Program-made: the position numbers and the translations under genes
The notes under the pieces: generated by a model
What the model saw: only the letters and a program-made list of their open reading frames with translations
Told to the model about the DNA's origin: nothing
Database searches by the model: none
Source of the DNA: an uncultured Mollicutes bacterium
GTDB lineage: Bacteria > Bacillota_I > Bacilli_A > Acholeplasmatales > Anaeroplasmataceae
Assembly (NCBI GenBank): GCA_947174785.1
Contig: CAMWKG010000001.1
Location: 62,001-126,000 of the forward strand
Direction: 5' to 3'
Length of the DNA: 64,000 bases
Shown: in pieces, positions 1-64,000 of the stretch
Layout of the letters: each line of letters opens with the position of its first letter
How positions within the stretch are numbered: position 1 is the first letter of the stretch

Positions 1-1561
<1,561 letters not shown>

Positions 1562-1576
1562 ATATGTACCTTCTTT

Positions 1577-2599
1577 CTATTCTATAAGCATAGCATCTCC
1601 AAAGGAGAAAAAACGATATTTTTCTTTTACAGCCTCTTCATATGCCTTCAAAATAAATTCTCTTCCAGCAAGTGCACTTACAAGCATAATAAGTGTTGAT
1701 TTTGGCAAATGGAAATTTGTAATTTGTGCATCAATCGCTTTAAAGGAATATCCTGGATAAATAAATATTTTTGTTGAAGCACAAACCTCTTTAAAGCCAT
1801 CCTGATATGCTGATTCTAAGGTTCTTGTAGAGGTTGTTCCAACTGCAATAATTCTTTTGTGCGCTGCTTTAGCCCTATTTAATGCAGCTGCAGCATCTTT
1901 AGATATTTCATAGTATTCCTCATGCATCACATGATGAGTCAAATCATCTTCCTCCACAGGTCTAAATGTTCCTAGTCCGACATGAAGAGTAATAAAAACA
2001 AGTTCTACTCCTTTGGCCTTTAGCTTATCTAAAATTTCCTTTGTAAAATGCAGACCAGCTGTCGGAGCCGCTGCAGAGCCTGGATGCTTTGCATAAACGG
2101 TTTGATATCTGCTTGGATCTGCAAGCTTTTCATGAATGTAAGGTGGAAGTGGCATTGAGCCCAATCTATCCAAGATTTCCACTAAAATCCCTTCATAAAT
2201 AAGCTCAAATTTGCAGATGCCCATATCCTCTTTGGCAATACATTTTGCCTTTAATTCGCCATTTCCAAAGCTGATAATACTTCCAATTTTAACTCTTCTT
2301 TGAGGCTTAGCTAAAGTTTCCCAGCAGTTATTCCCTAAATCCTTTAGAAGCAATAGCTCTATAACAGCTTGAGTTTCTTCCTTTATACCAATAATTCGTG
2401 CAGGAATTACCTTAGTGTCATTAAAAACTAATACATCATTAGAATCAAATAAATCAACTATATCAGAAAAAATCTTATGCTCTATTGTTTGATTTTTGCG
2501 GTTTAATACCATTAGTCTTGATTCACTACGGTTAACAAGTGGTGTTTGAGCGATTAATTCTTCTGGCAAATCATAATCATAATCTGAAGTCCTTATCAT
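1577..2599 (-). CDS. queA: S-adenosylmethionine:tRNA ribosyltransferase-isomerase
   Basis: Converts preQ1-34 in tRNA to epoxyqueuosine using the ribosyl group of S-adenosylmethionine. The 340-aa length matches the family. The N-terminus has [13 protein letters not shown] and the core has [12 protein letters not shown] and [11 protein letters not shown], all typical of QueA. Its start overlaps the ruvB stop by 4 bp (2596-2599), indicating coupled translation. The ruvA-ruvB-queA-tgt order is common in Firmicutes. Confidence 0.97.
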
Positions 2600-3603
2600 G
2601 CAAACAACCCCTTTAAATATGGTATTCCAAGCTCTTCATATGCTTTTTCTGTTGCCACTCTTCCTCTGCTAGAGCGCTTGATATATCCCTCCTGCAAAAG
2701 GTATGGCTCATATACATCTTCAATCGTGGATACCTCTTCAGATATAGTTGCAGCAATAGATTCTACTCCTACAGGACCACCCTTAAAGGTATAAATAATA
2801 GCTTTTAAATATCTATGATCAGTATAGTCAAGACCATTCTTATCAATACCTAACTTGGATAGAGCTTCTGTACAAATCGAAAGCGTAATTTTACCCTCAT
2901 TCTTTACATCTGCAAAATCACGTACACGTCTGAATAACCGGTTGGCAATACGAGGTGTACCACGGCTTCTACTTGCAAGCTCCTCAAGTGCTTCGGTATC
3001 AATTTCTGTACCATAAACACTTGCTGTTCTGTTGACAATCAGCTTAAGTTCATCTAGAGTATAATACTCTAAACGTAAGACAACACCAAAACGATCTCTT
3101 AAAGGGGCAGATAAATCACCAAAACGAGTTGTAGCTCCAACTAAAGTAAAGGGAGGTAAATCTACACGTATGCTTTTTGTATTACTATCTTTGCCGACCA
3201 TAATATCTAGTACATAGTCTTCCATTGCACTATACAAAACCTCTTCCACAAAACGAGGTAAGCGGTGAATTTCATCAATAAAAAGTACGTCACCTTCATT
3301 TAATGTTGATAAAACTGCTGCTAAATCTCCACTACGCTCTATGGATGGTCCTGAAATTACTTTTAGACTTGTTCCAAGCTCATTGGCAATGATCTGGGCA
3401 AGTGTGGTCTTACCTAGTCCAGGAGGACCGTATAAAAGGACATGGTCTAAGGATTCATTTCTTTTTAAAGCAGCCTGAATGTAGACATCAAGCATTTCCT
3501 TAGCAGTAGCTTGTCCAATATATTCATTTAAGCTTTGAGGACGTAAGGATAAAGTATCTTCCTCCTCTACAACCTCTGGACTTACAATTCTTTCTTCTTC
3601 CAC
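2596..3603 (-). CDS. ruvB: Holliday junction branch migration ATPase RuvB
   Basis: AAA+ motor that works with RuvA to drive branch migration during recombination. Of 335 residues, the Walker A motif GPPGLGKTT lies near residues 59-67, Walker [10 protein letters not shown] follows, then [18 protein letters not shown] (sensor/arginine finger) and a C-terminal winged helix. The start codon is GTG at 3603; the first residues are acidic and variable as usual. The gene is 10 bp downstream of ruvA. Confidence 0.98.
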
Positions 3604-3613
3604 TAATCTACAC

Positions 3614-4171
3614 CTACTTTACTAATGCCTTTAAGGCCTGCTTCACTAAAGCACCCTCATCTAAGGATTGATCTAGCTTTGGTAAAACCTTAGCAATTTC
3701 TTTTTTATTATATCCTAAAGCAAGTAATGCCTGTTCTACATCCTCAAGCTTAGTATTTTTCACTACAAGCTCCTCACCTAAATTCAACTTTCCTTGTAAA
3801 TCTAAAATAATTTGCTGGCTTGCCTTTGCACCTATTCCAGGGAATTTTCTTAAGTAGGCATCGTTCCTTGCTTCTATTGCCTTTACAATTTCACTCACGG
3901 TACCAGTAGCTAGAATGGATAATGCACTTTTAGGACCAATTCCACTTACAGAGATAAGCTTTAGGAAAAGATCCTTTTCATCTTCACTGATAAAACCATA
4001 TAAATCAATGATATCCTCTCTCACATATTGATAAACGTAAACTTTATACTCTTTATTCAAAGAAAAATTATATGGATTACTCACAATTAGCAAGTATCCA
4101 ATCCCTTGATTTTCTACAATTATATTTTTAGGAGTTACTTTAGTAACCAAGCCTTTAATATATCCATACAT
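3614..4171 (-). CDS. ruvA: Holliday junction DNA-binding protein RuvA
   Basis: Binds four-way junctions as a tetramer and loads RuvB. It has 185 aa (family about 190-205), with an N-terminal OB fold, two helix-hairpin-helix motifs ([13 protein letters not shown] and [14 protein letters not shown]) and a C-terminal RuvB-binding three-helix domain ([16 protein letters not shown]). The start is preceded by GGTGAT six bases away, an extended Shine-Dalgarno match to the 16S tail. It is the first gene of the ruvAB-queA-ppi-tgt operon. Confidence 0.97.
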
Positions 4172-4194
4172 CCTTAATCACCAACTTATATCAT

Positions 4195-4223
4195 ATCATA
4201 TTCTTAAGAAAAATGAAAGTAAA
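4195..4223 (-). promoter_or_regulatory. Probable promoter of the ruvA operon
   Basis: On the minus strand TTTACT (4218-4223), a 17-base spacer, then TATGAT (4195-4200), sited 24 bases before the ruvA start. Moderate match to sigma-A consensus. Confidence 0.5.
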
Positions 4224-4249
4224 ATTCAAAGGGTTTTAAATATATATTT

Positions 4250-4278
4250 AAAAAAGGAAAATCTTGAACCGATTTTCC
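4250..4278 (-). terminator. Rho-independent terminator of the orphan gene
   Basis: Minus-strand hairpin with 8-bp arms GGAAAATC/GATTTTCC (4271-4278 and 4256-4263) and a 7-base loop, followed by a T6 run (4250-4255). It separates the orphan gene from ruvA. Confidence 0.8.
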
Positions 4279-4335
4279 TAGCATTTCATTACATCATATA
4301 TAAAAAGCTTTTCTATTGCTGCTTTCCTTCTTATT

Positions 4336-4803
4336 CTATAACTCAACAATATACGCCATATCAAATAATATTTTATTATTCTTCAGCTTAGAAAAAAAAT
4401 TATTGAATTTAAGAACACCTGATATTTTCTGTTTCTTTTGATAATCTAATCTAAATAGAACACATATTTTTTTAATTGGCGAAGCATCTATAAGTTTTTT
4501 CAAGGCATTGTAAATTATGTTGATGTCACAATTCACTACAACATAATAATTCCCGTGTGCTCTTGAAGCTTTTTTATTAACGAAATAAAGGTCAAAAAAT
4601 TCATCATTATACATTCCATAGTCTCTTTTAATAGGTGTTATTTGATACCAATTTCCTTTTAACATAGAAAGAGTATCCCATGAAGCACCATAAAATGATT
4701 TTGTTGGATTTCTTCTACATACCACAGAAAAAGTATCCTCATCTATTATAGTTTTATTTCTCTCATCTAAGCATATTATATTTAAATCAGCAATCACACT
4801 CAT
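4336..4803 (-). CDS. Hypothetical protein, 155 aa
   Basis: I do not recognise the family. The frame is open from 4824, but a GGAGG sits inside that extension eight bases before the ATG at 4803, so that ATG is the start used here, giving MSVIADLNIIC. The protein is soluble, mixed alpha/beta in appearance, with a basic C-terminal third (KKLIDASPIKKICVLF) and no signal peptide or membrane span. It has its own promoter (4959-4988) and terminator. A single-gene unit of this size and AT content, between unrelated housekeeping operons, looks like an accessory insertion. Its size is similar to some polymorphic-toxin immunity proteins, but I see no toxin partner, so no function is assigned. Confidence 0.7.
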   Translation of the reverse strand: MSVIADLNIICLDERNKTIIDEDTFSVVCRRNPTKSFYGASWDTLSMLKGNWYQITPIKRDYGMYNDEFFDLYFVNKKASRAHGNYYVVVNCDINIIYNALKKLIDASPIKKICVLFRLDYQKKQKISGVLKFNNFFSKLKNNKILFDMAYIVEL

Positions 4804-4958
4804 CCATAAAACCTCCAGTATCACAGCATTCTTTCTTATACCCGTCTATATTATTCAAGCAATATATGTTCCAGCTTAGATTCTTTCTTTTTAAAATTTA
4901 ATATTTTTCCATCAACACCAATATCGGCATACCATTATTCTTCAGCTATCATAATTCT

Positions 4959-4988
4959 ATTTTACTATTGTTGTTGTCTTCTTGTCAA
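4959..4988 (-). promoter_or_regulatory. Promoter of the orphan 155-aa gene
   Basis: Minus-strand TTGACA (4983-4988), 18-base spacer, TAAAAT (4959-4964). It predicts a leader of about 150 bases before the start at 4803. That leader contains a short interrupted reading frame (see findings). Confidence 0.75.
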
Positions 4989-5050
4989 CGATGCTTTGAC
5001 TTTCTTTAAAGCATTCCCATAATTAGCCTAGCATTATTTTGAGGGATAAA

Positions 5051-5086
5051 AAAGAAATGAAAAATGCGTAGGATATCTACGCATTT
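5051..5086 (-). terminator. Terminator of the LysM gene
   Basis: Minus-strand hairpin with perfect 10-bp arms AAATGCGTAG/CTACGCATTT (5077-5086 and 5062-5071) and a 5-base loop, then a T-rich stretch, just after the LysM stop. Confidence 0.8.
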
Positions 5087-5099
5087 CATTTTCAAATTT

Positions 5100-5513
5100 T
5101 CATCTGCCATATCTACTCTTAGGAGGCAATATGCCTGGATAAGGCTTTCCTTTAGGCTGAACGTCCATATTACCTACTGTTTCTTCTTTAGGAGAGATAG
5201 GTGGTGTAGGAAGAGGGATTGACTTTTCTTCCACATTTCCTTTCTTTTCTTCTACCTCTTCAACTCTTGGTAAAGGTTTATTTTCATAAATCTCATTAAT
5301 CTTAGGATAGTACTTTTGGACAAAGCTCTCCGTATTTTCTAGAATTTGCTCAATCTCATTATGAATGAGAGGGACTTTAATTTTCATTCCACTAGCTAAG
5401 TTATAAAAATCTGTAATATGCAAATTTAAGCTCTTCAATTCTTCTAACTCAATATGATACATATTTAAAATATCATAAATGGATTCACCATTCTTAACAA
5501 TATGCTCCAGCAT
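5100..5513 (-). CDS. LysM-domain protein with proline-rich tail
   Basis: A 137-aa protein with one N-terminal LysM fold (residues about 3-48: HIVKNGESIYDILNMYHI through KIKVP), a short helical segment and a proline/glutamate-rich tail ending KPYPGILPPKSRYGR. LysM domains bind peptidoglycan glycans. There is no signal peptide, the arrangement seen in spore-coat or cortex-associated LysM proteins such as the SafA N-terminus; that comparison is only by architecture. The start is preceded by AGGTGAT. It is 16 bp downstream of the methyltransferase gene and probably co-transcribed with it. Confidence 0.75.
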   Translation of the reverse strand: MLEHIVKNGESIYDILNMYHIELEELKSLNLHITDFYNLASGMKIKVPLIHNEIEQILENTESFVQKYYPKINEIYENKPLPRVEEVEEKKGNVEEKSIPLPTPPISPKEETVGNMDVQPKGKPYPGILPPKSRYGR

Positions 5514-5529
5514 AAAATCACCTATAGTA

Positions 5530-6117
5530 TTATATGCTTTCTAAAACAAAAATATCTCCTTTTTGTTCTATGAGTCTCATATTCAAATCCCAATGAAGGA
5601 GCGTATCTTTTTTGATAAAGCTCACATGTGTATTGTCTCTAAAATACCACCACGTGTCTAAATCCACTCCATCATATGGCTTAGTAACTAGAATGATTCT
5701 CCCTTTAGGATTTAATAATTTTTTTATATTTAAAAGCTCTTCATAGGTTTCCTTTAAATGCTCAAAGACTTCTACAAGAATGATAGTATCAAAGGTTTGA
5801 GAAGGGAGCTTTGGAAAATAATGAAGATCATAAAACGCAGAAGGAATGTGATTTGAGGTAAGGATATCGGCCAGATAATGGATTTGACCACAGCCATAAT
5901 CTAGTGTGCTCCCTTTGATATACTGCTCCAATTTGGTAAATAAAGCTTCCATATATCTCTTATACCCATCATCACATCTATGCGCATCATATCTCTTTTT
6001 TTCTTCTTTCAAAGAAATGTAGTTTTGTTTTGTTATTAAACCACAGGAAGGACAGATTTCTACAGGTACTCCTTGAATAAATGTATCCTTTTTTAAAAGC
6101 TTACAACAACATTTCAT
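5530..6117 (-). CDS. Class I SAM-dependent methyltransferase
   Basis: A 195-aa protein with an N-terminal cysteine-rich segment (MKCCCKLL and CPSCGL, a possible zinc ribbon), then a Rossmann methyltransferase: motif I TLDYGCGQIHYLADIL, acidic motif II AFYDLHYF and motif IV TIILVEVFEHL. The substrate cannot be told from sequence; the layout resembles Methyltransf_23-type enzymes acting on small molecules or glycans. The frame is open to 6258, but the start at 6117 follows GGAGG by 8 bases and avoids overlap with the divergent coiled-coil gene. Its promoter overlaps that gene's promoter. Confidence 0.85.
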   Translation of the reverse strand: MKCCCKLLKKDTFIQGVPVEICPSCGLITKQNYISLKEEKKRYDAHRCDDGYKRYMEALFTKLEQYIKGSTLDYGCGQIHYLADILTSNHIPSAFYDLHYFPKLPSQTFDTIILVEVFEHLKETYEELLNIKKLLNPKGRIILVTKPYDGVDLDTWWYFRDNTHVSFIKKDTLLHWDLNMRLIEQKGDIFVLESI

Positions 6118-6138
6118 ATATATATCCTCCTTTTTTCT

Positions 6139-6167
6139 TTGACTATTATTAAAAATAATTATATAAT
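6139..6167 (+). promoter_or_regulatory. Promoter of the giant coiled-coil gene
   Basis: TTGACT (6139-6144), 17-base spacer, TATAAT (6162-6167), 38 bases before the ATG at 6206. Near-consensus, so strong expression is plausible. Confidence 0.85.
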
Positions 6168-6186
6168 AGATTAGATGAGGATACAA
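6158..6186 (-). promoter_or_regulatory. Divergent promoter of the methyltransferase-LysM pair
   Basis: Minus-strand TTGTAT (6181-6186), 17-base spacer, TATAAT (6158-6163). Its -10 box shares bases 6162-6163 with the plus-strand -10 box, so the two promoters cannot be occupied together. Confidence 0.75.
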
Positions 6187-6205
6187 GCCAGAAGGAGGGG
6201 TTAGA

Positions 6206-9200
6206 ATGTCTATTTTAGAAATAATTGATAATTTCAAAATTGAATATAAAAAAATCATTCAAGATTTTTCTATCATTGACAAAAAAGACCCTATTACTTC
6301 TTCTAAGCTAGGGGATTTGGATAATTCTTTAACTGCTTGGACTACTACTCTAAAGGATTTATTTGTTAAAAATAATAAATACAAGATAGATTATGAAAAG
6401 AAAAATCTTTCTCATTTAACAAGATATCAACAAAAAATAAAAGTTTTAAACGATTCTTTGAATAAAAATATAAAAGGTATTACAAAGGATTATATTGATG
6501 CATGTCAAAAGCTAAGACAAAAAATTGAAATTGCCAAAAAGGATACAAACTATAGAATAGAACAATTTGAAGTTGAATTGGACTATTTTTTAGCTACTTC
6601 TGAACAAAATAAGATTATCCTTTCCAATGACTTCCAAGAGGCTAAAAAAAGATTTGATTATCAAAGAGATGAAGCCAAAGAGTCCTATCTTGAAATTGTT
6701 AAGAAAAATAATGCAATTTTAAAACAAATTAAGGAACAGCTATACGAAGAGTATAAGAAAGAGATAGATGAATTACTAAACGCTCAGGCTGAGGAATTAG
6801 AAAAGCTTAAGAAATTTGTGGAGATTCAAGAAATGGAGCTTTCTTCTATTACTACAGCATTAGAAAATGAAAAAAGTAATATGAAGGAAAAATATCGTCA
6901 GGAAAGTGCCAATTTGAATGAGAACATCAAGAAAATTGCTGATGAAAAAAATAAAATCATTGATACTGCTAGAGGTCAATACACAAAATCTATGAACGAT
7001 GCCAATATTGAAAGAGAAAATAAAAAGGCAATCTATCAAGCACAAGCACAAGCTTTATTAAAGGAATTTGTTACTAAAATTAATGTAATTGATGAAAATA
7101 CTTCTTTAATCAAAAAGGAGTTTGAAAAGAAAATCAATGGTATAAAAAGAGAATACTACTCTGATGTGTTTCAAAAAACAAAGATATTTCATCAACAGTT
7201 AGAACAGATTTATAATGCTACTTCTGCTTTAGATAAGTATACAAATCATGTAGTACGCTTCAAAAATAAACAGCATCAAATGAATATTTTCCTAGCAAAG
7301 AAGGAAAAAGAATTAATTCTTCTTGAATTGACTAAGGATAATACAATTAAGGTTTTAAACAATCGTAATGATAAAAACTTCTTAGAAATTGATAAGAACT
7401 ATGCTATCAAAAATATAAATGATCAGGAACAGTTTGATAATAAATATTATCAGGAAAATGATAATATCTATGGTAATGATTTTAACTATACTGTAAAAAA
7501 CGCAAACTATAGATTTTCACAACAGGCTAATATACTTCGTTGCCAGTCCCAGATCCGTACAAAGCTTTTAGAAAGAAATTATGATGGCATTAGCGCTAAC
7601 TATTATAAAAAAATTGAAACTATACAAAATAAAATCAACAGCTATAAGCTAGCTATTGATGCAACTCAAAAGCTAAATAGTATTGTCCTTCAATATTTAG
7701 AAGAAACCTATAAAGCACATCTTCATCATGAAGAAACCAATAATCTTTTGGAAATTGAAAAGAATAAATTATTGAAGGAATATAATCGTACTCAATACGA
7801 GCATAATATTCAAGACATAACGCTTGCCAAGGAATATGGCTTTAAGAAAATTGATTTAGAGAATCAAAAAGCACTAGAACAAAAGAATTTAAGAATTGTT
7901 TTAGAAAACTTGATTATGGAAAAAAATAGTGTATCTGCTATTTATTCTATTAAACGTGAAGAATTGAATGAGCATTTTGCCAAAATCAAAACACAAATCA
8001 TCAACAACAATGACTTAAGGGTATCTAAGGAAGAGTATGTTACTAATCTACTCGATAATGATGTGCATTATTTAGAAAATTTAGTACATTCCTATTCTAC
8101 TTTTTTCAATTCCTTAAAGCGTAATTATTTAAATATTGTTGGTGTCGTATTAGAGGATATCTTTCCTAATGAGGATAATTTCCACTATTTAGAATCTTTG
8201 TTAAATAAATTCTTAGAGTTGTTTTTAATCTTTATAAGAAATGTTATCGTAGATTTTCAGGAATGTATTTCTTCTGTTTTAACAGAAAAAATGGAATATA
8301 TCTATACTTTTAAGTACAAATCTTCTTTAGATTCTTTAGAAGAACAGCATGAAAAAGATATTACGATGATTAAAGAAAAGAAAAATGCGATTTTGGATGA
8401 AATAGATAGTTCTAATAAAACAATAGAAAACTTCAGACAAAAAATTTATACGCTGATTAACGATAATGAAATGCTAATTCATAACAATCAGCAGAGAAAA
8501 AAGAAATTAGATCCTGCTACACAGGTCATTCTTAAACAAACGGAGCTTAAAATTAAGGATTATAAGGAAAAAATTGAAGATTTTACTAAGATGATTCATA
8601 TGCGTAATGATGACCTATCTGAGTTAAATCAACACCTTTCTTCTAAAAATTCTGAATATAAAAATGAGCTTCAAAAAATTCAAAGAATGATAAAAACAGA
8701 TATTGCAATTTTTACGCAGTATAAAAACTCTGTGGGCACAAATCTAAAAACTATTGATCTTCAATTACAAGATTTTATAAATAATCATTTAATGCATGCT
8801 TCTTCTGCTAAGAAATTCTTATCTGAAACTGATGCATCACAAAAACGAATTCAAAAAATTATGACGAATGCAAAAAATATCATTCTTAGGGATTTAGATT
8901 CTTTCATTAGAGAAAGTGAGCAAGATACAGCAAAAAGAAAATTGAACTGTGCTTTAGAATTCAAAAATGAAGTCAAGGAGTTTAACCAAAAATACAATAA
9001 GGCTACCTATGATTATTTAACTGAATATCATGAGACAATAGCCACTCATGAGAAAAAAATTGAAGAACAAACCATTTTACTAAATCAAATGATGGATTTA
9101 TACGACCACAAGCTTGATATTGCAAATCAGAATTTTCAAAATGACAGTAATACACTTGATGCCTACCATCAGCAAATTAGAAATCAGTTCTTTGCTTCTT

Positions 9201-9652
9201 ATTATGCCTTAGATGACAACTATCAAAAAATATTGGATTATCATCAAAACTTGAGTCTTGAGAAAGAAAACCAATTCAAGAAGGATAAGGATGATATCCA
9301 AAAAGACAAAGTAGATCAGTTGAATCGCTTGAATTTAAAGCTAAAGCACTTTATCAAGACGAAAAATGAGGAGATTGAGCATCTTCCTATTGCTTTTAAA
9401 TTTAATTCTAAAATGCTTAATAAAGAAACAAAAAAGAAAAATATCCAACTCCATGAGGATATGAAGCTTGCTAAGACAGAGTATAACCTACAGAATAAGC
9501 ATATTGAGAAAAATATTAGAAGCTTAAAGACTCATTTAGCACAAGATAAATTCCAAAATGAGATGAATCAAAAGAGAAACATCGCTCGGGAAAAGAAAAA
9601 TAACATTGTGAACTTAAAGCAGTCTATTAAAAGCATTAAAATTAACTTGTAA
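6206..9652 (+). CDS. Giant lysine-rich coiled-coil protein, 1148 aa
   Basis: I do not recognise the family. The protein is almost entirely alpha-helical with long heptad-like stretches rich in Lys, Glu, Asn, Ile and Leu. It has no signal peptide or Walker motifs and few prolines. One less coiled, hydrophobic segment lies at about residues 630-700 (NYLNIVGVVLEDIF and FLELFLIFIRNVIVDF) and splits the protein into two long rods. The start at 6206 has GGAGGGG five bases upstream. It is the only long plus-strand gene, monocistronic, with a near-consensus promoter and strong terminator, convergent to ftsZ. Size and architecture suggest a structural, filament-like or scaffold protein; SMC/RecN is unlikely because there is no ATPase head. 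Confidence 0.8.
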   Translation: MSILEIIDNFKIEYKKIIQDFSIIDKKDPITSSKLGDLDNSLTAWTTTLKDLFVKNNKYKIDYEKKNLSHLTRYQQKIKVLNDSLNKNIKGITKDYIDACQKLRQKIEIAKKDTNYRIEQFEVELDYFLATSEQNKIILSNDFQEAKKRFDYQRDEAKESYLEIVKKNNAILKQIKEQLYEEYKKEIDELLNAQAEELEKLKKFVEIQEMELSSITTALENEKSNMKEKYRQESANLNENIKKIADEKNKIIDTARGQYTKSMNDANIERENKKAIYQAQAQALLKEFVTKINVIDENTSLIKKEFEKKINGIKREYYSDVFQKTKIFHQQLEQIYNATSALDKYTNHVVRFKNKQHQMNIFLAKKEKELILLELTKDNTIKVLNNRNDKNFLEIDKNYAIKNINDQEQFDNKYYQENDNIYGNDFNYTVKNANYRFSQQANILRCQSQIRTKLLERNYDGISANYYKKIETIQNKINSYKLAIDATQKLNSIVLQYLEETYKAHLHHEETNNLLEIEKNKLLKEYNRTQYEHNIQDITLAKEYGFKKIDLENQKALEQKNLRIVLENLIMEKNSVSAIYSIKREELNEHFAKIKTQIINNNDLRVSKEEYVTNLLDNDVHYLENLVHSYSTFFNSLKRNYLNIVGVVLEDIFPNEDNFHYLESLLNKFLELFLIFIRNVIVDFQECISSVLTEKMEYIYTFKYKSSLDSLEEQHEKDITMIKEKKNAILDEIDSSNKTIENFRQKIYTLINDNEMLIHNNQQRKKKLDPATQVILKQTELKIKDYKEKIEDFTKMIHMRNDDLSELNQHLSSKNSEYKNELQKIQRMIKTDIAIFTQYKNSVGTNLKTIDLQLQDFINNHLMHASSAKKFLSETDASQKRIQKIMTNAKNIILRDLDSFIRESEQDTAKRKLNCALEFKNEVKEFNQKYNKATYDYLTEYHETIATHEKKIEEQTILLNQMMDLYDHKLDIANQNFQNDSNTLDAYHQQIRNQFFASYYALDDNYQKILDYHQNLSLEKENQFKKDKDDIQKDKVDQLNRLNLKLKHFIKTKNEEIEHLPIAFKFNSKMLNKETKKKNIQLHEDMKLAKTEYNLQNKHIEKNIRSLKTHLAQDKFQNEMNQKRNIAREKKNNIVNLKQSIKSIKINL

Positions 9653-9676
9653 GAGCTATTTTTATAGCTCTTTTTT
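9653..9676 (+). terminator. Terminator of the coiled-coil gene
   Basis: Hairpin GAGCTAT/ATAGCTC with a TTTT loop (9653-9670) then T6, beginning directly after the stop codon. Confidence 0.9.
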
Positions 9677-9680
9677 GTAT

Positions 9681-9712
9681 AAAAAAACTCTATCAAATTA
9701 AATTGATAGAGT
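9681..9712 (-). terminator. Terminator of ftsZ
   Basis: Perfect 10-bp arms ACTCTATCAA (9687-9696) and TTGATAGAGT (9703-9712) with a 6-base loop; on the minus strand it is followed by T6. It lies back to back with the terminator of the convergent gene. Confidence 0.9.
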
Positions 9713-9718
9713 AATGTA

Positions 9719-10990
9719 TTATTTTTTCAACCAAGATGGGAACTCTTTACGCTCCTTTGGTTCCTTATGTTCTGAAGCAGTTGATCTTGCTTCTTCTTTT
9801 TTCTTGCGTTTTTCTTCCTTTAGACGAAGCTTTGCTTGTTTTCTAGTTGATTTTATATCGAAAATCTCTTTCGTTTTATTGTATGTAGAATCATCTTCTT
9901 CCTCATCAAAATCATCCATTTCTTCCTCTTCACTAACATGAATATGATTTAATCCTTCATATTCAATATTATTTTCAGAAACGTTCTTGTAGATTTCAGA
10001 AGCTAATTCATCATAACCGTTATTTTGTGCCTTAAGCTCATATCCAGTAGCAATAACAGTTACAATCATTTCATCGCCTAAATCATTATTATAAGCTGTT
10101 CCATAAATTATATTTAAATCTTTATCACAATTGTTTCTTATTTCAGCTAAAGCAATTTCAATTTCCTTTGCAGCTAGGCTTTCAGATGCAGTAAAGTTTA
10201 CAATGGCATCTGTTGCTCCATCAATAGTAACCTCTAATAATGAGGAACGAATTGCATTTCTTGCAGCCTTTAATGCACGGTCAGGTCCCGTTGCAGCACC
10301 AATACCCATTAGGGCTGTACCTGAGTTTGCCATAACATGACGAACATCGGCAAAGTCAACATTAATCATACCTGGAATAGAAATAATTTCAGAAATACCT
10401 TGAACACCTTTTCTTAAAACATTATCAGCTTCACGATATGCTTCTAGCATAGGGGTTGAAGGATCAACAATCTGTAATAATCTTTGGTTTGGAATAACAA
10501 TGAGTGTATCAACATATTCTCTTAAAGCAGTAAGTCCTGCTACAGCATTATTCATACGTTCAGGTCCTTCAAAAAGGAATGGCTTTGTACAAATACCAAT
10601 GGTCAAGCAACCATTTTCACGTGCACATTTAGCAATTACAGGGGCAGCACCAGTTCCAGTACCTCCACCCATACCACAAGTGATAAATACCATGTCTGCT
10701 TCGCTAACCATTTCACGAATTTCATCTTCACTTTCTAAAGCTGCCATACGTCCAACATCAGGATTTGCTCCAGCACCATGTCCGCGAGTTGTATGACGAC
10801 CAATTAAAAGACGATTTCTAGCTTTGGAATATTTTAAATCTTGAGCATCTGTATTCACAGCGATAAATTCCACGCCATGTACTTCATTCTCAATCATATG
10901 ATCTATAGCATTTTTTCCTGCACCACCAACACCGATAACCATTATCCTTGTTTTTGCTGCTTCTAGTGAGTCAAGTTCATCAAAAATCAT
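9719..10990 (-). CDS. ftsZ: Cell division tubulin homologue FtsZ
   Basis: GTPase that polymerises into the Z-ring at midcell. Of 423 residues, the tubulin signature GGGTGTG lies at about 108-114, the T7 synergy loop MINVDFADV near 210, and the globular GTPase spans about 13-325. The linker is unusual: very acidic (EEEEMDDFDEEEDDS) and then very basic (KLRLKEEKRKKKEEAR), before the partner-binding tail FPSWLKK. It has a good RBS (GGAGGG six bases away) and its own promoter. It is the last gene of murG-murB-ftsZ; ftsA and ftsQ are not adjacent. Confidence 0.98.
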   Translation of the reverse strand: MIFDELDSLEAAKTRIMVIGVGGAGKNAIDHMIENEVHGVEFIAVNTDAQDLKYSKARNRLLIGRHTTRGHGAGANPDVGRMAALESEDEIREMVSEADMVFITCGMGGGTGTGAAPVIAKCARENGCLTIGICTKPFLFEGPERMNNAVAGLTALREYVDTLIVIPNQRLLQIVDPSTPMLEAYREADNVLRKGVQGISEIISIPGMINVDFADVRHVMANSGTALMGIGAATGPDRALKAARNAIRSSLLEVTIDGATDAIVNFTASESLAAKEIEIALAEIRNNCDKDLNIIYGTAYNNDLGDEMIVTVIATGYELKAQNNGYDELASEIYKNVSENNIEYEGLNHIHVSEEEEMDDFDEEEDDSTYNKTKEIFDIKSTRKQAKLRLKEEKRKKKEEARSTASEHKEPKERKEFPSWLKK

Positions 10991-11032
10991 TTATATCCCT
11001 CCATCTAAAAAAAATTCGGAAACCCCTTATTT

Positions 11033-11061
11033 ATTTTACATTAAACGTCATTTTTTTTCAA
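11033..11061 (-). promoter_or_regulatory. Promoter of ftsZ
   Basis: Minus-strand TTGAAA (11056-11061), 17-base spacer, TAAAAT (11033-11038), in the 108-bp murB-ftsZ gap. ftsZ can therefore be expressed independently of murG-murB. Confidence 0.7.
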
Positions 11062-11098
11062 TATGGAAGTGATAAAAAAATTATTTTTTTTTAGTAAA

Positions 11099-11983
11099 TT
11101 AAAGAATTGTTATTTCATATTTCAATTTAATACCAAATTCCAATTCTGCACGTCTTTGGATTAGCTCAATAAGATTCAAAATTTCACTACTTTTTGCATT
11201 TCCTGTATTGATAATAAAATTTGCATGCTTAGCACTTACAGTGGCATCATGGAAATGGAAGCCTCTCATCCCTAGAGCATCAATAACCTTCCATGCTGGA
11301 ATTAAAGGATTGTTTTTAAAAATTGAGCCCATATTTTTACTTTCTAAGGGCTGTGCAATTTTTCTTGCCATAGCTCTTCTTTCTAGGATTTCTAAGGTTT
11401 TCATTTTTTCAAGCTTGAATCTAGCACTTAGAATAATTCCATCTATAAAATGAAATATACTTTTCCGATAGGAAAACGCACAATCCTTATTGCTAATGGT
11501 TATAATGTCTCCAGCGCTATTTATATAGGTAACATCAATCAAGTGGTTCTTGATTTCATCCCTATATGCTCCACTATTATTATATATTGCACCACCTAAA
11601 AGACCTGGTATTCCTCCCAAAAAGGATAAATCTCCCCACTCCTCTTTAGCCAGCTCATATGCCAGCTTAGTGGTAGGATAAAAGGCGCTACAGGAAAGAA
11701 TATTGTCCTTTATTTCATAGCTATAAGGAATCTTTCTTAGATGTATCACAATTCCCTTATAGTCCTCATCCCTCGCTAAAACATTACTGCCATTTCCAAG
11801 TAGAAAATAAGCAAGCTCATGTTCTATAATATAGACAAAGGCCTTCTGTAAGGAAGCAATACTATTGGGAGTATATAGTATTTCTATTTTTCCACCACAA
11901 CCAATGGTAGTTAATTCTTTAAAGGTATAATTTTTTTCTATAATACCTAAATTATTTTCTAAAACATATGCTTCAAAATTCAT
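11099..11983 (-). CDS. murB: UDP-N-acetylenolpyruvoylglucosamine reductase
   Basis: FAD/NADPH enzyme that makes UDP-MurNAc from the enolpyruvyl intermediate. The 294-aa length is that of the short type II MurB of Firmicutes. Motifs are the FAD-binding LGNGSNVLARDEDY, FLGGIPGLLGGAIYNNSGAY and the MGSIFKN loop. The ATG at 11983 is one base after the murG stop; a TTG four codons upstream would overlap murG and is less likely. It is co-transcribed with murG. Confidence 0.95.
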   Translation of the reverse strand: MNFEAYVLENNLGIIEKNYTFKELTTIGCGGKIEILYTPNSIASLQKAFVYIIEHELAYFLLGNGSNVLARDEDYKGIVIHLRKIPYSYEIKDNILSCSAFYPTTKLAYELAKEEWGDLSFLGGIPGLLGGAIYNNSGAYRDEIKNHLIDVTYINSAGDIITISNKDCAFSYRKSIFHFIDGIILSARFKLEKMKTLEILERRAMARKIAQPLESKNMGSIFKNNPLIPAWKVIDALGMRGFHFHDATVSAKHANFIINTGNAKSSEILNLIELIQRRAELEFGIKLKYEITIL

Positions 11984-11984
11984 C

Positions 11985-12929
11985 TTATATCCCAATCTCT
12001 TCTATTATTTTTTCACAGCTATTTTTAACTACCAAATTGCGCTGATGATCCATCATCATTTGCATCCTCTTTCCATCATTTAATAAAAGCTCTACAACTG
12101 AGGCAATATCAGTATCCAAATCTTTTTCCTTTAAAAGCTTGCAACAGCCTTGTTCCTCAAAATAAACTGCATTTAAATATTGATGATTTTGACTTGTGTT
12201 CAGACTTGGTACTATAATACATGGCTTACCGATGCTAAAAATTTCATAGGTCGTAGAAGCTCCAGCACGAGAAATAATAAGTCGTGTCTGCAGCATAAAG
12301 CTAGGTAAGTCATGAATATAATCATAAACCTTTACATTTTCTAAGTCCTTATATTCTTCAAAATATCTTCCAGCAATTAAGGATACAGTATATTTATGAT
12401 TGAGTTGTTTCGCTAAATCACATAATGGCTTTGATCCTAGGGAACCACCAATAATTAAAATATCTGTTGCTTGTGAAAGATATTTCTGATAGGAAAGATT
12501 TTGAGTGAGTGTCGGAAGACCAGTAACCCTATATTTTTTCTTCATATCTTCTAACGGATAGGTTAGAAATACCTTTTTTGCAAATCTCCCAAAAAAACGG
12601 TTTGTTTTTCCTAAAATGACATTTTCTTCTAAAAGATATATAGGGATTCTATGAAATATACCATAAAGTAGTACAGGAAAGCTTACATAGCCTCCTGTAG
12701 AAATAATTGCTGTAACATTTTTTAATTTCAGCTTTAAAAAGCATTTTATAATTCCTGGAATATGATTGTTCTTTAGATTCATTCCATAAAAATGAATTTG
12801 ATGCTTTTGACAAAGGCGCTCTTCTAAGGAATTGTATGCCCCTACATAACAAACATCAGAAAGCTTTTTTGATAAAGCCAATAAGGGCATAATATGCCCA
12901 CCTGTTTTTCCACCAGTTAAAACAATCAT
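11985..12929 (-). CDS. murG: Lipid II-forming GlcNAc transferase MurG
   Basis: Transfers GlcNAc from UDP-GlcNAc to lipid I on the inner membrane face. The N-terminus has LTGGKTGGHIMPLLAL, followed by the GGYVSFPVLL loop and the donor-site region ISRAGASTTYEI plus SQNHQYLNA. At 314 aa it is shorter than most MurG (about 350-365), with reduced loops rather than a missing domain. The ATG at 12929 is preferred because GGTGAT lies four bases before it; an in-frame ATG at 12941 lies inside that site. Confidence 0.95.
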   Translation of the reverse strand: MIVLTGGKTGGHIMPLLALSKKLSDVCYVGAYNSLEERLCQKHQIHFYGMNLKNNHIPGIIKCFLKLKLKNVTAIISTGGYVSFPVLLYGIFHRIPIYLLEENVILGKTNRFFGRFAKKVFLTYPLEDMKKKYRVTGLPTLTQNLSYQKYLSQATDILIIGGSLGSKPLCDLAKQLNHKYTVSLIAGRYFEEYKDLENVKVYDYIHDLPSFMLQTRLIISRAGASTTYEIFSIGKPCIIVPSLNTSQNHQYLNAVYFEEQGCCKLLKEKDLDTDIASVVELLLNDGKRMQMMMDHQRNLVVKNSCEKIIEEIGI

Positions 12930-12962
12930 AGGTATCACCATTAAAACCTATGAATTGAGCCC

Positions 12963-12988
12963 AAAAAAAATACCCAATTTCTTGGGTA
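12963..12988 (-). terminator. Terminator of the CorC-type gene
   Basis: Hairpin TACCCAA/TTGGGTA (12971-12977, 12982-12988) with a 4-base loop and T8 on the minus strand. Confidence 0.85.
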
Positions 12989-12995
12989 ATTCCTT

Positions 12996-14402
12996 TTATT
13001 CATCGTCTTCTTTTTGATATTGTTCAATCTCTTCATCTGTTGCATCTCGTACAATGACTTTGATACGTTGAATTCTTCTGCCATCCACCTCAGCGATAGA
13101 AATTTCTAAAGCCTTGGCATAGTCCTCATATTCTTCTGTTTCTTCACTTGCCATTGTATAACAAGCAATATAAGTCATTGTAAAGCCAACCTGGGGAATA
13201 CTTTCACATTTTGCAAATAACCAACCAGCTAGTTTTGAAGGTACATCCTCTGGAACATCTCCAATATGTAGGCGTTCAAACAAATCATCTACATACATTT
13301 CAGCATCAACGAGATATGTATTTTCTTCTGTCTGGGCAAAAAAGATATCATCTTCACCAGCGATATCATGCTCATCATAGATCTCACCAACAAGCTCCTC
13401 TAGGGCATCCTCCATAGTAACTAAACCAGCAACATCGCCATATTCACCACTTACAATCGCAATCATGGTTTTTGACTTTTGAAGTTCAACAATCAAGTCA
13501 TCAGCCTTCATTTGACTTGAAACAAACTTCACTGGACGAATAAGCTTCTTCCAAGATAATCTAGGATTCTTTACCAAAGCTGGAAAGAAATCACGTACAT
13601 ATAATATACCAATAATATGATCCTTATCTTTTTTAAAAACTGGAAAGCGTGAATAGTTAACTTCCATAAGGAATTGTTTAACCTCTTCTAAAGTAGAACT
13701 ATAGTCAATGGCTACCATATCAATTCTTGGGACCATTATATCTGAAACAGAACGTTCCTTTAAATCTAAAACATTTTTAATGATGCTTGCTTCATCATCC
13801 TCTATGGTTCCGCTTTCTTCCATCTCATCTATTAAAATATTGAACTCTTCTTCATCAAATGTTTTTTTATCATCTTCAGAGCCCTTTTTAGAAACTAACC
13901 ACTGTAATCCCTTGAAAAACAAAACTAGTGGATAAAAAACTAGTTGTAAAGCATACACAATATAGGCAACCTTAACCACTACCGCTTCTGGACTATTTTT
14001 GGCAATAGTTTTAGGTAAAATTTCTCCAAAGATTAATAAGGTTACTGTTATAACTAATGTTGAAATTAAGCTTACCCAATCCTCTGCAACACCTAATTGT
14101 ATAAAGAATAATACTGCGATAGTAGATAATGCAGTATTTACAATGTTATTACCAATAAGTAACGTTGTTACTGTCTTATCAAAAGCCTCTGCCATTTGAA
14201 GCGCCTTCTTCGCTCCACGCTTTCTGTCCTCTACTAAGCTTTTCAATTTCACAACATTAGCGCTTGAAAATGCTGTTTCAGACATAGAAAAGAAAGCTGA
14301 TAAAAAGATACAGATTAACATCAATATGAAAAATAAAGTGTTAAAAGGACTGCCAGTTGAGTCCACTTTATTTGCTAAGAAAACCGACCTTTGTATATCC
14401 AA
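12996..14402 (-). CDS. CNNM/CorC-HlyC family membrane transporter
   Basis: A 468-aa protein with an N-terminal DUF21 membrane domain of about four helices (LFFILMLICIFLSAFFSMSETAF is the first), a CBS-domain pair (MVPRIDMVAIDYSSTLEEVK... and ...VSGEYGDVAGLVTMEDALEELVGEI) and a C-terminal CorC_HlyC domain. The family is linked to magnesium or other divalent-cation efflux; older annotations call it hemolysin, which is misleading. The start codon is TTG at 14402 with AGGAG nine bases upstream. It is 19 bp downstream of efp in the same unit. Confidence 0.9.
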   Translation of the reverse strand: MDIQRSVFLANKVDSTGSPFNTLFFILMLICIFLSAFFSMSETAFSSANVVKLKSLVEDRKRGAKKALQMAEAFDKTVTTLLIGNNIVNTALSTIAVLFFIQLGVAEDWVSLISTLVITVTLLIFGEILPKTIAKNSPEAVVVKVAYIVYALQLVFYPLVLFFKGLQWLVSKKGSEDDKKTFDEEEFNILIDEMEESGTIEDDEASIIKNVLDLKERSVSDIMVPRIDMVAIDYSSTLEEVKQFLMEVNYSRFPVFKKDKDHIIGILYVRDFFPALVKNPRLSWKKLIRPVKFVSSQMKADDLIVELQKSKTMIAIVSGEYGDVAGLVTMEDALEELVGEIYDEHDIAGEDDIFFAQTEENTYLVDAEMYVDDLFERLHIGDVPEDVPSKLAGWLFAKCESIPQVGFTMTYIACYTMASEETEEYEDYAKALEISIAEVDGRRIQRIKVIVRDATDEEIEQYQKEDDE

Positions 14403-14421
14403 ATCTCTACACTCCTATAAA

Positions 14422-14979
14422 TTAAGCTCTACTAGAATATTTTCCTGTGTCTGTGGAGATGATAATTTTTTCTCCTTCTTCAATAAACATAGGAACCTTA
14501 ACTAATAAACCAGTTTCAACATAAGCATCCTTTAATGCATTTGTCTTTGTATCTCCCTTAACAGCAGGGTCACATTTCGTTACTAATAGCGTAACCTTAT
14601 CTGGTAAAATAATACCTAAGATTTCCTCACCAAATTTCTCAATTTCAACGCTCATATTTTCAACTAAGTATTTTCTTTCTTCTTCAACTAAAGCGTGAGG
14701 AATTTCAATTTGCTCATAGGTTTCCATATCCATAAATACTAAAGCACTGCCAGAGTCATATAGATACTGCATAGTTACCTTATCGATAATTGCCTTCTCT
14801 ACCTTTTCTGCAGCATTAAAAGTAAAATCAATAACTGCACCTGTTCTTAAATCTCTAAGCTTAGTTTTAACGAATGCTCCACCCTTACCAGGCTTAACAT
14901 GCATAAACCATAAAATTTTGTACATATGACCGTCATATAAAATTGTCATACCATTTTTAAAATCATTACTTGATACCAT
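14422..14979 (-). CDS. efp: Translation elongation factor P
   Basis: Relieves ribosome stalling at polyproline. The protein is 185 aa and three-domain. The tip loop KPGKGGAFVKTKLRDL carries the conserved lysine that is modified in many bacteria. AAGGAG precedes the start by six bases. It has its own promoter (15010-15038) just after the aroQ terminator. No modifying enzyme is seen nearby. Confidence 0.97.
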   Translation of the reverse strand: MVSSNDFKNGMTILYDGHMYKILWFMHVKPGKGGAFVKTKLRDLRTGAVIDFTFNAAEKVEKAIIDKVTMQYLYDSGSALVFMDMETYEQIEIPHALVEEERKYLVENMSVEIEKFGEEILGIILPDKVTLLVTKCDPAVKGDTKTNALKDAYVETGLLVKVPMFIEEGEKIIISTDTGKYSSRA

Positions 14980-15009
14980 AAAATTCTCCTTAAAATATTT
15001 CTGTTTTGT

Positions 15010-15038
15010 ATTATATCATATTTCTGATTGAATTTCAA
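15010..15038 (-). promoter_or_regulatory. Promoter of efp-corC
   Basis: Minus-strand TTGAAA (15033-15038), 17-base spacer, TATAAT (15010-15015). Confidence 0.8.
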
Positions 15039-15071
15039 ATCCATATTCATATACTGATATATTGCTTGTCG

Positions 15072-15093
15072 AAAAAAAGGATATTTCTATCCT
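15072..15093 (-). terminator. Terminator of the mutS-aroQ unit
   Basis: Hairpin AGGATA/TATCCT with a 4-base loop and T-run on the minus strand; the aroQ stop codon lies inside it. Confidence 0.75.
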
Positions 15094-15515
15094 AATACTT
15101 CTTTTAAATATCTTAGAGCCTCAATATAACTATTTTCATGAAGTCCCTGAAAGCATTTGTCACAGACATCTCTTACCAAATTTATTCTTCTAAAGTCCTC
15201 ACGCTCATCAACCTTAGACAAATGAATTTCTAATTTTATACCCGTGCATAGCTCTAATGCATCTCTAATGGCAACGCTAGTATGTGTATAAGCTGCTGGA
15301 TTAATAAGAATTCCATCATAAGCAATGGCCTCTTGAAGCTTTGTAATTATTTCTCCTTCTGAGTTACTTTGGAAGAAGTCTAAATCAAAATAGCCTTGAT
15401 TTTCCTCAACTATTTTTTGGTTGATTTCATCTAAGGTTAAAGAACCGTAATGCTCCTTCGGTCTTTTTCCAAGCATATTTAGATTTGGTCCATTTATGAT
15501 TAAAACCTTTTTCAT
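15087..15515 (-). CDS. aroQ: Type II 3-dehydroquinate dehydratase
   Basis: Third step of the shikimate pathway. The 142-aa length fits type II. Motifs are NGPNLNMLGKRPKEHYG (with the catalytic Tyr), NPAAYTHTSVAIRDAL and the substrate-site EIHLSKVDERE. It overlaps aroK by 4 bp. The two aro genes follow miaA, so aromatic synthesis is co-expressed with mismatch repair. Confidence 0.96.
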   Translation of the reverse strand: MKKVLIINGPNLNMLGKRPKEHYGSLTLDEINQKIVEENQGYFDLDFFQSNSEGEIITKLQEAIAYDGILINPAAYTHTSVAIRDALELCTGIKLEIHLSKVDEREDFRRINLVRDVCDKCFQGLHENSYIEALRYLKEVLG

Positions 15516-15997
15516 TTCAACTCCAGCTCCTTAATTATAGTATTTACTGTTTCATTCAAATCAAGATTCTCTATTTCCATTGTCTTAAACTCTTCATAAG
15601 CATTTTTACGCTCCAAATAAAGATCTTCTAATTTTTTACTTACAAGAAGAGGTCGCTCAATAGTTTGAGCATCAATACGTGCTTGAATCGTATCTAAATT
15701 TGCTTTTAAATAGATACAAGCACCATCCATATATTCCTTATTCTTTCTAGCTTTAATAATGCCTCCACCACAGGAAACAACAATATTCTCATTAGAGGAT
15801 ACTTCCTTTAAACAGTTTGTCTCTAAAGCTCTAAAATATTCTTCTCCATACAAATGAAAAATTTCATCAACAAATAACATCGCCTGTTGTTCGATATAGG
15901 TATCTAGGTCAATGAATGTATACCCTATTTTTTCTGCTAAGGCTTTACCAACGCTAGACTTCCCTACACCAGGTAAGCCAATTAAATATATTCTCAT
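15512..15997 (-). CDS. aroK: Shikimate kinase
   Basis: Phosphorylates shikimate at O3. The protein is 161 aa with P-loop GLPGVGKSSVGKAL, the shikimate-binding DLDTYIE segment, CGGGII and the lid region around AQTIERPLL. The ATG at 15997 overlaps the miaA TGA (ATGA); a GTG four codons upstream is also in frame but less likely. Followed directly by aroQ. Confidence 0.95.
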   Translation of the reverse strand: MRIYLIGLPGVGKSSVGKALAEKIGYTFIDLDTYIEQQAMLFVDEIFHLYGEEYFRALETNCLKEVSSNENIVVSCGGGIIKARKNKEYMDGACIYLKANLDTIQARIDAQTIERPLLVSKKLEDLYLERKNAYEEFKTMEIENLDLNETVNTIIKELELK

Positions 15998-16887
15998 TCC
16001 TTCAACCACCTATCTATATCCATTTCTATCTTTTGATATATTTCTTCAGCTCGAGCTAAATCCATCATATAAAAATGACTATGCATTTGATTTTTAAACC
16101 AAGTTGCCTGTCGTTTAGCAAGATGTCTTGTATTTTTCTTTATCTGTTCAACAACATCCTCATAGCTTGCCTTTTTCTCAAAGTAAGGAATCCATTCTCT
16201 ATACCCTATTCCCTTTGGATAGATATTTTGATCAGCTAAAGCCTTGACTTCAGCAAAGAGTCCATCCTCTAGCATTTGATCAACTCTTTGGTGTATACGA
16301 TTGTATAGGAGCTCTCTTTCCATATCCAAATATACAATATAATACTCATAAAGTGCCTCATTATGATGATTAAAGCTATGAATAGATGTACCCAAATCCT
16401 CATATACCTCTAAAGCTCTTAAAACTCTTTTTCTATTGTTCGGATGAATTTTTGTCTCATCTAAATCCTTATCTAGTTTTTTTAGTAGGGCAAAAAGCTC
16501 CTCATTGGAGTAGCTTTCATATTGTTCTGCAAGATGAGCATCTCTTTTCTTAGAATGAAATTCATAATTAAATAAAGTAGCCTGAATGTATAGTCCTGTA
16601 CCACCACAGATTAGGCTTAAAGGTCTTTCATCGATAATAGAGCGCGCATGCTTTTGGAAATCTGCTACACTATATTCCTCTTTAGGGTCTAAGATATCAA
16701 TAAGATGGTGAACTACACCATCCATTTCTTCCTTTGTAGGCTTTGCAGAGCCGATATTCAAATCTTTATAAACGGCAATACTATCCCCACTGATGATTTC
16801 TATTCCATATCTTTTTGCAAGTCTTATGGATAGTTTCGTTTTCCCAACAGCTGTAGGGCCTACAACTACAATCACCTTATTTTTCAT
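15994..16887 (-). CDS. miaA: tRNA dimethylallyltransferase
   Basis: Adds a dimethylallyl group to A37 of tRNAs reading UNN codons. The protein is 297 aa. The P-loop VVGPTAVGKTKLSIRLA, the substrate loop ISGDSIAVYKDLNIGSAKP and CGGTGLYIQA are intact. It overlaps mutL by 4 bp and aroK by 4 bp. The mutS-mutL-miaA order is widely conserved. Confidence 0.97.
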   Translation of the reverse strand: MKNKVIVVVGPTAVGKTKLSIRLAKRYGIEIISGDSIAVYKDLNIGSAKPTKEEMDGVVHHLIDILDPKEEYSVADFQKHARSIIDERPLSLICGGTGLYIQATLFNYEFHSKKRDAHLAEQYESYSNEELFALLKKLDKDLDETKIHPNNRKRVLRALEVYEDLGTSIHSFNHHNEALYEYYIVYLDMERELLYNRIHQRVDQMLEDGLFAEVKALADQNIYPKGIGYREWIPYFEKKASYEDVVEQIKKNTRHLAKRQATWFKNQMHSHFYMMDLARAEEIYQKIEMDIDRWLKE

Positions 16888-18686
16888 GATTGTATCCTTT
16901 CAAACATTTTTTCTAAATCTGTTGAACTAAACTGAATGATTGTAGGTCTTCCATGTGGGCAGGTATAAGGATTTTTGCAAAGATTTAACTGTTGTAGCAA
17001 AGAATCAATTTCCATTCTACTTAAGGCATGATTTGCCTTTATAGAGCCCTTACAGCTAATCTGCTTAGCGATGGCATCTCTAAAGGTAATCACATCGACC
17101 TTTTTATTCTCTATTAAAATTGCAAAAATTTTAGAAATAATACTTTTAGCGTCATCTAGCTTTGCCCATAATGGTACTTCTCTTAATACATAATCTACTT
17201 GAGACATCGGCTCTAAAAGAAAACCAATTTTCTTAAATTCATCTAAATGGTCTTCTATGAATAAGGCTTCACTCTTCGTAAAATTAAATAGAATAGGAAC
17301 TAGTAGCTCTTGAGTAGGTTGATTTTCTTTTCCTAGTAGCTCATAATTTTTTTCATAATTAATGCGTTCTGCTGCTGCATGCTGATCCATTAAATACATT
17401 CCTGTATCATTTTGAAAAATAAGATATGTTCCAAAAATTTGGCCTACATACTCTAGATAAGGAAGCTTTTTATGTTCCTCTACAATAGGTTCCTTTCTTG
17501 CTACATAAGGAGTCGGCTCCTCCTGAAAGGTCATAGCTGGCTTTAATTCTTCTTTGATTTGGATGATAGGTTCTATTTTTGTCTCTTCTTTTCTTTCAGT
17601 TTTCTCTTCTGATACTACTGTTCTAGGAAGCTCAAATAGATTTACCTTTTCATATCCAACATTTGTATCCTTAGTATAAATCTGTCTTGTAGGAATTAAA
17701 ATAGAGGCTTCTAGTGCCTTATGTATAGATTTTAAAAGCTCTTCTATGATTTGACTTTCATTGGATATTTTAATTTCAGTCTTACTTGGATGCACATTCA
17801 CATCAACAAGCATAGGATCAATTTCTAAGTATAATACAGCAATCGGATATTTTCCAATAGGAAGATAGGTTCTAAAGCCTTCTATTATAGCATTCGTAAT
17901 ATTATAATTTTTTACATATCTTCCATTTACTAGAAGTGTAATCTCAAGCTTATTTGCACGATAAATTTCTGGCTTTACTAAAACAATTCTTCCCTTTACT
18001 CCATCGATAATGAAGCTTTCCTCTAATAAAGACTTGGCTACCTCAAGTCCGTAAATTTCTCCCATGAGAGATGAAATCTGATTGGATGCTGTTGTAGATA
18101 AATAGGTTCTATTATCATTGGTAAGCATGAACCTAATTTCTGGGTGAGCTAAAGCGATTCTATCCATAAGATAGGTAATACTAGCCAGTTCATTTTTGGC
18201 AGGCTTCAAATATTTAAGTCTGGCTGGAGTATTGAAAAATAAATTTTCCACAGTTACGGTTGTTCCTTGGTTTGATGGCGTTGGACCTGAAGAAAGCATG
18301 CTTCCAGCTTGATAGGTCACCTGATAGCCACCTTTTCCATCCATACTAGAAAGAATTTGCATCTTACTTACTGCCGCTATAGAAGCAATTGCTTCTCCAC
18401 GAAAGCCTAAGGATAGAATTCGTGATAAATCATATTCTGTTTTAATTTTTGAGGTTGCGTGTGGTAGAAAGGCTAAACGAACATCCTCTTCATCCATACC
18501 CTCACCATCATCAACTACCTTAATCTCCTTAAGACCGCCTTCTTGTAAGAAAATGCGTATATTCTTCGCTTTTGCATCAATCGCATTTTCAACAAGCTCT
18601 TTAACGACACTGCTTGGCTTTTCTACAACCTCACCAGCAGCTATCATATTGGCAAGATGAGGAGACATTTTAGTAATTTTTCCCAT
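16884..18686 (-). CDS. mutL: DNA mismatch repair protein MutL
   Basis: Links MutS mismatch recognition to strand incision. Of 600 residues, the N-terminal GHKL ATPase has ELVENAIDAKAKNIRI, VVDDGEGMD and LGFRGEAIASIAAVS. The C-terminal dimerisation domain carries the endonuclease set: DQHAAAERINYE, SCKGSI and CPHGRP. This MutL is therefore predicted to nick DNA itself, as in Gram-positive bacteria lacking MutH. A charged linker (about 330-410) joins the two domains. Confidence 0.97.
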   Translation of the reverse strand: MGKITKMSPHLANMIAAGEVVEKPSSVVKELVENAIDAKAKNIRIFLQEGGLKEIKVVDDGEGMDEEDVRLAFLPHATSKIKTEYDLSRILSLGFRGEAIASIAAVSKMQILSSMDGKGGYQVTYQAGSMLSSGPTPSNQGTTVTVENLFFNTPARLKYLKPAKNELASITYLMDRIALAHPEIRFMLTNDNRTYLSTTASNQISSLMGEIYGLEVAKSLLEESFIIDGVKGRIVLVKPEIYRANKLEITLLVNGRYVKNYNITNAIIEGFRTYLPIGKYPIAVLYLEIDPMLVDVNVHPSKTEIKISNESQIIEELLKSIHKALEASILIPTRQIYTKDTNVGYEKVNLFELPRTVVSEEKTERKEETKIEPIIQIKEELKPAMTFQEEPTPYVARKEPIVEEHKKLPYLEYVGQIFGTYLIFQNDTGMYLMDQHAAAERINYEKNYELLGKENQPTQELLVPILFNFTKSEALFIEDHLDEFKKIGFLLEPMSQVDYVLREVPLWAKLDDAKSIISKIFAILIENKKVDVITFRDAIAKQISCKGSIKANHALSRMEIDSLLQQLNLCKNPYTCPHGRPTIIQFSSTDLEKMFERIQS

Positions 18687-18697
18687 AAATTCTCCTC

Positions 18698-21247
18698 CTA
18701 TTCTTCTTTTAGTTCATATAAAAGTTTTAAAGCATCTAGAGGGGTTAGACAGTTTAAATCAATCTCATCTAATCTCTTTTGTGTTTTTTCAGCTCTAGTT
18801 TCCTTTTGGACTTCTTCCTTAGAATCGTACTCTAAGAAGTTAAATAAATCCATAGAAACACCTTTATTCGTATTGGATTCTTCTTCTAAGGTATCTAAAA
18901 TCATTTTGCTTCTGGCGATTAAGGACTTAGGAAGTCCTGCAAGACTCGCAACATTAATACCATAGCTCTTATCTGTTGGACCATCTAAAACTTTATGTAA
19001 GAAGGCAACCCCTTGGTCTGTTTCTTTTGCTTCTACATGGACATTTTTAAGGCGCTTTAGTTTCTGATCTAATACGGTTAATTCGTGGTAGTGTGTAGAA
19101 AATAGTGTTACACAACCAATACGCTCATGAACGTATTCTAATATTGCTTGAGCTAAAGCCATACCATCATAGGTGGCTGTACCACGGCCAATTTCATCAA
19201 AAAGAATCAAGCTATCCTTTGTAGCATTTGTAATGGCATAATTTGCTTCCATCATTTCCACCATAAATGTAGACTGACCTGAAACCAAATCATCAGATGC
19301 ACCAATTCGAGTATAGATAGCATCAAATATCATTAAATCTGCTGCCTTCGCAGGTACAAAAGAGCCAATTTGGGCTAGGATGGCAATCGTTGCAAGCATA
19401 CGCATATAAGTTGATTTACCACTCATATTTGGTCCTGTAATCAGCATCATATTATACGTGTTAATCTCTACATCGTTGACAATGTATCCTGATTTCATTA
19501 TCGTCTCCAAAACAGGATGACGACCATCAACAATAGTGATTTTTCTATTTGTATTAAATGTAGGTCTAACATAGTTATATTTAACTGCAACATCACTTAA
19601 AGCAATATAGCAATCAATTGTAGCCAAATGATCTGCAAGATTTTGTAACGATACAATATAAGAAGATGCAATACTTCTTAATTTACTAAAAATCTCGTAT
19701 TCTAAGGATACGATTTGTTCATTAGAATGAAGGACAATATCCTCGTATTCCTTTAATTCCTTGGAAATAAAGCGCTCTGCATTTGCTAGAGTAGCTCTTC
19801 TTTCATAACCAATATCTTCAGGTAAGTTCGCTATTGCGCCCTTAGAAACTTCGATATAGTACCCTGTTACACGATTGTATCCAACCTTCAAGGTTTTGAT
19901 ACCCGTAAGCTCCTTTTGGCTTTTCTCATAATTTAATATCCATTCTTTACTATTAGCCAAAATAGATTTAATCTCATCTAGCTTCTCATCAAAGCCTTCC
20001 TTAATCATACCACCTTCCTTGATAGATAAAGGTGGATTATCCACTAATGCTTTAAACAATATAGAATATAACTCTTGATGATCTAGGATTTCTAAAGCAT
20101 AGCTTTGAGCACTAACTAAATCCAAATGATGAATTAAATCTTTAATTTGAGGAATATATTGCAAGGATTTTCTTAACCAAACTAAATCTTTAGCATTGGC
20201 ATTTCCAGAAGCAATTCTTCCAATAATACGCTCTAAATCGTATACACTTTTAAAATATTCCTTGATTTGAGCCTTTTCAAGATAGTGATGATTAAAGCAT
20301 TCAATAAAATCTAATCGATTTTGAATAGCATTACTGTCTAAAAGAGGCTTATCTAGCCATTTATGGAGCATTCTAGAACCCATAGCTGTTTCACAATGGT
20401 CTAAATGCCATAATAAAGAACCAGACTTATTATTGTATCTTAAGGTCTCACAAAGCTCTAGATTCTTCTTGGTAAAAGCATCAATATGTAAATATTGTTC
20501 ATGAATGTAGTTTTGAACTGGTTTTAAATGTGTTGGCATTTGTTTTTTTGTTTCCATAAAATAATGTAAAACTACACCAACTGCTGGATGATATTCTTCT
20601 TCAATATTGGATACCAGTCCTATCAATGTAGGTGGAATAGCTGCTTCCTCTACATGAGATAAGACAATTTGATTTTGTTTAACAAATTCAGATAGCCTTT
20701 GATTCACATATTTACTATCAATGACAATTTCTTTAATATGCAAGGATAGTATTTCATTCGCAAGTACCTCAAAGCTGTTTAATTTTGTGATATACCCTTC
20801 TCCTGTAGATAAATCACAGTAGCACAAAACAAAATCCCTCTTGATTTGAAGAATGCCTGCAATATAATTATTTTCTTTATCGTTTAATCCTGAATCTAAC
20901 GTTCCAGGTGTGATGATTTTAACTACGCCACGCTTTACAATGCCCTTAGCAGCCTTAGGGTCCTCTACCTGTTCAACGATAGCTACCTTATAGCCTTTAG
21001 AAATTAATCTTTCAGCATAGGGCTCATAAGCATGAAAAGGGACGCCACACATTGGTACTCGTTCCTCAACACCAGCATCCTTGCCTGTAAGGGCAAGCTC
21101 TAGCTCCTTAGCACCAGTATGGGCATCCTCAAAAAACATTTCATAGAAGTCTCCAACTCTATAAAATAATATTGTATCTGGATAGTCTTTTTTTATTTCT
21201 AAATACTGCTCCATCATTGGAGTGTACTTTACTTCTTTTTCTTTCAT
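18698..21247 (-). CDS. mutS: DNA mismatch repair protein MutS
   Basis: Recognises mismatches and small loops. Of 849 residues, the N-terminal mismatch-contact motif FYRVGDFYEMFFEDA is present, and the C-terminal ABC-type ATPase has ITGPNMSGKSTYMR and ILFDEIGRGTATYDG. The extreme C-terminus (LDALKLLYELKEE) is the usual tetramer/clamp tail. It is first of mutS-mutL-miaA-aroK-aroQ, 9 bp after the upstream acidic ORF. Confidence 0.98.
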   Translation of the reverse strand: MKEKEVKYTPMMEQYLEIKKDYPDTILFYRVGDFYEMFFEDAHTGAKELELALTGKDAGVEERVPMCGVPFHAYEPYAERLISKGYKVAIVEQVEDPKAAKGIVKRGVVKIITPGTLDSGLNDKENNYIAGILQIKRDFVLCYCDLSTGEGYITKLNSFEVLANEILSLHIKEIVIDSKYVNQRLSEFVKQNQIVLSHVEEAAIPPTLIGLVSNIEEEYHPAVGVVLHYFMETKKQMPTHLKPVQNYIHEQYLHIDAFTKKNLELCETLRYNNKSGSLLWHLDHCETAMGSRMLHKWLDKPLLDSNAIQNRLDFIECFNHHYLEKAQIKEYFKSVYDLERIIGRIASGNANAKDLVWLRKSLQYIPQIKDLIHHLDLVSAQSYALEILDHQELYSILFKALVDNPPLSIKEGGMIKEGFDEKLDEIKSILANSKEWILNYEKSQKELTGIKTLKVGYNRVTGYYIEVSKGAIANLPEDIGYERRATLANAERFISKELKEYEDIVLHSNEQIVSLEYEIFSKLRSIASSYIVSLQNLADHLATIDCYIALSDVAVKYNYVRPTFNTNRKITIVDGRHPVLETIMKSGYIVNDVEINTYNMMLITGPNMSGKSTYMRMLATIAILAQIGSFVPAKAADLMIFDAIYTRIGASDDLVSGQSTFMVEMMEANYAITNATKDSLILFDEIGRGTATYDGMALAQAILEYVHERIGCVTLFSTHYHELTVLDQKLKRLKNVHVEAKETDQGVAFLHKVLDGPTDKSYGINVASLAGLPKSLIARSKMILDTLEEESNTNKGVSMDLFNFLEYDSKEEVQKETRAEKTQKRLDEIDLNCLTPLDALKLLYELKEE

Positions 21248-21256
21248 AACTACCTC

Positions 21257-22192
21257 TTATTTAAATGCGTGTAGAATAGCAAAAATAGAGATAAAAACAC
21301 CAATGAAAATAATAACAGAAACCAAAGATAAAATAATAGGCTTCAAATGAAAATTCATTTTCCTGCTTCTAAAATAAGGATTATTTTCTAATGCTGGAAT
21401 ATCCTTTGGACTTTCATAAGGAACGTCCATAAGAGGTCCAGCTGGGACAGGGGGCATAAAAGCTGCAGGATCACTAGATGGTTGTGGGAGCATAGCTGTT
21501 GGATAAGTATAATCTGATGTCATATATTCAGGTGGCATCTGATTATTTGTTTCGAGCTGAACTATCGTTTCCATCATTTGTTCTAAACTGGCATCTGCAT
21601 AATCTGGTTCTTCTATAATCTCTTCTTCGTTTGAAGAAGGCTCAAGAATCTCTTCAATGTCCTCAGAATCCTTTGGTTCAAATTCCTCTGCATAGCTTTC
21701 ATTTTCAAGATTTTCTAAAGGCTCCTTTTCTGGTTGTTCTTCAATAACAGTCTCTTCCTTTGCATCCATATCAAGGACAGGAAGTACAACCTCTGTCTCA
21801 TCAAATAAACAAGTGTTTGTATTCTGATCAAAGCTTTCAACTACAAAAGTTTCCTCTACAATAGGTTCAGGAGTTGGTTCTTCAAGAGGTTGGGTTTCTT
21901 TACTTTCCTCTATCGTTTCTTCAACCTCATCTTCTTCTGGTTCAAAATTATAGGAATTATATTCATCATTGTCATCATATTCCTCTTCTTCCTCATCATA
22001 AAAATCAATTTCTTTTTTATGAACTGGCTCTTGAGCAACAAGAGTAGGCTTTTGATATGCCTTTCTTTTTGGCTTTGGCTCTGTTTGAATACGGATAATG
22101 GTTTCTATTTTTTCAGGTTCTGTCTTTTCAGGCTCTGGTGGAAGCTCTTCTGTCAACTCTTCTTCCTTAGGCGTAAAGACAACATTGTTCAT
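21257..22192 (-). CDS. Acidic tail-anchored protein, probably the -1-frame half of a fusion
   Basis: Function unknown. From the first ATG it is 311 aa: a long Glu/Pro-rich disordered region, a Pro/Met segment (AFMPPVPAGPLMDVPY) and one C-terminal membrane span (ILSLVSVIIFIGVFISIFAIL) ending in AFK, i.e. a tail-anchored topology with a cytoplasmic N-terminus. No convincing Shine-Dalgarno precedes the ATG at 22192. The frame is open upstream for 42 more codons, to an A10 run inside the neighbouring ORF. A single -1 shift there joins the two into one 737-aa protein. I therefore think this is normally made as a C-terminal extension, or that the A10 holds an indel. Confidence 0.65.
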   Translation of the reverse strand: MNNVVFTPKEEELTEELPPEPEKTEPEKIETIIRIQTEPKPKRKAYQKPTLVAQEPVHKKEIDFYDEEEEEYDDNDEYNSYNFEPEEDEVEETIEESKETQPLEEPTPEPIVEETFVVESFDQNTNTCLFDETEVVLPVLDMDAKEETVIEEQPEKEPLENLENESYAEEFEPKDSEDIEEILEPSSNEEEIIEEPDYADASLEQMMETIVQLETNNQMPPEYMTSDYTYPTAMLPQPSSDPAAFMPPVPAGPLMDVPYESPKDIPALENNPYFRSRKMNFHLKPIILSLVSVIIFIGVFISIFAILHAFK

Positions 22193-22296
22193 CTTTAGAG
22201 TTCCATTATCTCTAAGATTTTGAATTTTTTCTAAGATTTCATCAACTAGTTTTCTATCGACCTTTGTCGAAGTTTGTTCTTTAGGAGCTTTTTGGT

Positions 22297-23469
22297 TTAC
22301 CTTAGTGTGTTCCTGTTCTTTTTTTTTTGTTGAACTACTACTGTTTTCTTAGTAGTTGTTGTTTTCTTTGGCTGCTGAACAGATATGCCATGACTAATAG
22401 CAAGTCTTGCAGTTTCCTCATCTATATTTAAATATGGTAAAAGCTTTTGGATAATCTCTGTTACGATATCTTCTTGAGATTTCTTTTTCTTTGGCTTTAC
22501 GATTTCCTCTTCTTCAACTAATTCTTCTAGCTTTTCAATAGATTCAACCTCATCAGAATCTAAATAAATAACCTTTTTAGCTTTGCCTCTTTTGAAATTA
22601 TCAATTGCATCTAAATCAACTCTAAACTTAAGTGGTTCTGCAAAATCAGTACCAATAATCGTTTTAGCTTCAATATGAGCAAACTTTGCTTGTTTTACAA
22701 GGAATAAGAATAAATTAATTAGTTCCTCTTTCTTCATTACAGAAGATATACCAAGACCCTGTAATTTACAGAACTCATTCAATTGAGTAATAGTCATATT
22801 ACTTAATTCTCTTCCTAATACTAAGGTAAGCTTCTTTCTTGCTCTCATCATGTCTCTAACATATGAATAAAGATCTTCCTTCTTTAGACGTACTGGAATA
22901 TCAAAACCATATTTTAGACCTAGCATACGAATCTCTTCTTGGGAGAAGGAATCCTTTAATAAATCCTCTAACTTATTTGTTGGATAAGCATCAAATTCCT
23001 TTGTAAGATCTAAAGTCACACTAAAAATTGCTTTTGAATATGTTGAGAAAGTTTCCACTTTATATTTCTTCGCATTGATTAAGCGAGTAATTTCTCCATC
23101 CTGAAGATTAATACCAATATGATTGCGGATTAAAAGCTTCCATAAATTTTTACGGTAGATATAATAATCCTCTTCTGTGCCAATCTTTTCAAATAAATTT
23201 TGTAGCTGAAATTCTGTGAAATTTGCATAAGATTCTAAATTCGCAAAGGCATCCCTAGTAAGAGAGTGAGAATCTAGTGTTTTAATTCTTTCATTTAAAG
23301 CACTGGTCAAAGCCATTGCGTTAATCTTTCTTGGAATTTTAGTAGGACGTTCTGTAAAAAATTTCTTTGTCTGTTCTCCACTAAGTAAAGCAAGCTTAGT
23401 AGCAATAGTTTCTAGTCCCATTCTTTTATTGAAAACAACCACCATTTCCTTATCAGCAATATATTCCAT
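22297..23469 (-). CDS. Unknown protein with a SAP-like segment, 390 aa in frame 0
   Basis: Function unknown. The protein is helical and mostly basic in the N-terminal 270 residues. The part TQLNEFCKLQGLGISSVMKK followed by EELINLFLFL resembles a SAP/Rho-N helix-turn-helix, and an acidic-basic linker follows (EELVEEEEIVKPKKKK). The final residues KKKNRNTLR come from reading through an A10 run into a stop at 22297; a -1 shift at A-AAA-AAG instead continues into the acidic tail-anchored ORF. It has its own promoter (23508-23536). Confidence 0.7.
   Translation of the reverse strand: MEYIADKEMVVVFNKRMGLETIATKLALLSGEQTKKFFTERPTKIPRKINAMALTSALNERIKTLDSHSLTRDAFANLESYANFTEFQLQNLFEKIGTEEDYYIYRKNLWKLLIRNHIGINLQDGEITRLINAKKYKVETFSTYSKAIFSVTLDLTKEFDAYPTNKLEDLLKDSFSQEEIRMLGLKYGFDIPVRLKKEDLYSYVRDMMRARKKLTLVLGRELSNMTITQLNEFCKLQGLGISSVMKKEELINLFLFLVKQAKFAHIEAKTIIGTDFAEPLKFRVDLDAIDNFKRGKAKKVIYLDSDEVESIEKLEELVEEEEIVKPKKKKSQEDIVTEIIQKLLPYLNIDEETARLAISHGISVQQPKKTTTTKKTVVVQQKKKNRNTLR
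22318..22328 (-). promoter_or_regulatory. Slippery A10-G run: candidate -1 frameshift or transcript-slippage site
   Basis: On the minus strand ten A residues then G. Frame-0 codons are CAA CAA AAA AAA AAG, containing the heptamer A-AAA-AAG used by dnaX-type -1 frameshifting. After a -1 slip the next codons are GAA CAG GAA and the frame stays open through 21257. I see no clear stimulatory stem within 10 bases downstream. Confidence 0.55.
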
Positions 23470-23507
23470 ACAATCACAACCTTTTTTAAAAAATTACTTC
23501 TTATACT

Positions 23508-23536
23508 ATAATATAATAAAATGAGCAAAATTTCAA
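23508..23536 (-). promoter_or_regulatory. Promoter of the slippery ORF pair and possibly mutSL
   Basis: Minus-strand TTGAAA (23531-23536), 17-base spacer, TATTAT (23508-23513). Confidence 0.65.
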
Positions 23537-23592
23537 TAACGAAACTTCTTTCTTTTCAAAAATATATCTATATTTTTTACATTTTTGTGCCC

Positions 23593-23629
23593 AAAAAAGA
23601 AAAAGTCAAGAAAATTTCTTTGACTTTTT
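23593..23629 (-). terminator. Terminator of the pfl operon
   Basis: Hairpin with arms AAAAAGTCAA (23600-23609) and TTGACTTTTT (23620-23629), followed on the minus strand by a T-rich stretch; it includes part of the stop codon of the glycyl-radical ORF. Confidence 0.8.
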
Positions 23630-23858
23630 ACATCGCTTCGTGAATCGTACGAGCAATAACATCATCCTGTTGCTCTTTTGTAAGCTTGATAAAGTTTACA
23701 GCATACCCTGATACTCTAATGGTAAGCTGAGGATATTTTTCAGGATGCTTTTGTGCATCAAGCAGTGTTTCTCTATTAAACACATTCACATTTAAATGGT
23801 ATCCTCCGTTTCCCATATAAGCATCTAGCATTTGTACTAAATTGTCAACTCTAGACAT
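23628..23858 (-). CDS. Stand-alone glycyl-radical domain of pyruvate formate-lyase
   Basis: A 76-aa protein equivalent to the extreme C-terminus of pyruvate formate-lyase. It has [19 protein letters not shown] and the radical-site motif [11 protein letters not shown], with Gly51 as the predicted radical carrier. This is the same module as autonomous glycyl radical cofactor GrcA/YfiD. It starts one base after the pflB stop, in the +1 frame, with a purine-rich AAGGAAGAAG upstream. Since the adjacent PflB lacks this module, the two chains must form one active enzyme unless the split is a frameshift. Confidence 0.85.
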
Positions 23859-23859
23859 A

Positions 23860-25890
23860 CTATACTTCTTCCTTTCCTAGAGATTGTGGTGTTACAGAGA
23901 AGGTATTGGAAATTCCATCCTTTGAATATTCATAGGGTAACTTAGCTACTGATTCTAAGGAAGCAAGTGCACCTTTAACATCTCTGCCATGCATAGGATT
24001 TGCACCTGGTGCCAATGGCTCTCCAGCCTTTCTTCCATCTGGTGTATTTCCTGTATGCTTTCCATAAACTACATTGGAGGTAATGGTCAATATGGATGTT
24101 GTGGGAATAGACTCTCTATAGGTTGTATGCTTTTTAATTTTACTCATAAAGGTTTTCACAAGCCATACAGCCAATGAATCTACACGATCATCATTATTTC
24201 CATATTTAGGAAAGTCTCCTTCGATTCTAAAATCAGATATGATTCCCTTATCATTTCTTATTGGATAAACCTTAGCGTATTTTATAGCGGATAGAGAATC
24301 TGCTGCACAGGAAAGACCTGCAATACCTGTAGCAAAAAATCTTCTTACCTTTGTGTCATGAAGCGCCATTTCTAATGCCTCATAGGAGTATTTGTCATGC
24401 ATGTAATGAATCAAATTGAGCGTATTCACATAGACCCCTGCAAGCCACTCCATCATTTGTTCATATTTCATAATGACCTCATCATAGCATAATGGACCAT
24501 CCCCATTTATTCCTTCAAAGAGTGGAGACACTTGGAATGGCTCATTAGTTTTTGGATCAACCAGGAGTTCATCCTTTCCACCATTTAATGCGTAAAGTAA
24601 GCATTTGGCCAGATTAGCTCGTGCTCCAAAAAATTGCATATCCTTACCAACACGCATAGGAGATACACAGCATGCAATACAGTAATCATCTCCTAATTCT
24701 ATTCGCATCAGGTCATCTGATTCATATTGAATAGATGAGGTTTGAATGGAAATTTCTGCACAGAATCGTTTGAAATTTAAAGGCAGATTTTGACTCCATA
24801 AAACTGTAAGATTTGGTTCTGGGGCAGGACCTAAATTGATGAGTGTATGTAGAATTCTAAACGATGTTTTTGTGACCAAAGGTCTACCATCTACACCCAT
24901 ACCTCCAATAGATTCTGTAACCCAGGTAGGATCTCCTGAAAATAATTCATTGTAGGATGCAACACGCATAAATTTGATGATTCTTAATTTCATTATGAAA
25001 TGATCAATAAGCTCTTGAGCATCATGCTCTGTGATTCTATTATTTTTTAAATCTCTTTCAATGTAAATATCTAAGAAGGTAGAATTTCTTCCTATTGACA
25101 TTGCAGCACCATTTTGTTCTTTTGTTGCTGCTAAATAACCAAAATAAAGAGCTTGGATTGCCTCTTTAGCTGTTTTAGCTGGCTTTGAAATATCACATTC
25201 ATATATTTCAGCAAGCTTTTTTAAATTTTCTAAGGCTCTGATCTGTTCAGATAACTCTTCTCTATCCCTGATTTTATCTGCAGTCATTTCCCCATCAATT
25301 TCTTCTTTATCAAGCTTTTTGTGGCGAATCAGCTCATCTACTCCATATAACGCAACACGGCGATAATCCCCAACAATTCTGCCTCTTCCATAGGAATCTG
25401 GTAAACCTGTTAAAATATGTGCCTTACGACAGGCTCTCATTTGGCTTGTATAAGCATCATATACACCATCATTATGAGTTTTACGATATTTTGTAAAAAT
25501 TTCTTTGACTCTATCACTAACCTCATAGCCATACATCTGGCATGCTTGAACAGACATCTTAATACCACCATAGGGCTGCAAGGCTCTTTTAAAGGGCTTA
25601 TCTGTCTGTAAGCCAACAATCTTTTCTAAGTTCTTATCAATATACCCAGCCTGATGACTGACTTGACTAGAAATAATATCTGTATCTGCATCAAGTACAC
25701 CACCAGCCTCACGTTCTTTTTTGGATAACTCTAAAATTTCATTCCATAGAGTAACCGTAGCCTTTGTTGGTCCTTCTAAAAAACTAGAATCTCCCAAATA
25801 GGGTTCATAATTCTTTTGAATAAAATCTCTAACATCTATTTCACCCTCACACCATCTACCAGGCCTAAAGCCTTCCCATGCTTCTATCAT
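23860..25890 (-). CDS. pflB: Formate C-acetyltransferase lacking its glycyl-radical C-terminus
   Basis: Converts pyruvate and CoA to acetyl-CoA and formate anaerobically. It is 676 aa against about 740-760 for the usual enzyme. The catalytic cysteine pair is present in [14 protein letters not shown] (Cys407-Cys408). The chain ends at [13 protein letters not shown], where normal homologues continue for about 80 residues into the glycyl-radical loop; that part is encoded by the next ORF. Its start overlaps the pflA stop (ATGA). Confidence 0.93.
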
Positions 25891-26636
25891 TTTTCTTCCT
25901 CTTTTCTATTTTGTATTCCTAATATTTTTCTTGCAAAATCCATCTCTTCCTTAGTTGGTGGCAAAACAGACTCTAAAGGATATTCAATTCCTAAATTCTG
26001 ATATTTTACCTTTCCCATCGTATGGTAAGGAAGTGCTTCTATTTTTTCAACACCATCTAGTGTATCTATAAACTGACGTAATCTCTTTAAATAGTCTTCA
26101 TTTAAGGTTATTCCAGGTACGATGACATGCCTAATCCACATGGGCTTATGATGCTCCGACAAGAACCTGGCAAAATCAAGGATGTTTACATTGCTTACTC
26201 TTGTTAATTTTTTATGCTCATTATCATCAATATGTTTGATATCTAATAAAAATAAATCGGTAACCTTTAATAGCTCTAAATGCTTTGATATATTTTCTTT
26301 ATCCTCTTTATGAAATGTAACACCTGATGTATCACACGCTGTATGAATCTTTAGCTCCTTCAATCTCTTAAATAGCTCAATGATAAAATCCATCTGCAAG
26401 AGAGGTTCTCCACCTGATGCAGTTACACCACCATCAGAGCCAAAATAGCTTTGATATTTTAAAATTTCTTCTATAAGCTCATCTACAGAATATAGTTTTG
26501 CGTTATCCTGTGTCCAAGTATCTGGATTGTGACAATACTGACATCTTAAAGGACATCCTTTAAAAAAGATGACAAAGCGTATTCCAGGTCCATCTACTGT
26601 ACCAAAGGATTCTAAGGAATGAATTCTTGCTTTCAT
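25887..26636 (-). CDS. pflA: Pyruvate formate-lyase activating enzyme
   Basis: Radical SAM enzyme that installs the glycyl radical. The protein is 249 aa with the cluster motif [17 protein letters not shown] (CxxxCxxC) and the glycine-rich SAM site [13 protein letters not shown]. The ATG at 26636 has AGGAG five bases upstream; the in-frame extension to 26666 lies across that site. Being first in pflA-pflB-glycyl domain differs from the common pflB-pflA order. Confidence 0.95.
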
Positions 26637-26692
26637 AGGTACTCCTTTCTTTTTTAGTATGGACAAAAATTCAAAAACTATAAAAAAAGAAT

Positions 26693-26721
26693 TATATAAA
26701 AAATCTACATAGTTCTTGCAA
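26693..26721 (-). promoter_or_regulatory. Probable promoter of the pfl operon
   Basis: Minus-strand TTGCAA (26716-26721), 17-base spacer, TATATA (26693-26698). Confidence 0.5.
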
Positions 26722-26778
26722 AAGGGTAAGAAATAATTTATAACGTAAATGTAAACGCAATATTAAAAGTTTCAAAAT

Positions 26779-26808
26779 GAAAAGGGTAGGCGCCAACCTA
26801 CCCTTTTC
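26779..26808. repeat. Perfect 12-bp inverted repeat upstream of pflA
   Basis: Arms GAAAAGGGTAGG and CCTACCCTTTTC around a 6-base CGCCAA loop. It is flanked by near-identical AAACGCAATAT motifs (about 26754 and 26826). It can act as a terminator in either direction. The 26637-26992 gap otherwise holds only the pfl promoter and the next terminator. Confidence 0.75.
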
Positions 26809-26852
26809 GCTTACAAGGAAACTATAAACGCAATATATGAATTGTATTATAT

Positions 26853-26897
26853 AAAAAGAACTACCTAAAGTCCTAAAACAAATAGGTAGTTCTTTTT
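26853..26897. terminator. Bidirectional terminator after the DHH gene
   Basis: 15-bp stem: AAAAAGAACTACCTA (26853-26867) pairs with TAGGTAGTTCTTTTT (26883-26897), loop 15 bases, T-runs both ways. It ends the minus-strand DHH transcript. Confidence 0.75.
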
Positions 26898-26992
26898 TTT
26901 AGCATTGATAAAATTGCAAAAAGTTATTCTTATAAATTTGTTATAAACAAAGTGAGGACAACCGTCTAGATTTAGTCTTGTACCTCAATATT

Positions 26993-27928
26993 TTAACCTC
27001 TAAGAAGCTGATTAAAATCTTCAATAACCAAATCTACTTCCTCCCAGCTATGTAGAGTTGCTCCACAAGCAAGGTCATGACCTCCACCACCATATTTCTT
27101 GGCAATATCTACGATAGAAAGCTCTCTAGATCTAAATTCACCGATGATAACATCATTTTCCATATCTAAAGTGAAATTACACCAAATAGGAATTTCTAAA
27201 ATTCCTGCCATCACACCAACCATACCACGAGAAATGTTAAAGAAATCCACATTAAATTTTTCAAATACTTCTTTTCCATTTTTTAGATAGGCAACGCCTT
27301 CCTTAGTAGTTTTAAACTGAGTTCCAAACCAGTTTTTCATTTGTCTTTCAGCTAACGTTTCTGTGTAGATATTTTTGTAGATAAATTCTTTATCTGCTCC
27401 TAAATCAAGAAGCTTTCCTGCTGTTTTTAAAGTATCTCCAGTAGTTTCTCCATATTGAAATCTACCACTATCTGTAACAATGCCACCAAATAGAGCTGTT
27501 GCAGCATCCTTAGAAATAATAAATCCCTGTTCTAAAAGTAGCTCTGTTATGAGTTCACATACAGCTATCTTTGTTGGATCACAAATAATATTTTGTGTGA
27601 TGTCACTTAAATTCTTATGATGGTCAATAATAAAGATTTCTTTTGCAAGCTTATACCGTTCATCAGAAACCATATGGGATACGGCTACGTCCGTAATAAT
27701 GACAAGGGCATTTTTATATGCTTCATCTTGAATCATATCCATATTTCCTAAAAAGGCATAGCGAGCACTCATATCTCCTACCATATAAATTTTTTTCTTT
27801 GGATAAGCTGCCCTTAAGACAAGAGCTAATCCCCGTTGACTTCCTAAAGCATCTAAATCAGGTCTAGAATGTCTATGGAGAATAATTGTATCATATTCTT
27901 TAATTTTTCTAAAAAGTAATTCTTTCAT
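26993..27928 (-). CDS. DHH/DHHA1 phosphoesterase, NrnA-like
   Basis: Likely a nanoRNase/pAp phosphatase that degrades 2-5-nt RNAs. Of 311 residues, the DHH domain has ILHRHSRPDLDALGSQRG, IITDVAV and IIDHHKN metal ligands, and the C-terminal DHHA1 domain has KYGGGGHDLACGATL. The usual N-terminal motif is HxxPDxDAxGS; here an Arg replaces one residue, but the Asp ligands are kept. The start follows GGTGAAG. Oligoribonuclease versus cyclic-di-AMP-linked activity cannot be settled by sequence alone. Confidence 0.9.
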   Translation of the reverse strand: MKELLFRKIKEYDTIILHRHSRPDLDALGSQRGLALVLRAAYPKKKIYMVGDMSARYAFLGNMDMIQDEAYKNALVIITDVAVSHMVSDERYKLAKEIFIIDHHKNLSDITQNIICDPTKIAVCELITELLLEQGFIISKDAATALFGGIVTDSGRFQYGETTGDTLKTAGKLLDLGADKEFIYKNIYTETLAERQMKNWFGTQFKTTKEGVAYLKNGKEVFEKFNVDFFNISRGMVGVMAGILEIPIWCNFTLDMENDVIIGEFRSRELSIVDIAKKYGGGGHDLACGATLHSWEEVDLVIEDFNQLLRG

Positions 27929-27960
27929 ATTTCTTCACCAAATTCATTATAAAATAAAAT

Positions 27961-27994
27961 AAAAAAAAATTAAAGGGCAAAGACCCTTTAATTT
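27961..27994 (-). terminator. Terminator of yqfC-yqfD-phoH
   Basis: Stem AAATTAAAGGG/CCCTTTAATTT (27967-27977, 27984-27994), 6-base loop, T-run on the minus strand; the phoH stop codon lies within the stem. Confidence 0.85.
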
Positions 27995-28944
27995 GTAATA
28001 TTTGCAAACTTTTCAATAATTTTTCCTACAAGTGGGTGGCGAACAACATCAAAGGTCTCAAACTCTAGAACTGCTACTTCCTTTAAATCTTTAAGCATTT
28101 CAGAGGCAATCTTTAAGCCTGAACGCTTGGATGATGGAAGGTCCACCTGTGAACAGTCTCCTGTAACAATCATCTTAGAATGGAAGCCTAAACGTGTTAA
28201 AAACATTTTCAACTGATCCACAGTTGCATTTTGAGCCTCATCTAGGATGATGATAGCATTTTCTAAGGTTCTTCCTCTCATATAGGCAAGAGGTGCAATT
28301 TCTAGGACCTGCTTTTCAATTAAAGCATTCGTTCCTTCAACCCCTAGCATATCATATAATGCATCATATAGTGGTCTCAAATAAGGATCCACCTTTTCCT
28401 TTAAATCTCCTGGTAAAAAGCCTAAGGACTCTCCAGCCTCAACTGCTGGTCTAGTTAAAATAATCTTCTGAATGGCTCCTTTCTTTAGCTGGGTAACTGC
28501 ATAAACAACTGCGAGATATGTTTTACCAGAACCAGCGGAGCCTATAGAAAAAATCAAATCCTTATGATCTAAATACTTTAAATATTCTGCCTGTTTTAAA
28601 GTCTTAGGATAAATTGGTTTATTATTCTGGGTATACCCAACTGCCTTTCTTGTTTTTAAAAAGCCAATATATTCTTCCTTACGATTTGCTTCTATGATTT
28701 TTTTTAAGTAAATGATGTCACGTGTCGTAATGTGGACTCCTAGGCTAGAAATATCAATTAAAGCTTCCATAAATGTTTCAAGCTTATCAATCTGAACCTG
28801 TTCTTCTAAATTGCATAAAATAGAATCCCCATGAACATCAATGACACAACCAAAAAGCTCTTCAATTGTTTTCAAATTATCGTTTTGAATTCCACAAATA
28901 TTTTTAGCATCACTGGCATTTTCTATTCTACAGCGTAGCTTCAA
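27988..28944 (-). CDS. phoH: PhoH-family ATPase
   Basis: Cytoplasmic P-loop ATPase related to superfamily 1 helicases, linked to RNA metabolism. The Walker A is GSAGSGKTYLAVVYA, with IILTRPAVEAGESLGFLPG and IIILDEAQNA (Walker B). I choose TTG at 28944 (318 aa) because AAGGAG lies eight bases before it; the GTG at 28953 abuts the same AAGGAG with no spacing. It follows yqfD, as in Bacillus. Confidence 0.93.
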   Translation of the reverse strand: MKLRCRIENASDAKNICGIQNDNLKTIEELFGCVIDVHGDSILCNLEEQVQIDKLETFMEALIDISSLGVHITTRDIIYLKKIIEANRKEEYIGFLKTRKAVGYTQNNKPIYPKTLKQAEYLKYLDHKDLIFSIGSAGSGKTYLAVVYAVTQLKKGAIQKIILTRPAVEAGESLGFLPGDLKEKVDPYLRPLYDALYDMLGVEGTNALIEKQVLEIAPLAYMRGRTLENAIIILDEAQNATVDQLKMFLTRLGFHSKMIVTGDCSQVDLPSSKRSGLKIASEMLKDLKEVAVLEFETFDVVRHPLVGKIIEKFANITN

Positions 28945-28949
28945 AAAAA

Positions 28950-30023
28950 TCACTCCTTTGCACTTAAGGTACCAATGGATTCATATTTTTTTACGATGAA
29001 TGTAAAGGTATAGGAATCCTCAGTTTCTGAAGTCTTTATATTTGTAATAGCAATGATTTTTTCTAAAGAATTACTCATGTGAGCTTTAAAATCCTCTTCT
29101 ATTCTTTTTTTAGCCTCTTCTAAGGCTGTATCCATGCTATACGTTTTAATTATAGCATTTTTTTTCGTTTCTGCAATTTTTTTTAAAGAAAAGAAATCAA
29201 ATAAATTAAAAACAGGGTCTTCTTTTTTATCAAAGAGATCATAGGTATCCTTTTTCCCGATGGAAAAATTCAGATTGAAAAGAGACAAATCATAATAGCT
29301 AGAGGTTTCATCTGTTGTCTGTTCAAGGCTAATTTTCTTTGAAACTTCAATTTCCATTTTATCATATGTTGTTGCCATAACAAGACCTCTTACACTATTG
29401 TTTCCTTCAATTAATAGGTCTCCTTCTCTTACATATTTATTTTTAGATACCATGCTTTTGCCACTATAAACATAAAATACATCAACTACACCATCCTTTT
29501 TGGCAACAATATTTCCAATCACAGGTGTATCAATGGAATAGTTCGCTTCATCTACATTGGCAATATAAACAGATATGACATTGTTTTTACAAGAGACATT
29601 AATAAAAGGGTATTCAAAGTAGGTTTTCTGCATATCACGTGAAAACTCCTTATAGTTTAGACTACAAAAGTCAAAGCATAACAATTTCTTATAGCTAGAT
29701 TTAATACGATACTCAATTTCGTGATTAATCGGTGTTTCCCGATTAAATTCAATTTTTCTTACACGATAAATATTCATATAGAGGATAGAAAATAAAAATA
29801 GAATTCCCGTAATAAGGAGACCATATCTAGAAAAAAAACGAAGCACCTTCGACTTCATACTTTCTATAATCTTAAACTCATAGTTTGTCCTTTTTAAAAT
29901 ATTAAAAGACCCACCCTCGATTTCAAAGGTTACTTCATCATCATTGATTACTAAATTACTAGAAATAATCTTGTTACTGATCTTAAAGTAGTCATCCTTG
30001 TTCATCTTAATCTTGTAAATCAT
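28950..30023 (-). CDS. yqfD: Sporulation protein YqfD
   Basis: A 357-aa membrane protein with one N-proximal span (about 72-92: YGLLITGILFLFSILYMNIY) and a large extracytoplasmic region. It is required for stage IV sporulation in Bacillus, in a yqfC-yqfD-phoH cluster exactly as here. RBS GGGAGA is eight bases from ATG. Its presence suggests a spore-forming lineage or ancestry; the window alone cannot show that spores are made. Confidence 0.87.
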   Translation of the reverse strand: MIYKIKMNKDDYFKISNKIISSNLVINDDEVTFEIEGGSFNILKRTNYEFKIIESMKSKVLRFFSRYGLLITGILFLFSILYMNIYRVRKIEFNRETPINHEIEYRIKSSYKKLLCFDFCSLNYKEFSRDMQKTYFEYPFINVSCKNNVISVYIANVDEANYSIDTPVIGNIVAKKDGVVDVFYVYSGKSMVSKNKYVREGDLLIEGNNSVRGLVMATTYDKMEIEVSKKISLEQTTDETSSYYDLSLFNLNFSIGKKDTYDLFDKKEDPVFNLFDFFSLKKIAETKKNAIIKTYSMDTALEEAKKRIEEDFKAHMSNSLEKIIAITNIKTSETEDSYTFTFIVKKYESIGTLSAKE

Positions 30024-30027
30024 GTCA

Positions 30028-30222
30028 TCATTCTCCCATTTCTAATTTGACAATTACACCTTCAATTACAATACAATCCTTATCTAGCCTTAATACCTTT
30101 AAATCATGTCCTACGATATTTATTTTTTCAAGTGATATTAAATCACTATCTATTTGCTGAATTTGCCGATAATTGCTAATGGATAAAATATTTTTATAAT
30201 ATTCAAATTGCATACTTTTCAC
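30028..30222 (-). CDS. yqfC: YabP/YqfC family sporulation protein
   Basis: A 64-aa beta-rich protein (GHDLKVLRLDKDCIVIEGVI) immediately before yqfD. Size, position and the ISNYRQIQQID segment fit the YabP/YqfC family, which binds membranes or partners in the forespore. AGGTGA precedes the start. Confidence 0.8.
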   Translation of the reverse strand: MKSMQFEYYKNILSISNYRQIQQIDSDLISLEKINIVGHDLKVLRLDKDCIVIEGVIVKLEMGE

Positions 30223-30238
30223 CTGTATTTATAATATG

Positions 30239-30261
30239 AAAAAAGGTGGTAAACACCACCT
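30239..30261 (-). terminator. Terminator of the LysR-pseudouridine synthase unit
   Basis: AGGTGGT/ACCACCT (30244-30250, 30255-30261) with a 4-base loop and T-run on the minus strand; overlaps the stop codon of the synthase. Confidence 0.8.
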
Positions 30262-30892
30262 ACAAATGTAATGATTTATGCTCAAAAGTCAAAAGCTCAT
30301 GAGTTATGGGATGGAAAAAGCTTAAGGAATACGCCTCTAAAGGAAAATCATAGGAAGAAATTTTATGGCTACTGCCATATTTGATATCTCCATAAAGAGG
30401 ATGACCAATACTTGAAAGCTGACATCTTATTTGATGGAATCTTCCTGTTTCTAATGAAATATCTAGAAGCGTCTTATCCTCCTTATAATCTATAGCAGTA
30501 TAATTAAGAATTGCCTCCTGCCCCTTTGGATGAAGATAGCTCTTCTTTTCTTTTTCATTTTTCAATAGATATGACCTTAAGGTTTTACTTCCCTCAATAT
30601 GTCCCTCAACAATAGCCAAATATTTTTTCTTAAAGGTATGCTCTTGAACCTGTTGGGTTAATCTAGCAGCAGCCTTAGAGGTTTTAGCAAATACCATAAT
30701 GCCATTAGTAAATAAATCTAGTCTATGGACAAGTCCTAAATACACATTTCCTGGCTTTTGATATTTTTCCTTGATATAGCTTTTAAGAAGAGTAAGCATA
30801 TCCTCCTTATCACTTCCATCAGCCTGTGATAAAATCCCTTTAGGCTTTATCGCAACTAGAATATGATTATCCTCATATAAAATCTCTATCAT
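30260..30892 (-). CDS. RluA-family pseudouridine synthase
   Basis: Isomerises uridine in rRNA or tRNA. The protein is 210 aa, a catalytic domain only without an S4 domain. The catalytic Asp motif is HRLDLFTNGIMVFAKT (commonly HRLDxxTSG), followed by LETGRFHQIRCQLSSIGHPLYGD. The ATG at 30892 overlaps the TGA of the LysR gene. The exact target site is unknown. Confidence 0.9.
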   Translation of the reverse strand: MIEILYEDNHILVAIKPKGILSQADGSDKEDMLTLLKSYIKEKYQKPGNVYLGLVHRLDLFTNGIMVFAKTSKAAARLTQQVQEHTFKKKYLAIVEGHIEGSKTLRSYLLKNEKEKKSYLHPKGQEAILNYTAIDYKEDKTLLDISLETGRFHQIRCQLSSIGHPLYGDIKYGSSHKISSYDFPLEAYSLSFFHPITHELLTFEHKSLHL

Positions 30893-31770
30893 TGACGTTC
30901 CTTCCACTTCTTTAAAACCTTAACTAAGGCCTTTAGGGTAGGCTTATCAAAGCTATTCTGACTATATACGAGATATATTCCTTGGGAGGCTTTAAAATTC
31001 ATCAAATCCATACGCTTTACATCTTTTAATTGCCCACATAGCTCCTCATACATGAAGCCAATGCCATCCTTACTCTTGATGAGTTCTCCCAATAGGAATG
31101 GGGAATTAGAATGAAAGGTAGGTACCTGAGAAATGTTTATGTTACTATTTTTCAAATGATACAATGTACCTTCACACATTCCATTGTTTGGAGCACCTAG
31201 AATGATTGGATTATTCTTTATCATATCACGAGTTACTCTTTTGATTTCCTTAAACTTACCCTCTGTATAGCAAACTGGTACAATTGCCATCGTATCTAGC
31301 AAAATACCATCAAAGGCATCATCATCATAGGAACCATCTACAATTGCAAAATCTAGTTTACCTTCCTTTAAATACGTAAAAATATCTGCTGAGGATAGAG
31401 TCATCAAATTAGCATTAGAATTATAAACCTCAAATAAAAGACTCAGTAAATTCTTCTTTGCACATAGAGCAATGGCCTCATTTGTAATTCCTAAGGCCAA
31501 TGTCTTTTTTAATGATAAGGAATCTGAAATAGCCTCGGTAAGCTCTCTAGATTGGTTCATCATTCTTCTTGCGTATTCCACTAGAATCTGTCCTTGTTTG
31601 GTAAGCTCAAATCCCTTATTTCCTGTAAATAATACAATATCAAATTCGGTTTCAAGGGATTTAATATGATGTGTTACTGCAGGCTGAGTGATAAATAATC
31701 GCTGTGCTGTCTTCGTATAATTTTTTACTTGTACAAGTGTTAAAAGAGTTAACAATCTTGGATCATTCAT
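30889..31770 (-). CDS. LysR-family transcriptional regulator
   Basis: A 293-aa regulator. The N-terminal winged HTH is TAQRLFITQPAVTHHIKSLE; the C-terminal periplasmic-binding-like effector domain starts near residue 85. GAGGTGAGG lies before ATG 31770, supporting that start over the extension to 31809. It is co-transcribed with a pseudouridine synthase, giving no hint of effector. It has a consensus promoter of its own. Confidence 0.92.
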   Translation of the reverse strand: MNDPRLLTLLTLVQVKNYTKTAQRLFITQPAVTHHIKSLETEFDIVLFTGNKGFELTKQGQILVEYARRMMNQSRELTEAISDSLSLKKTLALGITNEAIALCAKKNLLSLLFEVYNSNANLMTLSSADIFTYLKEGKLDFAIVDGSYDDDAFDGILLDTMAIVPVCYTEGKFKEIKRVTRDMIKNNPIILGAPNNGMCEGTLYHLKNSNINISQVPTFHSNSPFLLGELIKSKDGIGFMYEELCGQLKDVKRMDLMNFKASQGIYLVYSQNSFDKPTLKALVKVLKKWKERQ

Positions 31771-31808
31771 AAGCCTCACCTCATAAATCAAATTTATAAC
31801 ATAAGGCA

Positions 31809-31837
31809 ATTATATAAATAAAATTTTAGTTTGTCAA
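31809..31837 (-). promoter_or_regulatory. Promoter of the LysR gene
   Basis: Minus-strand TTGACA (31832-31837), 17-base spacer, TATAAT (31809-31814): perfect consensus. The region AATTATATAAATAAAATTT may also hold the autoregulatory site. Confidence 0.85.
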
Positions 31838-31841
31838 CCCT

Positions 31842-32771
31842 CTACAATAGACAAATCGTAAGAATGACTAAAACAATTTGAATTATGTAAAAAATGAGAT
31901 CAATTTGTAATTCTTTGAGGCCACATGCTTCTAAATGATGATGAAAGGGAGCCATTTTAAATAATCTTTTCCCCTTTGTCTTTTTGAAATAAAAAACCTG
32001 TAAAATGACAGAAAGAGTTTCAAAGATGAAAAGACCAGCCATTAAAACAAAGGCAGCTAAAGAATTTAAATAGATGCTAGTAATAGCATAGAACGCACCT
32101 AATCCTAAGGCTCCAACATCCCCCATAAATAGAAAGGCTTTAGGCAAATTAAAGCACCAAAAAACAAATAATGTGATATGAAAGGCAATAAGCATATAGA
32201 AAATATCAAACTTCTGTTCTTTATAAGCTATGAGCATTAATCCGATTCCAAACACAAGACTACACCCAGCACAAAGACCATCTACTCCATCCATCAAATT
32301 CCAAGCGTTCGAGCTGGCAAGCATAAGCCATAAAATGATGAGTCCAAAAAACCACTTAATGTCTAACTTAAATTGAAATAGTTCTAAGGTTGTAGAATTA
32401 TTATCCTTCAAATAAAAGAAAAAGATAACACCTGCAATAAGAATTTCTACTAAAATTTTTACACCTGCAGGAAGACCATCATTTTTCCTTAATATCACAA
32501 TTAATAAATCATCAATCACCCCTAATATTCCAAAGCCTAGCGCTGCAAACAAAATCATAGAAGTTGTTTTAGAGTAGGGAACAAAAAAAAGAGGCAGTAC
32601 TAAGAAAATAATACCGCCCATAGTTATTGTTCCATTCTTCTTTTTATGCGAATCTAGACCTAAGGTTCTTTCTGTCTGGGATAACTTTTTAAAGCCCTTT
32701 ACATATACACTATATAAAAATACTGATAAAAGAGATAAAGCTAACAGCTTAATGATTTCTAATCCATTCAT
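31842..32771 (-). CDS. mraY: Phospho-MurNAc-pentapeptide translocase
   Basis: Integral membrane enzyme that makes lipid I from UDP-MurNAc-pentapeptide and undecaprenyl phosphate. The protein is 309 aa with about ten hydrophobic spans. Signatures are GVIDDLLIVILRKNDGL, WNLMDGVDGLCAG, FMGDVGALGLGAF and APFHHHLEACGL. It overlaps murE by 23 bp. It is the last gene of the T-box operon, away from murG-murB-ftsZ. Confidence 0.96.
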   Translation of the reverse strand: MNGLEIIKLLALSLLSVFLYSVYVKGFKKLSQTERTLGLDSHKKKNGTITMGGIIFLVLPLFFVPYSKTTSMILFAALGFGILGVIDDLLIVILRKNDGLPAGVKILVEILIAGVIFFFYLKDNNSTTLELFQFKLDIKWFFGLIILWLMLASSNAWNLMDGVDGLCAGCSLVFGIGLMLIAYKEQKFDIFYMLIAFHITLFVFWCFNLPKAFLFMGDVGALGLGAFYAITSIYLNSLAAFVLMAGLFIFETLSVILQVFYFKKTKGKRLFKMAPFHHHLEACGLKELQIDLIFYIIQIVLVILTICLL

Positions 32772-34176
32772 GAATGACCTCCAAATCTGAATATGGGTAT
32801 TTTACACCTTGAATATCCATATATTTTTCACAGCCTTTTCCTAATACAAGCAAATAATCCTTACTGGATAAGCCCTCTAAAGCAGCAACGATAGCTTCCT
32901 TTCGATTTGGGATAACCTCTACTTCCTTTTCTATGGTAGAATGAATATCAGAAATAATCGCCATAGGATCTTCAAATCGTGGGTTATCCGTAGTTAAAAT
33001 AATTCTTGCATCCGTAGAGTTTAGAAGGGTACCAATCATAAACCTTTTTTCTTTTTCTCTATTTCCACCACATCCTAAAACAATATGAAGATTTCCTTTA
33101 CAAAGTCTTCTTGCCTCTTCTATAACCTTTTTGGTAGCCATATAGGTATGAGCGTAGTCTATCCAAATCTGCTGATCCTTATAGGAAATCACATTCATTC
33201 TACCGTCAACAGGTTCAAAACGGGAAATAAAGTCCTGAAATTTATTAAAAGGAATATGAAATACAGTGCATAAGGCTAAGATACTTAAGCAGTTCATTAC
33301 ATTAAATTCTCCTAAGAGTTTTGTCTTAAAAAGAATATCTTTTGTATAAAAGGAAATTCCGCTTTCCTTATAGGAATGTATCGTTCCTAGAATATCAGCA
33401 TTTTCCTTTACACCATAAGAAATTATATGTGCATCTGTAAACTTACTAAAGCTTTTGCTAGCCATATCATCTGTATTTAATATAGCATATGCAGATTTAG
33501 AAAGCTTAATGAAAGGAATTAATTTACAGAATAAATATCGATCTAATGTCTTATGATAATCTAAATGATCCTGACTGAAATTCGTAAAAATGAGACAATC
33601 ATATTCTAGACCATAGATTCTATACTGATCAACAGATATAGAGGAAATCTCCATAAACACTGTGGGTATCTTTTTTCTTTTAGCTAATGAAAGATATTGA
33701 TATATAGTCAATATATCCGGAGTAGTATTTTCTAATTTTCCTTCATATCCTTGATAGAAGACACCATTTGTACCTATCAGCATACTTCTTCTTCCAATGG
33801 AATTGAAAAAATTATATCCTATGGTAGAGGTAGTTGTCTTACCATTAGTACCAACGATGCCAATCATCGTTAGCTTGTTGGAAACATCATGAAAATAGGC
33901 CTTCGCTAAAAGGGCAAGTGCTTTTCTAATATTTTCTACATAGATATAATTTATATTAGAATATTTTTCTTCCTGCTTCACTTCCGTAATAATCGTTTTT
34001 GCTCCATGTGAGATTGCATCCTCAATAAACTGATTTGCATTCACACGATTTCCATGAATTGCAACAAACAAAGAATTCATAGTACAAACTCTACTATCAC
34101 AGGTAAGCTTGCTTATCTTATGATTGATTTTTGCAAGGGGTAATCTTGCTTTACGTAATAATGTATTTACCTTCAT
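32749..34176 (-). CDS. murE: UDP-MurNAc-tripeptide synthetase
   Basis: Adds the third stem-peptide residue to UDP-MurNAc-L-Ala-D-Glu. The protein is 475 aa. ATP motif GIVGTNGKTTTSTIGYNFF and central FTNFSQDHLDYH are present. The DNPRFEDP sequence matches the DNPR motif associated with meso-diaminopimelate rather than lysine specificity. The ATG at 34176 has GGTGAT four bases upstream; the frame stays open to 34266 across that site. Confidence 0.95.
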   Translation of the reverse strand: MKVNTLLRKARLPLAKINHKISKLTCDSRVCTMNSLFVAIHGNRVNANQFIEDAISHGAKTIITEVKQEEKYSNINYIYVENIRKALALLAKAYFHDVSNKLTMIGIVGTNGKTTTSTIGYNFFNSIGRRSMLIGTNGVFYQGYEGKLENTTPDILTIYQYLSLAKRKKIPTVFMEISSISVDQYRIYGLEYDCLIFTNFSQDHLDYHKTLDRYLFCKLIPFIKLSKSAYAILNTDDMASKSFSKFTDAHIISYGVKENADILGTIHSYKESGISFYTKDILFKTKLLGEFNVMNCLSILALCTVFHIPFNKFQDFISRFEPVDGRMNVISYKDQQIWIDYAHTYMATKKVIEEARRLCKGNLHIVLGCGGNREKEKRFMIGTLLNSTDARIILTTDNPRFEDPMAIISDIHSTIEKEVEVIPNRKEAIVAALEGLSSKDYLLVLGKGCEKYMDIQGVKYPYSDLEVIHEWIRNH

Positions 34177-34252
34177 AGGTATCACCAATATCATATTATG
34201 TTGAAGAAAAAATAAATATCCTACCTTTTGTAAAATAATTTCTAGATTTATG

Positions 34253-35374
34253 TTATATTTCGTCATTTTTTTCTAGAAGTGTACTAGCCACATCTATAAG
34301 CTTATCATAGGAATTTTCTATTTGTTTCCTCTGAACTAGTATTAATAGATAATCTAAGACCTTAGAAATTTGAGTCTTTAAATAGCCTAAATTTTCTAAA
34401 TCCTCTTCTTTAATTTTTAAATTTTCAATAGAAACATTCCTATTTTTCTCCCATAAGGAATAGCATTCTTTTTCTAAATCATCTAAAATTGGAATTTCTG
34501 AATATTGGTTTAAGGCACACTGATTTGCTCGCTTAAGAGAAAATAGAATTCCTATATCTTCCTTTTGGATTTTCGAAAGGAAATCCTTTAGATTATCCTT
34601 GGATAAAGGAAGCTCAAGACAATCTAAAATATGTAAAACCTTTATTCTTAATGGCTTTGAAAAGCCATATTCTCTTAAAAATTTTTCAGCTAAAAAAATA
34701 TCCTCTTTTTCCCATAAAGCTACAAGGCGAAAGGTAAGATCATTTTTAGTACAATCTAATACCTTCATCCTAAAATCATCTACTTGAAAAAATTGTGAAA
34801 AGATATTTTTATATTTCATGAAGAATTTCCCTGGGGATTCAAGACAAAGAAAGGCTTGGAAATACTTTCCTAATTCATCCTTTTTAGCCTGCTGAAATTT
34901 ATCTTGATAGCTTGCTATATAGGTTATAAGTTTCTTTTCCAATGTAAAACTATATTGAGCTTGATAGAAAATGGCTTCTAAAAGAAAGAGAGGATTTCCA
35001 CTTAGAACATTTGGATTGAAAATGGTGATTCTTTTTCTTTCTAAATCATCTAGGCCATGCTTTTCATCAATTAATCCATGCTTGTGATGATATAAAAGTG
35101 TATCTATTTTATAACAGCAGTTCTTATAAAAGCTTTCCTTACTTGTAAAAAAAGAAATATGGATTCCTTTTTTATGCTCTAAAATATGAACTGAATTCCC
35201 AGATTCTATTTGATCTTTAGATAAAGAAAAGAGAGGAGCAGATGTTATAATATCATACTCCTCTATGGGTCTACCTAGCATATATAGGAAAACGGATTTT
35301 CCCACAATATAGGCATCGTACCCTTGTTCTTCTATTTTATTTATATAATCTAATACATATCCTTCTACATTCAT
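34253..35374 (-). CDS. Degenerate tRNA nucleotidyltransferase-like protein
   Basis: A 373-aa protein with the fold order of class II CCA-adding enzymes: an N-terminal nucleotidyltransferase head (YDAYIVGKSVFLYMLGRP, EEYDIITSAPLF), then GLDDLERKRITIF and NPLFLLEAIFYQAQYSF, then a helical tail. The catalytic motifs are damaged: the GGxVRD loop reads GKSVFLY, the DxD metal pair reads EYD, and the RRDFTxNA motif is not recognisable. It is probably inactive as a CCA enzyme. It sits between map and murE in the T-box operon. A regulatory or RNA-binding role is possible but unproven. Confidence 0.75.
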   Translation of the reverse strand: MNVEGYVLDYINKIEEQGYDAYIVGKSVFLYMLGRPIEEYDIITSAPLFSLSKDQIESGNSVHILEHKKGIHISFFTSKESFYKNCCYKIDTLLYHHKHGLIDEKHGLDDLERKRITIFNPNVLSGNPLFLLEAIFYQAQYSFTLEKKLITYIASYQDKFQQAKKDELGKYFQAFLCLESPGKFFMKYKNIFSQFFQVDDFRMKVLDCTKNDLTFRLVALWEKEDIFLAEKFLREYGFSKPLRIKVLHILDCLELPLSKDNLKDFLSKIQKEDIGILFSLKRANQCALNQYSEIPILDDLEKECYSLWEKNRNVSIENLKIKEEDLENLGYLKTQISKVLDYLLILVQRKQIENSYDKLIDVASTLLEKNDEI

Positions 35375-36181
35375 CTAATGCGCTAGAATTTGAACACCAG
35401 TCTCTGTAATTAAAACGGTATATTCAAATTGACTAGACCAGCCTCCATCATCTGTATAAATTGTCCAGTTGTTGGATGCATCTAAATAGACCTGTCTTGA
35501 GCCTTCATTAATCATTGGCTCAATAGTAAAAACCATACCAGGAAATAGGACCATTCCTGTATTCTTCTTTCCATAATGATAAATGAAAGGGTCCTCATGG
35601 AATTCTAATCCTACTCCATGTCCACCAATTTCATGAACTACGCTAAAGCCATTTGCCTTCGCATGCTGTTCTATGACATATCCTATATCTCTAAGTCTTG
35701 AAAAGGGCTTCAGGCTCTTGACAGCTAAATCAAGACACTCCTTAGAAACCTCCACCAAACGCTTAGCAATGGGGTCTACCTTACCTATCATAAACATTCT
35801 TGAAGCATCTGCATAATATCCTTGATAGATGGTTGTGCAATCCACATTTATAATATCCCCATTTTTTAGGATTGTATGCGAATCTGGTATCCCATGACAA
35901 ACCGCATCATTGATGCTTGTACAGACACTCTTGGGAAATCCTTCATAGTTTAGAGGAGCACAAATTCCTCCAAGCTCCTTTGTCTTTTTTGAAACAAGCG
36001 CATCAATATCCTCTGTACTCATTCCAGCATGGATATTAGCTTCTACATAATCTAATACCTTGGTGTTAATGATTCCAGCCTGTCGAATGCCTTCAATTTG
36101 TTCCTCTGTTTTAATCATCTTTTTTGTAGGGGTTGGTATTCCTAAAGCTGTATATTTTTTTACTAATTCTTCGTAGTTCAT
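35375..36181 (-). CDS. map: Type I methionine aminopeptidase
   Basis: Removes initiator methionine. The protein is 268 aa. Metal ligands sit in INVDCTTIYQGYYADASRMF, HEIGGHGVGLEFHEDP and FTIEPMI. The N-terminus has a short extension of about 25 residues before the EQIEGIRQAG helix. It overlaps folC by 4 bp. Confidence 0.95.
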   Translation of the reverse strand: MNYEELVKKYTALGIPTPTKKMIKTEEQIEGIRQAGIINTKVLDYVEANIHAGMSTEDIDALVSKKTKELGGICAPLNYEGFPKSVCTSINDAVCHGIPDSHTILKNGDIINVDCTTIYQGYYADASRMFMIGKVDPIAKRLVEVSKECLDLAVKSLKPFSRLRDIGYVIEQHAKANGFSVVHEIGGHGVGLEFHEDPFIYHYGKKNTGMVLFPGMVFTIEPMINEGSRQVYLDASNNWTIYTDDGGWSSQFEYTVLITETGVQILAH

Positions 36182-37434
36182 TTATAAAACACCTCAAATA
36201 ATGTTTTTCTTGCTTCACTGATAAAATGTAAGGAACCTGTAATAACGAGTAATTCATCCTTGCCTAAGTATAAAACAGCCTTATGAATTGCCTCTTGGTA
36301 ATCCTCTATAACCTCAAAAGGCCTTACTGTATAATTCGTAAAATCTGAAGCACTTCCTGCTCGTTTATCTAGAATAGTTGTGAAAAAATACTCATCTGCA
36401 ACACTATCCAAGATTTCTAACATCTGTTTTGATGCCTTATCCTTTAGAGCAGTAAAAACGATTTTTATCCTATAATTTGGATAAGATATCTTTAAGCTTT
36501 CACATAAAGCCCTTATACCATCAATATTATGAGCCCCATCAATAAGAATATTTTCTTTAACAAACTCAAATCTTCCTGGCCAGGTTGTTTTATCTAAAGC
36601 AAGCTGAATAAGTTCTTTTGGAAAGTCATGTTCTAAATATTCCATCACCGCAATAGCAAGACTGGCATTGTAGGCCTGATAAAGTCCCTTTAAAGAGGTT
36701 TTAAAGTCTCTTCCATTGTAAGTAAAATGAGTACCCTCCTTATCCATAAAAACATTAGAAACTGATGGTTTAATAAAATTCATATCAACTTTATTTTTCT
36801 TTCCATAGGTAGAAAAATAAGGAATTAGACCTTCATCTACAGCTGTAAAACAAGGAATCCCTGCTCTTGTAATGCCTAGCTTATGTGTAGCAATTTCTTC
36901 TAATGTATTTCCTAGCTGTACCATATGATCATAACCAATATTTGTTATAACAGCTACCTTTTTTTCTAAGGCATTGGTCACATCTAAACGTCCACCTAGA
37001 CCACATTCTAAGACAAGAATCTCAATATTTTGTTTCTCAAAATAAAGAAGTGCCATTAAGAAGGTAAGCTCAAAAAAGGGAATGGTATCCTGATAGTTTT
37101 GTTGATAAAGCTTAGAAAACTCCTCTAATCTTCTTGTGTAAGATAAAACCTCTTCATCTGTTATATAAGCTCCATTAATTTCAATCCGTTCATTAAAGGA
37201 TATTACATAAGGAGAAACAAATAGTCCTACTTTTTTTCCTCTTAAGAATAACATTTGATGAAGGAAGCTTGCAGTAGAACCTTTTCCGTTTGTTCCAGCA
37301 ATATGAATAATAGGATAATTTGTTTTAATATTTAAAAGCTTTATGCATTCTTTAATTCTTGATAAATCTTCTCTTTTATGAGATTTCTTTTGTTCATAAA
37401 GCCATGCGAGTGCTGCTGCATAATCCTTTATCAT
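36178..37434 (-). CDS. folC: Folylpolyglutamate/dihydrofolate synthase
   Basis: Adds glutamate to folates, and may also make dihydrofolate. The protein is 418 aa with Mur-ligase-fold P-loop HIAGTNGKGSTASFLHQML, LECGLGGRLDVTNAL and ILIDGAHNIDGI. The ATG at 37434 overlaps the valS TGA (ATGA), preferred over the open extension to 37461. Confidence 0.95.
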   Translation of the reverse strand: MIKDYAAALAWLYEQKKSHKREDLSRIKECIKLLNIKTNYPIIHIAGTNGKGSTASFLHQMLFLRGKKVGLFVSPYVISFNERIEINGAYITDEEVLSYTRRLEEFSKLYQQNYQDTIPFFELTFLMALLYFEKQNIEILVLECGLGGRLDVTNALEKKVAVITNIGYDHMVQLGNTLEEIATHKLGITRAGIPCFTAVDEGLIPYFSTYGKKNKVDMNFIKPSVSNVFMDKEGTHFTYNGRDFKTSLKGLYQAYNASLAIAVMEYLEHDFPKELIQLALDKTTWPGRFEFVKENILIDGAHNIDGIRALCESLKISYPNYRIKIVFTALKDKASKQMLEILDSVADEYFFTTILDKRAGSASDFTNYTVRPFEVIEDYQEAIHKAVLYLGKDELLVITGSLHFISEARKTLFEVFYK

Positions 37435-40034
37435 AGATTGACCTGTGCTAAGGCAGCACATACTTCATCGTATTGTGCTTCATAATCTTTAAGCTTAGCT
37501 TTCTCAGCATCTATTTTAGCTTGAGGTGCCTTAGATAAGAAGTTCTCGTTAGAAAGCATTGCACGTGAACGAAGAAGCTCACGCTCTAATCTTTCCTTAG
37601 AAGCCAAAAGTTTAGCCTTTGCTTCTTCTATGTCTACTAAATCAGATGTTGGAATGTATAGATTTGCACAAGACAATACTACAACAACCATACCATCTAC
37701 CTTTATTTCATCTAAAGTTAAAGTGAGTTCTTTAGGATTTGTAAAGCGTGTTAAATAGCTTTTGGTTGCTTCTAGCTTTTCTAAAGTATCTTTATCCTTA
37801 CAGCTTATAAAGATACTGATTGGTTTAGAAGGAGCCTTATTTGCCTTTGCGCGTTCATTTCTGATGGAAGTGATAATTTCTACCAAATCATCAAAGGCTT
37901 CCTTAGCTGATTTAAATTCAAAAGCTTTATTTTTCTTTGGCCATGGTGCTATCATAATAGAGGCTTCATCATGAGGTAAAGCCTGATATAGCTCTTCTGT
38001 GATAAATGGACAGAATGGATGAAGCATCTTTAAAATTGCTTTTAGAACATAGACTAATACATTTTTTGTCATCTGTTCATTCACTTTATCTCCACTGCTT
38101 AAATCCACCTTAGAAATCTCAACATACCAAGATGCAAAATCATCCCATACAAAGCCATAAAGCTCCTTAGCTGCCTCTCCTAGCTCATACTTATCAAAAT
38201 TATAATCTACCATATGGATAGTATGATTTAGACGAGTAAGGATAGATTTAGAAGCGATATTTAGCTTACTAGGATCTATTTCAGTTGGAGTATATTCTTC
38301 TCCTAAGTTCATTAATACATAACGGGTAATATTCCAAATTTTATTTAAATAATTCCATGAAGCCTCAATTTTTGTTTCATCAAAACGCAAATCTAGACCT
38401 AATGCGCCACCAGTTGTCAAGAAATATCTTAAGGAATCTGTACCATACTTAGCAATCACGTCAAATGGATCCACTCCATTTCCTAAGGATTTACTCATCT
38501 TTCTTCCATCCTTTGCACGGATTAATCCATGGATGACGATATCCTTAAATGGTGCTTTATGTGTAAATTCAATTCCTTCAAATAGCATTCTTGATACCCA
38601 GAAGAAAATAATATCATAGCCTGTAACTAAACAGCTCGTTGGATAGTAGCGTTTAAGATCCTCTGTTTCTTCTGGCCAACCCAAAGTTGAAAATGGCCAT
38701 AAAGCGGAGGAAAACCATGTGTCTAAAACATCCTCATCCTGTACCCAGCCTTCTCCAGGACACTCTACTTGAACTCTAACTTCCTCATCCTTATACCAAG
38801 CAGGAATGCGGTGTCCCCACCAAAGCTGTCTTGAAATACACCAGTCTTGAATATTAGTTAGCCAGTGATTTAATGTTTGTGTAAAGCGTTCAGGAACAAA
38901 GCGATATTCTTTATTATCTAATACCTGCTTTGCTAGAACATCCATCTTAACAAACCACTGCTTAGAAAGTCTTGGCTCTACAACAACGCCAGTTCTTTCA
39001 CTATGACCTACAGAGTGGATAATGCTTTCCCTTTTGATAAATAATCCAGATTTTTCTAAATCCTTTAAAAGAGCTTCACGGCAAGCAAAGCGGTCCATTC
39101 CCTCATATTTACCTGCCATAGCATTCATTGTTCCATCATCGTTCATACATAAAGTCATATCTAAATGATGACGTAAGCCTACCTCATAGTCATTTGGGTC
39201 ATGGGCTGGAGTTACCTTAACACAGCCAGTTCCAAATTCCATATCTACATAGGAATCCGCAATAACAGGAATCTTAATGCTTGTTCCTGGAATATAAACC
39301 TCTTTCCCTATGATATCCTTATAGCGAACATCTTCTGGATGTACCATTATGGCTTGGTCTGCAAACATTGTTTCAGGACGTGTAGTAGCAATCGTTACAA
39401 AGCCTGTTCCATCAACAAATGGGTAGTTGAAATGATAAAATGCACCTTCAACATCCTTATGCTCTACCTCAATATTGGATAAAGCGGTACGTGCTTCAGG
39501 ATCCCAGTTAATAATTCTTTTTCCTTGATAAATATAGCCCTTTTTATAAAGCGTTATAAATACATGATTTACTGCTTGGTTAAGCTTTTCATCCAAGGTA
39601 AATCTTTCTCTTGTGTAATCTAAGCTTAATCCCATAGCTGCCCATTGCTTACGAATTGTTGCAGCATAATCTGCCTTCCACTGCCAAGCTACCTTTAAGA
39701 ACTCCTCTCTTCCTATATCATAACGAGAGATGCCCTGTTGTTTTAGTTTTTCATCAACCTTTGCCTGTGTTGCAATACCGGCATGGTCCATACCAGGAAC
39801 CCATAATGCATCATAGCCCTGCATTCTTTTTCTTCTAATAATGACATCCTGAATGGATGTATCACAGGCATGACCTATATGAAGCTTTCCTGTTACATTT
39901 GGTGGTGGTATCACAATGGTAAAAGGTTCCTTAGATTTATCCCCCGCAGTGAAAAATCCTCCCTTTAACCAGAAATCATATTTTCCTTCTTCAACTAATT
40001 TAAAATCATATTTTGGTTCTAAAACTTTACTCAT
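37431..40034 (-). CDS. valS: Valyl-tRNA synthetase
   Basis: Charges tRNA-Val. The protein is 867 aa with PPNVTGKLHIGHACDTS (HIGH), GRKMSKSLGNGVDP (KMSKS), an editing CP1 domain (TIATTRPETMFADQAIMV) and the C-terminal coiled coil of ValRS. The ATG at 40034 overlaps the acetyltransferase stop by 8 bp and is preceded by AAAGGA. It is the gene that explains the upstream T-box leader. Confidence 0.97.
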   Translation of the reverse strand: MSKVLEPKYDFKLVEEGKYDFWLKGGFFTAGDKSKEPFTIVIPPPNVTGKLHIGHACDTSIQDVIIRRKRMQGYDALWVPGMDHAGIATQAKVDEKLKQQGISRYDIGREEFLKVAWQWKADYAATIRKQWAAMGLSLDYTRERFTLDEKLNQAVNHVFITLYKKGYIYQGKRIINWDPEARTALSNIEVEHKDVEGAFYHFNYPFVDGTGFVTIATTRPETMFADQAIMVHPEDVRYKDIIGKEVYIPGTSIKIPVIADSYVDMEFGTGCVKVTPAHDPNDYEVGLRHHLDMTLCMNDDGTMNAMAGKYEGMDRFACREALLKDLEKSGLFIKRESIIHSVGHSERTGVVVEPRLSKQWFVKMDVLAKQVLDNKEYRFVPERFTQTLNHWLTNIQDWCISRQLWWGHRIPAWYKDEEVRVQVECPGEGWVQDEDVLDTWFSSALWPFSTLGWPEETEDLKRYYPTSCLVTGYDIIFFWVSRMLFEGIEFTHKAPFKDIVIHGLIRAKDGRKMSKSLGNGVDPFDVIAKYGTDSLRYFLTTGGALGLDLRFDETKIEASWNYLNKIWNITRYVLMNLGEEYTPTEIDPSKLNIASKSILTRLNHTIHMVDYNFDKYELGEAAKELYGFVWDDFASWYVEISKVDLSSGDKVNEQMTKNVLVYVLKAILKMLHPFCPFITEELYQALPHDEASIMIAPWPKKNKAFEFKSAKEAFDDLVEIITSIRNERAKANKAPSKPISIFISCKDKDTLEKLEATKSYLTRFTNPKELTLTLDEIKVDGMVVVVLSCANLYIPTSDLVDIEEAKAKLLASKERLERELLRSRAMLSNENFLSKAPQAKIDAEKAKLKDYEAQYDEVCAALAQVNL

Positions 40035-40569
40035 ATTTCTTTTTCCTTTCATATTCTTCTTTTGTCATCGAATAAAAGCTCGCATCAATCAATCTACCAT
40101 CATATAGCTTCTTATAAGAACAAAGTGTCCCATCATAATTGAAGCCACATTTTTCAGCGACTCGCTTACAGCGATAATTATCTGTATGATGTCCAACCTC
40201 TAGTATTTCACAATCTGTTTTTTCAAAAGCATAATGAATCATAAGCTTTACAGCATCAGTCATAATTCCCTGATTCCAATAGGCACTATTTAAAGAAAAT
40301 CCTAAAGATTTCGCCTTATTATACTTACGTAAACCAGTATTATATAAGGAAATAGTTCCTACTAAAGAATCCGTATCCTTTAAAACGATTGCGTAGGTTT
40401 CTTTGCTAACAATTTGACCATTTAAGACTCGACTTGCTATATCCTTAGAGGGAAATGGCTTCCACCCTGCAAAAGGACCAACATTAGGATCTTTGCCATA
40501 CTCAAAGTATGCATCCAAATCACTATACCTTAAATCTCTAATATTAATCTTTTCTCCAATAATACGCAA
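40027..40569 (-). CDS. GNAT N-acetyltransferase (RimJ/RimL-like)
   Basis: A 180-aa acetyltransferase with the layout of ribosomal-protein or aminoacyl acetyltransferases: RDLRYSDLDAYFEYGKDP, GTISLYNTGLRKYNKAKSLG, the acetyl-CoA-binding FSLNSAYWNQGIMTDAVKL and RCKRVAEKCGFNYDGTLC. The start is TTG at 40569 with GGAGG eight bases upstream. It is the first gene after the T-box. The substrate is unknown; location before valS invites but does not prove a link to valine or tRNA. Confidence 0.9.
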   Translation of the reverse strand: MRIIGEKINIRDLRYSDLDAYFEYGKDPNVGPFAGWKPFPSKDIASRVLNGQIVSKETYAIVLKDTDSLVGTISLYNTGLRKYNKAKSLGFSLNSAYWNQGIMTDAVKLMIHYAFEKTDCEILEVGHHTDNYRCKRVAEKCGFNYDGTLCSYKKLYDGRLIDASFYSMTKEEYERKKKYE

Positions 40570-40593
40570 AGCTTATCCCTCCTTTAATAAAAT

Positions 40594-40625
40594 AAAAAAT
40601 CCTTAAAAGATTCCTCTTCTAAGGA
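40594..40625 (-). terminator. T-box intrinsic terminator
   Basis: Eleven-base-pair minus-strand stem (one G-U) between 40615-40625 and 40600-40610 with a 4-base loop, then T6. It competes with the antiterminator that uses 40634-40651. Confidence 0.9.
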
Positions 40626-40830
40626 CGAAAAAATTTCCGTGGTACCACCCTAGTTCTATATTTCTATAGCACTCATTTTCCTTTAACGCAGGAATCTACG
40701 AAATAAACTACTAAAAATTTCACCTATTTAGCTCCCTAGCTACCTTCAATACATTTCATAAAGTCATTTCACCAAACAGACTTTTCTCTAAAATGAAAGT
40801 GAGTATCTACTCCTCTAGTTCATCGCTTAT
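40594..40830 (-). promoter_or_regulatory. T-box riboswitch leader, predicted valine-specific
   Basis: The minus-strand leader contains the conserved T-box element AGGGTGGTACCACGGAAA (40634-40651) just before the intrinsic terminator. Uncharged tRNA would pair its NCCA end with TGGT in this bulge and favour antitermination. A candidate specifier codon GTA (valine) lies at 40741-40743 within GAAGGTAGC on the 3' side of stem I. TGGT predicts an A discriminator base, which fits tRNA-Val. The first genes downstream are the acetyltransferase and valS. Confidence 0.92.
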
Positions 40831-40836
40831 GCTAAA

Positions 40837-40865
40837 ATTTTACAGCAGGTAAGAAATTTTGTCAA
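40837..40865 (-). promoter_or_regulatory. Promoter of the T-box operon
   Basis: Minus-strand TTGACA (40860-40865), 17-base spacer, TAAAAT (40837-40842), just upstream of the leader. Confidence 0.88.
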
Positions 40866-40882
40866 GGAGATTTCATTTAAAA

Positions 40883-40924
40883 TTACTTTGAATTCTCATT
40901 TGTTCATAATCTAATGAAAGCAAG
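40883..40924 (-). pseudogene. Remnant of the 3' end of an SGNH hydrolase gene
   Basis: 22 bases at 40891-40912 match 44599-44620 of the intact SGNH gene with 20 identities, and translate to LDYEQMRI against SDYGQMRI in the intact protein. Everything upstream of this segment of the gene is lost here. Confidence 0.6.
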
Positions 40925-40972
40925 TAGACTTCAAGTGAATTAGAATTTTGTTTTTCTTCCTCTTTTATACTG

Positions 40973-41320
40973 CTATTTATCTACAATATAAATTCTATCC
41001 TTTATGGTAGACATAAAGTATACACCATAAGAACCATCTTCTAAAAATTTAAAGTCCACAAAAATACCTTGTGTTTTACGTGATTTATCTAAGTCAGTAA
41101 GAAACATTTTTTTAGACATCTCCAAAAGCAACAAAAACATCAAAATATTCCTCTATGCATTCAACAGCCAATTTTCCTAGATCTACAAAGTTATAATGTA
41201 GGAAGTTAATGTCTGAATGATGTTTTATTAGAAATATGAAAAAACAGAAGCAATATATATGCATACAGTATATAGAGAGTATTATACCTCTTATGAAATC
41301 TTCTTTCTATAATAGGTTAA
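40973..41320 (-). pseudogene. Decayed copy of the anti-sigma-like gene
   Basis: The last 39 codons (LDKSRKTQGIFVDFKFLEDG onward, ending DRIYIVDK) are nearly identical to the end of the intact gene at 43114-43869. Upstream, ECIEEYFDVFVAFGD matches YLEEHFDIFVAFGG and then hits a stop; about 90 codons between are deleted. Further upstream, YSLYTVCIYIASVFS matches the intact membrane span but is broken by stops. Clearly a pseudogene. The 41321-41447 stretch beyond it is AT-rich with nothing recognised. Confidence 0.85.
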
Positions 41321-41447
41321 ATTTATTTTTGAAATTTGTTTATTTAAAGATATCACAACATTTCTAAATTAAATTTGTTAGCATAAATTTAAGAAAATTA
41401 TTTATATAGCTATCTAGATATAACAAAAAATCTAGCAAAACATACAA

Positions 41448-43010
41448 TTAAATAATGGATTGACCACATTTAGTGCAAGAAGCCGTGACGTCACCTATTG
41501 CTATATAGCCCATACATACTTCAGTTTTGGAATAACCGCATCTACAGATTGCGTTATGCGTTCTACCATCTCTACTAGATTTGTATAAATACACATGACT
41601 ATGATTTTTTTCTATCTTATATCCACAATCGCTACAGATCTTATATTCATTGGATTCATAATAATTATGCTCTTGTAAAGAAAAACATCCACAACCAACA
41701 CATTGGTTTTTATGATAAAAATAATCATATTTTAAAATAGTTCGAGTTATGTGATTACAAATTATAGAACCACATGGGCATAATGTCCCAGAGCATCCAT
41801 TTTTTTCCCAGACGTAGTTATCACTACAGATATGTTCTTCATTTAATTCTACATAGTATGCACTATGTATGTTATATTTGTTAATATTAACTTTAGTAAG
41901 ATCTTCATCCTTCCATCCAAAGTGTACAAATATTCCGCTATCATCATAACCATAAGCAACAACAGCGTGATTTAGCTTTCTACTATCAATGGAGGTATCA
42001 ATTCCGTCAATTCCAATGACAACTGGATTTTTCGAATTAATTCCTTCTTTACAAAAATTTAATTTACTAGTAAAAAGGTCTATGCTATGCAATGTATATT
42101 CTAAATGACGACCTTGTAAATATATTTCTAATAATTCTTTCAATTTTGAAGAATTAGCAGAAAATTCATTTTGCTTAGTAAAACCCATGTCAATTCCTAA
42201 ATTTATCATATTAGAATGAAAAACATCATCAATTCCAGGTGACCTAGGGTATAAAGAGGCATCTAATCTTTCAGTTGATGAAAATCTACGAAACATAGTT
42301 ACATCGCGTGCTTCTATAATCACATCATCTCTGATTACAGTATCATAATAAGATAATACCATTTCAAGAGCAACATATGAACAAGAACCGTTAAAAGTAG
42401 TTACAGTATTTGTGCCAATATTATTTACTAGCTTTTCATAATAAAAACTATATGGTATAAAGTTAGATTCATTCGTTAAAGATGTCACAAATGTAGTAGT
42501 TTCATTTATTGCTTTTTCTTCTTCACATTTATTCTCCTTATAAATATTAGTCATTTCATCTTCTAAAAGTTTACATTGTATAATTTCATTAGATGATAAA
42601 ATTTCATTATTAACTAAGTCGCTGATTTGGCCACTAGTCTCATAAAAATAATTTAAAGGTCCTATATAAATTTTCTTGAACGTTTTATTTAAATTATGAT
42701 AAATTGAATTTGAATCTCGTGAATATTCAAGATAATCTAAAACCTCTCTATCAAAGATTAAATAACAGTTTTCTCCTTCCACTAAAACGTATCTATTGAC
42801 TCTATTCATTCCAGAAATTATTTCATAGTTATATGTAGATATTTTTAATTTCTTAGAAACTAAATCATTCAACTGTTTTGTTTCTATGGAATTCAATTCT
42901 ACAGAATACATTGAAACTGCATAAACTGGTATAACATATTTAGGTATTAATATGAAAGTGAAGACAAACACTAGAAAAACAAAAAAAATTCTTTTAATTA
43001 GTTTATACAT
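41448..43010 (-). CDS. Secreted C39/papain-like cysteine protease with C-terminal Cys clusters
   Basis: A 520-aa protein with an N-terminal signal or anchor (RIFFVFLVFVFTFILIPKYV). A central peptidase-like fold carries FNGSCSYVALEMVLSYYD (predicted catalytic Cys) and, about 165 residues later, NHAVVAYGYDDSGIFVHFGW (predicted His), the order of C39/C70-type proteases. The C-terminal 130 residues hold repeated CxxC/CGxxxC groups (CPCGSIICNH, CSDCGYKIEKNHSH, CTKCGQSII), likely zinc knuckles. It lies downstream of the sigma and anti-sigma-like genes. The substrate is unknown. The Shine-Dalgarno before the ATG is weak. Confidence 0.75.
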   Translation of the reverse strand: MYKLIKRIFFVFLVFVFTFILIPKYVIPVYAVSMYSVELNSIETKQLNDLVSKKLKISTYNYEIISGMNRVNRYVLVEGENCYLIFDREVLDYLEYSRDSNSIYHNLNKTFKKIYIGPLNYFYETSGQISDLVNNEILSSNEIIQCKLLEDEMTNIYKENKCEEEKAINETTTFVTSLTNESNFIPYSFYYEKLVNNIGTNTVTTFNGSCSYVALEMVLSYYDTVIRDDVIIEARDVTMFRRFSSTERLDASLYPRSPGIDDVFHSNMINLGIDMGFTKQNEFSANSSKLKELLEIYLQGRHLEYTLHSIDLFTSKLNFCKEGINSKNPVVIGIDGIDTSIDSRKLNHAVVAYGYDDSGIFVHFGWKDEDLTKVNINKYNIHSAYYVELNEEHICSDNYVWEKNGCSGTLCPCGSIICNHITRTILKYDYFYHKNQCVGCGCFSLQEHNYYESNEYKICSDCGYKIEKNHSHVYLYKSSRDGRTHNAICRCGYSKTEVCMGYIAIGDVTASCTKCGQSII

Positions 43011-43113
43011 AATTTAATCTTAACATATTCATTTTTATTGAAAATATGCTATCTCCTTTCATTATAATAAATTTTGAATAATCATAATTTATATTTAATT
43101 TTCTACCATAGTA

Positions 43114-43869
43114 TTATTTATCAATAATATATACCCTATCCTTTATAGTAGAGATAAAATATACACCATAAGAACCATCTTCTAAAAATTTAAAGTCCAC
43201 AAAAATACCTTGTGTTTTACGTGATTTATCTAAGTCAGCACCACATAAAAAATCTTGTGTCAGATTTTCTCCACTCTTCTTTTCAAAATCGTAGATTATT
43301 GATTCAAATGAATAATTTAAATTTGAAGAAAATTCAAAGATTTTATAAGGATCTGACAAATGATGAAGTTCGACTACATCTTTTCCATCTTTAACCCCTA
43401 GATAGACATTGTAATATCTATTATTAAAACCTTTACAAGAAGAATTGTATTCCGATAAAATCGGCTTATCTTCTTCTTTTATCAAATCAGAATTCAAGAG
43501 TAAATCAATTGGAAACATTTCTGTTGGCCCACCACCAAATGCAACAAAAATATCAAAATGTTCCTCTAAATATTTTGCATCCAATTTACTAGGGTCTGCA
43601 TTATGTTGGGAGTTGGTGTCTAAATTATATTGTATTAATAATGTTGAAAATACAGATATAATGCATATACAGACAGTATATAAAAAGATAATTAAACTTC
43701 TTATTAAAATTTTCTTCTTGAAGTCAAATGAATTCTTGAAAGATTTCTTTATAGACTTTGAATTATTTAAATATTGTTCTGCTTCAATTTTAGAAGCGAT
43801 TAAATCATAGTCAGGTTGAAATTCTATATTATCATTTACAAAATTCAAAAAACCTTTATCCTTATTCAT
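43114..43869 (-). CDS. Membrane anti-sigma-like protein
   Basis: A 251-aa protein with a cytoplasmic N-terminus of about 55 residues (NDNIEFQPDYDLIASKIEAE), one span (IRSLIIFLYTVCICIISVFS) and an extracellular domain of about 175 residues. The N-in topology, and overlap with the sigma gene by 8 bp, match sigma/anti-sigma pairs, although I see no zinc-binding HxxxCxxC motif. The ATG at 43869 has GGTGAT four bases upstream. A broken copy lies at 40973-41320. Anti-sigma function is an inference from context. Confidence 0.65.
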   Translation of the reverse strand: MNKDKGFLNFVNDNIEFQPDYDLIASKIEAEQYLNNSKSIKKSFKNSFDFKKKILIRSLIIFLYTVCICIISVFSTLLIQYNLDTNSQHNADPSKLDAKYLEEHFDIFVAFGGGPTEMFPIDLLLNSDLIKEEDKPILSEYNSSCKGFNNRYYNVYLGVKDGKDVVELHHLSDPYKIFEFSSNLNYSFESIIYDFEKKSGENLTQDFLCGADLDKSRKTQGIFVDFKFLEDGSYGVYFISTIKDRVYIIDK

Positions 43870-44392
43870 AGGTATCACCACTTTTTCTAATTTTTTTCAA
43901 AGCTCGATGATAGATAGATAGAATTGTATTTAAGGGTTTATTATAAATTGAGGAGAGTTCTTTAAATGTAACATTATCTAAGTTATGCTTTAGTATTAAA
44001 TCAATTTCTAAATCATTTAAATGTAATCTCATTTTATCTATAAGCTCATTATATTTTAATGAAGGGCTACATTCACATAGTTCTTCATTTAGAATTGCTT
44101 CATCATATATGATCTCTACCTTTTTTCTTTTTAAAAAATCAATTGCAATGTTTTTAGCCGAAGTAAGCAAATAATATTTTATATTATCTATAGGTGTTTT
44201 AGGCAAATGATTATAGAATTGTACAAAAACATCTTGAGTTAATTCTTCGGCATCACTTATATTATTTATATACTGCATAATTTTCAGATATATTAATTTG
44301 CCATATGTCAAATATATCTTTTCAAAGGCTGAGTGAATTTGAGATAATTCATTTGATTTTAAAGCATATTTAAGTGTATATTCTAAAGTCAC
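43862..44392 (-). CDS. Sigma-70 family (ECF-type) RNA polymerase sigma factor
   Basis: A 176-aa sigma factor with region 2 (NISDAEELTQDVFVQFYNHL, the ECF core-binding and -10 recognition helix) and region 4 (VTFKELSSIYNKPLNTILSI and YHRALKKIRK, the -35-reading HTH). No region 3 is evident. The start is GTG at 44392 with GGGAGG ten bases upstream. It probably drives the protease unit and itself. I could not define its promoter motif from one locus. Confidence 0.85.
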   Translation of the reverse strand: MTLEYTLKYALKSNELSQIHSAFEKIYLTYGKLIYLKIMQYINNISDAEELTQDVFVQFYNHLPKTPIDNIKYYLLTSAKNIAIDFLKRKKVEIIYDEAILNEELCECSPSLKYNELIDKMRLHLNDLEIDLILKHNLDNVTFKELSSIYNKPLNTILSIYHRALKKIRKSGDTYE

Positions 44393-44559
44393 AGTTGCTC
44401 AACCTCCCTTTCTATCTATCCTCTCATTTAATAAGACGATTTCTAGATATATTTTATTGCATATTTTTACTATTTTTTTAGAAATTAAAAACTATATTCA
44501 CACTTTTTCTATTTTTGTATTTTTTTTAGCCTTTTAAGTAAGTAATAAGCTTGATGGCA

Positions 44560-45531
44560 TCAATTGCTCTTATTCAATTTCTTATACAGATTTACTGCAA
44601 TTCTCATTTGCCCATAATCTGAAGGATGCAAAAAATCTGCAGTTAAACTAGAAAAATCATCTAGAAGTTCTTCAGGTAATATATAATTATACTTTTTTAT
44701 AGACCTAGCATACTCTCTAAAGGCTTGCATTTGCTTATAGGATAGACTCTCAGGCTCTAAAAGATTTCCATTATCTAATATGCTTGTAAAATATACTTCT
44801 TTTGCTTGAAAGGAATTAAGGAGCATATCTAAATGCATTTGATATTCTTCTAGACTATATAGTCCAAGTACATTGACACCAAATTCTGCAAAGGCTAAAT
44901 CACAAGGGATTTCCTTTAGATAGTTGAACATAATTTCTTCTGCTTGACATGACCCTGGTATAGACTTATTTAAGACATCCATTTTCAAAAGTCTTGATAA
45001 AATAAAAGCATAAGAATTCACATATTCTAAAGATTCACTTCCATGAGATATCGAAGATCCATAAAGCAATAATGTTTTCCTTGGAAGTTCTGATTCTAAA
45101 GGAGGGCGTCTATTTCCATACGTATTTAAACCAATATAAGATACATATCCACTATAACCGATGATGATACGAATGAGCTTAGGATGATAGGTGTACTCTT
45201 TTATAGACTCTCTATACTTTAAAAATTTTTCTGGAATTTCAATGTGAAGATTTGTGACTACTCCTTCTTTTAAAGTGTATGAGTTAAACATATAGTCTCC
45301 AAAGAAGACATAAACCTTACATTCTTCTTTATCACTTCTTAGCTTTAAATCAAAAAAAAGGGATTCTGTAACAAATCTTAATTCTGCACCAATAGAACGA
45401 TAGCCATAAAATCTACCTCTTGTATGTGCTGGATTCCCTAAATTCTGGATTATATTTTCTTTAAAGCGAAGTATATTGCCTTTATGATTAATCTCTTCTA
45501 CATTGAAAAATTCAATATGATCATAAATCAT
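44560..45531 (-). CDS. SGNH/GDSL-type hydrolase
   Basis: A 323-aa protein with an N-terminal beta-sandwich of about 145 residues, then an SGNH esterase domain: block I LLYGSSISHGSES (Ser in GSS rather than GDS), block III EFGVNVLG and block V DFLHPSDYGQ (Asp-His). The family acts on acetyl or acyl esters of glycans. There is no signal peptide. It is 167 bp upstream of the sigma gene and 14 bp after recO. A remnant of its 3' end lies at 40883-40924. Confidence 0.85.
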   Translation of the reverse strand: MIYDHIEFFNVEEINHKGNILRFKENIIQNLGNPAHTRGRFYGYRSIGAELRFVTESLFFDLKLRSDKEECKVYVFFGDYMFNSYTLKEGVVTNLHIEIPEKFLKYRESIKEYTYHPKLIRIIIGYSGYVSYIGLNTYGNRRPPLESELPRKTLLLYGSSISHGSESLEYVNSYAFILSRLLKMDVLNKSIPGSCQAEEIMFNYLKEIPCDLAFAEFGVNVLGLYSLEEYQMHLDMLLNSFQAKEVYFTSILDNGNLLEPESLSYKQMQAFREYARSIKKYNYILPEELLDDFSSLTADFLHPSDYGQMRIAVNLYKKLNKSN

Positions 45532-45545
45532 TTTTTCTTTCCTTT

Positions 45546-46211
45546 CTAAAGGTAATAATCCTTTAATTTAAAATTTGCATGAATTGCATAATATTGATAG
45601 ATTTCATCTAAAAGAGCCTGATAGGATAGTTTTAAGGTTAGAGCTTGATAATTTTTTGCAAAATATAACTGTTGAAAATCATATAATAGTTGATAATTCT
45701 TTTCATGGTATATAGAGCAGCTATCACATAAAGCTCCACCCTCTAGCATTGAAAAGTCTACAAGATTTGTTTTAGAACAACGAACACACTTTTTTAATTC
45801 TGGCTTTATTCCGAAAACAGCTAGCATCTTAACTAAAAAAATACTCAAAACCTGATACGAATCTTCTGTTGTTAAAAGCTCATTCAAAGTTTGAATCAAG
45901 AATACATAAATTCTACTATGATTAACTCCTTCTTCAAGATGAAAGATAACATCTAGTATAGGAGCAAGTACACCTACCTTAGTTAAATTTTCATAGATGG
46001 AATAGAAGCTCTTCTTAAGACTATATTCAGTAACTGTAGGAAGCTTACCTGATGTCATCTCAAATTCAACCTGGTTTAAAGTTGTAACAAAGCCAAGCTT
46101 TGTTTTAGTTGCATCTAAGGCCTTTACACTAAGGATACCCTGTGGTGTATATAAATACACAAGCTTTGATTTTTCTTTATAATCAATTGTTTTTAAAACA
46201 ATTCCTTCCAA
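45546..46211 (-). CDS. recO: DNA repair protein RecO
   Basis: Loads RecA on gaps with RecR/RecF. The protein is 221 aa with an N-terminal OB fold (GIVLKTIDYKEKSKLVYLYT) and a zinc finger CVRCSKTNLVDF...CDSC. The start is TTG at 46211 with GGTGAT three bases upstream. Shorter than the typical 240-250 aa. It follows era, a conserved pair. Confidence 0.93.
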   Translation of the reverse strand: MEGIVLKTIDYKEKSKLVYLYTPQGILSVKALDATKTKLGFVTTLNQVEFEMTSGKLPTVTEYSLKKSFYSIYENLTKVGVLAPILDVIFHLEEGVNHSRIYVFLIQTLNELLTTEDSYQVLSIFLVKMLAVFGIKPELKKCVRCSKTNLVDFSMLEGGALCDSCSIYHEKNYQLLYDFQQLYFAKNYQALTLKLSYQALLDEIYQYYAIHANFKLKDYYL

Positions 46212-46222
46212 GTTATCACCTA

Positions 46223-47137
46223 CTATAAACTATCTGGAGAATATCCTAAACTACTTAAATCATTAGGTCTATCCTTCCAGTCTTTCTTTACCTTTACCCA
46301 AAGCTCTAAATGTACCTTACTATTCATTATCTTTTTAATGTCCATTAAGCTACGCTCTTTAATCTCTTTAATCATTGCACCATTTTTCCCAATGATAATC
46401 TTTTTTTGACTATCACGTTCTACATAGATAGTAGCATAAACATCCTTGTATTCTTCATTGGTAGGACAAGGGGTAACTTGATCTACTACACAGGCTATAC
46501 TATGTGGAATTTCTTCCTTAGTCAAATTCAAAATTTTTTCACGAATTGCCTCAGCAATTAAAAAATAATCTGAATGATCAGATGTCATATTATCTGGATA
46601 ATACTTTGGGCCAAAAGGTAATACTTTAACAATATCTTCTAATAAATGGTCCAAATTCTTCTTTTCTAAAACTGATATTGGATAAACACCGGCAAAAGGA
46701 TATAAATCCTTATAAATGGCAATTGTAAGATCAATGTCATTAAATTTTTTTAATTGATCCACTTTATTGATAACTAAAAAAACCGGAAGCTTAGACTTCT
46801 TTAGGTTTTCTAATATGATTTCATCTCCACGAAGAACCTCTTTTACTGGTGTTGTCATAAATAAGATACAATCCACACCACTTGTTGCATCATAAGAAGC
46901 ATGAACCATCCTTCTACCAAGCTCAGTTTTTGCCTTATGGATACCTGGTGTATCTGTAAATGCTATTTGGTAGTTCTCATTTGTCAATATACCTAAAATA
47001 CGATTTCTAGTTGTCTGTGGTTTAGAAGATATAATAGCAACCTTCTTCCCTACCATCTCATTAACAAACGTAGATTTTCCTACATTAGGTCTTCCTATTA
47101 CAGCAACAAATCCAGATTTATACGTATCAATCTGCAT
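46223..47137 (-). CDS. era: GTPase Era
   Basis: Essential 30S-assembly GTPase that binds the 16S 3' end. The protein is 304 aa with G1 IGRPNVGKSTFVNEM, G3 DTPGIHKAK, G4 INKVDQL and a C-terminal KH domain (IIGKNGAMIKEIKERS). It overlaps cdd by 11 bp. Confidence 0.97.
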   Translation of the reverse strand: MQIDTYKSGFVAVIGRPNVGKSTFVNEMVGKKVAIISSKPQTTRNRILGILTNENYQIAFTDTPGIHKAKTELGRRMVHASYDATSGVDCILFMTTPVKEVLRGDEIILENLKKSKLPVFLVINKVDQLKKFNDIDLTIAIYKDLYPFAGVYPISVLEKKNLDHLLEDIVKVLPFGPKYYPDNMTSDHSDYFLIAEAIREKILNLTKEEIPHSIACVVDQVTPCPTNEEYKDVYATIYVERDSQKKIIIGKNGAMIKEIKERSLMDIKKIMNSKVHLELWVKVKKDWKDRPNDLSSLGYSPDSL

Positions 47138-47540
47138 TTTCTATTTCCTCAAAAGCATATGGTAAAAGCTCTTCTACAGTTGTATCTCTAAACTTTTTGC
47201 TGATAGTTGCAAGAACAATTAAAGTGTCCTTATTCAAAAGCTCTGCCATAACCTGACGGCATGCACCACATGGGCTGACAGGTAGCTCTGTATCAGCAAT
47301 AACACACATTGCCTCCACATCATCCTTTGTTACTCCTGCACTTACCATTTTAAATAATGCAGTACGCTCAGCACAATTGGTTAAACCATAGCTGACATTT
47401 TCTACATTACAGCCTACAATATAACTACCATCCTTTAAAAGAATCGCCGCACCTACCTTAAATTTTGAATAGGGTGCATAAGCAAAGCTTCTTGCTTTTT
47501 GGGCAACCTCTATTAATTCAATTTTTTGTATAATATCCAT
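47127..47540 (-). CDS. cdd: Cytidine deaminase
   Basis: Zinc enzyme for pyrimidine salvage. The protein is 137 aa, the homotetrameric type, with NCAERTALF and the SPCGACRQVM cysteines. RBS GGAGG. The ybeY-cdd-era-recO order is conserved in Firmicutes. Confidence 0.96.
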   Translation of the reverse strand: MDIIQKIELIEVAQKARSFAYAPYSKFKVGAAILLKDGSYIVGCNVENVSYGLTNCAERTALFKMVSAGVTKDDVEAMCVIADTELPVSPCGACRQVMAELLNKDTLIVLATISKKFRDTTVEELLPYAFEEIENAD

Positions 47541-47553
47541 ATTTTTTCCTCCT

Positions 47554-47979
47554 TTAGCGCTTTAAGCCTGCTGCTTCTAAGATTTCTTCTTGCTTCTGAC
47601 ACATAATTTCTTCATCCTCTTTTGTCATATGGTCATAGCCACATAAGTGTAAATAGCCATGAACAGCTAAAAAGGCTACTTCTCTAGAAACAGAATGTCC
47701 ATACTCACTAGCCTGTCTAAAAGCCTGTTCTAAATCGATGAAGATATCACCTAATTCATCATCTAATTCATTTTCTGCATCATCACATAGTGCAAAAGAA
47801 ATCACATCTGTTACTCTATCTACATTGCGATATGTCCTATTGATTTCGTGAATTTTTGCATCATCCACAAAAACAATACTGAAAACCTTATCATTTTTAA
47901 TAGGAGCAAAGACCTTTGAAATCAGTTCTTCATATTCTTCTGTGGGAAGCTTTCCTTCATTGAAAAAATTAATTATCAT
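47554..47979 (-). CDS. ybeY: Endoribonuclease YbeY
   Basis: rRNA-maturation metalloprotein. The protein is 141 aa with the zinc motif VHGYLHLCGYDHM and substrate-channel TDVISFAL. Overlaps the upstream HAD gene by 11 bp. Confidence 0.96.
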   Translation of the reverse strand: MIINFFNEGKLPTEEYEELISKVFAPIKNDKVFSIVFVDDAKIHEINRTYRNVDRVTDVISFALCDDAENELDDELGDIFIDLEQAFRQASEYGHSVSREVAFLAVHGYLHLCGYDHMTKEDEEIMCQKQEEILEAAGLKR

Positions 47980-48841
47980 TCTTATCTCCTAATAATTTTG
48001 TAAATGTTTGAAGCTGACGTTCCTCTTTATTTCTTAAAGTCTCAAGCATTGACATATTTTCAATCATAAGCTTTACAATCTTTTCTAGGTTAGAATTTGT
48101 TGAATAGTCTGCTGCACAAACATAATTCACTCTTCCATCATCTACTAAAGGAAGTACCTTATCAATATATTGTGGCTGATATAAGGCAATGGATTTACCA
48201 CCCTTATCCTTTAAAAGCTGCATACAAGGAATATCTGTAAGTCCATCTCCAATGTATATCATATTTCTATACTGAATAGCTCTGCGATCATCTGCAATTT
48301 CCATATTCAGTTTTTCCTCATCCACCTCATCTAAGGCACCCTTACTAATTCTAAAAATGTATTGTGTCTTCTGGGTATAGTTGATTGCTATACCTGGCCA
48401 AACTGCTTCCTTTGTTTGAGCATCATAAATAAATTTACACCCATAAATCTTCTTGAAATATTTGGCGATAGCACTGCCTTCAATGATTTCCTTTGTTCCA
48501 GAAGAAATGATATAGTGCTCGATATTAACCCCAACCTCAGCACCAAATTGATTGATACGGTCAAACCAAGTTTGTACACCACGGTAGTAAGTAATCTCAC
48601 TACCTAACGAATTTAAATATTCTTCAGTTAGAGGAATGCCTTTCTTCTTACATTCTTCAATCATAACATACATATAAGATAAAATTTTATCCATTGAATT
48701 CTTTTTTGTGTTGATAGATGCCTTATTCCAAAACTCCTCTGGTTCCATATCTAGATTCTTAATAAAGGCATAGTTTTGCATATCTGTTGTACAAAGGGTT
48801 TTATCAAAATCATACATAATTCCAATTGTTGTTTTTGCCAT
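47969..48841 (-). CDS. HAD-superfamily phosphatase
   Basis: A 290-aa HAD protein with motif I MYDFDKTLCTTDM, motif II IISSGTKEI and motif IV YIGDGLTDIPCM. The long insert between I and II is an alpha-helical cap, like phosphoserine-phosphatase-type enzymes. The substrate is unknown. The ATG at 48841 is preferred over GTG 48850. First gene of the recO-era operon, with its own promoter. Confidence 0.88.
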   Translation of the reverse strand: MAKTTIGIMYDFDKTLCTTDMQNYAFIKNLDMEPEEFWNKASINTKKNSMDKILSYMYVMIEECKKKGIPLTEEYLNSLGSEITYYRGVQTWFDRINQFGAEVGVNIEHYIISSGTKEIIEGSAIAKYFKKIYGCKFIYDAQTKEAVWPGIAINYTQKTQYIFRISKGALDEVDEEKLNMEIADDRRAIQYRNMIYIGDGLTDIPCMQLLKDKGGKSIALYQPQYIDKVLPLVDDGRVNYVCAADYSTNSNLEKIVKLMIENMSMLETLRNKEERQLQTFTKLLGDKNDN

Positions 48842-48867
48842 AGTATACACCCACTTTTCTATAAATT

Positions 48868-48896
48868 ATTATATCATATTTTAAGTTAAATTACAA
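48868..48896 (-). promoter_or_regulatory. Promoter of HAD-ybeY-cdd-era-recO
   Basis: Minus-strand TTGTAA (48891-48896), 17-base spacer, TATAAT (48868-48873). Confidence 0.8.
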
Positions 48897-48901
48897 ATCC
48901 A

Positions 48902-50047
48902 CTACTTCTTGTGGTTCATCAATACTTTACAAGCTAATTTTCCCATTTGCTCATATGCAAATTTCGAAGGATGAAGATGGTCCCCTGAATCGCATTTTTC
49001 TTGAAAACAAATTCCTTCATCGCTATATAAGCCAATTCTTCCTTCAAAATCAATATGCGCTTGTTCCCTAATCCAGTCATTTACTTCATTTTTAAGATTT
49101 TCTCTAAATGAAGCATAGGTTCTCCAGCCATATATTGGAAGTAATGTTCCAAAATAGACTTCTAGTCCTAGCTTTTTAGCTTCACTCTCATAATATTGTA
49201 ATCCTTCAATAAGTTCTTCACTTGTAGGTAGATCACTCATTGGTCTAAAAATGTTAACCGCTGTTCCTACTGGATGAATGATATCATTGATTCCATGTTG
49301 AATAATGATCGTTTTAGCACCTGATACTGATGATACCTCGTGAACAAAACGATGATATCCGTGCTTACCATAAGACTGATAAGTAATACATTCATATTCT
49401 CTTAAAATACGAGTACCAGATACAGCCTTACGAACAACACTTCTGTTCATCCATCCTTTTTCTCTTAATGAAAGTAAAAGATAATCTGGCCAGTCTTGGC
49501 TAGTTATAGAATCACCATAACAAATAATGGCCTCATTCTCATCATCGGTAAAGATATCTATATTTGCTAAGAAATATACCCATGAGGTAGATTTCGATGT
49601 ATTGATATCTAATTCTTGTGCTTCTGCTTGATTTCCATAAGCGAAATATCCTTTAGATAATGGTCCAACAATATCTACTCCTGATGTTAAATTTGTATAT
49701 TCTTTTAAATATATAGATACTATTAAATACTTATCCTCTTCCATCTTAATATTTACTGGATCAGAAATAATAGAACTATGTGCTTCTAAAATAAACTTAG
49801 ATGATCCATCTACTGTTACTTGAACGGGCTTCGCATCTTGCTTATCCGATAAACTATTTCCAATAGATAAATAAATAGAATCTATCTCAACTCTTTCATC
49901 ACAACAAAAATTATCAAGTGTAATCCTAACTTTCTTCCCACTAAACGGAATAAAAATTGGATATCTTAAGGTTAAATTCTTTGCATAAGTTGCAGGTTGT
50001 GGTAATACTTTAGATTGAGCATTTCCCCATATCGTAACCCATTTCAT
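48902..50047 (-). CDS. SGNH/GDSL-type hydrolase, second copy
   Basis: A 381-aa protein with an N-terminal jelly-roll-like domain of about 175 residues and a C-terminal SGNH domain: CYGDSITSQDWP, QHGINDIIHP and DHLHPSKFAY. All four blocks are intact, unlike the other SGNH protein, which has GSS. No signal peptide. Only distant similarity to the 44560-45531 protein; probably a carbohydrate-ester hydrolase. Monocistronic with its own promoter. Confidence 0.88.
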   Translation of the reverse strand: MKWVTIWGNAQSKVLPQPATYAKNLTLRYPIFIPFSGKKVRITLDNFCCDERVEIDSIYLSIGNSLSDKQDAKPVQVTVDGSSKFILEAHSSIISDPVNIKMEEDKYLIVSIYLKEYTNLTSGVDIVGPLSKGYFAYGNQAEAQELDINTSKSTSWVYFLANIDIFTDDENEAIICYGDSITSQDWPDYLLLSLREKGWMNRSVVRKAVSGTRILREYECITYQSYGKHGYHRFVHEVSSVSGAKTIIIQHGINDIIHPVGTAVNIFRPMSDLPTSEELIEGLQYYESEAKKLGLEVYFGTLLPIYGWRTYASFRENLKNEVNDWIREQAHIDFEGRIGLYSDEGICFQEKCDSGDHLHPSKFAYEQMGKLACKVLMNHKK

Positions 50048-50071
50048 TACATCATCTACTTTCCTATCTTC

Positions 50072-50101
50072 ATTTTACCATAAATTGGCAAAGAATTACA
50101 A
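50072..50101 (-). promoter_or_regulatory. Promoter of the second SGNH gene
   Basis: Minus-strand TTGTAA (50096-50101), 18-base spacer, TAAAAT (50072-50077). The remainder of the 50048-50239 gap is AT-rich with nothing else recognised. Confidence 0.6.
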
Positions 50102-50239
50102 TTGTTTAAAAATTTAATTTAAAACGGTTATCTAAAGATAATTTTTTATAAAATTTCTTCTAATTTTAGACATAATCATTTATAAATTTTATGTTTTTAG
50201 TAATTTTTAAAAAAAAATATTAAATTCAAAAAAAGAGCG

Positions 50240-50269
50240 TTGAAAACACATTTATTTTATACTTATAAT
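50240..50269 (+). promoter_or_regulatory. Sense promoter, toxin unit 1
   Basis: TTGAAA (50240-50245), 18-base spacer, TATAAT (50264-50269). Leader of about 95 bases follows, starting with the stem CAAGGC/GCCTTG. Confidence 0.8.
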
Positions 50270-50370
50270 AGGATTGCAAGGCATTGCCTTGGACATGGCT
50301 AGGTAGCTATCTGGAATCTCACAGGATTGTTCCTTTTTGGATTTGCCTGTGATTCAGGAGGATGGATAGT

Positions 50371-50505
50371 ATGAATTTTCTATCTATTATTACACAAATA
50401 CTTGTATTAATAAATGCAGTTGTCAATACTGTTATTACATTTTATCGAGTAAAAAAAGTAATTCAAGAAAAAGAAAATTCTACCTTACGCCGACCAAGCA
50501 AATAG
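50371..50505 (+). CDS. Small hydrophobic peptide, candidate type I toxin (copy 1)
   Basis: Predicted 44-aa peptide: one membrane span (ILVLINAVVNTVITFY) followed by a positively charged tail (RVKKVIQEKENSTLRRPSK). Size, single span and charged C-terminus match type I toxins such as TxpA, BsrG and Fst. AGGAGG (50356-50361) lies nine bases before ATG 50371. A nearer ATG at 50362 abuts that site and is unlikely. The peptide is identical in both copies. I do not recognise its exact family. Confidence 0.8.
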   Translation: MNFLSIITQILVLINAVVNTVITFYRVKKVIQEKENSTLRRPSK

Positions 50506-50568
50506 GTAGAATTACTCTAATATTTCAAAACAATACCAGATAGTTTTCCTAGCCTTGTTTTTTATTAC
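50466..50568 (-). ncRNA. Predicted antisense RNA antitoxin, unit 1
   Basis: Starts about 7 bases after the minus-strand -10 box (50575-50580) and ends at the stem 50476-50485/50504-50513 (10 bp) with T-rich tail. It would overlap the toxin mRNA 3' region and the last codons, the TxpA/RatA and BsrG/SR4 arrangement. Inferred from sequence only. Confidence 0.55.
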
Positions 50569-50574
50569 ACTTAT

Positions 50575-50603
50575 ATTGTATGCTACTTCTTCTATAAAAT
50601 CAA
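50575..50603 (-). promoter_or_regulatory. Antisense promoter, unit 1
   Basis: Minus-strand TTGATT (50598-50603), 17-base spacer, TACAAT (50575-50580); fires toward the toxin ORF. Confidence 0.65.
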
Positions 50604-50651
50604 TACTTTTCTAAGATTAATTTCATATAGACAACAAAAAGAAAAAGAGTA

Positions 50652-50681
50652 TTGAAAGCACATTTATTATATGATTATAAT
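50652..50681 (+). promoter_or_regulatory. Sense promoter, toxin unit 2
   Basis: TTGAAA (50652-50657), 18-base spacer, TATAAT (50676-50681), same layout as unit 1. Confidence 0.8.
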
Positions 50682-50782
50682 AAGATTGCAAGGCATTGCC
50701 TTGGGCAAGGCTAGGTAGCTATCTGGAATCTTGCAGGATTGTTCCTCCTCGGATTTGTCTGTGTTTTAGGAGGATGGATAGT

Positions 50783-50917
50783 ATGAATTTTCTATCTATT
50801 ATTACACAAATACTTGTATTAATAAATGCAGTTGTCAATACTGTTATTACATTTTATCGAGTAAAAAAAGTAATTCAAGAAAAAGAAAATTCTACCTTAC
50901 GCCGACCAAGCAAATAG
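50783..50917 (+). CDS. Small hydrophobic peptide, candidate type I toxin (copy 2)
   Basis: Same 44-aa peptide as copy 1. AGGAGG at 50768-50773 precedes ATG 50783 by nine bases. In the leader TCCTCCT (50743-50749) is perfectly complementary to AGGAGGA (50768-50774), so the ribosome site is predicted to be closed in full-length mRNA. A longer frame starting at 50696 is open here but is not open in copy 1 and is not a real start. Confidence 0.8.
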   Translation: MNFLSIITQILVLINAVVNTVITFYRVKKVIQEKENSTLRRPSK

Positions 50918-50980
50918 GTAGAATTATTTAGTAGATAAACAATACCAGATAGTTTTACCTAGCCTTGTTTTTTTATTACA
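50878..50980 (-). ncRNA. Predicted antisense RNA antitoxin, unit 2
   Basis: Equivalent of the unit 1 antisense: start near 50979, end at the stem spanning 50888-50925. Nearly identical sequence, so one antisense RNA could act on both mRNAs. Confidence 0.55.
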
Positions 50981-50985
50981 CTTAT

Positions 50986-51014
50986 ATTGTATGCTAAATT
51001 TTCTATAAAATCAA
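50986..51014 (-). promoter_or_regulatory. Antisense promoter, unit 2
   Basis: Minus-strand TTGATT (51009-51014), 17-base spacer, TACAAT (50986-50991). Confidence 0.65.
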
Positions 51015-51041
51015 TACTTTTTGAAAAGATTTAAAAGTGCA

Positions 51042-52832
51042 TTAGGCTTCAAAGGAAGATGCAAATTGACTATTATATAAATCTGCATAGAAGCCTTTTT
51101 TATCTAATAATTGCTCATGATTTCCTTGTTCTATAATATTACCATCTTTTAAAACTAGAATAATATCTGCATTTTTAATGGTAGATAATCTATGGGCAAT
51201 GACAAAGGAAGTTCTTCCCTCCATCAGTTTATCCATTGCTTTTTGAATAAGCTCTTCTGTTCTAGTATCTACACTAGAGGTTGCCTCATCTAAAATTAAC
51301 ATTGGGGAATCCTCAACCATCGCTCTTGCTATCGTAAGAAGCTGCTTTTGGCCAGCAGAAATATTTGCTGTTTCATCAAAAATATAATCTAGTCCACCAG
51401 GTAAGGAATTGACAAAATGGTCCATATGACAGGCAGAAAGACATTTCATGATTTCTTCATCAGTTGCATCCATATTTCCATATCTTAAGTTATCTCTTAA
51501 AGTTCCTTCAAAAAGCCATGTATCCTGTAGCACCATACCAAATAAGGAAGCAACATTATTTCTTGTTAAATCTTTAGTAGAAATGGAATCAATACATATG
51601 CTTCCGCTATTTACTTCATAGAACCTCATCAATAAATTAACTAGGGTAGTCTTACCAGCACCTGTAGGTCCTACGATAGCTACCTTCATACCTGCCTTGA
51701 TATCACAGTTGAAATTGAAGATGATTTGCTTATCCTCATAATATCCAAAATTCACATCCGTAAAGCAAACATTTCCTAAAACCTCTTCCTTAGATAAAAC
51801 TGATACTTCTTCATCCAAAGATAACTCCTGTTCTTCTAAGAATTCAAAGACACGCTCGCTTGCTGCAGCACAGGACTGTAGAACATTAGCAATTTGACCT
51901 ATCATTTGTAGAGGCTGATTTGCCATACGGGAATACTGAATAAACATCTGAATAAACTCAACTCCTGCAAGTCCACTGACAACAAGTATACCACCTAAAA
52001 AGCAAATTGTTATATAAGATGCATTACCGATAAAGCCCATAATTGGCATCATTAATCCTGAAGCGAATTGACTTTTCCAGGCACTGTTCCTTAAGGATTT
52101 ATTGCATTCATCAAAGGATTTAAAATTATTTTCCTCTTGATGGTAGGCAATAATGACCTGATGACCAGAATAAGCTTCTTCTATGTGTGCATTTAAATCA
52201 CCCAAGGATCTTTGCTGCGCTCTAAAGAATTTTTGAGAATTCTTCACAATTAAAATCAAAGAAATCATTGATAGAGGTATAGATACCACACAAATCAGTG
52301 CCATTTGCCAGGATATTGTAAACATCATAACAAAAACACCTACAAGCAAAATTACAGAGGAAAATGTACTTACCAAGCTTTGATTTAAATTTTGACTAAT
52401 ACTATCTACATCATTTGTTACACGAGATAATAAATCTCCATAGGCAGTTGAATCAAAATATTTTAAAGGAACTTTATTGATTTTTTCAGAAATATCTCTT
52501 CTAAGCTTATAGGAAATTCTCTGTGTAACTCCTGTTAAAATAAAGGAGGCAATATAGTTTCCAAATGCAGAACATGCATATATACAAATCAAGGCTATAC
52601 CTAATTTTTTAATATAATCAAAATCGATAGGTAACCCTGCAACCCTATGCTGACATTCCTTAGTCACTTCTCCTAAAAGCTTAGGACCAAATAGTGAGCC
52701 AAGTGCTCCTACAATGGAAAGGAATATAGCAATCACAATAAAAACAAGATAAGGCTTTAAATACGGTAAGAGTTTTCCAAGCCCCTTTTTCATATTTTTC
52801 GGTTTACTATGAAGCTGTTGTGGTCTAGGCAT
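51042..52832 (-). CDS. ABC exporter half, catalytic subunit
   Basis: A 596-aa fused TMD-NBD protein with six spans, then Walker A VGPTGAGKTTLV, signature NISAGQKQLL and Walker B LILDEATSSVD with an intact catalytic Glu. Pairs with the adjacent half to form a heterodimeric multidrug-type exporter (EfrAB/BmrCD-like). The ATG at 52832 follows GGAGG and overlaps the upstream gene by 8 bp. Third gene of the marR operon. Confidence 0.93.
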   Translation of the reverse strand: MPRPQQLHSKPKNMKKGLGKLLPYLKPYLVFIVIAIFLSIVGALGSLFGPKLLGEVTKECQHRVAGLPIDFDYIKKLGIALICIYACSAFGNYIASFILTGVTQRISYKLRRDISEKINKVPLKYFDSTAYGDLLSRVTNDVDSISQNLNQSLVSTFSSVILLVGVFVMMFTISWQMALICVVSIPLSMISLILIVKNSQKFFRAQQRSLGDLNAHIEEAYSGHQVIIAYHQEENNFKSFDECNKSLRNSAWKSQFASGLMMPIMGFIGNASYITICFLGGILVVSGLAGVEFIQMFIQYSRMANQPLQMIGQIANVLQSCAAASERVFEFLEEQELSLDEEVSVLSKEEVLGNVCFTDVNFGYYEDKQIIFNFNCDIKAGMKVAIVGPTGAGKTTLVNLLMRFYEVNSGSICIDSISTKDLTRNNVASLFGMVLQDTWLFEGTLRDNLRYGNMDATDEEIMKCLSACHMDHFVNSLPGGLDYIFDETANISAGQKQLLTIARAMVEDSPMLILDEATSSVDTRTEELIQKAMDKLMEGRTSFVIAHRLSTIKNADIILVLKDGNIIEQGNHEQLLDKKGFYADLYNSQFASSFEA

Positions 52833-54615
52833 TGTCAATCTCCTCCTTTGAAAGCTGAGAGTAGGCTATTTCTTGGTATACCTCACAATTGTGAATTAAT
52901 TCCTTATGAGTTCCAGCCCCTACTATCTTTCCTTTTTCTAATACTAAAATTAAATCTGCATCCATAATTGTTCCAATTCTTTGAGCAACAATGATTTTTG
53001 TTGGATTATACTCTAGTTTCTTTAAATTATCTCTTAGTATTTTATCAGTCTTAAAATCTAAAGCCGAAAAAGAATCATCAAATACAATAATCTCTGGTTT
53101 TTTGATTAGAGCTCTAGCTATGGATAGTCTTTGCTTCTGACCACCTGAAAAATTAGAGCCTCCTTGAGCAACACCCTGATCTAATCCATCGGGATGATTC
53201 AAGATAAAATCCTCTGCCATAGAAAGCTTTAAGGCTTCCTTCATTTCTGCTTCTGTTGCATTCTCTTTTCCATAGGCTAAATTTGAGCGAACTGTACCTT
53301 TAAATAGCAAAGCCTTTTGAGCAATAAAGGCAATTTTTTCTCTTAATATAGCCATATCATAATCTTTAACATTGATTCCATCAACTAAAACCTTGCCCTC
53401 AGTAACATCAAAAAATCTTGGAAGTAGATTAATCAAAGAGGTTTTACCAGAACCAGTTGATCCAATAATAGCTACTGTATCCCCTTGTTTTACCTTAAAA
53501 GAGATATGGTCCAATACGTTTTCATTTGAATTTGGATAGCTAAAGCTTACATCCTCATACTCAACAGTACCTTTTATTTCCTCCGTAGGTGAAACTGGAT
53601 TAGCTGGATTGGAAAGACTTGGCTTTACATCCAATACCTCTCTTACACGTCTTGCAGATACTAAGCCTCTAGGCACCATAATAAAAATCATAATAAGCTG
53701 CATAAAAGCAATAACTATCATCATTGTAATCTGCTGAAATCCAAATACACTACCTAAGAATTCAGGCTTCTCATTAATGATGTAAGCACCAACCCACAAA
53801 ATAGCAAGTGAGGTTCCATTCATAATGAGCATCATTCCTGGATTCATTAAATTCAACATACGATTGACAAAAATATGTGTTTTAGAAACTGTGCGGTTTA
53901 CCTCATCAAACTTCTTTTCCTGGTATTCTTGAGCGCAATTTGCACGAACAACACGAATCCCTGTTAAATTTTCTCTTGTTACTAAGTTTAAGCGATCTGT
54001 AAGCTCTTGAATCTTTTTAAATTTTGGTAAGACAATCAAGAAAATACTTATAACTAAGGTTACTAAAGCTATAACAGCAATTACTACGATAAGACTTAAG
54101 TTTGCAGTAGATTCTATTCTGCCTGCCTTAATGATACCTAGAATGGCCATGGTCGGAGCGGCTATAGCCATACGTAGTGTCATGATCACAACCATCTGAA
54201 CCTGAGTAATGTCGTTCGTAGTTCTTGTAATGAGTGATGCTGTAGAAAATTTATCTATCTCACTGATTGAAAATTTCTGAATATGGGTATAAACCTCTTC
54301 ACGCAAATTGTATGAAAATTTTGCTGCAATTCTAGCAGCTAAAAAACAAACAACGATAGATGAAACTAAGGATATACCTGCAAAACCAAACATTTCAAGA
54401 CCGTTTCTTAAGATAGCATTTTGATAAGTAGTCTTTAATTCATCTGTTAGAAAGCCTTGCGCTTTAGCTGCTTCTGCCAAGCTCGCATTTGTTAAGATGT
54501 TTGTAAGTCTCGTTGGTAATTCTAGGTCACTATAAACCTGCAATATCACAAGGCCTATAACAACAATAATTAGTAAATAGGATAACTTATCCATACGTTT
54601 TAAAAGCTTAATCAT
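52825..54615 (-). CDS. ABC exporter half, degenerate-site subunit
   Basis: A 596-aa TMD-NBD protein with Walker A GSTGSGKTSLI, canonical signature FSGGQKQRLSIARA and Walker B IIVFDDSFSALD, where Asp replaces the catalytic Glu. This is the usual asymmetry of heterodimeric exporters. It overlaps marR by 8 bp, so expression follows the repressor. Confidence 0.93.
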   Translation of the reverse strand: MIKLLKRMDKLSYLLIIVVIGLVILQVYSDLELPTRLTNILTNASLAEAAKAQGFLTDELKTTYQNAILRNGLEMFGFAGISLVSSIVVCFLAARIAAKFSYNLREEVYTHIQKFSISEIDKFSTASLITRTTNDITQVQMVVIMTLRMAIAAPTMAILGIIKAGRIESTANLSLIVVIAVIALVTLVISIFLIVLPKFKKIQELTDRLNLVTRENLTGIRVVRANCAQEYQEKKFDEVNRTVSKTHIFVNRMLNLMNPGMMLIMNGTSLAILWVGAYIINEKPEFLGSVFGFQQITMMIVIAFMQLIMIFIMVPRGLVSARRVREVLDVKPSLSNPANPVSPTEEIKGTVEYEDVSFSYPNSNENVLDHISFKVKQGDTVAIIGSTGSGKTSLINLLPRFFDVTEGKVLVDGINVKDYDMAILREKIAFIAQKALLFKGTVRSNLAYGKENATEAEMKEALKLSMAEDFILNHPDGLDQGVAQGGSNFSGGQKQRLSIARALIKKPEIIVFDDSFSALDFKTDKILRDNLKKLEYNPTKIIVAQRIGTIMDADLILVLEKGKIVGAGTHKELIHNCEVYQEIAYSQLSKEEIDNA

Positions 54616-55045
54616 AGTCTTCCTCCAAAAATCTTAAAGTGATATCTAAAATCCTACTCAAATGTTCTTTTTCCTCACCTAAGGCTTCCAAAAATAACTC
54701 TCCACGTTGTTTTTGATGATGAAATAACGCTTCTAATTTGTGCGTGGTTTCTTCAGTTAGAGTATAATATTTAATTCTTCTATCCAAAGAATCTGTACTT
54801 TTTTCTACAAACCCTCTTGCCTCTAAGGCATCTAGCTTATGCATAACTGCAGGTATAGATACATCAAAATATTTTGCAAGACTTGAAGCCTGTACCTGCT
54901 TATTCTTCATACTTGAAAAATAAATACAATTTAAAATGTCAAATTCCATTCGGGTAAGATTATACCGCTTTAGAATTTGACATAGGTTATTGATGAATTT
55001 ATTTCTCATCGCTCTGAATTTCATAACAATCTCTTGATCATCCAT
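54608..55045 (-). CDS. MarR-family repressor of the ABC exporter
   Basis: A 145-aa winged-helix protein: YNLTRMEFDILNCIYF, recognition region ASSLAKYFDVSIPAVMHKLD and wing KSTDSLDRRIKYYTLTEE. Typically releases DNA on binding small phenolic or drug ligands. GGTGAT lies three bases before the ATG. A 43-bp palindrome directly upstream is the likely autoregulatory operator. Confidence 0.93.
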   Translation of the reverse strand: MDDQEIVMKFRAMRNKFINNLCQILKRYNLTRMEFDILNCIYFSSMKNKQVQASSLAKYFDVSIPAVMHKLDALEARGFVEKSTDSLDRRIKYYTLTEETTHKLEALFHHQKQRGELFLEALGEEKEHLSRILDITLRFLEEDYD

Positions 55046-55054
55046 ATTATCACC

Positions 55055-55097
55055 TATAATACTTTACTTGATAAAGTTTATCACGTAAAGTATTATA
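55055..55097. promoter_or_regulatory. 43-bp palindromic operator upstream of marR
   Basis: Centred on 55076; 20 of 21 symmetric pairs match. Outer arms TATAATACTTTAC/GTAAAGTATTATA (55055-55067, 55085-55097), inner arms TGATAAA/TTTATCA. It overlaps the probable promoter and the 3' end of the upstream gene. Confidence 0.85.
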
Positions 55098-56205
55098 CAT
55101 CATTTTCAGAATTTTGCAATAGAATTTCCTGATTTTCTAGTGCTTCTACTTCTCTTTGTTCTCTTTTGTGTCTTCTTGCTACTACTTCTTCAAAAATCAA
55201 ATACACAATAAAGCTTACAAGCATTAAAAAATAATAGGTTATAAAGCGCCATAATAGTAAACCTGATGTTGCAATTGATCCGCTAATTGCAGGAATCACT
55301 GTGACAAAAAGCTGTCTAAAGGCAAATTCTATACCTCCGGTTGCACCTGGAGTTGGGATGTAACAGGTCATAGCTATAGAGAATGTTGTCATAGCTATAA
55401 TCAATGCTAGCTTATCAGCTGTAACATCTATCCCTAAGGATAATAGGATAAAAAAGGGGATGGAATAATAACAAATCAAGCCAAACAGCTTCAATAAAAC
55501 GCAAGTGAAAAACTTGAGTTTCTGACTCAATAATGCTTTAAAAGTAGACTGTGCTCCTGCACAATATTCATCAAATGCACTAACAAAGCGACTTAATTTT
55601 CCTTTAAATATTTTTAAATTTAGAAACCATCCAACAAATTTAGATAGAATTCTTCTTATTGTTTTTGATAAACCTACCGAACAAAAGATAGTAAAAATTA
55701 AAATATTCATCACAAGACCTACAATGATCATCGCCTGAAGATAGGCTACACCACCAGTGAGCTCATTAAAAAAGAATAAAGAGCCAATACATAATATGAC
55801 AACTGCAATCTGGCAAATTACAAAATTCATAAGAATAATACCAGAGGCTCTATGCAAGCTTACACCTATCTTTCGATAAGAATAAATTTGAAATGGTTGA
55901 CCACCTGAGGAAAATGGTGTAATTCCATTAAAAAAATATTCGATAGTACCAATCATTAAGGAATCTCTATATTTAATATTCCCTTCTTCCTTTGAACGTC
56001 CCAATATAAATAATGTCAAAGGATAAAAAATCATATATAAAATCAAGAAGAGAAAGGCAAAGGCTAACCAATTCCATTTTACATTTTTAAGTACATGCCC
56101 TATCTCTTTCATATCATTTAAGGATAAGATAACAATGACTACTACGATTGTAAGAATTAAAAATAATATTAACTTAGGAAGTATCTTTTTTATATTATGG
56201 TTCAT
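55093..56205 (-). CDS. YbhN/MprF-N-like flippase-domain membrane protein
   Basis: A 370-aa integral membrane protein with about eight spans and motifs GGQPFQIYSYRKIGV and PTPGATGGIEFAFRQLF typical of the lysylphosphatidylglycerol-synthase membrane domain (UPF0104). There is no C-terminal aminoacyltransferase, so it is not a full MprF; a lipid-translocation role is possible. Its stop lies inside the marR operator. RBS GGAGGG. Confidence 0.85.
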   Translation of the reverse strand: MNHNIKKILPKLILFLILTIVVVIVILSLNDMKEIGHVLKNVKWNWLAFAFLFLILYMIFYPLTLFILGRSKEEGNIKYRDSLMIGTIEYFFNGITPFSSGGQPFQIYSYRKIGVSLHRASGIILMNFVICQIAVVILCIGSLFFFNELTGGVAYLQAMIIVGLVMNILIFTIFCSVGLSKTIRRILSKFVGWFLNLKIFKGKLSRFVSAFDEYCAGAQSTFKALLSQKLKFFTCVLLKLFGLICYYSIPFFILLSLGIDVTADKLALIIAMTTFSIAMTCYIPTPGATGGIEFAFRQLFVTVIPAISGSIATSGLLLWRFITYYFLMLVSFIVYLIFEEVVARRHKREQREVEALENQEILLQNSENDV

Positions 56206-56219
56206 TAAAATTCCCTCCT

Positions 56220-56245
56220 AAAAAATAGGCTTCATTTGAAGCCTA
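56220..56245 (-). terminator. Terminator after degV
   Basis: Arms TAGGCTTCA/TGAAGCCTA (56226-56234, 56237-56245) then T6 on the minus strand; the degV stop is in the stem. The T-run runs directly into the AGGAGGG of the next gene. Confidence 0.75.
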
Positions 56246-57130
56246 CTTTGCATCATATTTTCTAATAAAGGCAATTCCGATAGGATATGGACCTGTATGA
56301 ACAGATATTGTAGCACCAATTTGATCCATAAGTTCAATCTTCCTATGGAAAATCTCTTCAAATTTTGCTGCAATCTCTTTTCCTTCTTCTAAAGAATAGC
56401 CATAACCAACCTCAATTAGATAATCATCTAGATTTAAGTTATGCTTATGAACAATTCCTGAAAACTTATCAAAAATTTTCATAATAGCACGCTTCCTAGA
56501 TAAAGCAATACCACCAGATTGAATTTCTCCATCCTTAGCTATAATCAAAGGAGTTACCTTAAAGATATTACCAACTACTGCAGTTAGTTTACCTATTCTT
56601 CCTCCATGCTGTAGATAGGAAAGTCCATTTATTGTAAAATAACAACGACCTGTCATTTTAATCTCTTCTATATTTTTTATCACTTCATCCAAGTTTATTC
56701 CATTTTCTTTCATTCTTGCAATCTCGCGCACTAAAAGTCCTTGAGAACAAGAAAGCATCGTAGAATCAACAATCTCAACTCTTGCATCAGAATGCTCATC
56801 TAAAAACATATCTCTTGCCATAAGTGCTGAATTTAAGGAACCGCTAAATTTTTTAGATATAGTGATACATAATATATCCTTATCTAAATCATAGGCTCTT
56901 TCAAATTCTTTCATATAATCTTCTGCTGTAGGCATTGAGGTTTTTGGAAAGACATTTGGATTATCTACTAATTTTTGATAAAAGTCTTGAACAGAAAAAT
57001 CCACCTTTTCCCTTAGGTAATTCTGTTCATCATAAGCAACATAAAAAGGTACAACTCTAATCCCTAGTTTTGATACAGTTTCATCTGCTAAATCGCAGGC
57101 GCCATCTGAAATAATTTCAAAATCTTTCAT
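56243..57130 (-). CDS. DegV-family fatty-acid-binding protein
   Basis: A 295-aa DegV (FakB-like) protein. The two-domain fold is seen from ISDGACDLADE, KTSMPTAEDYMK, ITISKKFSGSLNSA and NGLSYLQHGGRIGK. Family members bind a fatty acid for phosphorylation by FakA. No fakA is in the window. It has its own promoter. Confidence 0.9.
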   Translation of the reverse strand: MKDFEIISDGACDLADETVSKLGIRVVPFYVAYDEQNYLREKVDFSVQDFYQKLVDNPNVFPKTSMPTAEDYMKEFERAYDLDKDILCITISKKFSGSLNSALMARDMFLDEHSDARVEIVDSTMLSCSQGLLVREIARMKENGINLDEVIKNIEEIKMTGRCYFTINGLSYLQHGGRIGKLTAVVGNIFKVTPLIIAKDGEIQSGGIALSRKRAIMKIFDKFSGIVHKHNLNLDDYLIEVGYGYSLEEGKEIAAKFEEIFHRKIELMDQIGATISVHTGPYPIGIAFIRKYDAK

Positions 57131-57154
57131 TTTATCTTCCTCCTAGGTCTTTTA

Positions 57155-57182
57155 ATTATAGCATATTCCAGCTCTTTTTCAA
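57155..57182 (-). promoter_or_regulatory. Promoter of degV
   Basis: Minus-strand TTGAAA (57177-57182), 16-base spacer, TATAAT (57155-57160) with TG upstream of the -10 (TGCTATAAT). Confidence 0.8.
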
Positions 57183-57193
57183 ATAAAAACTTT

Positions 57194-57847
57194 TTAGTTT
57201 ACCTGAAATTCAACTCCATTTAAAGATTCTAAATAAAAATCACCAAGCAAAGAAAATGATTTTACTATCACTTTATTTAAATTTTTGCAACCAATAAAGG
57301 CATTTTTTCCTACTAAGGAACAGGTCTTTGGAATAGTGATTTCCTTTATATTCGTATATCCAAAGGCATAAGAGCCAATAGATAAGGTATTAAAAAGTAA
57401 AACCTCTTCTAAGCTACTACATCCCATAAAAGTTCCACCTAAAATATCCTTAAGCGTTAGTTCCACTGCTTTTAAGCTTGTACAATTCTCAAAGGCATTT
57501 CTACCAATACTCTTGACATTAGACAAATCAATTTTTTCTAATCTCTTACAGTTCAAGAAAGCAAGACGCTCTATTTCTTCTAAATTTTCACTAAAATGGA
57601 TTTCTTCTAAGTTTGATTTATTCATAAATGCTCTTGATTTAATTTTTGTTACAGGCTTATTATGAATGCTTTCCTTTATTACATAGCTTCTAGCATTTCC
57701 ATAAACCTTATCTACATAATAGGTTTCGGCTTCATGATCATACCCATAGCTAATTCTAGGGATGGTAAAAAAGCATATTAAAATAATGCTTACTATCACT
57801 AATGCTCCTATGACACTACTTAGAATAATTATATGCTTTTTTCTCAT
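57194..57847 (-). CDS. Membrane-anchored BspA-type leucine-rich repeat protein
   Basis: A 217-aa protein with an N-terminal span (IIILSSVIGALVIVSIILIC) and then about six LRR_5 repeats (KSRAFMNKSNLEEIHF, RLAFLNCKRLEKIDL, RNAFENCTSLKAVEL, GGTFMGCSSLEEVLL, GSYAFGYTNIKEITI, KNAFIGCKNLNKVIV). Such repeats mediate extracellular protein contacts. It is last in the exporter-thioesterase unit. Confidence 0.85.
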   Translation of the reverse strand: MRKKHIIILSSVIGALVIVSIILICFFTIPRISYGYDHEAETYYVDKVYGNARSYVIKESIHNKPVTKIKSRAFMNKSNLEEIHFSENLEEIERLAFLNCKRLEKIDLSNVKSIGRNAFENCTSLKAVELTLKDILGGTFMGCSSLEEVLLFNTLSIGSYAFGYTNIKEITIPKTCSLVGKNAFIGCKNLNKVIVKSFSLLGDFYLESLNGVEFQVN

Positions 57848-57860
57848 GAAGCTTCACCTC

Positions 57861-59648
57861 CTAATCCATATGTTTATATTGTAACTCATAGAGGTTATAA
57901 TATAACCCCTTTTTAGATAAAAGCTCTTGATGCGTTCCCATTTCCATAATTTTTCCCTTATGTAGAACAATGATATTATCTGCATGCTGTACTGTAGATA
58001 ATCTGTGGGCAACAATAAGCATAGTTCCTACATTCATCATCTTCTCTAAGGAATCCTGAATGAGTACCTCAGTTTCTGTATCAATGTTGGCTGTTGCCTC
58101 ATCTAGAATCATAATGTTTGGCTTATGAAGAATAGTTCTAGCAAAGCTTAAAAGCTGACGTTCTCCTGAAGAAAAGTTATTTCCACGTTCTAGAACCTCA
58201 TAATCATAGCTATTATCTAATTTCTCAATAAAATGAGATGCATTAACATAACGACATGCTTCTATAACCTCTTCATTAGAAAAACGATCATCACGCATTG
58301 TAATATTTGAACGAATCGTGCCACTAAATAAGAATACATCCTGTAGCATTTGACCAATATGACTTCTTAAGCTTTCTAAGGCAATATCCCTAACATCTAT
58401 TCCATCTATACGAATAGAACCCTTCTGAATCTCATAGTTTCTTACAATGAGGGCTAGGATGGTAGTTTTACCAGCTCCTGTTGCTCCTACAAAGGCTACA
58501 GTCTGATTAGGTTCAATCGTAAAGGAAACATCCTTTAAAATCCAATTTCCTTCATTATACGCAAACCATACATGGTCAAATTCAATTCTACCTTCAATAT
58601 GATCTAATACAATTGCATCCTCTTTATCTAAGATTTGAGCCTTCATATCTAAAATTTCAAAGATACGTTCAGAGGAGGCAAAGGCAGACTGTAATTGATT
58701 AAATTGGTCTGCAAGCTGCTGAATTGGATTGAAAAATTGACCATTGTAGCTATAAAATTTAACCAAATCCTTAGACAATAGCTTTTCGTTGATGACCATA
58801 TAGAATCCATTATATAAAATAATAATATGACATAGAACATATAAAACATAGATGGCTGGTCTAAAAACACCGAAAATTAAAACCTCTTTAATGCTGTTCT
58901 TTTTCAAATCACTATTTCTACTATTAAATTCTATAGTCTTCTTTTCCTCTTGATTAAAAATTTGCGTGATTTTCATACCACTTAAATTTTCAGACAAGAA
59001 CGCATTCATATTAGAAACAGAGCCTCTAACCTTACGATATTGTCTTCTAGATACTTTATTAAACACTATGGTCATAACAATTAAAAATGGCATTACACAA
59101 AGAATATATAGAGTAAGTATTGGAGAGATAATAAGCATCAGCACTAATACAAATATAATGGTTAAAATATAACGTATCAAATTTACGATGACATTTGTAT
59201 AAAGTTCATTGACCATATTGACATCAGAGGTTACTCTTGTTACAAGCTTTCCAACTGGAGTTGCATTGATTTGAGCAATCGCTAAGCCCTCAATTTTAAC
59301 AAAGATTTCTCTTCTTACATCTCGAACAATTCTTTGACCTGCCTTTTGAAGCATCATAGAATTGAAATAATTTAAGAAGGCACTACCAGCAACTATGGCA
59401 GCATAGCTACAAATTAAAATGATAATAAAAATCATCTTTTCCTGGAAGGTCTTATCCGCATTATCTAATACGCCAATCAGCTCACCTTCTAAATAAGCTG
59501 GGGTTAAATCCACAATAACAAGTAAGGCAGTAAATAGGAAAGATAATATAAAACTCCATTTTTCTTTTCCTGCATATTTTAGCAATCTTTTTAAAACTGT
59601 TCTATCATTATAGGTGCGAATATTTTTGTTGTCATCAAACTTCTGCAT
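57861..59648 (-). CDS. ABC exporter half, catalytic subunit (second pair)
   Basis: A 595-aa TMD-NBD protein with Walker A GATGAGKTTILAL, unusual signature FSSGERQLLSFART and Walker B IMILDEATANID (catalytic Glu kept). It overlaps the next half-transporter by 1 bp (TAATG), preceded by GGGGGTGA. Confidence 0.92.
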   Translation of the reverse strand: MQKFDDNKNIRTYNDRTVLKRLLKYAGKEKWSFILSFLFTALLVIVDLTPAYLEGELIGVLDNADKTFQEKMIFIIILICSYAAIVAGSAFLNYFNSMMLQKAGQRIVRDVRREIFVKIEGLAIAQINATPVGKLVTRVTSDVNMVNELYTNVIVNLIRYILTIIFVLVLMLIISPILTLYILCVMPFLIVMTIVFNKVSRRQYRKVRGSVSNMNAFLSENLSGMKITQIFNQEEKKTIEFNSRNSDLKKNSIKEVLIFGVFRPAIYVLYVLCHIIILYNGFYMVINEKLLSKDLVKFYSYNGQFFNPIQQLADQFNQLQSAFASSERIFEILDMKAQILDKEDAIVLDHIEGRIEFDHVWFAYNEGNWILKDVSFTIEPNQTVAFVGATGAGKTTILALIVRNYEIQKGSIRIDGIDVRDIALESLRSHIGQMLQDVFLFSGTIRSNITMRDDRFSNEEVIEACRYVNASHFIEKLDNSYDYEVLERGNNFSSGERQLLSFARTILHKPNIMILDEATANIDTETEVLIQDSLEKMMNVGTMLIVAHRLSTVQHADNIIVLHKGKIMEMGTHQELLSKKGLYYNLYELQYKHMD

Positions 59649-61432
59649 TATTCGTCACCCCCATTAATTTCAGCTTCTAAGGATTGTAGGTGTACCATTT
59701 CCTGGTATAGCGGACAGCTTTCAAGAAGCTCTTCATGACCGCCTACACCAACAATTGTTCCTTCATCCATTACTACAATTAAATCAAGTGTCTTAACCGT
59801 AGAGATACGGTGAGCTATCATTATTGTCGTTTTACCCTCTCTTAAATTTCTTAAATTAGAAAGAATAGTCTCTTCTGTTTTTGTATCTACTGCAGAAACA
59901 GAGTCATCAAATATTAATATAGGAGGATTTTTAACAATTGCTCTTGCGATAGAGACTCTTTGCTTCTGACCACCAGAAAGAGTAACGCCACGTTCTCCTA
60001 AAATAGTATCATACTTCTTTTGAAACTCTAAAATATTATTATGAACATCCGCAAGCTTAGCTGCAGAGATAATGGCTTCCTCATCTAGCTTTTCATACGC
60101 AAAAGCAATGTTATTTGATATTGTATCGCTGAAAAGGAAATTATCCTGAGGTACATAGCCAATTGCCTCTCTCACCTGTTTATATGGAATATGCATAATA
60201 TCCTTATCATCAATAAAGATTTGACCATCACTTAAATTATAGGTACGAAGTAATAAATCAACAATGGTGGTCTTACCACATCCTGTCTTACCTATAATAC
60301 CTACCATAGTTCCTTCTGGAATAGTTAAGGATATATTGGAAAGTACTTTATTTGAACCATCTGGATATTGAAAGTTTAACCCTTTAAACTCTATCTTACC
60401 GCGTATTTGATCAATTTCAGTAACATCTGTATCTACAATTTCAATTTTTTCATCCAAAAATTCATCAACTCGATTTAAGGATGCTTTGGCTTGAGCACGC
60501 ATATTGATCAATTGTGCTACTGCCATAAACGGCCATATAACTGCATCAAAATACCCAACAAATTCCCACATATCTCCAACTGTAAACTCTTTACCCATAA
60601 ACCCATTCATAACAAAATAGGAGCCTCCGGCAAAAAGTAAAAGAAATATAGAGGAAATAACAACTGTTAGTAATACATTTAAAAGTGTTGCATATTTCAC
60701 ATAATGAATATTCTTTGCACGATTCTCTTCATTGATTTTATCAAAATGTCTGATCTCATGAACTTCCTTTACAAAGGCCTTTACTACTGCAATGCCACTA
60801 AAGTTTTCCTGTGTGAAATCAGACAAAGCCTCATAAGCTTCTTGTCTTGCCTTGAACTTTTCCTTTAGTATGCGACCAACAATCGCAGAGATTACAGCGA
60901 TTAAAGCCATTGGTATAATACCAAAGCAGGATAAAATCCAATTGGTTGTAAACATTCTATATAGCGCAAAGCTTCCTAAAAATACAGCATCTATTGCCAT
61001 TACAGTACCACTGCCAAAGGACTGCTTGATTACTTGTAGGTCATTTGTAAAAAGTGCCATCAAAGCACCTGTCTTATGATGCTTATAATATGCATTGGAT
61101 AAAGATAAGGAATGCTTAAACATCTCCTCACGCACATCGGATTCAATCCTGGCAGCTACACCAAAGATACAGTATCTCCACATAAAGCGCCCTACAAACA
61201 TGATTCCCGCAATTCCTGCAAGCTCAAGCATAAGAACCTTTATGCCATCTGGATTATTAAATAAAGAGGTCGGATCTTCTTGTGCTGTTTCACCGATACC
61301 ATCAAGAATGTCTCCACAAATTCTTGGAATTTCTAGCTGAAACCAGTTTACAGCAAGCAATGCCAAAAGTCCAAAAAGGAAAAACATAAAATATTTTGCA
61401 TAATACTTATTTACATTTTTTCCAAATATCAT
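59648..61432 (-). CDS. ABC exporter half, degenerate-site subunit (second pair)
   Basis: A 594-aa TMD-NBD protein with Walker A GKTGCGKTTIVDLL, signature LSGGQKQRVSIARA and Walker B ILIFDDSVSAVD, where Asp replaces Glu. Forms a heterodimer with the following gene. No MarR-like regulator is adjacent. It starts one base after the thioesterase stop. Confidence 0.92.
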   Translation of the reverse strand: MIFGKNVNKYYAKYFMFFLFGLLALLAVNWFQLEIPRICGDILDGIGETAQEDPTSLFNNPDGIKVLMLELAGIAGIMFVGRFMWRYCIFGVAARIESDVREEMFKHSLSLSNAYYKHHKTGALMALFTNDLQVIKQSFGSGTVMAIDAVFLGSFALYRMFTTNWILSCFGIIPMALIAVISAIVGRILKEKFKARQEAYEALSDFTQENFSGIAVVKAFVKEVHEIRHFDKINEENRAKNIHYVKYATLLNVLLTVVISSIFLLLFAGGSYFVMNGFMGKEFTVGDMWEFVGYFDAVIWPFMAVAQLINMRAQAKASLNRVDEFLDEKIEIVDTDVTEIDQIRGKIEFKGLNFQYPDGSNKVLSNISLTIPEGTMVGIIGKTGCGKTTIVDLLLRTYNLSDGQIFIDDKDIMHIPYKQVREAIGYVPQDNFLFSDTISNNIAFAYEKLDEEAIISAAKLADVHNNILEFQKKYDTILGERGVTLSGGQKQRVSIARAIVKNPPILIFDDSVSAVDTKTEETILSNLRNLREGKTTIMIAHRISTVKTLDLIVVMDEGTIVGVGGHEELLESCPLYQEMVHLQSLEAEINGGDE

Positions 61433-61433
61433 A

Positions 61434-62141
61434 TTATTCCTCCTTCATGAGCATTTCTAAAACAGGTACATCCTTCATAATTTGAAAGTAGGTATTCTTT
61501 CCTTCCGTTTTCTTTCTGATAGATAAAATATCTTTTTCCTTTGCTTCTTTTAAATAATGAAGCTCTACATAAGAAACCTTCATTTTCTCTATTTCTTCTA
61601 AAGAAAAGCCATCAAATAAAATACGTAAATACTCTGCATTATTGACATGTCTAGAATAGTCAAGATAGCTTGAACTTACGACTAAGCTTCTTTGTTCTAT
61701 ACACTCTATATTCCATTTACTAAATTCAATAGGACAAGGCTTGGAAACAGGTACTAAAAAATCAATTGCCTGTAATCTCAATAACTTTCGTGAAGCTATC
61801 TGTGCGCTTAAGCATTCTACCCATGCAGTGATTCCTTCTTTTTGATTCTTTGGATGAATGTATACCTCTACGATACAAGAAAGCCTAGATTCATGTGCAA
61901 CTCTGCATGCCTCTATCACTACTATTTCATCCCAAATGGGAAGTCTTTCAATCTTAAAGCAAGTCTTTGTAAACAGCCATAAGGCTTGATAGTCTCGTTT
62001 TAGACTTAAATTATCCTTATGGTAAATTCCAAAAAAACTTGCAACTCCTGCTTCTACCATCTTTAAAATTTCAGGAATTTTAAGAAAAGCATTTGTATCA
62101 CACATACCATATTCAATTTTCTTTTCATATATAAACTCCAT
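61434..62141 (-). CDS. Acyl-ACP thioesterase (double hotdog)
   Basis: A 235-aa thioesterase. First hotdog: EYGMCDTNAFLKIPEILKM and AWVECLSAQIASRKLLR. Second hotdog: SSSYLDYSRHVNNAEYLRI, the catalytic Asn/His strand of FatA/FatB-type enzymes. It releases fatty acids from acyl carrier protein. Sits between an RluA synthase and the exporter genes. Confidence 0.88.
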   Translation of the reverse strand: MEFIYEKKIEYGMCDTNAFLKIPEILKMVEAGVASFFGIYHKDNLSLKRDYQALWLFTKTCFKIERLPIWDEIVVIEACRVAHESRLSCIVEVYIHPKNQKEGITAWVECLSAQIASRKLLRLQAIDFLVPVSKPCPIEFSKWNIECIEQRSLVVSSSYLDYSRHVNNAEYLRILFDGFSLEEIEKMKVSYVELHYLKEAKEKDILSIRKKTEGKNTYFQIMKDVPVLEMLMKEE

Positions 62142-62147
62142 TATTTT

Positions 62148-63017
62148 TTACCTCTTCAAAAGCTTTTTCATATCATACGGAATATCCTTAACGATTTCCA
62201 TCCTCTTATACGTAACAGGATGAATAAAGGATGCCTTATAGGAATGTAGCATTACACGAGATGCCTTATGATCAAAATTCCCATAAAGCTCATCCCCTAA
62301 CAAGGGATGACCAATAGAAGCTAAGTGAACACGAATTTGATGTGTTCTTCCAGTTTCTAATACAACTTCAACTAAGCTAAAATCCTTATATTCTTTCAAA
62401 ACCTCATAGTGTGTTATAGCGCTCTTTCCAGTTTTAGAAATTCTTTTTCGCTGTTGGTGGTGACGATCCTCCCCAATAGGAGCTTGAATCGTATCCTTTT
62501 TATTTTTAAATTTCCCTTTAGCTAAGCATAAATAGGTTCTTTTAAGCTCATGTGTAGATATCATTTGATCTAGTTTAGCTAAAGTTAAGCTATCCTTTGC
62601 AAAAAGGATTACTCCTGTTGTGTCCATATCCAATCTATGTGCATAGCGTACCTGATATGACCACCCTTTATTTTTATAATAATAGGCAACAATATTACAT
62701 AGTGTATCTCTTTTTGATTTATCATCTGGATGAACTAAAATATGACATGGCTTATTGACTGCTAGGATATAGTCATCCTCATAAAGAATATCCAGCTTTT
62801 TTGCATCAGGAAGAAAGTCAATCTCTTCTTTAAAATCAATCAAGACAACATCATTTTCTTTTACAATATCATTAGGTTTTCCTAGCACATCATTTAGATA
62901 AATCATCTTAGAAGAAAACAACTCATGAATTTTAGGTTTACCTAAATGAAAACTTTCTAAGTACTCCTTTAAAGTTAAGCCTGTACTTTCTGCTGTAATC
63001 TTATAGCTTGTCATCAT
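62148..63017 (-). CDS. RluA/RluD-family pseudouridine synthase
   Basis: A 289-aa protein with an S4-like N-terminus (LKEYLESFHLGKPKIHEL), catalytic HRLDMDTTGVILFAKD and LETGRTHQIRVHLASIGHPLLGDELYG. The start is uncertain: ATG 63017 overlaps the upstream gene by 17 bp and lacks a clear Shine-Dalgarno, and TTG 63035 is also possible. The rRNA target is unknown. Confidence 0.88.
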   Translation of the reverse strand: MMTSYKITAESTGLTLKEYLESFHLGKPKIHELFSSKMIYLNDVLGKPNDIVKENDVVLIDFKEEIDFLPDAKKLDILYEDDYILAVNKPCHILVHPDDKSKRDTLCNIVAYYYKNKGWSYQVRYAHRLDMDTTGVILFAKDSLTLAKLDQMISTHELKRTYLCLAKGKFKNKKDTIQAPIGEDRHHQQRKRISKTGKSAITHYEVLKEYKDFSLVEVVLETGRTHQIRVHLASIGHPLLGDELYGNFDHKASRVMLHSYKASFIHPVTYKRMEIVKDIPYDMKKLLKR

Positions 63018-64000
63018 GGATATATTTGGATTCAATTAATCCAACAATACCATTATGCTTAATTAAGCTATATGGCTTTGCCTTCTTGATTACTGAAATC
63101 TCTTCTCCTTTTTTTAAATTGATAAATGTATTTGACCCATCATAGCAATACTGCTTTCCATCAGCTTCAAAAATGAATTCCTCATGAACCCAAAGCTCAT
63201 CTGCTGTTCCCTTTGGACGAATCAAATAAAAATCTAAGTCCTTTGTGATAAGCTCAACTTCATTCTTACCAAAGCGCATCGTAAATTGATTTTTAGGGGT
63301 ATCATAAACGATATCCTCTTCTACGATATATTTTGGATAATGATCTATCGCAAAAAAACTAAAGCCCATATCTGACAAATTATTTAAAGAAACAACATTA
63401 ATCTGTCCTCCCTTAACAAGATTATTTCCTCCATCTAGACAAATTATATTCTTTCTAAAATCAAAAATAGGGTTTACACAAGGAATATCAGAACGATAAT
63501 TTCTAGTAGGATTATGCCCCACAATCATAATTTTTGGTTGGACAGGACTTAATTCTAAGAAACGATCACATTTTAATACATCCAAAGCATTTTCCGGAAT
63601 ATGGTCAATATCCATAATTCCACCATGTACTAAAACTAAAGAATCATTAACGAAAATGACATCAGGTAGCTCATCAATAAAGGTAAAGAATTGGGGATAT
63701 TTGTCTTCTATCGTTTGGATATAGTCCTCTATATCCATATCCTTGTTGATAGGATAAGAGAGTTCTGCAGCCATATCATTAATCACAGATTTTTTTAATT
63801 CTGTTGCATAATATAGAAATCTTTTTTTATCTAATGGAGGTAGAATAAAGCGGAACACCTCATCACAGTTTCCTGCCATAAAATAAACATTTTCCTGCTT
63901 GCTGAATTCTACTATATATTTTAGCATAGCTAGGTTATCAGAAGGATCCCCTTTTTCAATCATATCTCCAATGACAAAGAGATAATCAGAAGAGGTAAAT
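63001..64000 (-). CDS. Metallophosphoesterase, 5' end cut by window
   Basis: The frame is open to the window edge; about 333 codons are seen. Motifs are the calcineurin-type VIGDMIEKGDPSDN (GDxxxxG), FMAGNCDEVF (GNCDE), LVLVHGGIMD and IMIVGHNPT. The C-terminal part after residue 230 (ELWVHEEFIFEADGKQYC) is a beta-rich extension, possibly SH3-like. Related to PP1/ApaH-type phosphatases; protein or nucleotide substrate not determined. Confidence 0.85.
   Translation of the reverse strand, partial: FTSSDYLFVIGDMIEKGDPSDNLAMLKYIVEFSKQENVYFMAGNCDEVFRFILPPLDKKRFLYYATELKKSVINDMAAELSYPINKDMDIEDYIQTIEDKYPQFFTFIDELPDVIFVNDSLVLVHGGIMDIDHIPENALDVLKCDRFLELSPVQPKIMIVGHNPTRNYRSDIPCVNPIFDFRKNIICLDGGNNLVKGGQINVVSLNNLSDMGFSFFAIDHYPKYIVEEDIVYDTPKNQFTMRFGKNEVELITKDLDFYLIRPKGTADELWVHEEFIFEADGKQYCYDGSNTFINLKKGEEISVIKKAKPYSLIKHNGIVGLIESKYIHDDKL

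Follow-up and report, generated by a model that had tools for sequence, protein, structure and literature searches.

The closest described systems are tssM1 of Citrobacter rodentium and tssM3 of Yersinia pseudotuberculosis, type VI secretion genes subject to transcriptional slippage on a poly-A tract (PMC4256274); at the A11 tract of tssM1, about 20% slippage leads to full-length and shortened forms (PMC4256274). At a poly-A slippery site, the dnaX gene yields two products that differ at the C-terminus and stand in a fixed ratio, through RNA polymerase slippage on A9 in Thermus thermophilus and through ribosomal -1 frameshifting on A_AAA_AAG in E. coli (PMC1088944, PMC5009743). In Blochmannia and Buchnera, A-tract frameshifts are kept across species while the coding frame is still selected (PMC3017870).

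The Mollicutes locus described here shares with tssM1 and tssM3 a poly-A tract in a membrane-protein gene and a long and a short form, which were shown experimentally there and are predicted from sequence here; moreover, in both cases a slip yields, or here would yield, the long form in one relative and the short form in another (here genomes G000 and G006, respectively). The protein and its role are unrelated to those of tssM, seven species share the tract, and the membrane anchor is C-terminal, beyond the slip site, so that the short form should lose it. With dnaX the locus has in common the poly-A slippery site and, by prediction, the two C-terminal variants, and with the Thermus gene in particular the presence of an AAG-reading tRNA-Lys and the lack of visible stimulators, but the gene is a different one and, in six of the seven tract-bearing species, the frame as written in the DNA leads to the short product. 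As in Blochmannia and Buchnera, the frame break is kept across species under continued coding selection; however, long coding A-tracts are many in those genomes, whereas the present one is nearly the sole one and the others are apparently selected against.

The window, i.e. the whole stretch of 64,000 nucleotides that was analysed, is part of a 1.84-Mb metagenome-assembled genome (G000) related to Anaeroplasmataceae (Mollicutes). On its minus strand, the reading frame of ORF1 ends in GTT CAA CAA AAA AAA AAG AAC AGG AAC ACA CTA AGG TAA, where the ten A's occupy positions 22328-22319 and the following G position 22318, which places the slippery tract C-A10-G (CAA AAA AAA AAG) at 22318-22329 as the putative recoding site. 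ORF1 (22300-23469, or 22297-23469 with its stop) encodes a short product of 390 aa that is predicted to be soluble and has a conserved N-terminal domain at residues ~1-335; out of 60 related genomes, 52 contain a homologue. The TAA stop of ORF1 (22297-22299) lies 6 codons past the tract. The -1 frame is open from within ORF1 through the downstream ORF2, with 353 codons after the shift (21260-22318, minus strand) and a total of 737 aa. Read from its own ATG, ORF2 covers 311 aa (21257-22192, minus strand), and the preceding 42 codons of the -1 frame (22193-22318), which include the helix motif LVDEILEKIQNLR, have no upstream start and would be translated via the frame transition only. On re-reading, the coordinates, the frame, the 42 upstream codons and the 737 aa given by the initial annotation all hold.

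Two other features of the window were observed. Pyruvate formate-lyase is split (23628-25890, minus strand) into a 676-aa core and, directly following it, a separate 76-aa ORF with the glycyl-radical motif RVSGYAVNF, and it is split likewise in eight other genus members; since the two parts are offset in frame by different amounts in different members, this looks like a true gene split and not recoding. A T-box leader (RF00230, 128.9 bits) lies at 40618-40832 (minus strand), upstream of ORFs at 37431-40569.

The N-terminal half had been called SAP-like from the letters alone, and Pfam lends this support with a Rho_N / SAP / HeH-like helix-extended-helix segment at residues 221-251 (22717-22809, minus strand; Rho_N E=0.0025): at 18.2 bits the match of the window protein stays below the curated cut-off of 24.9, but 21 of 28 homologues match Rho_N at E<=0.1, the best with E=2.3e-10. 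Most homologues thus share this segment with Rho_N, SAP and HeH proteins (Pfam PF07498, PF12949, PF02037), from which the present protein differs by its large conserved N-terminal region and by an additional acidic linker and C-terminal anchor. This segment is the only Pfam match; an NCBIfam search gave nothing convincing for the protein, and searches of the PDB by sequence and by profile gave chance-level matches only. An AlphaFold2 model of ORF1, built from five sequences, reached a mean pLDDT of 44 and was left out of fold searches. The acidic linker and the membrane segment that had been noted in the extension were both recovered: the linker is ~29% D+E and contains FEP-type as well as NPYF motifs, and the transmembrane helix at the C-terminus (IILSLVSVIIFIGVFISIFAI; 21275-21337, minus strand) has a Kyte-Doolittle mean of 2.96, compared with a maximum of 1.18 in the short form. 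A C-terminal hydrophobic segment is also present in most orthologues of the family.

The initial annotation had seen in these two products an appealing switch. The difference between them, a short form of ~390 aa predicted to be soluble and a long form of ~737 aa predicted to be anchored, follows from the sequence; we infer that this difference may also serve a function, and the four congeners with a continuous gene and no tract (G002, G004, G003 and G008) indicate that two products are not essential for every member of the genus.

Whether the two ORFs are two genes, with ORF2 starting from its own ATG at 22192, can be judged from the region before this ATG. The ATG is present in three close species (G000, G007 and G009), which is what separate genes would call for, but it is absent from G005, G010 and G001, and where it exists its Shine-Dalgarno sequence is weak or absent, close to the earlier remark that there is none. 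Upstream of the ATG lie a conserved helix (LVDEILEKIQNLR and relatives) and the 42 codons, for which dN/dS among the three closest species lies at 0.16-0.35 in the -1 frame, compared with 0.9-2.9 for the two remaining frames. Across the whole extension dN/dS is <1 for most pairs, with a few distant pairs close to or above 1 where dS is nearly saturated. Moreover, the -1 frame contains no ATG, GTG or TTG for 453 nt in G010 and for 402 nt in G001, so that the downstream frame is under coding selection and at the same time unreachable from a start of its own; judged from these frames, ordinary independent initiation of the extension would be impossible in at least two species. Most relatives, too, have one continuous ORF. 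An independent ORF2 as the sole explanation was rejected on the purifying selection ahead of the ATG and on the start-less frames of G010 and G001, and separate genes are accordingly given next to no probability. With the tract and the -1 frame both conserved and under selection, and with a start lacking in two species, the two ORFs make up a single gene that carries a conserved recoding site, and the proposal of a programmed frameshift or transcript slippage, made from the single sequence, gains support from the same three observations.

The comparison within the genus covered 11 metagenome-assembled genomes, one per species, and the gene is present in all of them. Six of the 11 species have it interrupted at one common QKKK site; five of these (G000, G007, G009, G010 and G005) have C-A10-G in identical phase, and the sixth, G001, has C-A11-T with the same frame consequence. 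In all six, the 0-frame is closed by a stop after 2-6 codons, and the -1 frame stays open for 326-372 codons to the TM helix. A seventh species, G006, has G-A10-C in the opposite phase, where the frame is continuous in the DNA, so full length is the default and a slip would truncate the product. A homopolymer of at least about 9 A at the frame transition is thus conserved among the homologues, as A10 or A11 in seven species. In other genera the orthologues are single ORFs, mostly with a hydrophobic segment at or near the end. Between the trio around G000 and the G010/G005 pair, ORF1 has diverged to dS of ~1.5 and above, near or at saturation and in one of these comparisons beyond estimation, with the tract unchanged.

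Homopolymer indel or sequencing error had been named as the main alternative. It was rejected, as the same out-of-frame A10 occurs in five separately assembled species genomes, which include public assemblies from at least two projects, and A11 occurs in a sixth; the alignment of homologues from related genomes, which had been proposed beforehand as a check, shows the out-of-frame tract to be shared by these six species.

Each of the five genomes contains CA10G exactly once, each time at this site, and tracts of ten or more A's number only ~1-5 in total per genome across the 11 genomes. The statistics of A-runs rest on 260 kb of the G000 genome, 215 kb of it coding (the window and loci L045-L055): within this coding sequence, A-runs stop at 8 except for this A10, runs of nine or more were observed once compared with ~17 expected after synonymous shuffling, and all other sampled [QEK]KKK sites are interrupted by AAG. 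Most other A10 tracts in the genus fall outside any recognisable gene; two, each known from a single genome, are in frame and show no frame break, in a HAD-type phosphatase and a serpin-like protein (named by eye from their sequence). On these counts, the tract is far beyond chance.

The gene tree places the tract-bearing species together with G002 and G004 in one clade with weak inner branches; in the tree of the neighbouring genes, G001 groups with G008 and G002 with G006. The two trees thus disagree, and for the tract a single gain followed by losses needs no more steps than repeated gains. At locus L007, the G002 gene groups with that of G004 (99/99) and its neighbour genes with those of G006 (97/95); the G002 copy of the gene may be recombinant. 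In another genus of the family (genome G023, locus L020), an in-frame A9 stands at codon 608 of 810, upstream of a C-terminal membrane segment, where a slip would leave a shortened, soluble protein, possibly a convergent case.

How the frame is restored can be considered in terms of two mechanisms with an identical product, the polymerase slipping on the tract or ribosomes slipping back by one base on A_AAA_AAG in an unaltered A10 mRNA, as in E. coli dnaX. The dnaX-type heptamer pointed out in the initial annotation is indeed correctly framed in five species, ribosomes are known to slip on the heptamers A_AAA_AAG and A_AAA_AAA alike (PMC3711429), and such shifting may work without stimulators. 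However, slippage is preferred since the tract has 10-11 A's, whereas the heptamer needs only 6 A's and a G; since both phases occur among relatives, with the opposite-phase A10 in G006; since no Shine-Dalgarno-like sequence upstream and no consistent stem-loop downstream were found near the site (stem z near 0 in most species); and since there is a dedicated tRNA-Lys(CUU), so that AAG is not read by tRNA-Lys(UUU) only, as in E. coli. In the case of Thermus dnaX, a review links such a tRNA to slippage and not to ribosomal shifting (PMC5009743); the tRNA set considered here is an incomplete list of 29 recovered, with tRNA-Lys(UUU) not among them. An Rfam search gave nothing at the recoding site. 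G001, with A11-T, has no in-frame A_AAA_AAG and neither has G006, hence the dnaX-type heptamer is probably not the essential feature. Avoidance of long A-runs, as seen in the coding sequence of G000, is taken as a sign of slippage-prone sequence, with replication slippage as a possible other cause (PMC1088944), and either could underlie the avoidance here. On this evidence, RNA polymerase slippage is considerably likelier than ribosomal -1 shifting, which we regard as unlikely; a mixture of the two is possible. A length change of A10 through replication slippage, with the assemblies having caught an OFF state, could be imagined for a membrane-anchored product, and coding homopolymers are classic contingency loci. 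But all six out-of-frame species fall in one shift class, which would be rare under random length change, and what goes with the preserved frame relation is a difference in flanks (A11-T, G-A10-C), not a scatter of lengths. A10 tracts are also nearly absent elsewhere in coding sequence, and the gene adjoins mutS and mutL, which stabilise homopolymers; phase variation is thus very improbable.

The single gene directly upstream of mutS-mutL encodes a Rho_N/SAP-like protein with an acidic linker and a predicted C-terminal anchor, and is held out of frame at A10 (or A11) in a subset of the genus. We regard it as probable that slippage of RNA polymerase at the tract sets the ratio of soluble to anchored product. 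In this model, the polymerase would slip there, and some of the transcripts would gain one A (or another frame-restoring number) and be translated normally into the anchored protein of ~737 aa; faithful transcripts would give the soluble protein of ~390 aa, with the nucleic-acid-binding-like domain and without linker and anchor; and the rate of slippage would set the proportion of the two. The same mechanism could, however, operate without the ratio mattering: an A-tract frameshift fixed by drift could be tolerated, rescued by leaky slippage and locked in, with a short form that has no role. As the two readings differ only on this point, their probabilities overlap, and the second, although we give it somewhat less than an even chance, is a serious rival on function. 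The orthologues of G002, G004, G003 and G008 do without the tract, so the short form would be dispensable in these species, and slippage rescue of poly-A frameshifts has been reported in Buchnera and Blochmannia (PMC3017870). Against it, G000 strongly avoids coding runs of nine or more A's, unlike Blochmannia with >100 such tracts (PMC3017870), G006 has A10 although its gene is continuous in frame, and the short form always retains the whole conserved domain.

The gene lies upstream of mutS in the contexts checked, with mutL and miaA next in most. In the window, mutS (18698-21247, minus strand) has a Shine-Dalgarno sequence (GAGG) that overlaps the stop of the extension (TAAGAGGTAGTTATG, 21247-21259, minus strand), and this overlap suggests translational coupling to mutS. 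Slippage as a working ratio device, dividing a nucleic-acid-binding protein encoded in the mutS operon between a soluble and an anchored pool, may even tune mutS-mutL, since untranslated message past the early stop runs straight into mutS; we consider this reading rather doubtful. If true, a homopolymer sensitive to mismatch repair would sit inside the repair operon itself.

The comparison gives good support to the locus as a selected poly-A recoding site in a Mollicutes gene that is chromosomal and non-mobile, and no such site was found reported for Mollicutes in the literature searched. The kind of mechanism is already known; what is new, as far as that literature shows, is the gene, the lineage and how deeply the site is conserved. 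An annotation pipeline would split such a gene in two or label it a pseudogene. The species of the genus supply variants with A10 out of frame, with A11, with A10 in frame and with no tract, on which the use and the loss of slippage can be tested, and the case shows how strongly such a genome purges its other long A-tracts.
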